Part shown: positions 1 through 34,920 of the stretch, in pieces
How the letters are laid out: every line of letters begins with the position of its first letter
Numbering within the stretch: the stretch's first letter is position 1
DNA from: Chitinophagaceae bacterium
GTDB taxonomy: Bacteria > Bacteroidota > Bacteroidia > Chitinophagales > Chitinophagaceae
DNA length: 34,920 bases
Assembly: GCA_025933775.1 (NCBI GenBank)
Contig: JAICZH010000026.1
Span: forward strand, 1-34,920
Direction of reading: 5' to 3'
The notes under the pieces: model-generated
Told to the model about the DNA's origin: nothing
The model's database searches: none
Seen by the model: the letters and a program-made list of their open reading frames with translations, nothing else
Translations under genes and position numbers: made by a program

Positions 1-62
1 AACTCCAAAAAATATTCTTTGAATCCTTTCTTTTCTACGTGCGGGTGATGATGTACTTCCAT
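1..62 (-). CDS. Membrane protein, N-terminal fragment (cut by window edge)
   Basis: Reading the minus strand from an ATG at 62-60, the first 20 codons give MEVHHHPHVEKKGFKEYFLE, and the frame runs open off the window. This is almost the same N terminus as the complete gene just upstream at 83-877. The DNA of 1-62 matches 816-877 at all but about 5 positions. The upstream gene ends 20 bp before this start, so the two are probably co-transcribed tandem paralogues. Only the histidine-rich head and the beginning of the membrane segment are visible. Function unknown. Confidence 0.75.
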   Translation of the reverse strand, partial: MEVHHHPHVEKKGFKEYFLE

Positions 63-82
63 TGTTTTAGTTTACTTAGCTG

Positions 83-877
83 TTATTTGATATTGTATTC
101 ATTTCTTAATGTTTCAAGTAACTGGTGATTAGATTTTGCATACTGGTTGTATAATATCAGCCGAAACCCTCTGATGATAACCAGGTATTCAGAAGCGAGG
201 TTTGCAGCTTCCTGCCTGTTGAATTGTGCAGCATTTAAAATCTGCGGCTTTTGAAGTGCATCCATGTCCATTTTTTTAAACCAGTCTTCTACGTAAGGAT
301 CTTTGAGCTTTTGCTCAGACATCGCCGCTATCTCTTCAAACCATTTGTAATCGTAGTGAGCAATAACAAATGCACGCATTTTTGATTCTCTGAAAGTTTC
401 TTCTTCCTTATTCCCCTCTCTTAAATTAGCAATGTCAACACTTATATTACCTATATCTTCCTGCAATGCGCTGCTTTTAAAATATCGTAAAGCGCCTGAA
501 TTTCTAAGCTGGTTCAATATGCCATCCTTTGGTTGAAAAATTATGGTTAATGTGCTGATGAATGTTGAAGTAAAAGCAGGATAAAAATTTGGCGAAAGAT
601 TTACCAAATTACTGTCTTGAACATATTGCACAAAATATTTTATGTAATCTTCTTTTTCAAGTCTTCCCAATATCTTTTGATGAATATTAATGGAGTCTGA
701 ATAAATCTCTTTATATAAACTTTTTGCCAGTTCTTTTGCCTGTGCGTTTTCAGAAATATTTTCACGAATATTTTCTGCAATGAAGCCCAGCGCCACAGCA
801 AGAAATATCATTAAGAATTCCAAAAAATATTCTTTGAAAGCTTTTTTTTCTACGTGTGGGTGATGATGTACTTCCAT
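83..877 (-). CDS. Conserved hypothetical protein with one N-terminal membrane segment
   Basis: The 264-residue protein begins with a histidine-rich head (HHHPHVEKK) and has one hydrophobic segment at about residues 18-36 (FLEFLMIFLAVALGF). The remaining roughly 220 residues are soluble, charged and probably helical. There is no cleavable signal peptide, so it is likely anchored in the inner membrane; which side the soluble part faces cannot be told from the sequence. I recognise the general look of an uncharacterised Bacteroidota protein but no named domain or catalytic motif. It is followed after 20 bp by a second copy running off the window, so it belongs to a tandem duplicated family. A 14-bp inverted repeat lies just upstream at 900-928. 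Function unknown. Confidence 0.75.
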   Translation of the reverse strand: MEVHHHPHVEKKAFKEYFLEFLMIFLAVALGFIAENIRENISENAQAKELAKSLYKEIYSDSINIHQKILGRLEKEDYIKYFVQYVQDSNLVNLSPNFYPAFTSTFISTLTIIFQPKDGILNQLRNSGALRYFKSSALQEDIGNISVDIANLREGNKEEETFRESKMRAFVIAHYDYKWFEEIAAMSEQKLKDPYVEDWFKKMDMDALQKPQILNAAQFNRQEAANLASEYLVIIRGFRLILYNQYAKSNHQLLETLRNEYNIK

Positions 878-896
878 TTTATTTATTTGCTTTTAT

Positions 897-928
897 AAAA
901 CCTAACAGGTTTTTAAAACCTATTAGGT
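897..928. repeat. Near-perfect inverted repeat in the gap before tRNA-Gly
   Basis: ACCTAACAGGTTTT (900-913) faces AAAACCTATTAGGT (915-928) with one mismatch and a one-base centre. The same stretch can also be read as two direct copies of AAAACCTANNAGGT (897-910 and 915-928), each itself palindromic. It lies 23 bp upstream of the minus-strand gene at 83-877, so it is at that gene's 5' side, not its 3' end. The rest of the 878-1116 gap shows no gene. Confidence 0.5.
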
Positions 929-1116
929 ATGTGAAATAGTATAAAAAAGATGAGATTCAAAAAATTGCAGTCAGCAACGATATTTCATGTACAGGAAATA
1001 ATAACCAAAAATTTTGCGGTATTATGAATATCGAAAGAACAAGATAAGGATTTAAAAAAACCTGAAAATAAAATTTTAGGATGAAGCAAAAAATATTTTT
1101 AACTTTAAAATAATAA

Positions 1117-1189
1117 GCGGCAGTAGCTCAGTTGGCAGAGCATTAGCTTCCCAAGCTAAGGGTCGAGGGTTCGAACCCCTTTTGCCGCT
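1117..1189 (+). tRNA. tRNA-Gly (anticodon CCC)
   Basis: This is a complete 73-nt cloverleaf. The acceptor arm GCGGCAG pairs with TTGCCGC, the last pair being G-U. The D arm includes TAGCTCAGTTGG. The anticodon stem TTAGC/GCTAA encloses the loop TTCCCAA, giving anticodon CCC. The T arm carries GGTTCGAACCC. The discriminator base is U73, as expected for bacterial glycine tRNA. CCA is not encoded. The tRNA stands alone, with no attachment-site duplication or integrase beside it. Confidence 0.95.
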
Positions 1190-1204
1190 CAGGCAATTTT
1201 AATT

Positions 1205-1573
1205 TCAATTTATAGAATTGGTAAACAGGTGAGCAAGGTGTAGCAATTCGCTTATATCAAAAGGTTTGGCCAAAAAGGCATCAGCGCCGCATTCTTCCGC
1301 TATTTGCTTTGTATCTTTATTGGCCGAAAAAATAATAACCGGAATCCTTTTAAATTCTTTGTGGGCTTTTAATTGTTTACATATTTCATTTCCATTTATC
1401 CCAGACATCCATACATCCAAAAATATTAGATCAGGCTTTTGTTCACATAACTTTAAAATATTATTTCCATTCATGGCAGTAGTAACGTTAAAGCCGCCAT
1501 TTTCCAATACAATTTTCATTACATCTATAATTCCCGGGTCGTCTTCAGCCACTAATATTTTTTTGTTGGACAT
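1205..1573 (-). CDS. Single-domain response regulator (receiver only)
   Basis: The 122-residue protein is only a CheY-like receiver domain with no output domain. The acidic pocket is E10-D11-D12 (VAEDDPG), the phospho-acceptor is D53 (LIFLDVWMSG), the switch Ser is S83 (FSAN), and the conserved Lys is K103 (LAKPF). The start was set at the ATG giving MSNKKILV; an 11-residue longer frame exists but adds non-conserved sequence. A TAAGTTTG box lies upstream on the minus strand (1593-1586), but I found no good -33 partner. No histidine kinase is adjacent, so the partner is unknown. Such proteins usually relay phosphate or bind other proteins. Confidence 0.88.
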   Translation of the reverse strand: MSNKKILVAEDDPGIIDVMKIVLENGGFNVTTAMNGNNILKLCEQKPDLIFLDVWMSGINGNEICKQLKAHKEFKRIPVIIFSANKDTKQIAEECGADAFLAKPFDISELLHLAHLFTNSIN

Positions 1574-1691
1574 TTGAATTTTATACAAACTTAAAAAATG
1601 AAGCAATTGTAAATGTAGTAATTTTTGCGTTATACATTACTTTCTTTTACCTCATCACTTTAAAATAACTTTACCATTTAAAAAAAATTAT

Positions 1692-2516
1692 ATGGAAGAT
1701 TTTCTTACCCAACTTTTTTCTGGCCAGCAATACAACAAAAAAAATTTTTTTCTGATTGCGGGCCCATGTGTTGTAGAGAGTGAATCGCTGATTATGGAAG
1801 TTGCAGAAAAAGTTTTTGATATATGCAAGCGCTTTGGCATTCCTTACATATTTAAATCTTCTTACCGCAAAGCCAATCGTACAAGCAATAATTCATTTAC
1901 GGGTATCGGCGATGAGAAAGCAATGCAATTATTAAAAAAAGTAAATGAAAAATTTTCTATTCCTGTTACAACCGATATCCACACCGCAGAAGAAGCAGCT
2001 CTTGGTGCGCAATATGCAGATGTTTTGCAGATACCCGCTTTTCTTTGCAGGCAAACCGATTTACTCATTGCTGCTGCTAAAACCGGTAAAATTATAAATG
2101 TAAAAAAAGGGCAGTTTGTAAGCGGCGAAGCCATGAAATTTGCTTTGGATAAAATAAACAAAGCAGGAAATAATAAAGTGATTTTAACCGAAAGAGGGAA
2201 TTCATTTGGCTATACAGATTTGGTAGTTGATTACAGAAATATACCGATAATGAAAAAACATGGAGCGCCCGTTGTGATGGATTGCACCCATAGTTTGCAA
2301 CACCCCAACCAAAGCAGTGGAGTTACCGGCGGCAATCCGCAAATGATTGAAACCATTGCCAAGGCTGCGATTGCAACAGGCGCCGATGGCCTGTTTATTG
2401 AAACACACCCCCACCCTTCCAAAGCTTTAAGCGACGGAGCCAATATGCTTCAATTGGATTTATTGGAAGATTTGCTTAAAAAATTAGTAGCTGTAAGAAA
2501 AGTAATTGTTGAATAA
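1692..2516 (+). CDS. kdsA: 3-deoxy-8-phosphooctulonate synthase, metal-dependent class
   Basis: KdsA condenses phosphoenolpyruvate with arabinose-5-phosphate to Kdo-8-phosphate, the committed step toward the Kdo of lipopolysaccharide, in the cytosol. The 274-residue length is normal. The protein shows IAGPCVVES, KSSYRKANR, TERGNSFGY, DCTHSLQHP and IETHPHP. It has the metal-ligand set of the metal-dependent class: C26, H200, E237 and D248. Their spacing equals that of the Aquifex enzyme's C11/H185/E222/D233. Metal-independent enzymes have Asn at the Cys position. The start ATG follows an A-rich leader. No other Kdo gene is next to it. The stop codon lies inside a 16-bp inverted repeat likely to end transcription. 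Confidence 0.96.
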   Translation: MEDFLTQLFSGQQYNKKNFFLIAGPCVVESESLIMEVAEKVFDICKRFGIPYIFKSSYRKANRTSNNSFTGIGDEKAMQLLKKVNEKFSIPVTTDIHTAEEAALGAQYADVLQIPAFLCRQTDLLIAAAKTGKIINVKKGQFVSGEAMKFALDKINKAGNNKVILTERGNSFGYTDLVVDYRNIPIMKKHGAPVVMDCTHSLQHPNQSSGVTGGNPQMIETIAKAAIATGADGLFIETHPHPSKALSDGANMLQLDLLEDLLKKLVAVRKVIVE

Positions 2517-2541
2517 TTTAAAAAAAAATTATTCAACAATT
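2504..2541. terminator. Hairpin at the kdsA 3' end (putative bidirectional terminator)
   Basis: AATTGTTGAATAATTT (2504-2519) is perfectly complementary to 2526-2541, with a loop of six A. The left arm contains the kdsA stop codon TAA (2514-2516). The gap separates convergent kdsA and the barrel gene ending at 2577. The stem is AT-rich and no long T-run follows on the plus strand, so termination is an inference from symmetry and position. Confidence 0.5.
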
Positions 2542-2545
2542 GTAT

Positions 2546-2565
2546 ATAACGGTTACGCCTAAACG
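2546..2565 (-). repeat. Dispersed 20-bp motif, copy 1 (intergenic)
   Basis: The minus strand reads CGTTTAGGCGTAACCGTTAT. It lies between convergent kdsA and the barrel gene, right beside the kdsA hairpin. It is one of 11 copies matching CGYRTAYRCG-TWACCGTTA; see the findings. Confidence 0.5.
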
Positions 2566-2576
2566 CAGTTAGTTTT

Positions 2577-3161
2577 TTACTTTTTTCCTATGTTTCCTAT
2601 TACGCTGAGGCTGTGATAAAAATGATAGCTTGCATTTTCAGTTACCGGAATCCGGTATTGAGAATTGAGCAATATATATACTTCGTTTCCAAAATTTATT
2701 TGAAGGCCCAAACCTACCGGGGTAAAGGCGCTGAAATATTTGGTATAATTACTGGCGCCTACGCCAATGTTTGCAAAAGGAACAACAATATATTTATCAG
2801 TTAAAAGTTTAAGGTTTAAGCTGGCGGTTGTTTCTAATAAAAATTTATCATCAGTAAAAGCGGGTTTATTATTAATAGGATACTTAACATACGAGCCGCC
2901 CAGGGTTGCTATAAAATCTACATGTTTGCTGATGCCGGATAAATAATCCACTGCAATGCCGGGATTCATCTGAGAAGTTTTGAAAAAAGTTTTATCTTTT
3001 AAAACACTTACCAGCCCATTACTTCTGATGTTGGCGGCTGTAGTAAAATCATTCAGAAAAAAACTAAAACCTATTCCTTGCTTTTGGGGAGTTAGCGGCT
3101 GTTGTGCAAATAATATTGCAAAACAAAAAATATTTATTAGTAAAAAAAATATTTTTTTCAT
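2577..3161 (-). CDS. Secreted outer-membrane beta-barrel protein, function unknown
   Basis: The 194-residue protein has a signal peptide (MKKIFFLLINIFCFAILFAQQ). A succession of alternating hydrophobic strands follows, typical of small 8-stranded outer-membrane barrels of Bacteroidota. The last residues (VIGNIGKK) lack the terminal aromatic residue common in barrels, so the barrel call rests on overall pattern. The start is the ATG at 3161; the longer frame uses a TTG two codons upstream. It is the first gene of a leftward envelope block with the RlpA-like and L,D-transpeptidase genes on the same strand. A candidate promoter box lies at 3186-3193. Confidence 0.65.
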   Translation of the reverse strand: MKKIFFLLINIFCFAILFAQQPLTPQKQGIGFSFFLNDFTTAANIRSNGLVSVLKDKTFFKTSQMNPGIAVDYLSGISKHVDFIATLGGSYVKYPINNKPAFTDDKFLLETTASLNLKLLTDKYIVVPFANIGVGASNYTKYFSAFTPVGLGLQINFGNEVYILLNSQYRIPVTENASYHFYHSLSVIGNIGKK

Positions 3162-3185
3162 AGTCAATTAGTTTAGTTGTTAAAA

Positions 3186-3216
3186 CAAAAATAATCTGTT
3201 ACAAACAAAGAACAAG
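3186..3216 (-). promoter_or_regulatory. Candidate Bacteroidota promoter for the barrel gene at 2577
   Basis: The minus strand reads TATTTTTG (3193-3186), matching TAnnTTTG. 19 bp upstream is CTTG (3216-3213), a three-of-four match to the TTTG box at -33. The box ends 25 bp before the ATG. The upstream element is imperfect. Confidence 0.4.
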
Positions 3217-3230
3217 TTATTAATAAAATT

Positions 3231-3647
3231 TCAGAGATGAAAATTTTCAAGTACTTCTATCTTTACTCTTGTTAATCCTCTGCCACGATAACCCAGTTCC
3301 TTAGCGGCAATTTTTGAGAGATCAACCAACCGTTTATTTTTAGGATGCATCCGGTCATTGATTTTTACAATAACCGATTTATGGTTTCTAAGATTAGTAA
3401 CTTTTATCCATGTACCCAATGGCAGTACATTACAGGCGGCAGTATATTTTTCAGAACTATAAATTTCACCATTAGCGGTTCTTCTGCCATTAAATTTATT
3501 GGCATAAAAGCTGGCAGTACCGTATTTAATAATAGGTTCAGGTGGATTCTCTTTTTCTGAAATTTTTTTATGGATAACTTTTTTTTGAGCAGTAGCGCCT
3601 GCACAAAAAAAAGTTATGAGAAAACAAATAGCAATTAATTTTTTCAT
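3231..3647 (-). CDS. rlpA: RlpA-like septal ring protein (double-psi beta-barrel)
   Basis: The 138-residue protein has a signal peptide (MKKLIAICFLITFFCAGATAQ) and one double-psi beta-barrel domain at about residues 45-135. Visible hallmarks are YGTASFYANKFNGRRTANGE, NVLPLGTWIKVTN, VIVKINDR and RLVDLSKIAAKELG. Family members bind or cleave denuded glycan strands at the division site. Some, such as the Pseudomonas protein, are lytic transglycosylases needing conserved acidic residues, and GE and NDR here retain the likely acids. The SPOR domain found in larger RlpA proteins is absent. The start at 3647 puts the signal peptide at the N terminus. It sits 39 bp downstream of the L,D-transpeptidase gene on the same strand. 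Confidence 0.88.
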   Translation of the reverse strand: MKKLIAICFLITFFCAGATAQKKVIHKKISEKENPPEPIIKYGTASFYANKFNGRRTANGEIYSSEKYTAACNVLPLGTWIKVTNLRNHKSVIVKINDRMHPKNKRLVDLSKIAAKELGYRGRGLTRVKIEVLENFHL

Positions 3648-3685
3648 GTTAAAAAAAGTAAACAAATATTTTTTACAACGTAAAT

Positions 3686-5374
3686 TTATTTATTGGCAAA
3701 ATATTTTTCAGCAAGGGCTTCATCATTATTATAAATATCCTGATAAAAAATGATTTTATTATTTTTTGCAACACAGGTAAAATATTCAATAAAAAGTGGC
3801 AACCTGTTTTTTACTATGATGCGTTTGCGATCTTTATTGGCAAGCCACGTTTTAATAGAATCGGCATTGTATGCAAGCTGTTGGTCTTTTGTTACATTCA
3901 TGCTATCATTCTTTGCAATGTAAAAAGCAAGCGCATCCCACTTTTGAACACGTACACAACCATGGCTCAAATCTCTTTCAGCATTTTGAAAAAGATATCG
4001 CTCATTCGTATCATGCAAATAAACGCTGTACGGATTATTAAAATTAAATTTTAGAACGCCTAATGCATTATCATCGCCGCTGCCCTGCATTATTTTCCAC
4101 GGAATGCCTTTAGAATATTTTGACCAATTAATAGTGTAAGGATCTACCACATTTCCTTTTGCATCTACAAGATTATATCCTTTACTGGCAAGGTAGCCGG
4201 CATCTTTTTTTAAAGCAGGCAAAATATCTTTTTTTATAATACTTTCGGGAATGGTCCATTGTGGATAGGTAACCATATCGCTTATGGCAGAAGATAATAC
4301 CGGCGTAGGCGTGGCGGGCTTTCCCACGATCACCTTAGAACGCAAAGTTAGTGTATCATTATCCCAAAGTTCCAGGTAAAATGATGGAATATTTACCCAA
4401 AGATATCTTACAGGAAACGTGTCGGGTTTTTGTTTATAACGGTCAAGCGTAATCGCAATTCTTTTAAATTTTTCAACATCAAAATTATTAAGCGATTGAA
4501 TAAGCTTTACACTTATTTTGCCGTCTTTTTTTATTTTATGTATGCTTTGATATTTTTTAATTTCATTACTCAGCAATATTGAATCGGGTATGTTAGTTGT
4601 CTTTGCAACGCTTGCCTGCAATAATCTTTTTTGAAGATTTTTTATAAGAAGTGAGGAATCTTTTTGCGGATAAACGATATACAGAAATGAAGTGTTATCC
4701 ATGCTGTCCACAAAATTTTTTACTAAACTTTTCAGCGATTGATAGCGTTCATTTTGAGGCTGCACAGCATTAAAAATATCGCTCAATGAATCATTTTTTT
4801 CAGCATCATTTAAATTTTTAATAAAAAATGAATCAATATATTTTTGTTTTCTTACAATTGAAACGCTATCTGGCAATAATCTTCCTTCTTTAAGATCTTT
4901 TAAAGTTTTCATAAAAGCATCGCTCAGCATCAGGTCGGCCTTTGTCCATTCTGTGGCATCGGCTTTTGCCAAAGTATCTTCACTGATTTTTTTTCGTAAC
5001 TGCGTAAGTTCTTTAAAATGATAATCGGAAGGATACAGTCCATAATATTTTGAATTTTCAATAAAATAAAACATCGAATCTGCAAGCGGCATCCATTTTT
5101 CTTTTTGGCTCCAGATGTTGTGATAATCATTTTTATCGTAAAAAGAATTTACCAAATCGGGGAAATATAATTTTATGGCATTGTTTATTTTCCCGTTATT
5201 ATCTTTTGCAAATTGTAAAACCGCTTTTAAATTATCACTGATCTGGTCATCCATTTCTTCGGGCTTTTTTACAATTTCTTTTTGTGTAGCCGGATGTTTG
5301 CCTTTACAGCAAACGATACAGCACATTACCATGAGTGTAAAAAAAACATAAACTACATTTGTTTTTCGCAGCAT
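3686..5374 (-). CDS. YcbB-type L,D-transpeptidase, probable lipoprotein
   Basis: The 562-residue enzyme is predicted to form 3-3 crosslinks in peptidoglycan or attach proteins to it. The N terminus is hydrophobic and ends in a cysteine cluster (MCCIVCCKG, C18-C23), suggesting a lipid anchor. An N-terminal scaffold region precedes a peptidoglycan-binding-like segment at about 243-297. The catalytic YkuD domain follows at about 325-480. It shows YLHDT (H454) and the signature SHGCVR with S470, H471 and the nucleophile C473. Length and order match the YcbB/LdtD class. Carbapenems inhibit this class, while most penicillins do not. It lies upstream of the RlpA-like gene and divergent from the dipeptidase gene, 158 bp away. 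Confidence 0.93.
   Translation of the reverse strand: MLRKTNVVYVFFTLMVMCCIVCCKGKHPATQKEIVKKPEEMDDQISDNLKAVLQFAKDNNGKINNAIKLYFPDLVNSFYDKNDYHNIWSQKEKWMPLADSMFYFIENSKYYGLYPSDYHFKELTQLRKKISEDTLAKADATEWTKADLMLSDAFMKTLKDLKEGRLLPDSVSIVRKQKYIDSFFIKNLNDAEKNDSLSDIFNAVQPQNERYQSLKSLVKNFVDSMDNTSFLYIVYPQKDSSLLIKNLQKRLLQASVAKTTNIPDSILLSNEIKKYQSIHKIKKDGKISVKLIQSLNNFDVEKFKRIAITLDRYKQKPDTFPVRYLWVNIPSFYLELWDNDTLTLRSKVIVGKPATPTPVLSSAISDMVTYPQWTIPESIIKKDILPALKKDAGYLASKGYNLVDAKGNVVDPYTINWSKYSKGIPWKIMQGSGDDNALGVLKFNFNNPYSVYLHDTNERYLFQNAERDLSHGCVRVQKWDALAFYIAKNDSMNVTKDQQLAYNADSIKTWLANKDRKRIIVKNRLPLFIEYFTCVAKNNKIIFYQDIYNNDEALAEKYFANK
4436..4455 (-). repeat. Dispersed 20-bp motif, copy 2 (weakest match)
   Basis: The minus strand reads CGATTACGCTTGACCGTTAT inside the L,D-transpeptidase gene. 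It keeps the invariant TA and ACCGTTA positions but is the most divergent copy. See the findings. Confidence 0.35.
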
Positions 5375-5420
5375 GAAAGTGGTAAAATTTTTATAAAAAA
5401 AGTAAATTTTTCAGAAGCTT

Positions 5421-5481
5421 TTGGTGAAGACACCAACGGCGAGTTGCCCGGGCGGTATCCCACGCACACTCTTCAGCAACT
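5421..5481 (+). other. GC-rich, structured island in the leader of the dipeptidase gene
   Basis: In a 158-bp AT-rich gap, 60 bases are distinctly GC-rich and self-complementary. TTGGTG-AAGA-CACCAA forms a 6-bp hairpin (5421-5436). AGTTGC (5442-5447) pairs with GCAACT (5476-5481). GCCCGGGC (5446-5453) is a perfect palindrome. TGAAGA (5425-5430) can alternatively pair with TCTTCA (5470-5475). It could be a structured leader RNA of the downstream gene or a dispersed repeat. I recognise no known riboswitch class. Confidence 0.35.
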
Positions 5482-5532
5482 GAAATTATATAATTGTTGT
5501 TAAACAGCTTCTTAAAATAATAAAACTAAAAA

Positions 5533-6276
5533 ATGATTGATAAAATAAATAATTTCTGCAAAATAAACATCGTGTTTCTAATTATTTTTCTTTTTGCAAA
5601 TTTCAATATTGCGGCGCAATCAAATGTCGGCAATAAGTACGGATTAAACGTTATTAATAATATAAAAGTATTGAAAAGGGAAACAGAATTGGATGCTGAT
5701 AAAAAAATGATTGATGTAAAAAAAGCAATCCCATCTTTGGTTATTGACCTGAAATACGCCACCACACACAATTTCATGCACCGAAGATTATATCCGGCAT
5801 TACGTACCACTTATCTTCGCCTTCCCGTGGTAAATGCTTTAAAAAAAGTGGAAGCTGAATTAAATAAAAAAAATGTAGCCCTGAAAATATTTGATGCCTA
5901 TCGGCCTTATTCCGTTACAGAAGAAATGTGGGATGCCGTAAAAGATAGCCGTTATGCTGCAGATCCTTCTCATGGCAGCGGGCACAATCGCGGCATTGCA
6001 GTAGATGTTACTTTGGAAAATCTTCAAACCAAAAAAGAACTTGCCATGGGAACCGGCTTTGATAATTTTAGCGATAGCGCTCATACCAATTTTATAAAAC
6101 TGCCCGATTCTGTTTTATACAATCGGCGTTTACTCATCACCGTTATGAAAAAATATGGATTCAACAGTCTTGACACTGAGTGGTGGCATTTCAGTTTTCC
6201 TGATGCTGATAAATATGAATTGCTGAATGTTTCTTTTAATGATTTAAAAAAATTAAACAAGCGTTTAAAATATTAA
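5533..6276 (+). CDS. D-alanyl-D-alanine dipeptidase, VanX/DdpX family
   Basis: The 247-residue protein has an N-terminal hydrophobic export signal (about residues 10-29, ending in AAQS), so it probably acts in the periplasm. It hydrolyses free D-Ala-D-Ala. The zinc ligands are H151 and D158 (SGHNRGIAVDV) and H219, with the catalytic E216 (EWWH). R124 lies in DAYRPYS. The spacings (7 and 3 residues) equal those of VanX H116/D123/H184 and E181. No vanH, vanA ligase or VanRS genes are nearby, and Gram-negative relatives use such enzymes for D-Ala salvage or wall turnover. It is divergent from the L,D-transpeptidase gene and overlaps the convergent YkgJ gene by 4 bp. Confidence 0.92.
   Translation: MIDKINNFCKINIVFLIIFLFANFNIAAQSNVGNKYGLNVINNIKVLKRETELDADKKMIDVKKAIPSLVIDLKYATTHNFMHRRLYPALRTTYLRLPVVNALKKVEAELNKKNVALKIFDAYRPYSVTEEMWDAVKDSRYAADPSHGSGHNRGIAVDVTLENLQTKKELAMGTGFDNFSDSAHTNFIKLPDSVLYNRRLLITVMKKYGFNSLDTEWWHFSFPDADKYELLNVSFNDLKKLNKRLKY
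6127..6146 (+). repeat. Dispersed 20-bp motif, copy 3
   Basis: Reads CGTTTACTCATCACCGTTAT inside the dipeptidase gene (encoding RLLITVM). The right half is exact; the left half is degenerate. See the findings. Confidence 0.4.
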
Positions 6277-6776
6277 TGTTGCATAGCTTCATATATTTTT
6301 TCAACGAATAATAATGTGGCAGGACAGTATTCAATATTTTGCTTGTGCACATGCATGTAATCGGTAATGGGCGTTTTTACAAGATGTGGAAATCCCGCAC
6401 AATCTGCAGGGCGCACTTCATAAATGGTGCACTTGTTTGTTTTAAGATTGAGAAACTGGCAAGGCCGCGATTTGTTCATCCAGTCATTTTCTTTTTTATC
6501 GCGATACAGCCATTTCTCTTTAAAATCTTTTGGCCTCATGCCGAGGTGGGATGCAATTCTTTTAATATCGCCAAATGTATAGGTGGGGCTCATTCCTTTG
6601 CAACAATTGGCGCAACTGATGCAATTAATTTCTGCCCATACTTCTTTATTTTTTTTCTTTGAAAGCAATTCAAGATTTTGCGGCGGATTATTTTCTGTTC
6701 GCGTAATAAAATGCCGGAGCTTTCTTTTATTTTGTTGAAAATTTTTTTTGTGTTTTTTTAGATTAACAGGTTGCAT
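6273..6776 (-). CDS. YkgJ-family cysteine-cluster protein
   Basis: The 167-residue protein carries the CxxCxxCC cluster of the YkgJ/UPF0153 family (C52, C55, C58, C59; CISCANCCKG). A second set follows in CQFLNL...KCTIYEVRPADCAGFP. The family is thought to bind metal, probably zinc or an Fe-S cluster, but its reaction is not established. The first 50 residues are lysine-rich and poorly conserved. No signal peptide, so cytosolic. Its last codons overlap the convergent dipeptidase gene by 4 bp. A related gene lies at 28446-28922. Confidence 0.85.
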   Translation of the reverse strand: MQPVNLKKHKKNFQQNKRKLRHFITRTENNPPQNLELLSKKKNKEVWAEINCISCANCCKGMSPTYTFGDIKRIASHLGMRPKDFKEKWLYRDKKENDWMNKSRPCQFLNLKTNKCTIYEVRPADCAGFPHLVKTPITDYMHVHKQNIEYCPATLLFVEKIYEAMQH

Positions 6777-6937
6777 AAAGTAAATTAAAGAGAAATAAAT
6801 AATTTGATATAAAAAAATTTATCACAATGAAAAATACACAGGAAACAAAGAAGCTAATTCATAATTTTCCAATTTTTTAAAATAAAAAAGTACTGCGTCA
6901 TTTATTTTTAACTTCACAAAAGTATAATTGTTTTTAG

Positions 6938-7843
6938 ATGTGGGATATTTATAAAAAAGGATTCAGGGCATATCTTCAGTTAGAAAAGTCTTTATCAGAA
7001 AATTCTGTGGAAGCTTACATGCATGATATTGATAAATTCACCCAATTTCTTTCATTTAATGATCCGCAAATAATTCCCGCAAATGTAAAGCTATTTCATC
7101 TTGAAAATTTTTTAAAATGGATTGGCGAATTAGGAATGACAGCTTCTTCGCAATCGCGAATTATTTCCGGGCTTAGAAATTTTTATAAATATGGTGTGCA
7201 GGAAGATATCGCTAAAACCGACCCTACTCAATTGCTGGAAACGCCGAAGCTGGCTAAGCATTTGCCCGATGTATTGAGTTTTGAAGAAATAGAAAATATA
7301 AGCAACCATATTGATGTAAGTTCACCGGAAGGAGCCAGAAATAAAGCCATCATTGAAACGCTGTACAGTTGCGGCTTGCGGGTAAGTGAATTAGTAAACC
7401 TGCGGTTGTCCTGTCTTTACTTTGATGTAGGATACATTCGTGTTATTGGAAAAGGAAATAAAGAAAGATTGGTTCCGATAGGAACGGAAGCGATAAAATA
7501 TATCAATATTTATAAAGAACATCTGCGTGTACGCGTTACCGTTAGCCTGGGTAACGAAGACATTCTTTTTCTGAACAGGAGAGGTAAAAAACTTTCGCGC
7601 GTTATGATCTTTATGATTATAAAAGACGCAGCAAAAAAAGCGCGCATATCAAAAAATATTTCACCGCATACTTTCCGGCATTCATTTGCCACCCATTTGG
7701 TAGAAGGCGGCGCAGACCTTCGCGCAGTGCAGCAAATGCTGGGGCATGAAAGTATTACCACTACTGAAATTTATACGCACCTTAACCGGGAATATCTCAG
7801 AGATACGTTGCAACAATTTCATCCTGCGTATAAAACTTCTTAG
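6938..7843 (+). CDS. xerD: Site-specific tyrosine recombinase XerD
   Basis: The 301-residue protein has an N-terminal SAM-like core-binding domain (about 8-95) and a C-terminal catalytic domain. All catalytic residues are present: R148 (CGLRVSEL), K172 (GKGNKERLVP), H244 and R247 (HTFRHSFATHL), H270 (MLGHESI) and the nucleophile Y279 (EIYTHL). Length, motifs and a housekeeping context point to the chromosome-dimer resolvase acting at dif with XerC. An integrase role is unlikely, because no attachment sites or phage genes lie nearby. A TATAATTG element lies 8 bp before the ATG, one base off the promoter consensus. Copy 4 of the dispersed motif lies within the gene. Confidence 0.92.
   Translation: MWDIYKKGFRAYLQLEKSLSENSVEAYMHDIDKFTQFLSFNDPQIIPANVKLFHLENFLKWIGELGMTASSQSRIISGLRNFYKYGVQEDIAKTDPTQLLETPKLAKHLPDVLSFEEIENISNHIDVSSPEGARNKAIIETLYSCGLRVSELVNLRLSCLYFDVGYIRVIGKGNKERLVPIGTEAIKYINIYKEHLRVRVTVSLGNEDILFLNRRGKKLSRVMIFMIIKDAAKKARISKNISPHTFRHSFATHLVEGGADLRAVQQMLGHESITTTEIYTHLNREYLRDTLQQFHPAYKTS
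7526..7545 (+). repeat. Dispersed 20-bp motif, copy 4
   Basis: Reads CGTGTACGCGTTACCGTTAG inside xerD (encoding RVRVTVS). It is one of the two best copies and differs from the intergenic copy at 23171 at two positions. See the findings. Confidence 0.55.
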
Positions 7844-7897
7844 AAATTGTTTAAACAAGATCAAAAAAAAATTCTATAAAAAATTCGTGCTTATCTG

Positions 7898-7911
7898 TGC
7901 CATTAGTGGCA
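7898..7911. repeat. Small palindrome in the xerD-DUF3467 gap
   Basis: TGCCA-TTAG-TGGCA with nine A following on the plus strand. Around it, short GTG-containing units recur (TTCGTGC, CTGTGCC, AGTGGC twice). It lies between convergent genes, so it could help end transcription leftward, but the T-run is on the wrong side for a classic terminator. A second palindrome, TTGTTTAAACAA, lies at 7847-7858. Confidence 0.3.
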
Positions 7912-7971
7912 AAAAAAAATAATAGTGGCTGAAAAATTCTCATACAAATTCTCAATTAAATTTAAACAGCT

Positions 7972-8286
7972 TTATGCCTGTGCGGTTGGGCCGCCAAAAT
8001 TTAACGGTAATTCTACGGCTTCTATATCCTGAATGGTACCGTTAACGGTTTCAAATTTTTTTACATTATCAATCATGGCTTTCATGAAACGCTTGGCGTG
8101 AGTAGGAGTTAAAATCATTCGCGCTTTCACTTTGCTTTTCGGAGTGCCGGGCATTACGTTTACAAAGTCTATCACAAACTCAGCGTGGCTGTGTGTAATA
8201 ATAGCAAGATTGGCATACACGCCTTCTGAAACCTCTTCTGAAATTTCTATATTGAGTTGATTGGGTTGGTCTTTTGGTAAATCCAT
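7972..8286 (-). CDS. DUF3467 family protein
   Basis: The 104-residue cytosolic protein has the conserved DUF3467 features: NLAIITHSHAEFVIDFVNVMPG, then KARMILTPTHAKRFMKAMIDNV. The family is common in Bacteroidota and has no established function. The start is set at the ATG at 8286 (MDLPKDQP); a frame five codons longer would need a TTG. A TACTTTTG box on the minus strand (8306-8299) lies 12 bp before the ATG, without a clear -33 partner. Confidence 0.85.
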   Translation of the reverse strand: MDLPKDQPNQLNIEISEEVSEGVYANLAIITHSHAEFVIDFVNVMPGTPKSKVKARMILTPTHAKRFMKAMIDNVKKFETVNGTIQDIEAVELPLNFGGPTAQA

Positions 8287-8325
8287 TTTATTTTTTTTCA
8301 AAAGTACAAAATAATAAACCTGAAA

Positions 8326-8574
8326 ATGATTAAACGAATTTTACTTTCTTCTTTTCTTCTCAGCCGAGTCTCCCGCTTTAAAGACTCTTTTGATGCTAAA
8401 CCAATTTTCTCTGAAAAATTTCTGATACAGAAGCTGAATTACATTCATTATAATCCTGTAACAGGGAAATGGAATCTCGCTAAAGATTTTGTTTCTTATC
8501 AACATAGCAGCGCATCATTCTATGAAGAGGGCATTGCAAAATATTTTATACCTAAGCATTATAAAGATTTGTAG
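8326..8574 (+). pseudogene. REP-associated tyrosine transposase (RAYT) remnant, C-terminal part
   Basis: From about 8382 the frame reads DSFDAKPIF, QKLNYIHYNPV, SSASFYEEG and ends KHYKDL. This is the C-terminal segment of RAYT/IS200-like Y1 transposases, which act on REP palindromes. A full protein is about 170-220 residues. The HUH metal site and catalytic Tyr region are missing, so the gene is broken. The first 18 codons are not RAYT. They contain a 6-bp inverted repeat, GAGTCT (8366-8371) and AGACTC (8382-8387), followed by TTTT, which may be a REP-like end fused to the gene. The last codons KDL-stop start the direct repeat described next. Confidence 0.7.
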
Positions 8575-8821
8575 ATTGGCTTTGCTATAATTTAATGTTT
8601 AAGAAACATCTGGGTTTCACGGAAAGATTATAATAATTTGAATTATCTCCTGTGAAAACCCCGATGAAAAGAATTATTGAAATATCTGCCGTGAAAACCC
8701 CGATGAGAAATTAAAAGATTTGTAAATTGGCTTTGTAATAATTTAATGTTTAAGAAGCATCGGGGTTTCACGGAAAGATTATAATAATTTGAATTATCTG
8801 CTGTGAAAACCCCGATGAAAA
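8563..8821. repeat. Two 108-bp direct repeats carrying REP-like palindromes
   Basis: 8563-8670 and 8714-8821 match at all but about 6 positions with no gaps. GTGAAAACCCCGATG occurs three times (8652-8666, 8691-8705, 8803-8817). It faces the inverted forms CATCTGGGTTTCAC (8607-8620) and CATCGGGGTTTCAC (8758-8771), which lack one base of the A-run. Each 108-bp unit therefore folds into a long hairpin with an AT-rich loop. Each unit begins with the RAYT end (AAAGATTTG then a stop codon). The layout is that of a REP/BIME cluster next to its transposase. Nothing else is seen in the gap to 8909 apart from a terminator. Confidence 0.75.
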
Positions 8822-8844
8822 ATTAAGTACCCCATATTGGCTAA

Positions 8845-8880
8845 AATAAAAAAGAGCCTCACTAATGAAGGCCCTTTTAT
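8845..8880 (-). terminator. Intrinsic terminator of the SusC/SusD operon
   Basis: On the minus strand the sequence reads AAAAGGGCCTTC, a loop, then GAGGCTCTTTT, with a T-rich tail running into TTTTTTATTTT. The stem has one internal mismatch. It lies 30 bp past the stop of the DUF1735 gene. Confidence 0.75.
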
Positions 8881-8909
8881 GAAATTTTATTGGCTTTTAT
8901 AAACTAATT

Positions 8910-9797
8910 TTATTGCTTTATAAACTCATAGACAAGTGTTCTTTTCGCAGATGTCATATACTGAAAACTTGTTCTATAATACCCGTTTACATAATCAGGA
9001 ATTTCCATAACTCCAGGACCCCACGAAGCAACACCCAAATCCGAAGCTGTGCTTGCAGGAAAGGAGAACCTAAAATCGCTTAACACGCCGTTATTATTGG
9101 TGAAATCAATGAAACAAGTTTCTCCGAAAATACCGGGAAATGTTACCTCGGTTGAAGATACCGGGCTAAAAGTAACTATTCCTCCATCTAATTTATAAAA
9201 ATTAGCTGAACCTGAACCCCCTGTTGAATCTGCGGCAAGCCATCTTGAAGCATAAAATTGGTAGTTTCCGGCAATCGGATTACCAATGATGTGATAGTAG
9301 GTTGTATTCAGATTTGAGCTTAATGCCTTACCTGAAGCATCTATGATAGATATAGGCAACATATAGCTTACAGAAGGGTCCAGCGCAGGTTTATAGAAAC
9401 TGACAGTTGTTTCAGCATATTGCTGACCGGCAGGAATCGTTAATTCAGTGGAGGCAATAGTATAAGATCCTGCCGGCGGAAGCTGAAAATTAGAGCTATT
9501 GGAAGCATTGTAGCTATCTACTTGTGGCGCATCTACTCCAATCGTCACTTTTATGGGCGACTTAGGCAAATTGACTGAGGCTAAATTTACAACAAGTTTT
9601 AAGGTTGCTGTATCCGATCCTGCAAAAACAACGCCGGCGCTCGAATAATATGTCAACCCCCCTTTTACAAAAACAACATGATCCTGAAGACCCGAAAAGT
9701 CTGTCTCATTCGACAGCCGGTTTTTGATGCAGGAGTTGAGGGAAGCCATTACCAGCACTCCTGATATTATTGATAAAATTTTATTTTTATTTTTCAT
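8910..9797 (-). CDS. DUF1735-domain surface lipoprotein of a SusC/SusD locus
   Basis: The 295-residue protein has a lipoprotein signal with the acylated cysteine probably at C23 (ASLNSC). An N-terminal DUF1735-type beta-sandwich (about 40-165) contains VFVKGG, ITIGVD-like strands and SYMLPISIIDASGKAL. A C-terminal beta-rich domain (about 170-295) begins GNYQFYASRW. Proteins of this type are encoded after SusD in Bacteroidota utilisation loci and are thought to help bind glycans or peptides at the cell surface. No catalytic motif is seen. It is the last gene of the operon, 27 bp after the SusD gene. Confidence 0.8.
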   Translation of the reverse strand: MKNKNKILSIISGVLVMASLNSCIKNRLSNETDFSGLQDHVVFVKGGLTYYSSAGVVFAGSDTATLKLVVNLASVNLPKSPIKVTIGVDAPQVDSYNASNSSNFQLPPAGSYTIASTELTIPAGQQYAETTVSFYKPALDPSVSYMLPISIIDASGKALSSNLNTTYYHIIGNPIAGNYQFYASRWLAADSTGGSGSANFYKLDGGIVTFSPVSSTEVTFPGIFGETCFIDFTNNNGVLSDFRFSFPASTASDLGVASWGPGVMEIPDYVNGYYRTSFQYMTSAKRTLVYEFIKQ

Positions 9798-9824
9798 AAT
9801 TTTTATTTTATACAGTTAATTTTT

Positions 9825-11357
9825 TTATTGCATCCACCATATTTTATTTACCTGCTGGTCAATAGTGCCCTCAGCCGCTACATTATCGGGGTTCTTTGAA
9901 TATTCAGTGGTTGGGTATAAAAGCCGCGTAGGAATTTTAAATATATCAATATAAGGTGATGCGCTATAAGGAGTATTGCCTAATGGGCCGGGAAATGGCG
10001 CAGTTCCGGTATGCAAATAATCAAATCTCCTGTAATCGTTATACGCTTCAAAACTGTTGATACTAATTTCAGCAGCCCATTTTTGACGAATGATAATAGT
10101 TTGTTTTGCTAAAGTAGTAGTAGCAGTTGCAAAATTTGTTACTGAATTGCCAGATTGGCTAACATAAACCGCAGCTGTATCGTCAGCATTTGGTACTCCC
10201 AGATACTCAAAGGATGAAGTAACCCCTTGATTATATAATGCCTGTGCATCACCTGGAATGTATCCCAATACTGCAGCTTCGGCCTGCAGGAAGTAACTTT
10301 CAGATGCCAACATCATTACTGCCGGAGCATCCGGGCCTTGTAAAACACCAGGTCCAAATATGGAATAATTTCCATTAGTTGGATTGTTATTTGCCAATCC
10401 TGAAACAGTTCCCACATACTTTCCGGCGTTTGGTCCACCGGCAACTTTAGTAAACTCTCTTCCTATCCTTGGATCATTATTGTCTTGAAAAAATTTTACA
10501 GCAAAATCATTAGCAGCCCAAAAATCACCAAAGCTGGAAACCAAGGCACCAGTAAGATTATAAAAACGCTGCCAGAAAGGGTTTCCCTTTCCTGTAGAGT
10601 TTTGATAGCCCGGATTTACCAATGCATCGGAAGTTAAAAAACCTGCTGGCTCATTTTTAGTTAAATCAAGATTTGTCTGGAAAAAATCCGGCTTGGTACT
10701 AAGCTGAGACATTTTAAGCAACATTTCAAGCCGCACGGTATTAGCAAACTGCACCCATGATGTTTGATCACCGCCAAACATAATATCAGAACTTGCAGAG
10801 GCAGTAACTCCTGCAGAATTAACCAGGTCAATTCCTTTTTGAAGTTCAATAAACAAACTGTCGTAAATGTCTTGTCCTTTTGAATAAGCAGGCCTTAAGG
10901 ATGCGGCTCCTTTTAATGCATCTGTATAAGGAACATCATTCCATAAGTCAACAAGGTGCATGAAATTAAAAGCTTTCATTATCCTGGCAACTCCTTCTAA
11001 AAAGGGTTGCCCTGTTTTATTTCCGGCATCCTGTATATATTGATAATCTTCAAGGTTATCATATATGGATCCCCATAAACCGTTTCCATAATCTGTTGTC
11101 ATTTTATAAGTAGTACCGGGGTCGTTGCCGCTAATAGCATAGCTGCCGCTCACTGACCATGATTGCATCCATTGACTGAATGCCGTAGGCCCGGGATAAT
11201 AGTTTGCAACGGTGGCTGCAAGAGCTGCCGGCAATACTAAAGATGGGTCTGCAGAAGTGGATTGGTTGGGGTTCGTATTTACATCGAGGTATCCCTTTTT
11301 ACAACCGGCTCCCGCAATTACTGAAACTATAGTTATTATTAAAAATATTTTTTTCAT
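9825..11357 (-). CDS. SusD/RagB-like nutrient-binding lipoprotein (SusD-like_2)
   Basis: The 510-residue lipoprotein has its lipobox at GAGCKK (C19). The mature start GYLDVNTNPNQSTSADPSLV is typical of the SusD-like_2 group. Helical TPR-like repeats fill the middle (FMHLVDLWNDVPYTDAL, LRPAYSKGQDIYDSL), and the C-terminal part carries QKWAAEISINSFEAYNDYRR and RLLYPTTEYSKN. SusD proteins cap the extracellular face of their SusC porter and deliver oligomeric nutrient. The gene lies 28 bp downstream of susC. The substrate cannot be inferred because no glycosidase, peptidase or sulfatase is encoded alongside. Confidence 0.93.
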   Translation of the reverse strand: MKKIFLIITIVSVIAGAGCKKGYLDVNTNPNQSTSADPSLVLPAALAATVANYYPGPTAFSQWMQSWSVSGSYAISGNDPGTTYKMTTDYGNGLWGSIYDNLEDYQYIQDAGNKTGQPFLEGVARIMKAFNFMHLVDLWNDVPYTDALKGAASLRPAYSKGQDIYDSLFIELQKGIDLVNSAGVTASASSDIMFGGDQTSWVQFANTVRLEMLLKMSQLSTKPDFFQTNLDLTKNEPAGFLTSDALVNPGYQNSTGKGNPFWQRFYNLTGALVSSFGDFWAANDFAVKFFQDNNDPRIGREFTKVAGGPNAGKYVGTVSGLANNNPTNGNYSIFGPGVLQGPDAPAVMMLASESYFLQAEAAVLGYIPGDAQALYNQGVTSSFEYLGVPNADDTAAVYVSQSGNSVTNFATATTTLAKQTIIIRQKWAAEISINSFEAYNDYRRFDYLHTGTAPFPGPLGNTPYSASPYIDIFKIPTRLLYPTTEYSKNPDNVAAEGTIDQQVNKIWWMQ

Positions 11358-11385
11358 TGTATTATTTTTCAGTTAATGATTTTAT

Positions 11386-14300
11386 TTAAAAAGTAATGCC
11401 CACGTTGGCTCCAAAAATACGCGTAGGCGGGTTTTGGTTAATATCCGTAGTACCAATCGCATTACCTGTTGTATTGGCAAATTCAGGGTCTGTCCATACA
11501 TTATCTTTAGCCTTAAAGGTAAAAAGATTGCGACCTACCAGTGCAACGGTCAGTTGCTTGATGAATGAATTGCCTAAGATTTTTTTAGGAAAGGTATAAG
11601 AAAGGGACACTTCACGTATCTTCCAGAAATCAGCGCTGTTCATGTAAGTGTTGCCCACATTATTCCATGTACTTGCCCAAAAATCATTATTCCCGTTTTT
11701 AGTAGCAATGTTAGTATTAGCCACAAATTTCCCGGTTCCGTCATCGTAAGATGAATTAGGAATAACTAATGGCTGGCGGCCCGATTGTGCTGAATACCAG
11801 GAAACCCCTGTAAAATCTAATGAATTTCCAATGCTGTTAAAAATAACTGCGCCAAATCTGCCTTCAGCTAATACGGATAAGTTTAAGTTTTTATAATTGA
11901 TACTTGTATGAAGGCCTATTATATAAGGCGGATTTGAGGTTCCGTAGTCGCTTAAAGGACCTGCAGGAGTTGGGAAGCCGGTATTTTTATTTATAACAAT
12001 TCTTCCCTGTGGATCGCGTACCCAATCGGAAACATGTATTTGGGGGAAAGCTTTCCCTGAATCTACAAATTCTGAACCGGACAAATTGAAGCTGTTGATA
12101 CCTGGATAAATAGATAATACCTTATTCTCATTATATGCAAAGTTGGCTCCAATATCCCACTTAAATCCCGAACGGGTGCTAACCGGAGTAACATCAAGGT
12201 CAACTTCAATTCCTTTATTTTGCATTTCGCCACTGTTTAAAAGAGCAGAAGTAAATCCTGTGGCAGAGCTAACCTGAACGGGAAGTGTTTGGTTGATAGT
12301 ATTTGTTTTATACGCGGCAACTTTTAAAGTGATTTTATTATTAATGAATCCAAGGTCAAGTCCTATTTCTTTTTCTGTTGTGAATTCGGGTTTTATCAAA
12401 TTATTATTAAGAGCATCTGATACGGTAAAACCCGTAGTGCTTCCATAGGGAAAATTCGCAGCGCTATTGAATACATTATTCAAACTATATGGCCCAACGC
12501 TTACGTTTCCTGTTTTACCGATAGCAGCTCTTAATTTACCATAATTTAATATTTTATTATCTCTTAATCCTGGTATGGCATCAGTAAATACAAATGATAT
12601 ATCACCTGCAGGATAGCTGTAGCTTCTCAGGTTAGGAGCCAATCTTGAATCCCAGTCATTACGGAATGAGCCATGTACAAACAAATAATCATGGTATCCT
12701 AAAACAAGATCTGCAAAGGCGCCCACTTTTCTGAAATCAGAAAAATTTTCATAAAAGCCGGGCGTACCTACTACGTTAGATATATTAAAGAAATCGGGGA
12801 TTGCTAACTGTGATGCAGAAAGGTTCTCATCTTTTTGAGTTACATCGAAAGTAGTTCCACCTAAAGTAAGTTTTGTGGAGAACTGGCCAAATGTTTTGTC
12901 GAAATTTGCCAAAAGGCTTCCGCTAAGATTTTGGTTATATTCAAAAGCGCTATAAGTGGAAGATGGTAAATCGGCAGTACCTCTTCCTGAGCCATACACA
13001 TCAGCTTTAGCCCAGTCCGCAAAAGTAAATGCGTCCTGCGTAAATTTCTGGGTAAGGTCAAATCTTGTAATGGCGCCTGTAGCGGAAAGATTGAACCAAT
13101 CCGTAACTTTAAAGTTAAGATTGATCTGGCCTATTAAAGTATTTCTTTTAGTATCAAGTCTTGACTCATCAATTTGCCACCAGGGATTACCATAGTAAGC
13201 ATTGAAATAACCATTAGGATTAGAAAAAGGATCGGTTTGCCAGTTACGGTAATCTCTCAGATCAATATTTGCTGGTGTATTAAGTATAGTCCAATAAACC
13301 GCCCTGTTTTGAAAGTAGGAGCCACCAAATGTAGATGGGCTGCCATTTACGCGAAAAGCGCCGGGGCTTGTATTGGAATGCTGCACAGTATAATCTGCAG
13401 AATAATTAACGGTTAATCTTCCAAAGTCTCTTTCTCCATTTAAGCGGAATGCATCCCTATGATTTTTATCTTTAGGGACCGTGCCATTAATGGCTACATC
13501 CTGAACACTTAAGAAAAAACGGCTTTTGTCATCGCCGCCTGAAATGGCAAGGTCATTTTGTTCTGTAATGCCTTTATCAAAAAAGTTAAGCTTGGCATTC
13601 GGCTTTGCTGAATAGGTGCCGTGTGCCAAAGAATCAATAAAAGTTCCGTCTTTATTAAAAATTCTTACCGGCGCTCCGATTATTACCGGCGCACCATTAT
13701 ATCTTGGCCCGTAGCTTTGATTTTCGTAAGACACATAGGGAACAATAGGATTTTCAGGGAAATAAAAAACCCCACCACCTGATAGCTCACCTCCGTATTG
13801 ACCAAACGAATTTTGCAGCTTTGGCAAATAAGCTACTTCATTAACTTCAGTTGTATTATTATATGTAATCACAGGTTTTCCTTTGGTGCCTTTCCGTGTG
13901 GTTACAAGAATAACCCCATTGGAGCCATCGGAACCATAAATAGCTGAAGCGCTACCGCCCTTCAGTATGGATATATTTTCAATATCGTTTGGATTTATCT
14001 GGGCAAGTATGGCGCCTCCCTGGTCTCTTGCCATTACCACATTATCAATTACAATAAGGGCTTCGTTATTTCCTAAAATAGACCGGTTGCCTCTTAAAGT
14101 AATTCTTGTGTTTTCGGTAACGCTGCTGTTTACATTGGTAATTTGTAAACCGGAAACTTTTCCCGAAAGGCCGGTTGCTATATTAGTAACCTTTCCCTGG
14201 GTAAGATCTTTGTTGCTCAATTTGGCAACGGAAGTACCGAGAGATTTGGGTTCCCGTTTAATACCATAGCCGGTAATGGTTACCGTAGAAAGCTCGGTAT

Positions 14301-14586
14301 TGTTTCTTTTTAAAGAAACATCGGCTACTCCAGCCTGAGGCGTAACTTTTGCTCCATTAAATCCGGTTGCCGTAAAACTTAATGAACCGGTACCTCTCAT
14401 TTTAATAGTAAAGTTACCATTAGCGTCTGCTGTGGTAGCATTTCGTGTACCCGTTTCTGTTATGGTGGCAAAAGGTACCGGAGCACCGGCATCATCTTTT
14501 ACAGTACCAGTAACAGTGTGGGTTTGAGCAAATGCAAATACTCCGCCGAGCATGAGCAAAGCAAATAACATTAGAAATTTTCTCAT
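11386..14586 (-). CDS. SusC/RagA TonB-linked outer-membrane transporter
   Basis: The 1066-residue porter has a signal peptide (MRKFLMLFALLMLGGVFAFAQ) and a carboxypeptidase-regulatory-like domain (about 23-90; VTGTVKDDAGAPVPFATI). The plug carries the family signatures LRGNRSIL, ALIVIDNV and SASAIYGSDGSNGVILVTTRKG. A long 22-strand barrel follows and ends in GANVGITF with the terminal aromatic residue. It imports a nutrient with energy from TonB-ExbBD; an exbBD pair lies at 25158-26259. The start at 14586 was chosen because the 18 extra upstream codons precede the signal peptide and overlap the promoter. No sigma/anti-sigma regulator is adjacent. Confidence 0.95.
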   Translation of the reverse strand: MRKFLMLFALLMLGGVFAFAQTHTVTGTVKDDAGAPVPFATITETGTRNATTADANGNFTIKMRGTGSLSFTATGFNGAKVTPQAGVADVSLKRNNTELSTVTITGYGIKREPKSLGTSVAKLSNKDLTQGKVTNIATGLSGKVSGLQITNVNSSVTENTRITLRGNRSILGNNEALIVIDNVVMARDQGGAILAQINPNDIENISILKGGSASAIYGSDGSNGVILVTTRKGTKGKPVITYNNTTEVNEVAYLPKLQNSFGQYGGELSGGGVFYFPENPIVPYVSYENQSYGPRYNGAPVIIGAPVRIFNKDGTFIDSLAHGTYSAKPNAKLNFFDKGITEQNDLAISGGDDKSRFFLSVQDVAINGTVPKDKNHRDAFRLNGERDFGRLTVNYSADYTVQHSNTSPGAFRVNGSPSTFGGSYFQNRAVYWTILNTPANIDLRDYRNWQTDPFSNPNGYFNAYYGNPWWQIDESRLDTKRNTLIGQINLNFKVTDWFNLSATGAITRFDLTQKFTQDAFTFADWAKADVYGSGRGTADLPSSTYSAFEYNQNLSGSLLANFDKTFGQFSTKLTLGGTTFDVTQKDENLSASQLAIPDFFNISNVVGTPGFYENFSDFRKVGAFADLVLGYHDYLFVHGSFRNDWDSRLAPNLRSYSYPAGDISFVFTDAIPGLRDNKILNYGKLRAAIGKTGNVSVGPYSLNNVFNSAANFPYGSTTGFTVSDALNNNLIKPEFTTEKEIGLDLGFINNKITLKVAAYKTNTINQTLPVQVSSATGFTSALLNSGEMQNKGIEVDLDVTPVSTRSGFKWDIGANFAYNENKVLSIYPGINSFNLSGSEFVDSGKAFPQIHVSDWVRDPQGRIVINKNTGFPTPAGPLSDYGTSNPPYIIGLHTSINYKNLNLSVLAEGRFGAVIFNSIGNSLDFTGVSWYSAQSGRQPLVIPNSSYDDGTGKFVANTNIATKNGNNDFWASTWNNVGNTYMNSADFWKIREVSLSYTFPKKILGNSFIKQLTVALVGRNLFTFKAKDNVWTDPEFANTTGNAIGTTDINQNPPTRIFGANVGITF

Positions 14587-14610
14587 GTGTGATTTAGTTT
14601 TATGAATTGG

Positions 14611-14641
14611 CAAATATATGGTTCTTATCAAAAGAACCAAA
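14611..14641 (-). promoter_or_regulatory. Promoter of the SusC/SusD operon with internal dyad
   Basis: The minus strand has TTTG (14641-14638), a 19-bp spacer and TATATTTG (14618-14611), an exact match to the Bacteroidota consensus TTTG-N19-21-TAnnTTTG. The -7 box ends 24 bp before the ATG. The spacer holds an inverted repeat, GGTTCTT (14620-14626) and AAGAACC (14632-14638), which could be an operator. Confidence 0.7.
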
Positions 14642-14850
14642 AAAAATGTTAAATTAAAATTTCATCTTCTTATAATTGAGGACACTTTATCTTAACTATT
14701 TGCTGCATAATTCCAAAAAAATTGTTAATGTAAAACTATTTTGCAAAATAAAAATCCCTGGCTCTTTAAAAATTTTCATCACCTTGCATTAGCCAGAGCA
14801 AATAATCAATAAAAATGTAATCCGATTTCTGAAGGCTACCTTACCCATTC

Positions 14851-14881
14851 TTTGTTCCTAGATCATTTTAATGTAGGTTTG
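14851..14881 (+). promoter_or_regulatory. Promoter in the gene-poor gap before odhB
   Basis: TTTG (14851-14854), 19 bp, then TAGGTTTG (14874-14881): an exact match to the Bacteroidota promoter consensus. It lies 26 bp before the small frame at 14907 and 168 bp before odhB. The rest of 14587-15048 shows only AT-rich sequence and a weak 6-bp stem (CTGGCT 14758-14763, AGCCAG 14791-14796). Confidence 0.55.
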
Positions 14882-14906
14882 TATCACTTAAAAACAAAGG
14901 ACATTT

Positions 14907-14990
14907 ATGGAATTATTAGCTCAGATAAATGGCAAAAAAATTCCTGAAAATAAAAAAGCAGACCAGGTTATTAATTCACAAAACAACTGA
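14907..14990 (+). CDS. Possible 27-residue peptide or leader ORF
   Basis: A frame starts ATG-GAA-TTA (MELLAQINGKK) and ends VINSQNN-stop. It is the first ATG after the strong promoter at 14851-14881, with a purine-rich AAAGGA about 6 bases before it. It is rich in Lys and Asn, with no motif. It could be an expressed small protein, an upstream ORF of the odhB transcript, or chance. Confidence 0.3.
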   Translation: MELLAQINGKKIPENKKADQVINSQNN

Positions 14991-15036
14991 TAGAATTTGG
15001 CAAACAGCAACTCGCTCCATGATAAATTCATTTAAC

Positions 15037-15044
15037 TAAATTTG
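15037..15044 (+). promoter_or_regulatory. TAAATTTG box directly before odhB (possible leaderless start)
   Basis: The box matches TAnnTTTG and ends only 4 bp before the odhB ATG (15049). If functional, transcription would begin at or next to the start codon. No TTTG lies at the right distance upstream, so support is partial. Confidence 0.3.
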
Positions 15045-15048
15045 TATT

Positions 15049-16314
15049 ATGCCGATAAAAATTAAAGTGCCTTCAGTGGGCGAAAGCATTAATGAGGTAA
15101 CTCTTACTCAATGGATAAAAAAAGATGGCGACTGGGTGGAAAGAGATGAAGTGATCGCCGAGTTGGAAAGTGAGAAAGCCACTTTTGAAATTAATGCCGA
15201 GCAGGCGGGCATTTTGCATACCGCAGCAAAAGAAAATGATACGTTGAAAATAGGAGATGTAGTAGCAACCATTGATGATACAGCACAAAAACCCGTTACA
15301 TCAACAAAAGAAAAAGACACAGAAAAAAAAGATACTACACCAGAAGAATCCAAATCTGTATCAAAAAAATCTGTTGAAAAAAAAGAAATTAAATCAGAAG
15401 AAAAAGCAGCAGCTCCCGTTGCTGATAAAAATGTGAAAGCAACGCCGGTTGCTGCCGCAATCTTAGCCGATAAAAAAGTAGATGTAAAAAAAGTTACTCC
15501 CACCGGCTTTAACGGAAAAATTACGAAGCATGATGTTTTAGATGCGCTCACTAAACCGGGAAGGCCCGTGGGCAAAGAACTTTTTGACCGTGGAGAAAAA
15601 AGTGAAAAGATGAGCAACCTGCGCAGAACCATCAGCCGCAGGTTGGTTGAAGCAAAAAATTCAACAGCCATGCTCACCACTTTCAACGAAGTGGACATGA
15701 GCGCCATCATTGATTTAAGAACTAAGTACAAAGAAATTTTTAAGAAGCATCACGATGTAAATCTCGGCTTCATGAGTTTTTTTACAAAGGCTTGTTGTTT
15801 CGCTTTGCAGGAATGGCCTGCCGTAAATGCAAGTATAGATGGCGATAATATTATTTATCATGATTATTGCGATATATCTATTGCCGTGTCTTCTCCAAAA
15901 GGATTGGTAGTGCCGGTGATACGAAATGCCGAAAGCCTAAGCATGGCAGAAATTGAAAAGTCTGTTTTTGATCTGGCAACGAAAGCAAAAGAAAGTAAAT
16001 TGACAATTGAAGAAATGACGGGCGGAACATTTACGATAACTAACGGTGGAATTTTTGGTTCATTGATGAGCACTCCGATCATAAATATTCCGCAAAGCGC
16101 TATACTCGGCATGCATAATATTGTGGAACGGCCGGTTGCCATAAAAGGCCAGGTTGTTATAAAACCCATGATGTATCTCGCGGTGAGTTACGATCACCGT
16201 ATTATTGATGGCAGAGAATCGGTAAGCTTTTTAGTGCGTGTAAAAGAAATGCTTGAAAACCCCGCCCAGCTTCTGTTTGGTAAAGATCCTTTAAAAGCTT
16301 TGCTGGAACTTTAA
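15049..16314 (+). CDS. odhB: Dihydrolipoyl succinyltransferase, E2 of 2-oxoglutarate dehydrogenase
   Basis: The 421-residue E2 core transfers the succinyl group from E1 to CoA in the TCA cycle. The single lipoyl domain (1-78) carries the lipoylated K43 in [11 protein letters not shown] Lys/Glu-rich linker (about 80-135) follows, then an E3-binding domain (about 140-172; [25 protein letters not shown]). The catalytic domain holds the active-site H383 and D387 ([12 protein letters not shown]) near the C terminus. The TLTQW and FNEVDMS segments fit the succinyl enzyme better than the acetyl one. The E1 gene (odhA) is not adjacent; upstream is the divergent SusC gene. Confidence 0.93.
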
Positions 16315-16344
16315 TTGCAGAAAATAGAAATAAATTAAAGGCAA

Positions 16345-17577
16345 ATGCAAAATGATGAAGTCCATTCTTCTGATAAAAAAGCCAGTCATTTTCAAAAATA
16401 TTTCCAATATGCATTATCCATTATTTCTTCTTATAAAGGAAATGAACCGTTTCATCTTTTTATAAAAAAATATTTTTCTTTCAATAAAAAACATGGCTCA
16501 AGAGACAGAAAAATAATCACTGCTTTGTGTTATAATTATTTTCGTGTAGGCATCACCGTTAGTAATATAAACTTTGAAGAAAATTTTTTATTATCAACTT
16601 TTCTTTGTGAAATAAAACCTTCTCCGATGCTGGAATATTATAAACCCGGGTGGAATTCTTTAATTACCCAGCCACTGAATGATAAACTTAAACTGGTTGA
16701 AAAAGAATTTGACATTCAAAAAATATTCCCATTCGGTGATGAGCTAAGTAATGAAATAAACTTGCAAAAATTCAGCATTTCATTTTTAATTCAGCCAAAA
16801 TTATTTATAAGAATAAGGCCGGAGTATATAAATTCTGTTTTGGCGAAAATAAAAAAAATCGGTTTTTATTTTGAAAGATTGGGTGAAAATTGCGTTGCAT
16901 TTTCAAATAATGAAAAAGTAAACACCATTCTTGAAATTGATAAAGAGGCGGTGATACAGGATTATAATTCTCAACAAGTCGGCGATTTCATTGCATCGTA
17001 CCTGCCTGTCCGGCAGGCAGGCATCGTACATCACACATCAAACATTTCCATTTGGGATTGCTGCTCCGGAAGCGGCGGCAAGTCAATTCTCGCTTATGAT
17101 ATTTTAAAAAATGTACAACTAACGGTAACGGATATACGAAAAAATATTCTTTCAAACTTGAAAAAGCGTTTCGCTAAAGCAAGTATTAAAAATTATCATT
17201 CTTTTGTTGCAGATATTTCAGATCTTTCTTCGATAAAGAAAATTAAAGAGCGGCCTGATTTAATTATTGCAGATGTTCCATGCTCGGGCTCAGGCACCTG
17301 GGCAAGAACGCCTGAACGATTATTTTTTTTTAATAAAAATGAAATAGAAAAATTTGCTTCTCTGCAAAAAAAGATAATTGAAAATATTGTTCCGGTTTTA
17401 AAGAAGAATGGTTATTTATTATACATTACCTGTTCTGTTTTTAAAAAAGAAAATGAAGAAAATGCTTTTTTCATTCAACAAAATTTACAATTGAATTTAA
17501 TTGAAATGAAATATTTAAAAGGTTATGAAATGCAGGCTGATACTTTATTTGCAGCATTATTTAAAAAATTTAAATAG
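16345..17577 (+). CDS. RsmB/RsmF-like 16S rRNA m5C methyltransferase
   Basis: The 410-residue protein has an N-terminal NusB-like helical region and a Rossmann methyltransferase domain (about 205-405). The SAM-binding motif is WDCCSGSGGKS (237-247). The two catalytic cysteines of the NOL1/NOP2/sun family are C313 (ADVPCSGSG) and C363 (YITCSVF). It methylates cytosine-5 in rRNA; which cytosine is not decidable here. Residues LPVRQAG (220-226), just before SAM motif I, are encoded by a GC-rich palindrome flanked by a 9-bp direct repeat and look like an inserted element. Two motif copies (16543, 17119) lie in the gene. It ends one base before the convergent subtilase gene. Confidence 0.88.
   Translation: MQNDEVHSSDKKASHFQKYFQYALSIISSYKGNEPFHLFIKKYFSFNKKHGSRDRKIITALCYNYFRVGITVSNINFEENFLLSTFLCEIKPSPMLEYYKPGWNSLITQPLNDKLKLVEKEFDIQKIFPFGDELSNEINLQKFSISFLIQPKLFIRIRPEYINSVLAKIKKIGFYFERLGENCVAFSNNEKVNTILEIDKEAVIQDYNSQQVGDFIASYLPVRQAGIVHHTSNISIWDCCSGSGGKSILAYDILKNVQLTVTDIRKNILSNLKKRFAKASIKNYHSFVADISDLSSIKKIKERPDLIIADVPCSGSGTWARTPERLFFFNKNEIEKFASLQKKIIENIVPVLKKNGYLLYITCSVFKKENEENAFFIQQNLQLNLIEMKYLKGYEMQADTLFAALFKKFK
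16543..16562 (+). repeat. Dispersed 20-bp motif, copy 5
   Basis: Reads CGTGTAGGCATCACCGTTAG in the rRNA methyltransferase gene (RVGITVS). It shares 16 contiguous bases with the copy at 32774. See the findings. Confidence 0.45.
16993..17029. mobile_element. Short GC-rich palindrome with flanking 9-bp direct repeat, inside the methyltransferase gene
   Basis: CCTGCCTG (17001-17008) and CAGGCAGG (17014-17021) form an 8-bp stem with loop TCCGG. GCATCGTAC occurs exactly on both sides (16993-17001 and 17021-17029), like a target-site duplication. The repeat-to-repeat distance is 28 bp, which is not a multiple of three. A simple insertion would therefore have shifted the frame, yet the frame is intact. 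The element encodes LPVRQAG in a surface-loop position. Confidence 0.5.
17119..17138 (-). repeat. Dispersed 20-bp motif, copy 6
   Basis: The minus strand reads CGTATATCCGTTACCGTTAG within the methyltransferase gene (coding LTVTDIR on the plus strand). Only one position departs from the degenerate consensus. See the findings. Confidence 0.5.
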
Positions 17578-17578
17578 A

Positions 17579-19261
17579 CTATTGCACTTCCAGTTTTAAA
17601 TTTTTTTTACTTATTCCATCATTGAATTTAAGTATGTACATTCCGCGTTGCAAAGGTTGTAAATTATTAAATGAAATAGATTGAATAATGTTTTGTTGCA
17701 ATGATATTTTTTTTGAAAAATATAATTTACCTGTTGCATCATACAATTGAAAAATTCCTGTGGCTGTATGTTGTGGTTTTATAACAATATTAAATTGTTT
17801 TTGAAATGGGTTTGGATACACTTTTATCCAATCATTGCCCAAAATAGTATTAGCATTTCGCAATACACGTTGCTGATTTAAATCATCATAAGCGATATGA
17901 AAATTGGGAATGCCGTATCCAACGCGGTTGTCGGGCATGTTATAAATACTGCTGCTTTTTTCAACAGCTTGAATAATTTCCATATTGGTAAACTCCGGAA
18001 ACGCTTGCCACAAGCAGGTTATAAGCCCTGCCATATTTGGTGTAGCAAATGAAGTTCCGTTTCCTGTAATAATATTTCCGTTGGTAGAAGATATAGCTGT
18101 GCCAACACCCACCGATGCTACTGCCGGCTTTACTTGTCCATCGCTCGAAGGGCCATAACTACTAAAACTTGCAACAACTCCTGATGTATTTACCGCGCCA
18201 ACAGCAACAATGCTATCCGCATCCGCAGGCGTACCGATATAGTGCCATGTATCTGCGCCATCATTACCTGCGGCTGCCACTACAATCATTCCTTTTTTTG
18301 CAGCAAAATCTGCTGCTCTTGCAGCAATAGTTGTATTTCCATTCATATCAGCATACGTATGATTGAAAACAGGGTTATCAAATTGAGTGTAGCCTAAAGA
18401 AGTTGAAATAACATCAACGCCAATACTGTCGGCTCTTTCAGCAGCTGCAGCCCAGTTCTGTTCTTCCACCGGCGATTCGGTTGCAGCATCTTCTGTTCGA
18501 TATAAATAATAATTTGCTTTGGGGCAGCTTCCAACCAATTGCCCGGGAATATTTCCTGCCAGTATTGAAAAACACATCATGCCATGAAAATGATCTTCGT
18601 TTACACTGGTTTCGTTTGCAACATAATCATAAGTTTCTTTCACCTGGTTATTTTCATTCACGCTGTCAAATGCAGGTAAAGTCAAATAATGATAAAAGCC
18701 TGCATCTAAAATGGCAACTAACATTCCTTCGCCATGAAAGCCTTTATCATGCAGGTATTCGCCTTCATGAATATGAATTTGCGCAAACGAATTTCCATAA
18801 TTGTAATAATCAAAAATATTATTTACAGATGATGGAGAAGTTATCGTATTTAATTGTTCAGCAAATTTATTTTTTGCAGGCGATTGTATGCGCACCGGTT
18901 GCATTACCGGTTGTGATGTAATAACAAAAGAAAAGCTGTTTATTTTGGCCAAAGCTGCAGTATCACTTGTTTCTATGCACACCTGGTTCAGCCATTTTGA
19001 TTGATTTAATATGCTAACAGTGCCGGATAAACGAACACTGTCCATGTAACTTGGTGTAATGGGTAAATCAGTTTCATCAATAGCAATGTTTTGTTTTGCT
19101 CTTCTTGCAATTGATTTTGCTGATAAATAAGCTGAAGGATTATTTAAGGTAAAAGGCGTACCATTTTTATCTTTAAATCGTATAACATATTTTGTAAACT
19201 GTGCAGAAATATTGAGTGTAAAAAAAAATAATAGAAAAAATAAAAAATAAATTTTTTTCAT
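17579..19261 (-). CDS. Secreted subtilisin-like (S8) serine protease with T9SS sorting domain
   Basis: The 560-residue protein has a signal peptide (MKKIYFLFFLLFFFTLNISAQ) and a propeptide-like region to about 150. The S8 catalytic domain (about 175-460) has D186 (AILDAGF), H226 (HFHGMM), the oxyanion N333 (AAAGND) and S404 (GTSFATPNMAG). The C-terminal 80 residues start VYPNPF and end in KNLKLEVQ, a type A sorting domain that directs export by the type IX system. The product is thus expected outside the cell or on its surface. The T9SS machinery is not in the window. A TATCTTTG box lies upstream (19358-19351) without a clear -33 partner. The 19262-19522 gap shows no gene. Confidence 0.93.
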   Translation of the reverse strand: MKKIYFLFFLLFFFTLNISAQFTKYVIRFKDKNGTPFTLNNPSAYLSAKSIARRAKQNIAIDETDLPITPSYMDSVRLSGTVSILNQSKWLNQVCIETSDTAALAKINSFSFVITSQPVMQPVRIQSPAKNKFAEQLNTITSPSSVNNIFDYYNYGNSFAQIHIHEGEYLHDKGFHGEGMLVAILDAGFYHYLTLPAFDSVNENNQVKETYDYVANETSVNEDHFHGMMCFSILAGNIPGQLVGSCPKANYYLYRTEDAATESPVEEQNWAAAAERADSIGVDVISTSLGYTQFDNPVFNHTYADMNGNTTIAARAADFAAKKGMIVVAAAGNDGADTWHYIGTPADADSIVAVGAVNTSGVVASFSSYGPSSDGQVKPAVASVGVGTAISSTNGNIITGNGTSFATPNMAGLITCLWQAFPEFTNMEIIQAVEKSSSIYNMPDNRVGYGIPNFHIAYDDLNQQRVLRNANTILGNDWIKVYPNPFQKQFNIVIKPQHTATGIFQLYDATGKLYFSKKISLQQNIIQSISFNNLQPLQRGMYILKFNDGISKKNLKLEVQ

Positions 19262-19522
19262 AAGGCAATCCGCAAATTCTCAAAAGTTCATTGCGTCTTT
19301 TTGACACAATGGTTAAATATTCACAACTCACGATTCACAACTACCCTCTACAAAGATAGCAGGGTTGTGGTTATATTTATTAAAATCTTTTTTATACAAG
19401 ATTCCATAAAGTTATTTGTTTAAATTTGAATAAAGATTTAAAACATGGTTGAAGAAATAATATCCGATTATTCTTATTGATATGGAACTTTTATTAAATT
19501 TAAATGTAACAAAAAACGTTTT

Positions 19523-19756
19523 ATGGATACAGAATTATTAAAACGAATTACAATTGATCCCGGAATATTTAATGGCAAGCCGATCATTCGGAGAATGAGA
19601 TTTGCCGTTACAGATATTTTAGATTTACTTTCAGTTGGAGTAACAACCAATGAAATTATAGAAGACTTTCCTTTTTTGGAGCCCGACGATATAAAAGCCG
19701 CTTTGTGTCATGCATCTTTAAGGCTTAAAAATACTTTAATTATTAATGCTGCCTGA
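19523..19756 (+). CDS. DUF433 protein, probable antitoxin
   Basis: The 77-residue protein is a typical DUF433 winged-helix module: ITIDPGIFNGKPIIRRMRFAV near the start, then GVTTNEIIEDFPFLEPDDIKAAL. Such proteins are usually encoded just before DUF5615 PIN-like proteins and are treated as VapB-like antitoxins. Here the stop TGA is followed at once by the ATG of the partner (TGAATG), which suggests translational coupling. It binds DNA and toxin in characterised analogues; here that is inference. Confidence 0.82.
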   Translation: MDTELLKRITIDPGIFNGKPIIRRMRFAVTDILDLLSVGVTTNEIIEDFPFLEPDDIKAALCHASLRLKNTLIINAA

Positions 19757-19972
19757 ATGGAAATATGGCTTGATAACCAGCTCTCATCTTTATTTGCAAA
19801 ACTGATGCAAGCCGAATGTAATCTTATTGTTAAGTCTGCATTTATTTTAAAACATCAACATTTAAGTGATATAGAAATATACTTATATGCTAAAAAAAGC
19901 GGCTATTTTATATTAATTACAAAGGATGCTGATTTTCCATCTACTAATTCCGAAATAATATTTATCGAATAA
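19757..19972 (+). CDS. DUF5615 PIN-like toxin, shortened
   Basis: The 71-residue protein begins with the family's IWLDNQLSS (first conserved Asp) and shows HLSDIEIYLYAKKSG and LITKDADF, the second acidic cluster. Full family members run about 105-120 residues and continue with a PPKIIWL-like strand and a GN motif. Here, directly after KDADF, only PSTNSEIIFIE remains before the stop. The C-terminal third is therefore deleted or decayed, and activity is doubtful. The next gene, pgk, starts 14 bp later, so loss by a deletion toward pgk is possible. Confidence 0.7.
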   Translation: MEIWLDNQLSSLFAKLMQAECNLIVKSAFILKHQHLSDIEIYLYAKKSGYFILITKDADFPSTNSEIIFIE

Positions 19973-19986
19973 TTAATTGAAATAAA

Positions 19987-21198
19987 ATGACTCAATTTTC
20001 ACAACACAATTTTAAAAATGAAAAAGTGCTCATCCGTGTTGACTTTAATGTGCCGCTTGATGAACATTACAACATCACGGATGATACAAGAATGCGCGCT
20101 GCCATACCTACTATTAAAAAAATTCTTGATGATGGCGGAAGTGTAATATTAATGTCGCATCTCGGCAGGCCAAAAGGCGGAGCAGAAGATAAATATTCAT
20201 TAAAGCATTTAGTAAATCATTTGAGTGAACTGATTAACCAATCAACTAATCAACCCGTCAACTTAATTTTTGCAAATGATTGTATAGGAAATGAAGCAAT
20301 AGAAAAATCAAAAAATTTAAAATCCGGCGAAGTGTTATTGCTGGAAAATCTTCGCTTTTATAAAGAAGAAGAAAAAGGCGATGAAGCATTCGCAAAAAAA
20401 TTAAGTAAATTAGGTGATGTATATGTAAACGATGCATTCGGTACGGCGCATCGTGCACATGCATCTACGGCTGTAATTGCAAAATTTTTTCCCGGCGATA
20501 AAAAAATGTTTGGATTACTAATGGAAAAAGAAATAACGAACGCAGAAAAAATTTTACATAATTCTGAAAAGCCGTTTCTTGCAATTATAGGCGGGGCAAA
20601 GGTTTCAGACAAAATTCTTATCATTGAAAATTTATTAGATAAAGCAAACGACATTATTATTGGTGGCGGAATGGCTTATACATTTTTTAAAGCGATGGGC
20701 GGCCACACTGGCAATTCTCTTTGCGAAGATGATCGTTTAGATAAAGCAAAAGAGTTACTAAAAAAAGCGGAAGAAAAAAATGTTTGCATTCATTTACCCG
20801 CCGATTCAATTATTGCAGATAAGTTTGATGCAAATGCCAGCACCTCCGGCGCACTCAGCAATGATATTCCTGATGGATGGATGGGGCTTGATATTGGCGA
20901 GATGGCTTGTGAAACTTTCCGTAAAGTAATTCATCATTCCAAAACTATTTTATGGAATGGGCCGATGGGCGTTTTTGAAATGAAAAAATTTCAGCATGGA
21001 ACTAAAGCTGTTGCCAAGGCTATTGCAGAAGCCACTGCCGACGGCGCTTTCAGCCTGGTGGGCGGCGGCGATAGTGTTGCAGCAGTAAATGAATTTGATT
21101 TGGCTGATAAAGTAAGTTATGTATCAACCGGGGGCGGCGCTTTGCTTGAATATTTTGAAGGGAAAGAATTGCCGGGAATAAAAGCAATTAAAAATTAA
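19987..21198 (+). CDS. pgk: Phosphoglycerate kinase
   Basis: The 403-residue cytosolic enzyme interconverts 1,3-bisphosphoglycerate plus ADP with 3-phosphoglycerate plus ATP in glycolysis. Substrate-side motifs are [27 protein letters not shown] and [13 protein letters not shown]. Nucleotide-side motifs are [19 protein letters not shown] and [11 protein letters not shown]. The length is slightly above the usual 390-400 because of a small insertion ([11 protein letters not shown]) at about residue 85. It is not with gap here. It starts 14 bp after the shortened DUF5615 gene. Confidence 0.96.
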
Positions 21199-21232
21199 TT
21201 TTTGAAAATAGACAATTTAGCAGGCAATGCTC

Positions 21233-21264
21233 TTTGGTATTCCATTTGAGAAACTATACTTTTG
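21233..21264 (+). promoter_or_regulatory. Promoter of the LemA-TPM operon
   Basis: TTTG (21233-21236), a 20-bp spacer and TACTTTTG (21257-21264) match the Bacteroidota TTTG-N19-21-TAnnTTTG consensus. The -7 box ends 22 bp before the LemA ATG. Confidence 0.65.
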
Positions 21265-21286
21265 AAAAAATAAAAACTTTTAAAAA

Positions 21287-21877
21287 ATGAAACGTAGTCC
21301 TGTTTTAATAATTATCATTGCAATAATTGTTATCCTGTTTTTTTGGGGATGCAATCAGCAAAGAGGATTGGCAACCTCCGATCAAAATGTACAAACTGCA
21401 TGGAGCAATGTTGAAACAAATTATCAACGCCGCACTGATTTATACAGCAGTGTTGTAAAAACTATTGAAGGTTCAGCTAATTTTGAAAAATCAACTCTGA
21501 CACAAGTTATTGAAGCAAGAGCAAAAGCAACATCTGTTCATGTAGATATAAATGATTCTACTAGTTTACAACAGTTTCAGCAAGCGCAAGCGCAGTTGCA
21601 AGGCTCATTCAGCCGGTTGATGGCTGTTGCAGAAGCTTATCCTGATTTAAAAACCACCCAGGCATTTCAAAATTTTCAAACGCAAATTGAAGGAACAGAA
21701 AACCGGATTAATGTTGCCCGGCGCGATTATAATACTGCCGTAAATAATTATAATCTTAAAGTAAAATTATTTCCCAACAACATTTTTGCAGGTATTCTGG
21801 GCTATCATGTGAGAGGTTATTACAAAGCAGATCCGGGCAGTGAAAAAAATCCTGATATAAATTTTGATATAAAATAA
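21287..21877 (+). CDS. LemA family protein
   Basis: The 196-residue protein has an N-terminal hydrophobic segment ending in WGC (C22), which could be an uncleaved anchor or a lipobox. The LemA helical bundle follows: VQTAWSNVETNYQRRTDLYSS with the conserved Gln, Asn and Arg, FSRLMAVAEAYPDLKTTQAF, and ENRINVARRDYNTAVNNYN, ending KLFPNNIFAG. LemA proteins are membrane-anchored helical proteins with unclear biochemical function. It starts an operon with two TPM-domain genes, a conserved association in Bacteroidota. Confidence 0.92.
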   Translation: MKRSPVLIIIIAIIVILFFWGCNQQRGLATSDQNVQTAWSNVETNYQRRTDLYSSVVKTIEGSANFEKSTLTQVIEARAKATSVHVDINDSTSLQQFQQAQAQLQGSFSRLMAVAEAYPDLKTTQAFQNFQTQIEGTENRINVARRDYNTAVNNYNLKVKLFPNNIFAGILGYHVRGYYKADPGSEKNPDINFDIK

Positions 21878-21891
21878 AATCAGGAAAATAA

Positions 21892-22347
21892 ATGTTCTCC
21901 ATTTTTAAAAAGAAACCCTTTTTTTCTCAGGAAGAAAATGAAATGATTGTTCAAGCCATCCGCGATGCTGAAAAACATACAAGTGGCGAGGTAAGAGTAT
22001 TTGTAGAAAGCAAATGCCGTTTTTTAGATGCGCTCAACAGGGCTACTGAAATTTTTAATGATCTTAAAATGGAAAAGACGGAACTGCGCAATGCAGTATT
22101 GGTGTATGTTGCGTTGAAGGATAAACAACTTGCCGTATATGGAGACGCCGGCATTCACCAAAAAACCGGAGACGATTATTGGAAAGCCGCAGTGAATAAT
22201 ATGATTGCACATTTTGATAAAGAAAATTATGCTCATGGAATTGCCAATTGTGTGCGCATGATTGGAGAAGCCCTGCAACTTCATTTTCCTTACGATAAAG
22301 ACGTAGATAAAAACGAACTTCCTGACGAAATAATTTTTGGAAAATAA
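21892..22347 (+). CDS. TPM-domain protein, short form without signal peptide
   Basis: The 151-residue protein is essentially one TPM domain: AIRDAEKHTSGEVRVFVESK, AVLVYVALKDKQLAVYGDAGI and DYWKAAVNNMIAHFDKENYAHGI. No signal peptide or membrane segment is visible. TPM domains occur in thylakoid PSII-repair protein TLP18.3 and in bacterial proteins of unknown role, sometimes with weak phosphatase activity. It lies 14 bp after the LemA gene and 4 bp before the next TPM gene, so the three are co-transcribed. Confidence 0.88.
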   Translation: MFSIFKKKPFFSQEENEMIVQAIRDAEKHTSGEVRVFVESKCRFLDALNRATEIFNDLKMEKTELRNAVLVYVALKDKQLAVYGDAGIHQKTGDDYWKAAVNNMIAHFDKENYAHGIANCVRMIGEALQLHFPYDKDVDKNELPDEIIFGK

Positions 22348-22351
22348 ATTC

Positions 22352-23161
22352 ATGAAAAAATTTCTTTTAATATTCCTGCTGTTTTTTTGCCAAAATATTT
22401 TTGCACAAAAAATTTTTAATAAACCCAATCCGCCGAAGGCTGTAAATGATTTTGGAAACATGCTGGCGCCTTTTCAGCGTGATGCACTCGAGCAAAAATT
22501 GGATGCCTATAACGACAGCACTTCTTCTGCCATTGTAATTATTACAGTTCCTAATTTGGATGGATACGACATTGCAGATGTATCATTGAAATATTTAAGA
22601 GATTGGGGCGTTGGCACCAAAGAAAAAAATAATGGCGTTGTAATTCTTGTTTCAAAAGACGATCACAAAGCGAGAATTGAAACGGGTTATGGAATGGAAG
22701 GCGTTCTTCCGGATGTAACTGCCAAAGAAATTATTGATGACAGAATGATTCCTGCATTTAAAGAGAATGATTATTATCGCGGCTTCGATAATGCAGTTAA
22801 TGCCATTATACAAGCCGCTGCAGGCGAATATAAAGCCAGTCCCAAATCAAATGATAAAGGCGGCGGCGGTTTCGTTACAATTATTATTTTAATAATTCTT
22901 TTTGTAATAATTATTTCAATAATAAAAGGCGGCGGCGGCGGCGGTTCTTATATGAGCCGGCGCGGATCATCGGGGTTGGGAGGTTTGGGTTGGTTCCTTT
23001 TAGGAAACATGCTTGGCGGCAGCAGCCGTGGAGGCTGGAGTGGCGGCGGATTTGGAGGCGGGGGTGGTGGCTTTGGTGGTTTCGGCGGTGGGGGTGGTGG
23101 CGGCTTTGGTGGTTTTGGCGGGGGCGGGGGCGGCGGCGGCGGCGCCAGCGGTGGTTGGTAA
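22352..23161 (+). CDS. TPM-domain membrane protein with glycine-rich tail
   Basis: The 269-residue protein has a signal peptide (MKKFLLIFLLFFCQNIFAQ). A TPM domain (about 28-165) contains NDFGNMLAPFQRDALEQKL, AIVIITVPNLDGYDIADV, KDDHKARIETGYGMEGVLPD and FKENDYYRGFDNAV. A membrane segment (about 173-192) is followed by a low-complexity Gly/Phe tail ending GGASGGW. The tail DNA is much more GC-rich than its surroundings because of GGC/GGT runs. The start at 22352 gives the signal peptide at residue 1; the longer frame uses a TTG. The family includes E. coli YgcG. Confidence 0.9.
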   Translation: MKKFLLIFLLFFCQNIFAQKIFNKPNPPKAVNDFGNMLAPFQRDALEQKLDAYNDSTSSAIVIITVPNLDGYDIADVSLKYLRDWGVGTKEKNNGVVILVSKDDHKARIETGYGMEGVLPDVTAKEIIDDRMIPAFKENDYYRGFDNAVNAIIQAAAGEYKASPKSNDKGGGGFVTIIILIILFVIIISIIKGGGGGGSYMSRRGSSGLGGLGWFLLGNMLGGSSRGGWSGGGFGGGGGGFGGFGGGGGGGFGGFGGGGGGGGGASGGW

Positions 23162-23170
23162 TTATATTTT

Positions 23171-23190
23171 CGTGTATGCGTTACCGTTAT
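23171..23190 (+). repeat. Dispersed 20-bp motif, copy 7 (intergenic)
   Basis: Reads CGTGTATGCGTTACCGTTAT in the 25-bp gap between the convergent TPM and ribD genes, overlapping the ribD stop codon. It is a best-match copy. See the findings. Confidence 0.55.
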
Positions 23191-24230
23191 AACTCCGGAT
23201 GATTTTTATAGTAACGAATCATATCATTCAAATATCTTTCCTGTTTCGTTAAAATAAAATTTTTCATTTCTGGCGCCGGTATTCCATTTTCAATAATTAA
23301 TTCTTCATTAGTGATAACTCTGGCTTCATCCCATAAGCCTTCATCAATAAAAGATTGCAGGGTTTTCGTTCCGCCTTCAATGATGACGCTTTGTATGTTC
23401 ATCTCAAATAATGAATTTAATAACTGATGAGTAAAATTTTCCCTTTCTAATTTTATATAAACAAGATTTTCTTCAGTTGAATTTTTTATAAGATTATAAA
23501 TTATTGTTTTAGATTCGGTATTAAAAATTTTTAAAGATGGAGGCAATTTCAGTCCTTTATCAACAACAATTCGTACCGGATTTTTTCCCTCCCATAATCT
23601 TACCGTCAATAAAGGATCATCTTGTAAAGCCGTGTTCGTTCCAACTAAAATAGCAGTTTCTTCACTTCTCCATTTATGAACTAATCTGTTGGAATATTCA
23701 TTACTGATAAAAATTCTTTTATCTACGGAACCAATTTTTCCATTTGCAGATTGCGCCCATTTTAAAATAATATATGGCCTGAATTGTTGATGAAAAGTAA
23801 AAAAGCGTTTATTCAAATCATTGCATTCTTTTTCTAAAACCCCTGAAACCACCGCTACACCTGCATTCTGTAACTTTTGAATTCCTTTGCCGGCAACTTC
23901 TTTATACACATCTTTACAACCAATAATTACTTTTTTAATGTTATTTTTTATAATTAAATCTGTGCATGGTGGCGTTTTTCCATAATGAGCACAAGGCTCT
24001 AATGAAACATATAAAATACTTTTTTCAATTAAGAATTTATTTTCTTCGCTTACATTATTTATACAATTTACCTCTGCATGTGCCGCTCCATATTTTTCAT
24101 GGTAACCTTCACCAATAATTTTATTATCATAAACTAAAACCGCGCCCACCATAGGATTGGGCGCAACATTGCCTGCACCAAGCATAGCAAGCTGCACGCA
24201 ACGGCTCATATATTTTTCTTCTTCAGTCAA
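23187..24230 (-). CDS. ribD: Riboflavin biosynthesis deaminase/reductase
   Basis: The 347-residue bifunctional enzyme deaminates and then reduces the pyrimidine intermediate made from GTP in riboflavin synthesis. The N-terminal deaminase (about 1-145) has the zinc site H51-A-E53 (AAHAEVNC), C80 and C89 (LEPCAHYGKTPPC). The C-terminal reductase (about 150-347) has PYIILKWAQSANGKIG, LVGTNTALQDDPLLTVR and VIIEGGTKTL. The start is uncertain. Family alignment supports the TEEEKYMSRC stretch, which needs a TTG at 24230; the first ATG is 24209. It is divergent from prmC, 38 bp away. Confidence 0.93.
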   Translation of the reverse strand: MTEEEKYMSRCVQLAMLGAGNVAPNPMVGAVLVYDNKIIGEGYHEKYGAAHAEVNCINNVSEENKFLIEKSILYVSLEPCAHYGKTPPCTDLIIKNNIKKVIIGCKDVYKEVAGKGIQKLQNAGVAVVSGVLEKECNDLNKRFFTFHQQFRPYIILKWAQSANGKIGSVDKRIFISNEYSNRLVHKWRSEETAILVGTNTALQDDPLLTVRLWEGKNPVRIVVDKGLKLPPSLKIFNTESKTIIYNLIKNSTEENLVYIKLERENFTHQLLNSLFEMNIQSVIIEGGTKTLQSFIDEGLWDEARVITNEELIIENGIPAPEMKNFILTKQERYLNDMIRYYKNHPEL

Positions 24231-24255
24231 AATAATTATTGATTCACAAAATAAT

Positions 24256-24263
24256 TAAGTTTG
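24256..24263 (+). promoter_or_regulatory. TAAGTTTG box directly before prmC (possible leaderless start)
   Basis: An exact TAnnTTTG match ending 5 bp before the prmC ATG at 24269, so transcription may start at the codon itself. No well-spaced TTTG is seen upstream; the nearest TTG (24239-24241) is too close. Confidence 0.3.
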
Positions 24264-24268
24264 CGTTA

Positions 24269-25141
24269 ATGACAACGCAACAAGCCTATAATGATTTTTT
24301 GAATAAACTACTTACAATTTATGAAAAAAGAGAAGCTGCAAATATTGCCGATTGGATATTTGAAAATGTAACCGGCTTTAAAAGATTGGAAAGAAGCATG
24401 CAAAAAAATATTTTATTACAAAAAGATGATGAACAAAAATTAAAAAAATATTTGCAAGAACTTTTAAAACACAAGCCGGTTCAATATGTTTTGAATGAAG
24501 CATGGTTTTATAAAAGCAAATTTTTTGTAAATGAGCATGTGCTTATACCGCGCCCGGAAACAGAAGAATTAGTAGAATGGATCGTTGAGGATTTTCGATG
24601 CTCGATGTTCGATGAATATAAAGAAATTAAAATATTGGATATTGGCACAGGAAGTGGCTGCATCGCGGTTTCACTAAAGAAAGAATTACAAAATATAAAT
24701 ATGACTGCAATTGATATAAGTGAAGAAGCGTTAAAGATTGCAAAAAAAAATGCAAAGGCATTACATGCTCGAATAAATTTTTTTCAAACAGATTTTTTAA
24801 ATGAAGCCAAATGGAATTCTTTTGGTAAGTATGATATAATTGTTAGTAATCCGCCTTACATTTCTGAAGAAGAAAAAAATAGTTTAGCAAAAAATGTAAC
24901 AGCATTTGAGCCTGCAGTTGCATTGTTTGTTCCAAACAATAATGTTTTGATTTTTTATGAGAAAATTGCAAAGTTTATGCAAACACATTTACAAACTAAC
25001 GGTAACGTGTATGCGGAAATTCATGAAAATTACTCACACGAAGTACAACAAATTTTTTCTAAACATAATTTTAAAACAGAAATTAAAAAAGATATGTATG
25101 GAAAAGAAAGAATGATAAAAACAATAAGCAATGAAGGATAA
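24269..25141 (+). CDS. prmC: Release-factor glutamine methyltransferase
   Basis: The 290-residue enzyme methylates the GGQ glutamine of release factors RF1 and RF2 with SAM. An N-terminal helical domain (about 1-70) precedes the substrate-recognition segment KPVQYVLNEAWF and PRPETEELVEW. The SAM motif is ILDIGTGSGCIAVSL (122-136). The catalytic NPPY motif begins at N194 (IVSNPPYISEEE). The ATG at 24269 gives MTTQQAYNDF, a normal start; the longer frame relies on TTG. Motif copy 8 lies near the 3' end. It ends 16 bp before the convergent exbD gene. Confidence 0.94.
   Translation: MTTQQAYNDFLNKLLTIYEKREAANIADWIFENVTGFKRLERSMQKNILLQKDDEQKLKKYLQELLKHKPVQYVLNEAWFYKSKFFVNEHVLIPRPETEELVEWIVEDFRCSMFDEYKEIKILDIGTGSGCIAVSLKKELQNINMTAIDISEEALKIAKKNAKALHARINFFQTDFLNEAKWNSFGKYDIIVSNPPYISEEEKNSLAKNVTAFEPAVALFVPNNNVLIFYEKIAKFMQTHLQTNGNVYAEIHENYSHEVQQIFSKHNFKTEIKKDMYGKERMIKTISNEG
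24996..25015 (-). repeat. Dispersed 20-bp motif, copy 8
   Basis: The minus strand reads CGCATACACGTTACCGTTAG within prmC (plus strand codes TNGNVYA). The left decamer is the reverse complement of that in the copy at 23171. See the findings. Confidence 0.55.
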
Positions 25142-25157
25142 TCAAATAGTGAATAAC

Positions 25158-25559
25158 TTATTTAGAACGCACCGATGCAGATGTAGTAGCGCCCAGCTTT
25201 TTAGCCACTTCCATTACTCTTACAATATCGCCCCAGTTTACCAGTGAATCAGCATTTATAACAACTGCAGGTTTGGTACTGTCTCCCACACGAAGTTGTC
25301 TTTTCAATGAAGATTCGAGTGAATCAAAAATTATTTTTTGTTGGCCCACAAAAATGTCACGGTTCTTATTAATGCTCACAATTACGCTTTGCTTTGCTTT
25401 GGTTTCGCTGGTAGCGCGGGGATTATTCATTTTAATAACATTCGGGTTTGCCAATGTTGAAATGATCAAAAAGAAAAACATAAGTATAAATAAAATATCA
25501 TTCAACGGGCCTGTATCCAGTTCAGTATCTTCAGGTTTAAATCTTTTTCTTATGCTCAT
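25158..25559 (-). CDS. exbD: ExbD/TolR-type biopolymer transport protein
   Basis: The 133-residue protein has a short cytoplasmic head, one membrane helix (about 20-40) and a periplasmic domain. D21 in LNDILFILMFFFL is the conserved proton-path aspartate. The periplasmic part shows SVIVSINKNRDIFVGQQ and VVINADSLVNWGDIVRVMEVAKKLG. With ExbB it converts proton-motive force into movement of TonB or TolA-like partners, energising transporters such as the SusC porter at 11386. It lies 25 bp downstream of exbB. No second exbD or tonB follows, unlike many Bacteroidota loci. Confidence 0.9.
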   Translation of the reverse strand: MSIRKRFKPEDTELDTGPLNDILFILMFFFLIISTLANPNVIKMNNPRATSETKAKQSVIVSINKNRDIFVGQQKIIFDSLESSLKRQLRVGDSTKPAVVINADSLVNWGDIVRVMEVAKKLGATTSASVRSK

Positions 25560-25584
25560 GCTAATAGGAATAATCAGAAATTAA

Positions 25585-26259
25585 TTATCTCGTTGGTTCC
25601 TGCAAAATGTCAGTAAATTCGGCAGTGGCAATTTCCATTTTATTTTCTATACGGGTTATTTGTGCTGCAAGGTAACTGTGGCCTATGTATGCCAATATAC
25701 CAATAATCAATCCTGTTGCAGAAGTAATCATTTTAATATAAATACCATCAGCAATGGTGTTGGGTGTATATTCTGTACTGGCGGCAATACCTTTAAACAA
25801 TGCAAGCATACCGATAATGGTTCCCAAAAAACCAAATAACGGAGCAATGCGGGCAACGATAGAAATGATAGAAAGGTTTCTTTCGAGCTTATACAACTCA
25901 AGCGCACCCACGTTTTCCATGCTTTTTTCTATCGCATCCATCGGCTTGCCGATACGTTGTATTCCTTTATCAATTATTTGCGCAACAGGGTTATCATTAT
26001 TTTTGGAAAAACTTCTTGCAGCAGCCACATTGCCTGTAACAATATGATCGCGGATGATGCGCATAAAATTATCATCAATCTTGGAAGCTTTTTTTATGGC
26101 GATTAATCTTTCAAAAAAGAAATACAGAGCCGCAACAAATAAAACGCCAAGTGGAATCATAATGACGCCGCCGCTTACTAATACTTCCCATAAGTTTTGG
26201 GTTTTAGGAGCAGCATGGGTTAAGCCGCTTGAATCAATTTGCAAAAAAAATAAATCCAT
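25585..26259 (-). CDS. exbB: ExbB/TolQ/MotA-family proton channel protein
   Basis: The 224-residue protein has three membrane helices at about 28-50 (GGVIMIPLGVLFVAALYFFF), 130-153 (IAPLFGFLGTIIGMLALF) and 172-195 (ITSATGLIIGILAYIGHSYL). The cytoplasmic stretch between helices 1 and 2 contains MDAIEKSMENVGALELYKLERNL-type family sequence. It forms the pentameric stator with ExbD. Homologues TolQ and MotA are possible readings; the Bacteroidota context and exbD neighbour favour ExbB. A CAAATGTA element (TACATTTG on the minus strand) lies 18 bp upstream at 26277-26284. Confidence 0.9.
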   Translation of the reverse strand: MDLFFLQIDSSGLTHAAPKTQNLWEVLVSGGVIMIPLGVLFVAALYFFFERLIAIKKASKIDDNFMRIIRDHIVTGNVAAARSFSKNNDNPVAQIIDKGIQRIGKPMDAIEKSMENVGALELYKLERNLSIISIVARIAPLFGFLGTIIGMLALFKGIAASTEYTPNTIADGIYIKMITSATGLIIGILAYIGHSYLAAQITRIENKMEIATAEFTDILQEPTR

Positions 26260-26384
26260 TTAATTAGGTTTGATGACAAATGTAAAAAGTAATTCCATAA
26301 ATGTATTGCAGAGAAAACACGTGTGATAAACTTTAACTTAAATGTTAAAACATTTTAATCGAAAATATTTATTAATGCTTCGTT

Positions 26385-26807
26385 TTAAATTAAAAACTGG
26401 TTAATATATTGCAAAGGATGATAAACCGGAAGCTTTGATGAAATAAAATCAAAATAATTATTTGTAATAATGAGATTAACCCGGCTATCTAAAGCAGAAT
26501 AATATTGCAAGGCATCTTCCAAATCTTTAAATCGGGAAGTTTTTACTTTTTCCATTATTACATTATCTTCTCTTGTAAAATTAAACTCAGAAAAAAAACC
26601 AATTATTTCCTGATTTAAAAGTTGCTTATTCTTTATTATTTTATTTAAAAAATAATAGGTGATTGCAAAAGTAGTTGGAGAACAATAAAAGGTATCCTTA
26701 TTTTTTTTAAGTCTGCTGAAAAGGTATTTAGTTGGTTTATTTAAATTATTGTCAGCATGAAGTAAATCAATTATAATATTTGTATCAAAAAATATCTTTT
26801 TTGGCAT
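26385..26807 (-). CDS. PIN-domain toxin (VapC-like ribonuclease)
   Basis: The 140-residue protein has a PIN fold. The first acidic residue is D8 (IFFDTNIIIDLL), the central pair lies in FKDLEDALQYYSA (D98), and the last element is LIITNNYFDF, where relatives usually have ITRNxxDF. The usual second-strand Glu is not obvious (TTFAITYYFL), as in other Bacteroidota members of this group. Such proteins cleave RNA, often tRNA, when not bound by antitoxin. The gene starts 3 bp after the DUF6364 antitoxin stop. Confidence 0.82.
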   Translation of the reverse strand: MPKKIFFDTNIIIDLLHADNNLNKPTKYLFSRLKKNKDTFYCSPTTFAITYYFLNKIIKNKQLLNQEIIGFFSEFNFTREDNVIMEKVKTSRFKDLEDALQYYSALDSRVNLIITNNYFDFISSKLPVYHPLQYINQFLI

Positions 26808-26810
26808 TAA

Positions 26811-27035
26811 TCAAAAAATTGATTTTACATCTACATTTTTACCAGAGCTAACCATTCCTCCGAATCTTTTTACAAAAGGATGTAACTCTTCCTCTTTCAA
26901 TTTTTTATTAATCCGCTGCAACAAATCAAGATATTCATCCATCATTTTTGACATACTGGTTCCTCTCCTTTTTGCCTCTTTCTTTGCATAATTTATATTT
27001 TTACTTTTCAAAAGCAATGTTATTTTCTGCGTCAT
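26811..27035 (-). CDS. DUF6364-type antitoxin, ribbon-helix-helix-like
   Basis: The 74-residue protein has an N-terminal ribbon-helix-helix-like segment (KITLLLKSKNINYAKKEAKR, then GTSMSKMMDEYL). A charged C-terminal tail contains HPFVKRFGGMV, the kind of segment that wraps a PIN toxin. It precedes the toxin gene by 3 bp, giving a classic type II pair. A dyad centred on its promoter box at 27054-27065 could be the autoregulatory operator. Confidence 0.78.
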   Translation of the reverse strand: MTQKITLLLKSKNINYAKKEAKRRGTSMSKMMDEYLDLLQRINKKLKEEELHPFVKRFGGMVSSGKNVDVKSIF

Positions 27036-27053
27036 TTCAAAAATAATTTAGTC

Positions 27054-27065
27054 GTACAAATGTAC
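27054..27065 (-). promoter_or_regulatory. Promoter box and dyad operator of the PIN/DUF6364 pair
   Basis: GTACA-AA-TGTAC is a 5-bp inverted repeat centred on a minus-strand TACATTTG box (27064-27057), 21 bp before the antitoxin ATG. The overlap of dyad and -7 box fits autorepression by the antitoxin complex. A second TAnnTTTG-like box (27045-27038) lies closer but leaves almost no leader. Confidence 0.45.
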
Positions 27066-27131
27066 TAAAATATACGAATTAAAATAATTAGGAATCGATG
27101 GTTTTATTTTGATATTTCCATACGGATGTTA

Positions 27132-28382
27132 TCAACTTTTTTCTTCCCATATCATGCACAAATGCACAATCGTTTCTGCCGCTTTTGCCATGTCTTTTAC
27201 ACCTATCCATTCCAGTTTTGAATGAATGCATTGCATGCCTGTAAAAATATTCGGGCACGGTAATCCCATAAAACTTAACTTGCTCCCATCAGTTCCACCG
27301 CGTATGCTTTCTGTTGCAACATCAAGCCCGGCACGGTTTATAGCTTCTGCGGCATAAGCAACTACCTTGGGATTTTGATCCAAAATCTGTTTCATATTAC
27401 GATATTGTTCTGTAACAACAAATTCAATCGAAGCGCCCAAATAATGGCTTATTACTTCTTCAGCAATATTTTTTAATCGCTGTTCATGTTTTTTTAAAAC
27501 ATCGGTATCAAAATCTCTTACAATAAATTCAATCGTTGCTTTTTCCGCAATTCCTTCGAGCCGAACAGGATGTACAAAGCCTTCTTTTTTTTCTGTTGCT
27601 TCTGGCGCCCATTCATTGATGGGTAGTGCATGAAGAATTTCTGCGGCAACTTTTAATGCATTCACTAATTTATTTTTTGCATAACCCGGATGAGCAATTA
27701 CGCCATTAATAATTATAGTTGCCCCGTCGGCGCTGAAAGTTTCATCTTCAAGAGAGCCGGCTTCTCCGCCATCCAAGGTATAGCCAAAATCGGCGCCCAA
27801 TTTTTTTATATCAAGTTTCGCAGTTCCTTTGCCGACTTCTTCATCGGGTGTAAATAAAATTTTTATATCGCCATGTTTTATCGAAGGATTTTTCATGATA
27901 AAATATGCAGCCTGCATGATAGCAGCAATGCCACTTTTATCATCAGCGCCCAATAAAGTTTTTCCGCTTGCAGTAATAATATCTTCATTAATGTGATTGT
28001 GCAAATATGGATGGGCAACTGCTGATAAAACCTGGCTGGTATCATCGGGCAACACAATTTCTTCACCATCATAATTTTTATGAAGAATAGGTTTTACATC
28101 CGTTCCGCTGCAATCTGGCGCGGTATCTACATGGCTGCAAAAGCAAATAACCGGAATATTTTTCTTTATTGAATTAGATGAAATTTTCGCATACACGTAA
28201 CCGTTAGTATCCATTTCAACATCAGTAAGTCCCATTGCTTTTAATTCTTCAACCAAAAGCCGGCTCAAGTTTTTCTGTTTTTCTGTTGAAGGATAGGTTT
28301 TGCTTTGCGGATCGCTTTGGGTATCCATTTTTACATAACGCATGAAACGATTTGCAATCGCCCGTTTATTTATTTCAATCAT
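27132..28382 (-). CDS. pepT: Peptidase T (tripeptide aminopeptidase)
   Basis: The 416-residue cytosolic M20 metallopeptidase removes the N-terminal residue from tripeptides using two zinc ions. Metal and catalytic motifs are visible: FCSHVDTAPD, LLGADDKSGIAA, FTPDEEVGKGT, TLDGGEAGS, and near the C terminus RGGTDGSKLSFMGLPCPNIF. The lid domain (about 210-320) lies between. Length matches the family (about 405-415). Motif copy 9 is inside the gene, coding TNGYVYA. An 8-bp tandem repeat separates it from the YkgJ gene upstream on the same strand. Confidence 0.95.
   Translation of the reverse strand: MIEINKRAIANRFMRYVKMDTQSDPQSKTYPSTEKQKNLSRLLVEELKAMGLTDVEMDTNGYVYAKISSNSIKKNIPVICFCSHVDTAPDCSGTDVKPILHKNYDGEEIVLPDDTSQVLSAVAHPYLHNHINEDIITASGKTLLGADDKSGIAAIMQAAYFIMKNPSIKHGDIKILFTPDEEVGKGTAKLDIKKLGADFGYTLDGGEAGSLEDETFSADGATIIINGVIAHPGYAKNKLVNALKVAAEILHALPINEWAPEATEKKEGFVHPVRLEGIAEKATIEFIVRDFDTDVLKKHEQRLKNIAEEVISHYLGASIEFVVTEQYRNMKQILDQNPKVVAYAAEAINRAGLDVATESIRGGTDGSKLSFMGLPCPNIFTGMQCIHSKLEWIGVKDMAKAAETIVHLCMIWEEKS
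28188..28207 (+). repeat. Dispersed 20-bp motif, copy 9
   Basis: Reads CGCATACACGTAACCGTTAG within pepT. One base differs from copy 8. See the findings. Confidence 0.55.
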
Positions 28383-28412
28383 TTTAATTGCATAAAGATT
28401 TTAGAATATAAA

Positions 28413-28444
28413 ATTAGCTAATTAGCTAATTAGCTGATTAGCTA
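28413..28444. repeat. Four tandem copies of ATTAGCTA
   Basis: The octamer ATTAGCTA repeats at 28413, 28421, 28429 (ending G) and 28437. The array is highly palindromic (TAATTAGCTAATTA), can form several registers of AT hairpin, and lies between the YkgJ and pepT genes. Confidence 0.65.
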
Positions 28445-28445
28445 A

Positions 28446-28922
28446 TTAATCAGACAGTTTTTCCAAAACATAATAAACGATCGGGCAAAAGGTGGAATTT
28501 TTTAAAGTGATTGCAGGTCGTTTTAATAATACATCTTCATCAGTATAAGGAAACCGATGGCAGTCGGATGGGCGGTTTTCATAAATAGTACAATAATTAT
28601 CTTTTCCTAAAAATGGGCATGGAATATTCTTCGTTACATAATCGCCATCTTCATCAAGTCGTAAATAAGTTTCTATAAATTCACTTTCTTTCATTTTTAA
28701 ATGTTTGGAAATTCTTTTAATATCAGGAGTTTTAAAACGGGGCGAATAATTTTTGCAGCAGTTGGCGCATTGCAGGCAATTAATTTTTTCAAAAGCCTCC
28801 TCATGCAGGGCAGGCAAGGCTTTAAGAACTTTATTTTTATTTATTTTTTTTAAAAAAGTTTTATATTTCTTTTGTTTTTGCGCAGATTTCTTCTCCCAAT
28901 TTTGCAACACATCATCTTTCAT
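28446..28922 (-). CDS. YkgJ-family cysteine-cluster protein, second copy
   Basis: The 158-residue protein has the CxxCxxCC cluster (C49, C52, C55, C56; CLQCANCCKNYSP), then CPFLGKDNYCTIYENRPSDCHRFP. The final FCPIVYYVLEKL resembles the tail of the paralogue at 6273. The N-terminal 40 residues are lysine-rich. The frame is open 70 codons further upstream, but that part overlaps the gcvP start and is not conserved; the ATG at 28922 gives the normal family length. Probable metal-binding protein, reaction unknown. Confidence 0.82.
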   Translation of the reverse strand: MKDDVLQNWEKKSAQKQKKYKTFLKKINKNKVLKALPALHEEAFEKINCLQCANCCKNYSPRFKTPDIKRISKHLKMKESEFIETYLRLDEDGDYVTKNIPCPFLGKDNYCTIYENRPSDCHRFPYTDEDVLLKRPAITLKNSTFCPIVYYVLEKLSD

Positions 28923-28985
28923 TTTGTAAATATACACATCAACACATGTTGTAATTTCAATATTATTTTTCTCCCTTTTACCTCG

Positions 28986-28993
28986 TAACTTTG
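28986..28993 (+). promoter_or_regulatory. Candidate -7 box of gcvP
   Basis: TAACTTTG matches TAnnTTTG and lies 69 bp before the gcvP ATG in the divergent gap. No TTTG is found at the expected distance upstream. Confidence 0.3.
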
Positions 28994-29062
28994 CGCCTTC
29001 CTTTTTTACACTTAAATAAGAAATGCGAATGAAAAAGCATTTCATTTGAAAAATACAGAAAT

Positions 29063-31930
29063 ATGAATCTTTTTGAAAAACAATCTTCTGAATTTGCTGC
29101 CAGGCACATAGGCCCGAATGAAACTGAAACAAAGGAAATGTTGAAAGAAATTGGAGTTGATGCCATCGAACAACTTATTGATAAAACAATTCCTTCCGGA
29201 ATAAGATTACAACACGAATTAAAATTACCGCAGGCTGTAAGCGAATTTGAATATTTAAATGAATTAAAAAAAATTGCTGCCCAAAATAAAATTTATAAAT
29301 CGTACATCGGGCAGGGATATTATGATACCATTGTGCCGAGCCCAATCTTAAGAAATCTTTTTGAAAACCCCGGATGGTACACACAATACACGCCTTACCA
29401 GGCCGAGATTGCACAAGGCAGATTGGAAAGTCTTTTAAATTTTCAAACGATGGTCAGCGATCTTGCTGCATTGCCTATTGCCAATGCAAGCCTTTTGGAT
29501 GAAGGAACTGCAGCAGCAGAAGCAATGACAATGATCTTTAATCATAAAAATAAAGATCATGATCACATTACTTCGCCGAAATTTTTTGCTGATAAAAAAA
29601 TATTTGAACAAACAAAAAATATTTTAATAACAAGAGCAAAACCGGTAGGAATAGAAATTGTTTTTGGAGATTATGACACGATACAATTAGATGAATCTTT
29701 TTTTGGAGCCATAGTTCAATATCCAAACAGTGAAGGAAACATTGAAGATTATCGCAACTTTATAAATGAAGTTCATAACGTGCATGCATACACGATAATG
29801 GCTACAGATTTGTTAGCGCTTACTTTATTAACGCCACCGGGCGAACTCGGCGCTGACGTTGCTGTTGGCTCGTCGCAAAGATTTGGTGTGCCTATGGGAT
29901 ATGGCGGCCCCCATGCTGCTTTTTTTGCAACAAAAGAAGAATTTAAAAGAAATATTCCGGGAAGAATTATCGGTGTGAGTGTGGATGCGCAAGGCAATCG
30001 TGCTCTTCGCATGGCTTTGCAAACAAGAGAACAACATATTCGCCGGGAGAAAGCGACTTCCAACATTTGCACTGCGCAAGCATTGCTGGCAAACATGGCT
30101 GCGATGTATGCAGTATATCACGGAAGTAACGGACTAACGGAGACGGCTAAACGCATTTCATTGCTTACACAAACATTGGCAATAGAATTAGAAGATGAAG
30201 GGTTTGAATTACAAAACAAAAATTATTTTGATACACTTACTTTTAAAATTAATAATTCAAAAAAAGTAAAAGAGATTTCTGATAAATATCGAATGAATTT
30301 TTACTATCCTGATGAAAATATGGTTACTATTTCATTGGATGAAACAACTACAAAAAATGATGTGCTGAATATCATCAGCGTTTTTGCTTCTTCAATGGAT
30401 GTTGACACTTCTTCCGCAACTTTCGATAATGAAGCGCTGTTAGATAATATTCCTGCATCACTTACAAGAACTACACAATTTTTAACGCATCCTGTATTTA
30501 ATACCTATCACAGCGAAACAGAGATTATGCGTTATATGAAATTATTAGAGAATAAAGATCTTTCGCTTACTCATTCAATGATACCGCTTGGTTCTTGCAC
30601 GATGAAGTTGAATGCAGCAACAGAATTAATTCCCGTAAGCTGGCCGGAGTTTAGTAAAATTCATCCTTTTGCTCCATCTGATCAAACTAACGGTTACGCA
30701 TATACGATAAATGAATTGGAAAAATTTTTAAGTATTATAACAGGATTTGCCGCATGCAGCTTGCAGCCTAATAGTGGTGCCCAGGGCGAGTTCGCGGGCT
30801 TACTTGGCATACATCAATATCATGAAAGCAGAAATGATAGGCATCGCAATGTTATATTAATTCCGGTTTCAGCACATGGAACCAATCCTGCTTCTGCTGT
30901 GATGGCAGGCTTTAAAGTGGTGGTTACAAAATGTGATGATGCAGGAAATATTGATATGAATGATTTAAAAATGCAGGCACAAAAATATAAAGATTCACTT
31001 GCGGGATTAATGGTTACGTATCCTTCAACACATGGCGTATTTGAAGAAACGATAAAAGAAATTTGTAAAATTATTCATGATAATGGCGGACTCGTTTATA
31101 TGGATGGAGCCAACATGAATGCGCAGGTTGGGCTTACATCGCCTGGAAACATTGGCGCCGACGTTTGTCATTTAAATTTACATAAAACCTTTGCAATACC
31201 GCATGGCGGCGGCGGCCCGGGCATGGGACCCATTTGCGTAAATGAAAAATTGATCCCTTTTTTAGCGGGAAAAAATGGAAAGAATTCTGTAAGCGCAGCG
31301 CCCTATGGCTCCGCAAGTATTTTACTAATTAGTTATGCTTATATAAAATTACTGGGGCAAGCCGGCATAAAAAAAGCTACTGAATATGCGATACTCAATG
31401 CCAATTATATGAAGGCGAGATTAAAAAAATATTTTAAAATTTTATATACGGGCAAACAAGGAACGTGCGCACACGAATTTATTGTTGACCTTCGGCCTTT
31501 TAAAAATTCAGCAGCTATTGAAGCGGAAGATGTGGCTAAAAGGCTTATGGATTATGGCCTTCATGCGCCTACACTAAGTTTTCCTGTAGCAGGAACCATT
31601 ATGATTGAGCCAACTGAAAGCGAAAGTAAAGCGGAGCTTGACAGGTTTTGTGATGCATTAATTAATATTTATGAAGAAATAAAAGAAATTGAAAATGGCA
31701 GCGCTGATAAGAAAGACAATGTTTTAAAAAATGCGCCGCATACTTTATCTGTTATTACTGCCGATGAATGGAACCATGCATACAGCCGAAGCAAAGCAGC
31801 TTTCCCATTGAATTATTTAAAACAAAATAAATTCTGGCCAAGTGTAAGCCGGGTAAATAATACGTATGGCGATAGAAATTTAATTTGTACTTGCGAGCCC
31901 TTGGAGAGTTATATGGAAATGGAAGCTTAA
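29063..31930 (+). CDS. gcvP: Glycine dehydrogenase (decarboxylating), P protein
   Basis: The 955-residue single-chain P protein of the glycine cleavage system decarboxylates glycine and passes the aminomethyl group to lipoylated GcvH. It is a fusion of the two halves seen as separate subunits in other bacteria. The N half has FAARHIGPNETE and YTPYQAEIAQGRLE; the C half has THSMIPLGSCTMKLN and GANMNAQVGLTSPG. The PLP-binding Lys is K708 in NLHKTFAIPHGGGGPG. gcvT and gcvH are not in the window. Motif copy 10 lies within it, coding TNGYAYT at a conserved position. Confidence 0.97.
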   Translation: MNLFEKQSSEFAARHIGPNETETKEMLKEIGVDAIEQLIDKTIPSGIRLQHELKLPQAVSEFEYLNELKKIAAQNKIYKSYIGQGYYDTIVPSPILRNLFENPGWYTQYTPYQAEIAQGRLESLLNFQTMVSDLAALPIANASLLDEGTAAAEAMTMIFNHKNKDHDHITSPKFFADKKIFEQTKNILITRAKPVGIEIVFGDYDTIQLDESFFGAIVQYPNSEGNIEDYRNFINEVHNVHAYTIMATDLLALTLLTPPGELGADVAVGSSQRFGVPMGYGGPHAAFFATKEEFKRNIPGRIIGVSVDAQGNRALRMALQTREQHIRREKATSNICTAQALLANMAAMYAVYHGSNGLTETAKRISLLTQTLAIELEDEGFELQNKNYFDTLTFKINNSKKVKEISDKYRMNFYYPDENMVTISLDETTTKNDVLNIISVFASSMDVDTSSATFDNEALLDNIPASLTRTTQFLTHPVFNTYHSETEIMRYMKLLENKDLSLTHSMIPLGSCTMKLNAATELIPVSWPEFSKIHPFAPSDQTNGYAYTINELEKFLSIITGFAACSLQPNSGAQGEFAGLLGIHQYHESRNDRHRNVILIPVSAHGTNPASAVMAGFKVVVTKCDDAGNIDMNDLKMQAQKYKDSLAGLMVTYPSTHGVFEETIKEICKIIHDNGGLVYMDGANMNAQVGLTSPGNIGADVCHLNLHKTFAIPHGGGGPGMGPICVNEKLIPFLAGKNGKNSVSAAPYGSASILLISYAYIKLLGQAGIKKATEYAILNANYMKARLKKYFKILYTGKQGTCAHEFIVDLRPFKNSAAIEAEDVAKRLMDYGLHAPTLSFPVAGTIMIEPTESESKAELDRFCDALINIYEEIKEIENGSADKKDNVLKNAPHTLSVITADEWNHAYSRSKAAFPLNYLKQNKFWPSVSRVNNTYGDRNLICTCEPLESYMEMEA
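30687..30706 (-). repeat. Dispersed 20-bp motif, copy 10
   Basis: The minus strand reads CGTATATGCGTAACCGTTAG within gcvP. It fits the degenerate consensus at every position. See the findings. Confidence 0.55.
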
Positions 31931-32043
31931 AGTTTTTTATAAATTGTTTTATTGGTATAGCTTCTTTCCCATTAATTCCTAATGATAATTTTACATTTTA
32001 TCTTTTTACAACTTTCTTTCTCTACACTTGTTTATTTTAAAAC

Positions 32044-33333
32044 ATGTATGACGTAATAATTATCGGCGGGGGTGCAGCGGGATTAATGGCTGCTAAACTT
32101 TTGAGTGAAGGAGGTAAAAAAATTTTATTGCTGGAGGCCAGGAATCAATTGGGTGGCCGGATTCATCGCATAGACAATTTTGCCTTTCCTGCAGAAGGCG
32201 GCGCAGAATTTATTCACGGAAACTTGCAAACAACTTTTGATGTGCTGAAAGAAGCAGGGTTAAAAAAAGAAAAACTAAAAGGAAATTTTTGCAGGGTAAC
32301 GAAGGGAAAATGGAGCCCAGCAAATGATTTTGTTCCGCATTGGAATTTATTGTTACAAAAATTAAATGAATGTAAAAAAGATATTACTGTAACTATTTTC
32401 TTGGGAAAATTTTTTAAGCCAAAAAAATATGATACTTTAAAAAAACAATTCAGAAGGTATATTGAAGGATATGATGCCGCCGACCCCGATGATGCAAATG
32501 TGTTTGCCATAAGAAATGAAATGAAAGGTGAAGATGAGCCGCAATACAGGCCTGTGCCCGATTACCATGCGCTGATTGATTTTTTAAAAGAAGCGTGTTT
32601 ACAAAATAATGGTGTAATTAAAACAAACGAACCCGTAAAAGAAATCAGGCAAAATAAAAATATTGAAGTAATAACTCCGTCAACAAAATATACAAGTGAA
32701 AAAATAATTATTGCAGTTCCACTCGGTGTTTTGCAAAGTAAAAAGAACAGTGAAAATTTTATTAAGCTGCCATCTAACGGTGATGCCTATTTGAAAGCTG
32801 TAAAAAAAATCGGGAATGGTGGCGTTATTAAATTTTTATTGGAATTTGATAAGCCCTTTTGGCTGAGTAAAAATTTTTTAAAAGAAAAAAATATTCCTGC
32901 GCCTTCTTATATTTTTACAGAAGCTATTATTCCTACATGGTGGACGCAATATCCTTCGAAAGCGCCGCTGCTTACGGGCTGGATTGGTGGACCAAATTCT
33001 TTTAAAATAAAAAATTATTCAGAAAAAAAATTTAAAAGCTTCGTGCTTAAATCGCTTTCATCCATTTTTTCAATGCCGGTTATGCTCCTTGAAAAAAGGC
33101 TTATTAAATTTAAAACAATGAATTGGATTAAAGAACCGTATATTTCTGGAGGGTACTCTTATTCTACTTTACAAACAGAACAAGCGCGGAAATTTTTGCA
33201 TCAGCCATTTAAAAATACAATTTATTTTGCCGGAGAATATTTAGCCAAAAACTCTTCTTCCACAGTGGATGCTGCATTACAAAGCGGAAAAGAAGTTGCA
33301 GCATCTATATTAAAAAATAAGCGACTTCATTGA
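32044..33333 (+). CDS. FAD-dependent amine oxidase-like flavoprotein
   Basis: The 429-residue protein has the N-terminal FAD-binding motif VIIIGGGAAGLMAAKLL, the second glycine motif EARNQLGGRIHRI, and EFIHG. The C-terminal FAD motif is IYFAGEYLAK followed by STVDAALQSGKEVA. This is the architecture of flavin monoamine and polyamine oxidases. GGYSYSTL is the usual substrate-side segment before the flavin motif. The substrate cannot be assigned. No signal peptide, so cytosolic. It follows gcvP by 113 bp with no shared pathway evident and converges with the exonuclease gene. TACACTTG (32023-32030) is a one-mismatch promoter box. Confidence 0.88.
   Translation: MYDVIIIGGGAAGLMAAKLLSEGGKKILLLEARNQLGGRIHRIDNFAFPAEGGAEFIHGNLQTTFDVLKEAGLKKEKLKGNFCRVTKGKWSPANDFVPHWNLLLQKLNECKKDITVTIFLGKFFKPKKYDTLKKQFRRYIEGYDAADPDDANVFAIRNEMKGEDEPQYRPVPDYHALIDFLKEACLQNNGVIKTNEPVKEIRQNKNIEVITPSTKYTSEKIIIAVPLGVLQSKKNSENFIKLPSNGDAYLKAVKKIGNGGVIKFLLEFDKPFWLSKNFLKEKNIPAPSYIFTEAIIPTWWTQYPSKAPLLTGWIGGPNSFKIKNYSEKKFKSFVLKSLSSIFSMPVMLLEKRLIKFKTMNWIKEPYISGGYSYSTLQTEQARKFLHQPFKNTIYFAGEYLAKNSSSTVDAALQSGKEVAASILKNKRLH
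32774..32793 (-). repeat. Dispersed 20-bp motif, copy 11
   Basis: The minus strand reads CAAATAGGCATCACCGTTAG inside the amine oxidase gene (coding SNGDAYL). It shares 16 contiguous bases with copy 5 at 16543. See the findings. Confidence 0.4.
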
Positions 33334-33386
33334 ATCCGCTTTCTTCATAATTTAAATTTTAAAGATGACCAATTACACTGCGTTTA

Positions 33387-34109
33387 TTAAGATATAAAAA
33401 TTATTTGTTCTTCACGCAGAGGAGGCAAATTTTTAAATCGCAGTATCACGTTGGCAACCGTGGCAACATCCTTGCCACAATAAGTTGCAATGCGTTGCAG
33501 ATTTTTTTCTGTATAAAATACTTCGCCAACTTTGCTGCCATCAATATCGTCTTTTGGCGAGGGCACACCGAGTGCAGCCGACAATAATTTTAAAGAAGTG
33601 TAATGTTTATAATCTCCAAAGCGCCACAAATGCAACGTATCAACTACGGGAGTTTCCCAGGGTTTCATATTTTGAAAATCAATGCAGGATGGTATTGCCA
33701 TATTATTTACCAATATTCTTCTGCTTAAAAAAGGAATATCAAATTCTTTTATATTGTGCCCGGCAAAAATCCATTTTGTATTTCGCGAATGTATTTGCTG
33801 TAGCATGGTTATAAAATTTTCAAGCACTTTTCTTTCATCTTCCGAATAAAAAGATTTTATGCGCAATTGCCATTCATTATTTTCTTTCTTGAAATATCCC
33901 GTGCTGATGCAAATTACTTTTGCAAACTCGGCAAGTATTGCTGCTCGTTTCGGATAATATTCTTCGGCTGTTGCATCTGGCGGCAAACTTTTCAAAATTT
34001 TTTCTGTCCATAATTCTTTCCATTCATCGTTCAGCAAATGAAAATGTTCTACACCAGAAACTGTTTCAATATCTATTAAAAATAAATTTTCAATATTTAT
34101 ATGTTGCAT
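33387..34109 (-). CDS. 3'-5' exonuclease, DEDD superfamily (PolB exonuclease-like)
   Basis: The 240-residue protein is an RNase H-fold exonuclease resembling the predicted PolB 3'-5' exonuclease-like family. Exo I is LIDIETV (D13, E15); Exo II is FAGHNIKEFDIPFL with the conserved Asp; Exo III is TYCGKDVATVANV with the last Asp. The middle shows DTLHLWRFGDYKHYTSLKLLSAALG. The fourth residue before Exo III Asp is Tyr, which suggests the DEDDy subtype. Its substrate, DNA or RNA, is unknown, and no polymerase domain is attached. A terminator separates it from the upstream barrel gene. Confidence 0.87.
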   Translation of the reverse strand: MQHINIENLFLIDIETVSGVEHFHLLNDEWKELWTEKILKSLPPDATAEEYYPKRAAILAEFAKVICISTGYFKKENNEWQLRIKSFYSEDERKVLENFITMLQQIHSRNTKWIFAGHNIKEFDIPFLSRRILVNNMAIPSCIDFQNMKPWETPVVDTLHLWRFGDYKHYTSLKLLSAALGVPSPKDDIDGSKVGEVFYTEKNLQRIATYCGKDVATVANVILRFKNLPPLREEQIIFIS

Positions 34110-34137
34110 AAAAAATCTCTTTTAATTTTCAATGTAC

Positions 34138-34160
34138 AAAAAACCCCGTTAACCAACGGG
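34138..34160 (-). terminator. Intrinsic terminator after the outer-membrane barrel gene
   Basis: On the minus strand, CCCCGTT (34160-34154), loop GGTT and AACGGGG (34149-34143) form a perfect 7-bp stem followed by TTTTT. It lies 26 bp past the stop of the barrel gene at 34187. Confidence 0.88.
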
Positions 34161-34186
34161 GCAAAATAAAACTGATATATGTGGAG

Positions 34187-34810
34187 TTAAAATGTAAACC
34201 CCGCGAAGATGGTAAAAGCCTGGCTCTTCCACTTTTCCTGGTTATCAATATCATTGAGATTAGTTAATCCAATTTCATAACGAGCGCCAAGATTTATAAA
34301 AGGAATTTGTATCCACAATCCGCCAACGGCGCTCCAGTCGGCGGTTTTAAAAATATTGCCATTGCTCTTGAGGCTATCAACAGTTTGTTTCAAAATATTT
34401 CCATACTGCGGGCCGAGTTGCAATTTTATTCTTTTACTTGGGCCTACATTAATATTGAGTAGCAACGGCACTTTCAGGTAATCCAACTTTGCTTTCTTCT
34501 GACTTCCACCCAAAAATAAATCATCATAAACAGAGGAAGCATCATTACTAAATTCAGATGAAGATTGTACAAAATTTACTTCGGGTTGCAATCCAAAAGT
34601 TCTTGAAAAATTAAATTGCATAAAAGCTCCCAGTAAATAATTATAATTAAATCCATCATTATAAGACCGGCCATTAATTTTATTAATATTTACGCCTGCC
34701 TTGGCTCCTATTCTGAAAAAATTTTCATGGGCGGCATTTGCATCAAAACTTTTTTGTGAAAAAGCATTTGCAGAAATAAAAATCATTAAGAAGAAAAAAA
34801 ATTTTTTCAT
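34187..34810 (-). CDS. PorT-like outer-membrane beta-barrel protein
   Basis: The 207-residue protein has a signal peptide (MKKFFFFLMIFISANAFSQ) and an outer-membrane barrel of the PorT/OMP_b-brl_2 type. Visible features are RIGAKAGVNINKING, YLLGAFMQFNFSRTFGLQPEVNF, YLKVPLLLNINVG, IKLQLGPQYG, and the C-terminal AFTIFAGFTF with a final Phe. Such barrels are common in Bacteroidota and mostly uncharacterised. The start at 34810 puts the signal peptide first; the longer frame adds eight residues. Its upstream region holds a 17-bp tandem repeat. Confidence 0.85.
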   Translation of the reverse strand: MKKFFFFLMIFISANAFSQKSFDANAAHENFFRIGAKAGVNINKINGRSYNDGFNYNYLLGAFMQFNFSRTFGLQPEVNFVQSSSEFSNDASSVYDDLFLGGSQKKAKLDYLKVPLLLNINVGPSKRIKLQLGPQYGNILKQTVDSLKSNGNIFKTADWSAVGGLWIQIPFINLGARYEIGLTNLNDIDNQEKWKSQAFTIFAGFTF

Positions 34811-34873
34811 AAGTTTATTAAGATTGTATTTCATAAAGCAATATTTATATTAATGAATAATTTTTAATAAAAA

Positions 34874-34920
34874 TATTTATACTAAAAAAATATTTATACT
34901 AAAAAAATATTTATACTAAA
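34874..34920. repeat. 17-bp tandem repeat running off the window end
   Basis: TATTTATACTAAAAAAA begins at 34874, 34891 and 34908 and continues to the window end, so the array may be longer. It lies 64 bp upstream of the barrel gene start. Confidence 0.75.

Follow-up and report, generated by a model that had tools for sequence, protein, structure and literature searches.

How a 21-bp palindrome came to lie in frame within a gene for an RsmB/RsmF-type 16S rRNA methyltransferase, and whether the repeats on either side of it record its arrival, are the questions raised by a stretch of 34,920 nucleotides from a Chitinophagaceae bacterium (contig JAICZH010000026.1 of assembly GCA_025933775.1; the whole stretch is called the window below, and is contig C192 of genome G000, 3.25 Mb at 98% completeness). 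A preliminary description, made from the sequence of the window, had proposed a tiny palindrome that moved into a tolerated loop and left a 9-bp flanking duplication. The palindrome is present as it was given (CCTGCCTG-TCCGG-CAGGCAGG) and is exactly seven codons long. The peptide LPVRQAG that it encodes within the open reading frame of 410 amino acids does stand shortly upstream of the SAM-binding motif (WDCCSGSGG), as had been read. The host protein is similar to solved Fmu/RsmB-like proteins (best E value 2.4e-18). As DNA, the 21-mer folds at -8.8 kcal/mol into an 8-bp stem with a 5-nt loop, a stability reached by none of 200 shuffled sequences, and one stem pair is lost in its common A variant. 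The core pattern is found a single time in the window, where 0.13 occurrences are expected. The window also encodes SusD-like and Por-secretion-tail proteins, as fits a member of the Bacteroidota, gives one tRNA and nothing else at the gathering thresholds of Rfam, and includes an 8-bp unit (AATTAGCT) in three exact copies at 28412-28435. The coordinates of the features are collected in Table 1.

Table 1. Features of the window in and around the methyltransferase gene, with three places of the over-represented word; positions count from the first nucleotide of the window.
Feature	Position	Strand	Remarks
Host gene, RsmB/RsmF-type 16S rRNA methyltransferase domain (PF01189)	16345-17577	+	
ACTAACGGTRAYGNNTAYACGA word	16542-16563	-	
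9-mer GCATCGTAC, left of palindrome	16993-17001		overlaps the palindrome by one base
Heptamer CATCGTA, left of palindrome	16994-17000	+	in tandem heptamer array
21-bp palindromic element, 8-bp arms and 5-nt loop (8+5+8)	17001-17021	.	orientation here CCTGCCTGTCCGGCAGGCAGG
Seven inserted codons	17002-17022	+	LPVRQAG
9-mer GCATCGTAC, right of palindrome	17021-17029		overlaps the palindrome by one base
Heptamer CATCGTA, right of palindrome	17022-17028	+	
Further degenerate heptamers CATCACA, CATCAAA, CATTTCC	17029-17049	+	CATCACA 17029-17035; CATCAAA 17036-17042
ACTAACGGTRAYGNNTAYACGA word	17118-17139	+	in host gene
ACTAACGGTRAYGNNTAYACGA word	23169-23186	-	

A search of the whole genome, which the preliminary description had suggested, establishes that the palindrome is not unique: there are 16 copies at no more than one mismatch, and a seventeenth place has three mismatches (the reversed pattern, as a control, gives no match at up to three mismatches). 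All 16 copies are inside frames of 201 or more amino acids without a stop, two pairs sharing a frame so that the distinct frames number 14. Within the genus, 11 of 20 genomes (this one included) have a match at up to two mismatches, with 40 distinct places in G015, 15 in G010, nine in G009 and one or two in the other carriers; at the same threshold no match is found in the other nine genomes, five of which are at least 98% complete. The exact 21-mer is found in 16 of 395 genomes drawn from the phylum (again including this one), and its control in none of them. In the GTDB genome collection, either of the two variants of CCTGCCTRCCGGACAGGCAGG occurs exactly in at least 117 stretches, compared with about 0.2 expected (by the authors' own arithmetic, with uniform bases); because this collection was scanned for exact matches, the identity across phyla is partly by construction. 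Among the matches listed, the record titles name Bacteroidota, Patescibacteria groups, Omnitrophota, Nitrospirae and Dehalococcoidia, and further Elusimicrobia, Ignavibacteriales, Thermodesulfobacteriota and proteobacteria; some of these phylum labels may be binning errors, since many carriers are MAGs. In viral contigs 25 stretches have the 21-mer, and it is also found in records not labelled MAG (Arenibacter P308M17, Pleomorphovibrio marinus, Salegentibacter R32 and Muricauda NBRC 101325). Its presence in the latter and at sites filled in two species makes an assembly artefact unlikely.

Related palindromes of about 20 bp (CCTGCCTGCCGGYAGGCAGG type) are found in open frames of other genes of G000 (C90 near 18833, L065; C107 near 18525, L068, in MurC; C101 near 3795, L066), and are likely to be a sister family of the 21-mer. 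A literature search for the peptides and the related 20-bp palindrome (the 21-mer itself not being among the strings) gave no match, and among the titles and abstract beginnings retrieved none described the 21-bp element.

The length of the unit can be taken from sites that lack it. The loop of the window gene that contains the palindrome has 25 residues, compared with 16-19 in 16 orthologues from the genus (18 in nine of them); among 13 orthologues from outside the genus, the loop has 13-22 residues in ten, and 25, 27 and 33 unrelated residues in three. The palindrome itself is absent from this loop in all 29 orthologues. The same loop of a distant orthologue (L060, in G033) has a degenerate palindrome-like stretch coding LPAGKA, which is either a second, decayed and perhaps independent insertion or a product of chance; G033 has two exact 21-mer copies elsewhere in its genome. 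At the insertion site of LepA, 38 residues in this genome correspond to 31 in 18 of 19 orthologues from the genus and to 36 in the nineteenth (G010), due to a different short palindrome. That palindrome, of the CCGATAGCTATCGG type, adds five residues to the very loop that the 21-mer occupies here (L402), and is over-represented in G010. PheS is exactly seven residues shorter in 11 of 16 alignable orthologues, six residues shorter in two and eight in another two, the last having an unrelated loop of equal length (three of the 19 orthologues could not be aligned at the insertion site).

The DNA around 46 copies of G015 and G009 was set against that of G010 (1.08 Mb and further loci), in which both flanks were found for 14. 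Five of these 14 sites (L075, L079, L084, L094, L124) are exactly 21 bp longer than in G010, with no duplication and no loss; four differ by 20, 24, 27 and 42 bp (L120, L121, L103 and L125, respectively), and five are filled in both species, two of them being decayed or degenerate in G010. A unit of 21 bp is gained at clean sites, without target duplication or loss. The empty site that was to be sought by aligning orthologues is thereby found, as a gain of seven residues in the window gene, LepA and PheS and as a gain of 21 bp at the five clean DNA sites, and no aligned orthologue shows LPVRQAG, which the preliminary description had considered might be shared with distant relatives. It had also been puzzled by an offset of 28 bp between the flanking repeats, not a multiple of three; the offset is real, but the compensating indel considered for it is unneeded, the net gain being 21 bp. 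The proposal that a very small palindrome, apparently mobile, had settled in a loop able to tolerate it has fared well: the palindrome is multi-copy and patchy in the sister species, and the loops of 28 of the 29 orthologues have no palindrome-like stretch. To judge from these comparisons, the palindrome does appear to move.

The repeats that flank the window copy are heptameric. Minus the 21 bp, the sequence here reads CATCGTA CATCGTA CATCACA CATCAAA CATTTCC, a row of degenerate heptamers, and in the same loop orthologues without the palindrome have, for example, CTTCAGC CTTCAGC CTTAAGC (L035), CTACAAA CCACAAA CTACAAA (L040) or CAGCTAT CAGCTAT CAGGTAT CAGCTAT (L061). Among the 30 loop sequences (this one included), a lag of seven is best or tied in 18 and the other 12 have no preference; the mean best score is 10.7 at lag 7, compared with 7.2-8.0 at lags 5, 6, 8, 9 and 10. 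Different tandem heptamers are present in different species in the same protein loop (16994-17049 here; L035, L037, L039, L040, L058 and L061), as if heptamer arrays turned over in place. Because palindrome-free orthologues carry other heptamer arrays, the flanking repeat is an array and not an insertion scar, and the orthologues suggest that the array is older than the palindrome.

A similar preference is evident among other copies. Of 205 copies, 10 lie directly between exact direct repeats of 7 bp (0.08 expected from shuffling); one abutting direct repeat has length 6 and none has length 4, 5 or 8-14. Periodicity of lag 7 (at least 18 matches) is found in 25 of the 205 flanks, compared with 9, 7, 5, 3 and 1 for lags 4, 5, 6, 8 and 9, respectively (longer lags having slightly fewer comparisons), although exact-heptamer arrays of at least three units number only seven in 1.08 Mb of G010. 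The last base before the junction is a purine (A or G) in 85% of copies and T in 1%, the first base after it a pyrimidine (C or T) in 81% and A in 5%, and 149 of 228 copies have a purine/pyrimidine (R/Y) junction. A perfect stem of at least 7 spans the junction in 14 of 228 copies, compared with 1.2 in shuffles (maximum 3), and in five of these 14 the host is the palindrome itself or a close relative. The junction word is common to an independent copy in 57 of 228 cases, compared with 7.3 when right halves were permuted (maximum 17 in 20 permutations). One such junction, GGGAGA/TTTAGAGG (the slash marks the point of insertion), is shared by the genus of the window, a Mucilaginibacter MAG and a viral contig; others consist of heptamers, CATTCCCG..CGGGAATC loops and the palindrome inside itself. 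Self-nested copies L238, L243 and L259 use one common junction, whereas L267 and a further L259 copy are nested at other points. The preferred targets are purine/pyrimidine steps, tandem heptamers, the loops of other hairpins, own copies of the palindrome and one fixed position of over-represented words.

The over-represented word of this genome, ACTAACGGTRAYGNNTAYACGA, is 22 bp long and has 284 matches at two mismatches (control, one); a shorter form has 238 matches at one mismatch, compared with 0-21 in 19 sister genomes (controls 0-5). It occurs on both strands, in genic and intergenic DNA, and singly in the stretches read. At the copy downstream of the palindrome in the methyltransferase gene (17118-17139), the aligned part of the orthologues is ungapped, so that this copy seems to have arisen by substitution in place, in the manner of uptake sequences or HIP1. 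The word itself looks like a species-specific uptake-sequence-like or HIP1-like sequence. Nine of the 16 palindromes of this genome lie at one position of the word, ACTAA/CGGT, and share ACTAA-palindrome-CGGTRAYG..TAYACG. A longer mobile element that includes these shared flanks is rejected: the net gain in LepA is only 21 bp and the flanking word is found about 284 times on its own, so that the flanks are taken as a target word and not as part of the unit.

Frames of at least 150 amino acids contain 150 of the 228 distinct exact copies. In 82 of these 150 the reading is LPxGQAG, against an expectation of one sixth (p about 4e-26, with no correction for sites that are shared by descent), and the preference for a frame that gives LP[TA]GQAG suggests that the peptide is under selection. 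All six frames of the G variant are free of stop codons, as are five of the six of the A variant; since 21 is a multiple of three and the frames are nearly stop-free, such insertions can survive in genes. Outside the genus 66 of 119 copies are coding, fewer than at random positions (0.85), which indicates that insertion in genes is tolerated rather than preferred; within the genus the coding copies (44 of 48, compared with 0.85 at random) are not fewer. In an NCBIfam scan of ten hand-chosen carrier proteins, nine reach the equivalog cut-off (LepA, TopA, RecN, PheT, RlmN, MnmA, RadA, LpxB and MurC, of which the MurC carrier has a related 20-bp variant instead of the 21-mer), and a pyruvate dehydrogenase E1-like protein is below the NCBIfam cut-offs.

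Several other origins of the palindrome were weighed. The one-frame bias could be explained by a conserved protein motif (LPxGQAG) with similar codons, or by a DNA word that arises in place such as an uptake sequence, but copies read in all six frames and lying outside long frames, host proteins that are unrelated to each other, and a net gain of length leave such an explanation with practically no probability. A classical mini-transposon with a target-site duplication of 7 or 9 bp, the suggestion of the preliminary description, is very improbable. The 9 bp do not hold as an insertion scar, given five empty sites without duplication and a repeat that belongs to the heptamer array; the abutting exact 7-bp repeats, although far above chance, are likewise part of heptamer arrays, which palindrome-free orthologues of the window gene also possess; and a gain of 28 bp would shift the frame, although one filled site (L103) is indeed 27 bp longer than its relative. 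An enzyme-free spread, in which replication forks take up short hairpin-forming single strands through template switching or short illegitimate recombination, is rather unlikely. It is consistent with targets that are prone to slippage or to hairpins (heptamer arrays, hairpin loops and the palindrome itself) and with the lack of target duplication, but the precise 21-bp ends and the purine/pyrimidine junction argue for defined cleavage, and the presence of one exact sequence in many phyla argues for recognition.

HUH/Y1 enzymes leave no target duplication, and matches to the Y1 or RAYT type (PF01797) number 68 in the genus, where all 20 genomes have them with or without the palindrome, and 14 in five further palindrome carriers, all of which have them; their presence does not track the copy number of the palindrome. 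Of 30 genus loci examined among the 68 (including two of three in G000, two of five in G015, two of ten in G009 and both in G010), one has the palindrome no farther than about 1.5 kb from the PF01797 match, as do two of the 14 loci in the five other carriers, and none of these 30 and 14 loci has the palindrome on both sides of the gene. In the nearest case (L481, in G104), the palindrome is inside a different repeat, CAACCCC..GGGGTTG. These repeats flank a Y1 transposase gene on both sides at L481, one of them interrupted by the palindrome, and together with the gene they constitute a candidate REP-transposase unit. The terminal GTAG/CGTC tag is adjacent in 11 of 228 copies, near chance (7 by the authors' own arithmetic), and within 8 nt in 23. 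The classic REP/RAYT arrangement is rejected, the tag being near chance among the 228 copies and no transposase gene at the loci examined being flanked by the palindrome. More generally, it is unlikely that the palindrome is an element of the REP/REPIN type which a RAYT (REP-associated Y1 tyrosine transposase) moves: the absence of the tag beyond chance, the rarity of the palindrome near PF01797 and the independence of copy number from PF01797 all stand against it, although size and hairpin are like those of REPs, every carrier tested has PF01797 matches, and passages of a published account describe REPs inside ORFs and place CGTC-type REPs on record for Bacteroidetes (PMC3733652).

The palindrome of the window is probably one copy of a mobile repeat, 21 bp long and non-autonomous, that forms a hairpin and is of the kind known as small dispersed repeats (SDRs). 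Counted against this are four of nine empty sites that are not exactly 21 bp and three distant orthologues of the window gene with loops as long or longer. In the window, the unit would have entered between two heptamers of the array that encodes a variable loop before the SAM-binding motif, adding LPVRQAG in frame to the rRNA methyltransferase. A strand of the palindrome would fold into a hairpin as single-stranded DNA and would be pasted in by a putative enzyme acting in trans, either one of the HUH/Y1 type, which causes no duplication, or some other nuclease of single strands; the lack of target duplication, the R/Y junction and the hairpin and heptamer targets point to such a mechanism. 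A Y1 enzyme acting from elsewhere in the genome may be the mover. A bolder proposal is held tentatively, its chances falling a little short of even: that one exact 21-bp hairpin, among the smallest known, is an active mobile unit across phyla, which one and the same widely conserved machinery, recognising hairpins and over-represented words, inserts at R/Y junctions with no duplication of the target, and that this unit extends essential proteins by peptides of seven residues.

The SDRs of Nostoc and its relatives, as set out by Elhai and colleagues in 2008, are reportedly hairpins of 21-27 nt, embedded in tandem heptamers and self-nested, and their hairpin structure is said to be supported by compensatory changes. 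By analogy, the 21-bp element closely resembles these cyanobacterial repeats, which appear to be its closest known kind: 21 bp at five clean empty sites is within their range of lengths, strong lag-7 periodicity is present in 25 of 205 flanks, and copies are nested in copies (L238, L243, L259, L267). Nine of the 16 copies in this genome occupy an exact position in an over-represented word, comparable to SDR5, which is described in part of one account as inserted precisely in HIP1 (PMC4390886), although the word here is not HIP1. Passages of other published accounts present SDRs as 'some 20 bp long' and dispersed repeats that 'might be mobile' (PMC2884548), class them among short interspersed palindromic sequences with an origin to be elucidated (PMC3116915), and report heptameric repeats as over-represented in bacteria and studied in Xanthomonas and Nostoc (PMC4692102). 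Unlike cyanobacterial SDRs, the 21-mer extends over many phyla (to judge from record titles, Bacteroidota and candidate phyla for the most part), and many of its copies are in frame inside housekeeping protein genes; the likeness is one of description.

GC clusters and double-hairpin elements of mitochondrial DNA are GC-rich mini-palindromes of AT-rich genomes, found also in coding genes. They are like the 21-mer, by description, as GC-rich mini-palindromes, but are organellar. The Rickettsia palindromic elements (RPEs) resemble the 21-mer in lying in frame within protein genes that are unrelated to each other, but have a length of about 150 bp according to part of a published account (PMC10969869), compared with 21 bp here, and the 21-mer crosses phyla. 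REP/REPIN elements are also short hairpins, some of them within ORFs; the 21-mer differs in having no GTAG/CGTC tag and in not flanking the transposase genes examined. A transposon or MITE with a target-site duplication of constant length is unlike the five empty sites, which have no duplication.

Among DNA elements that appear to move, this one of 21 bp is one of the smallest. If this is true, a sequence of 21 bp moves between genes and between lineages and edits housekeeping proteins in frame, and the spread of such tiny repeats becomes testable outside the cyanobacteria, by virtue of records from cultured carriers, defined target rules and precise empty sites at which gain and loss can be scored. 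For the proteins of these genomes, LPxGQAG or LPVRQAG can be an insertion scar and not a motif.
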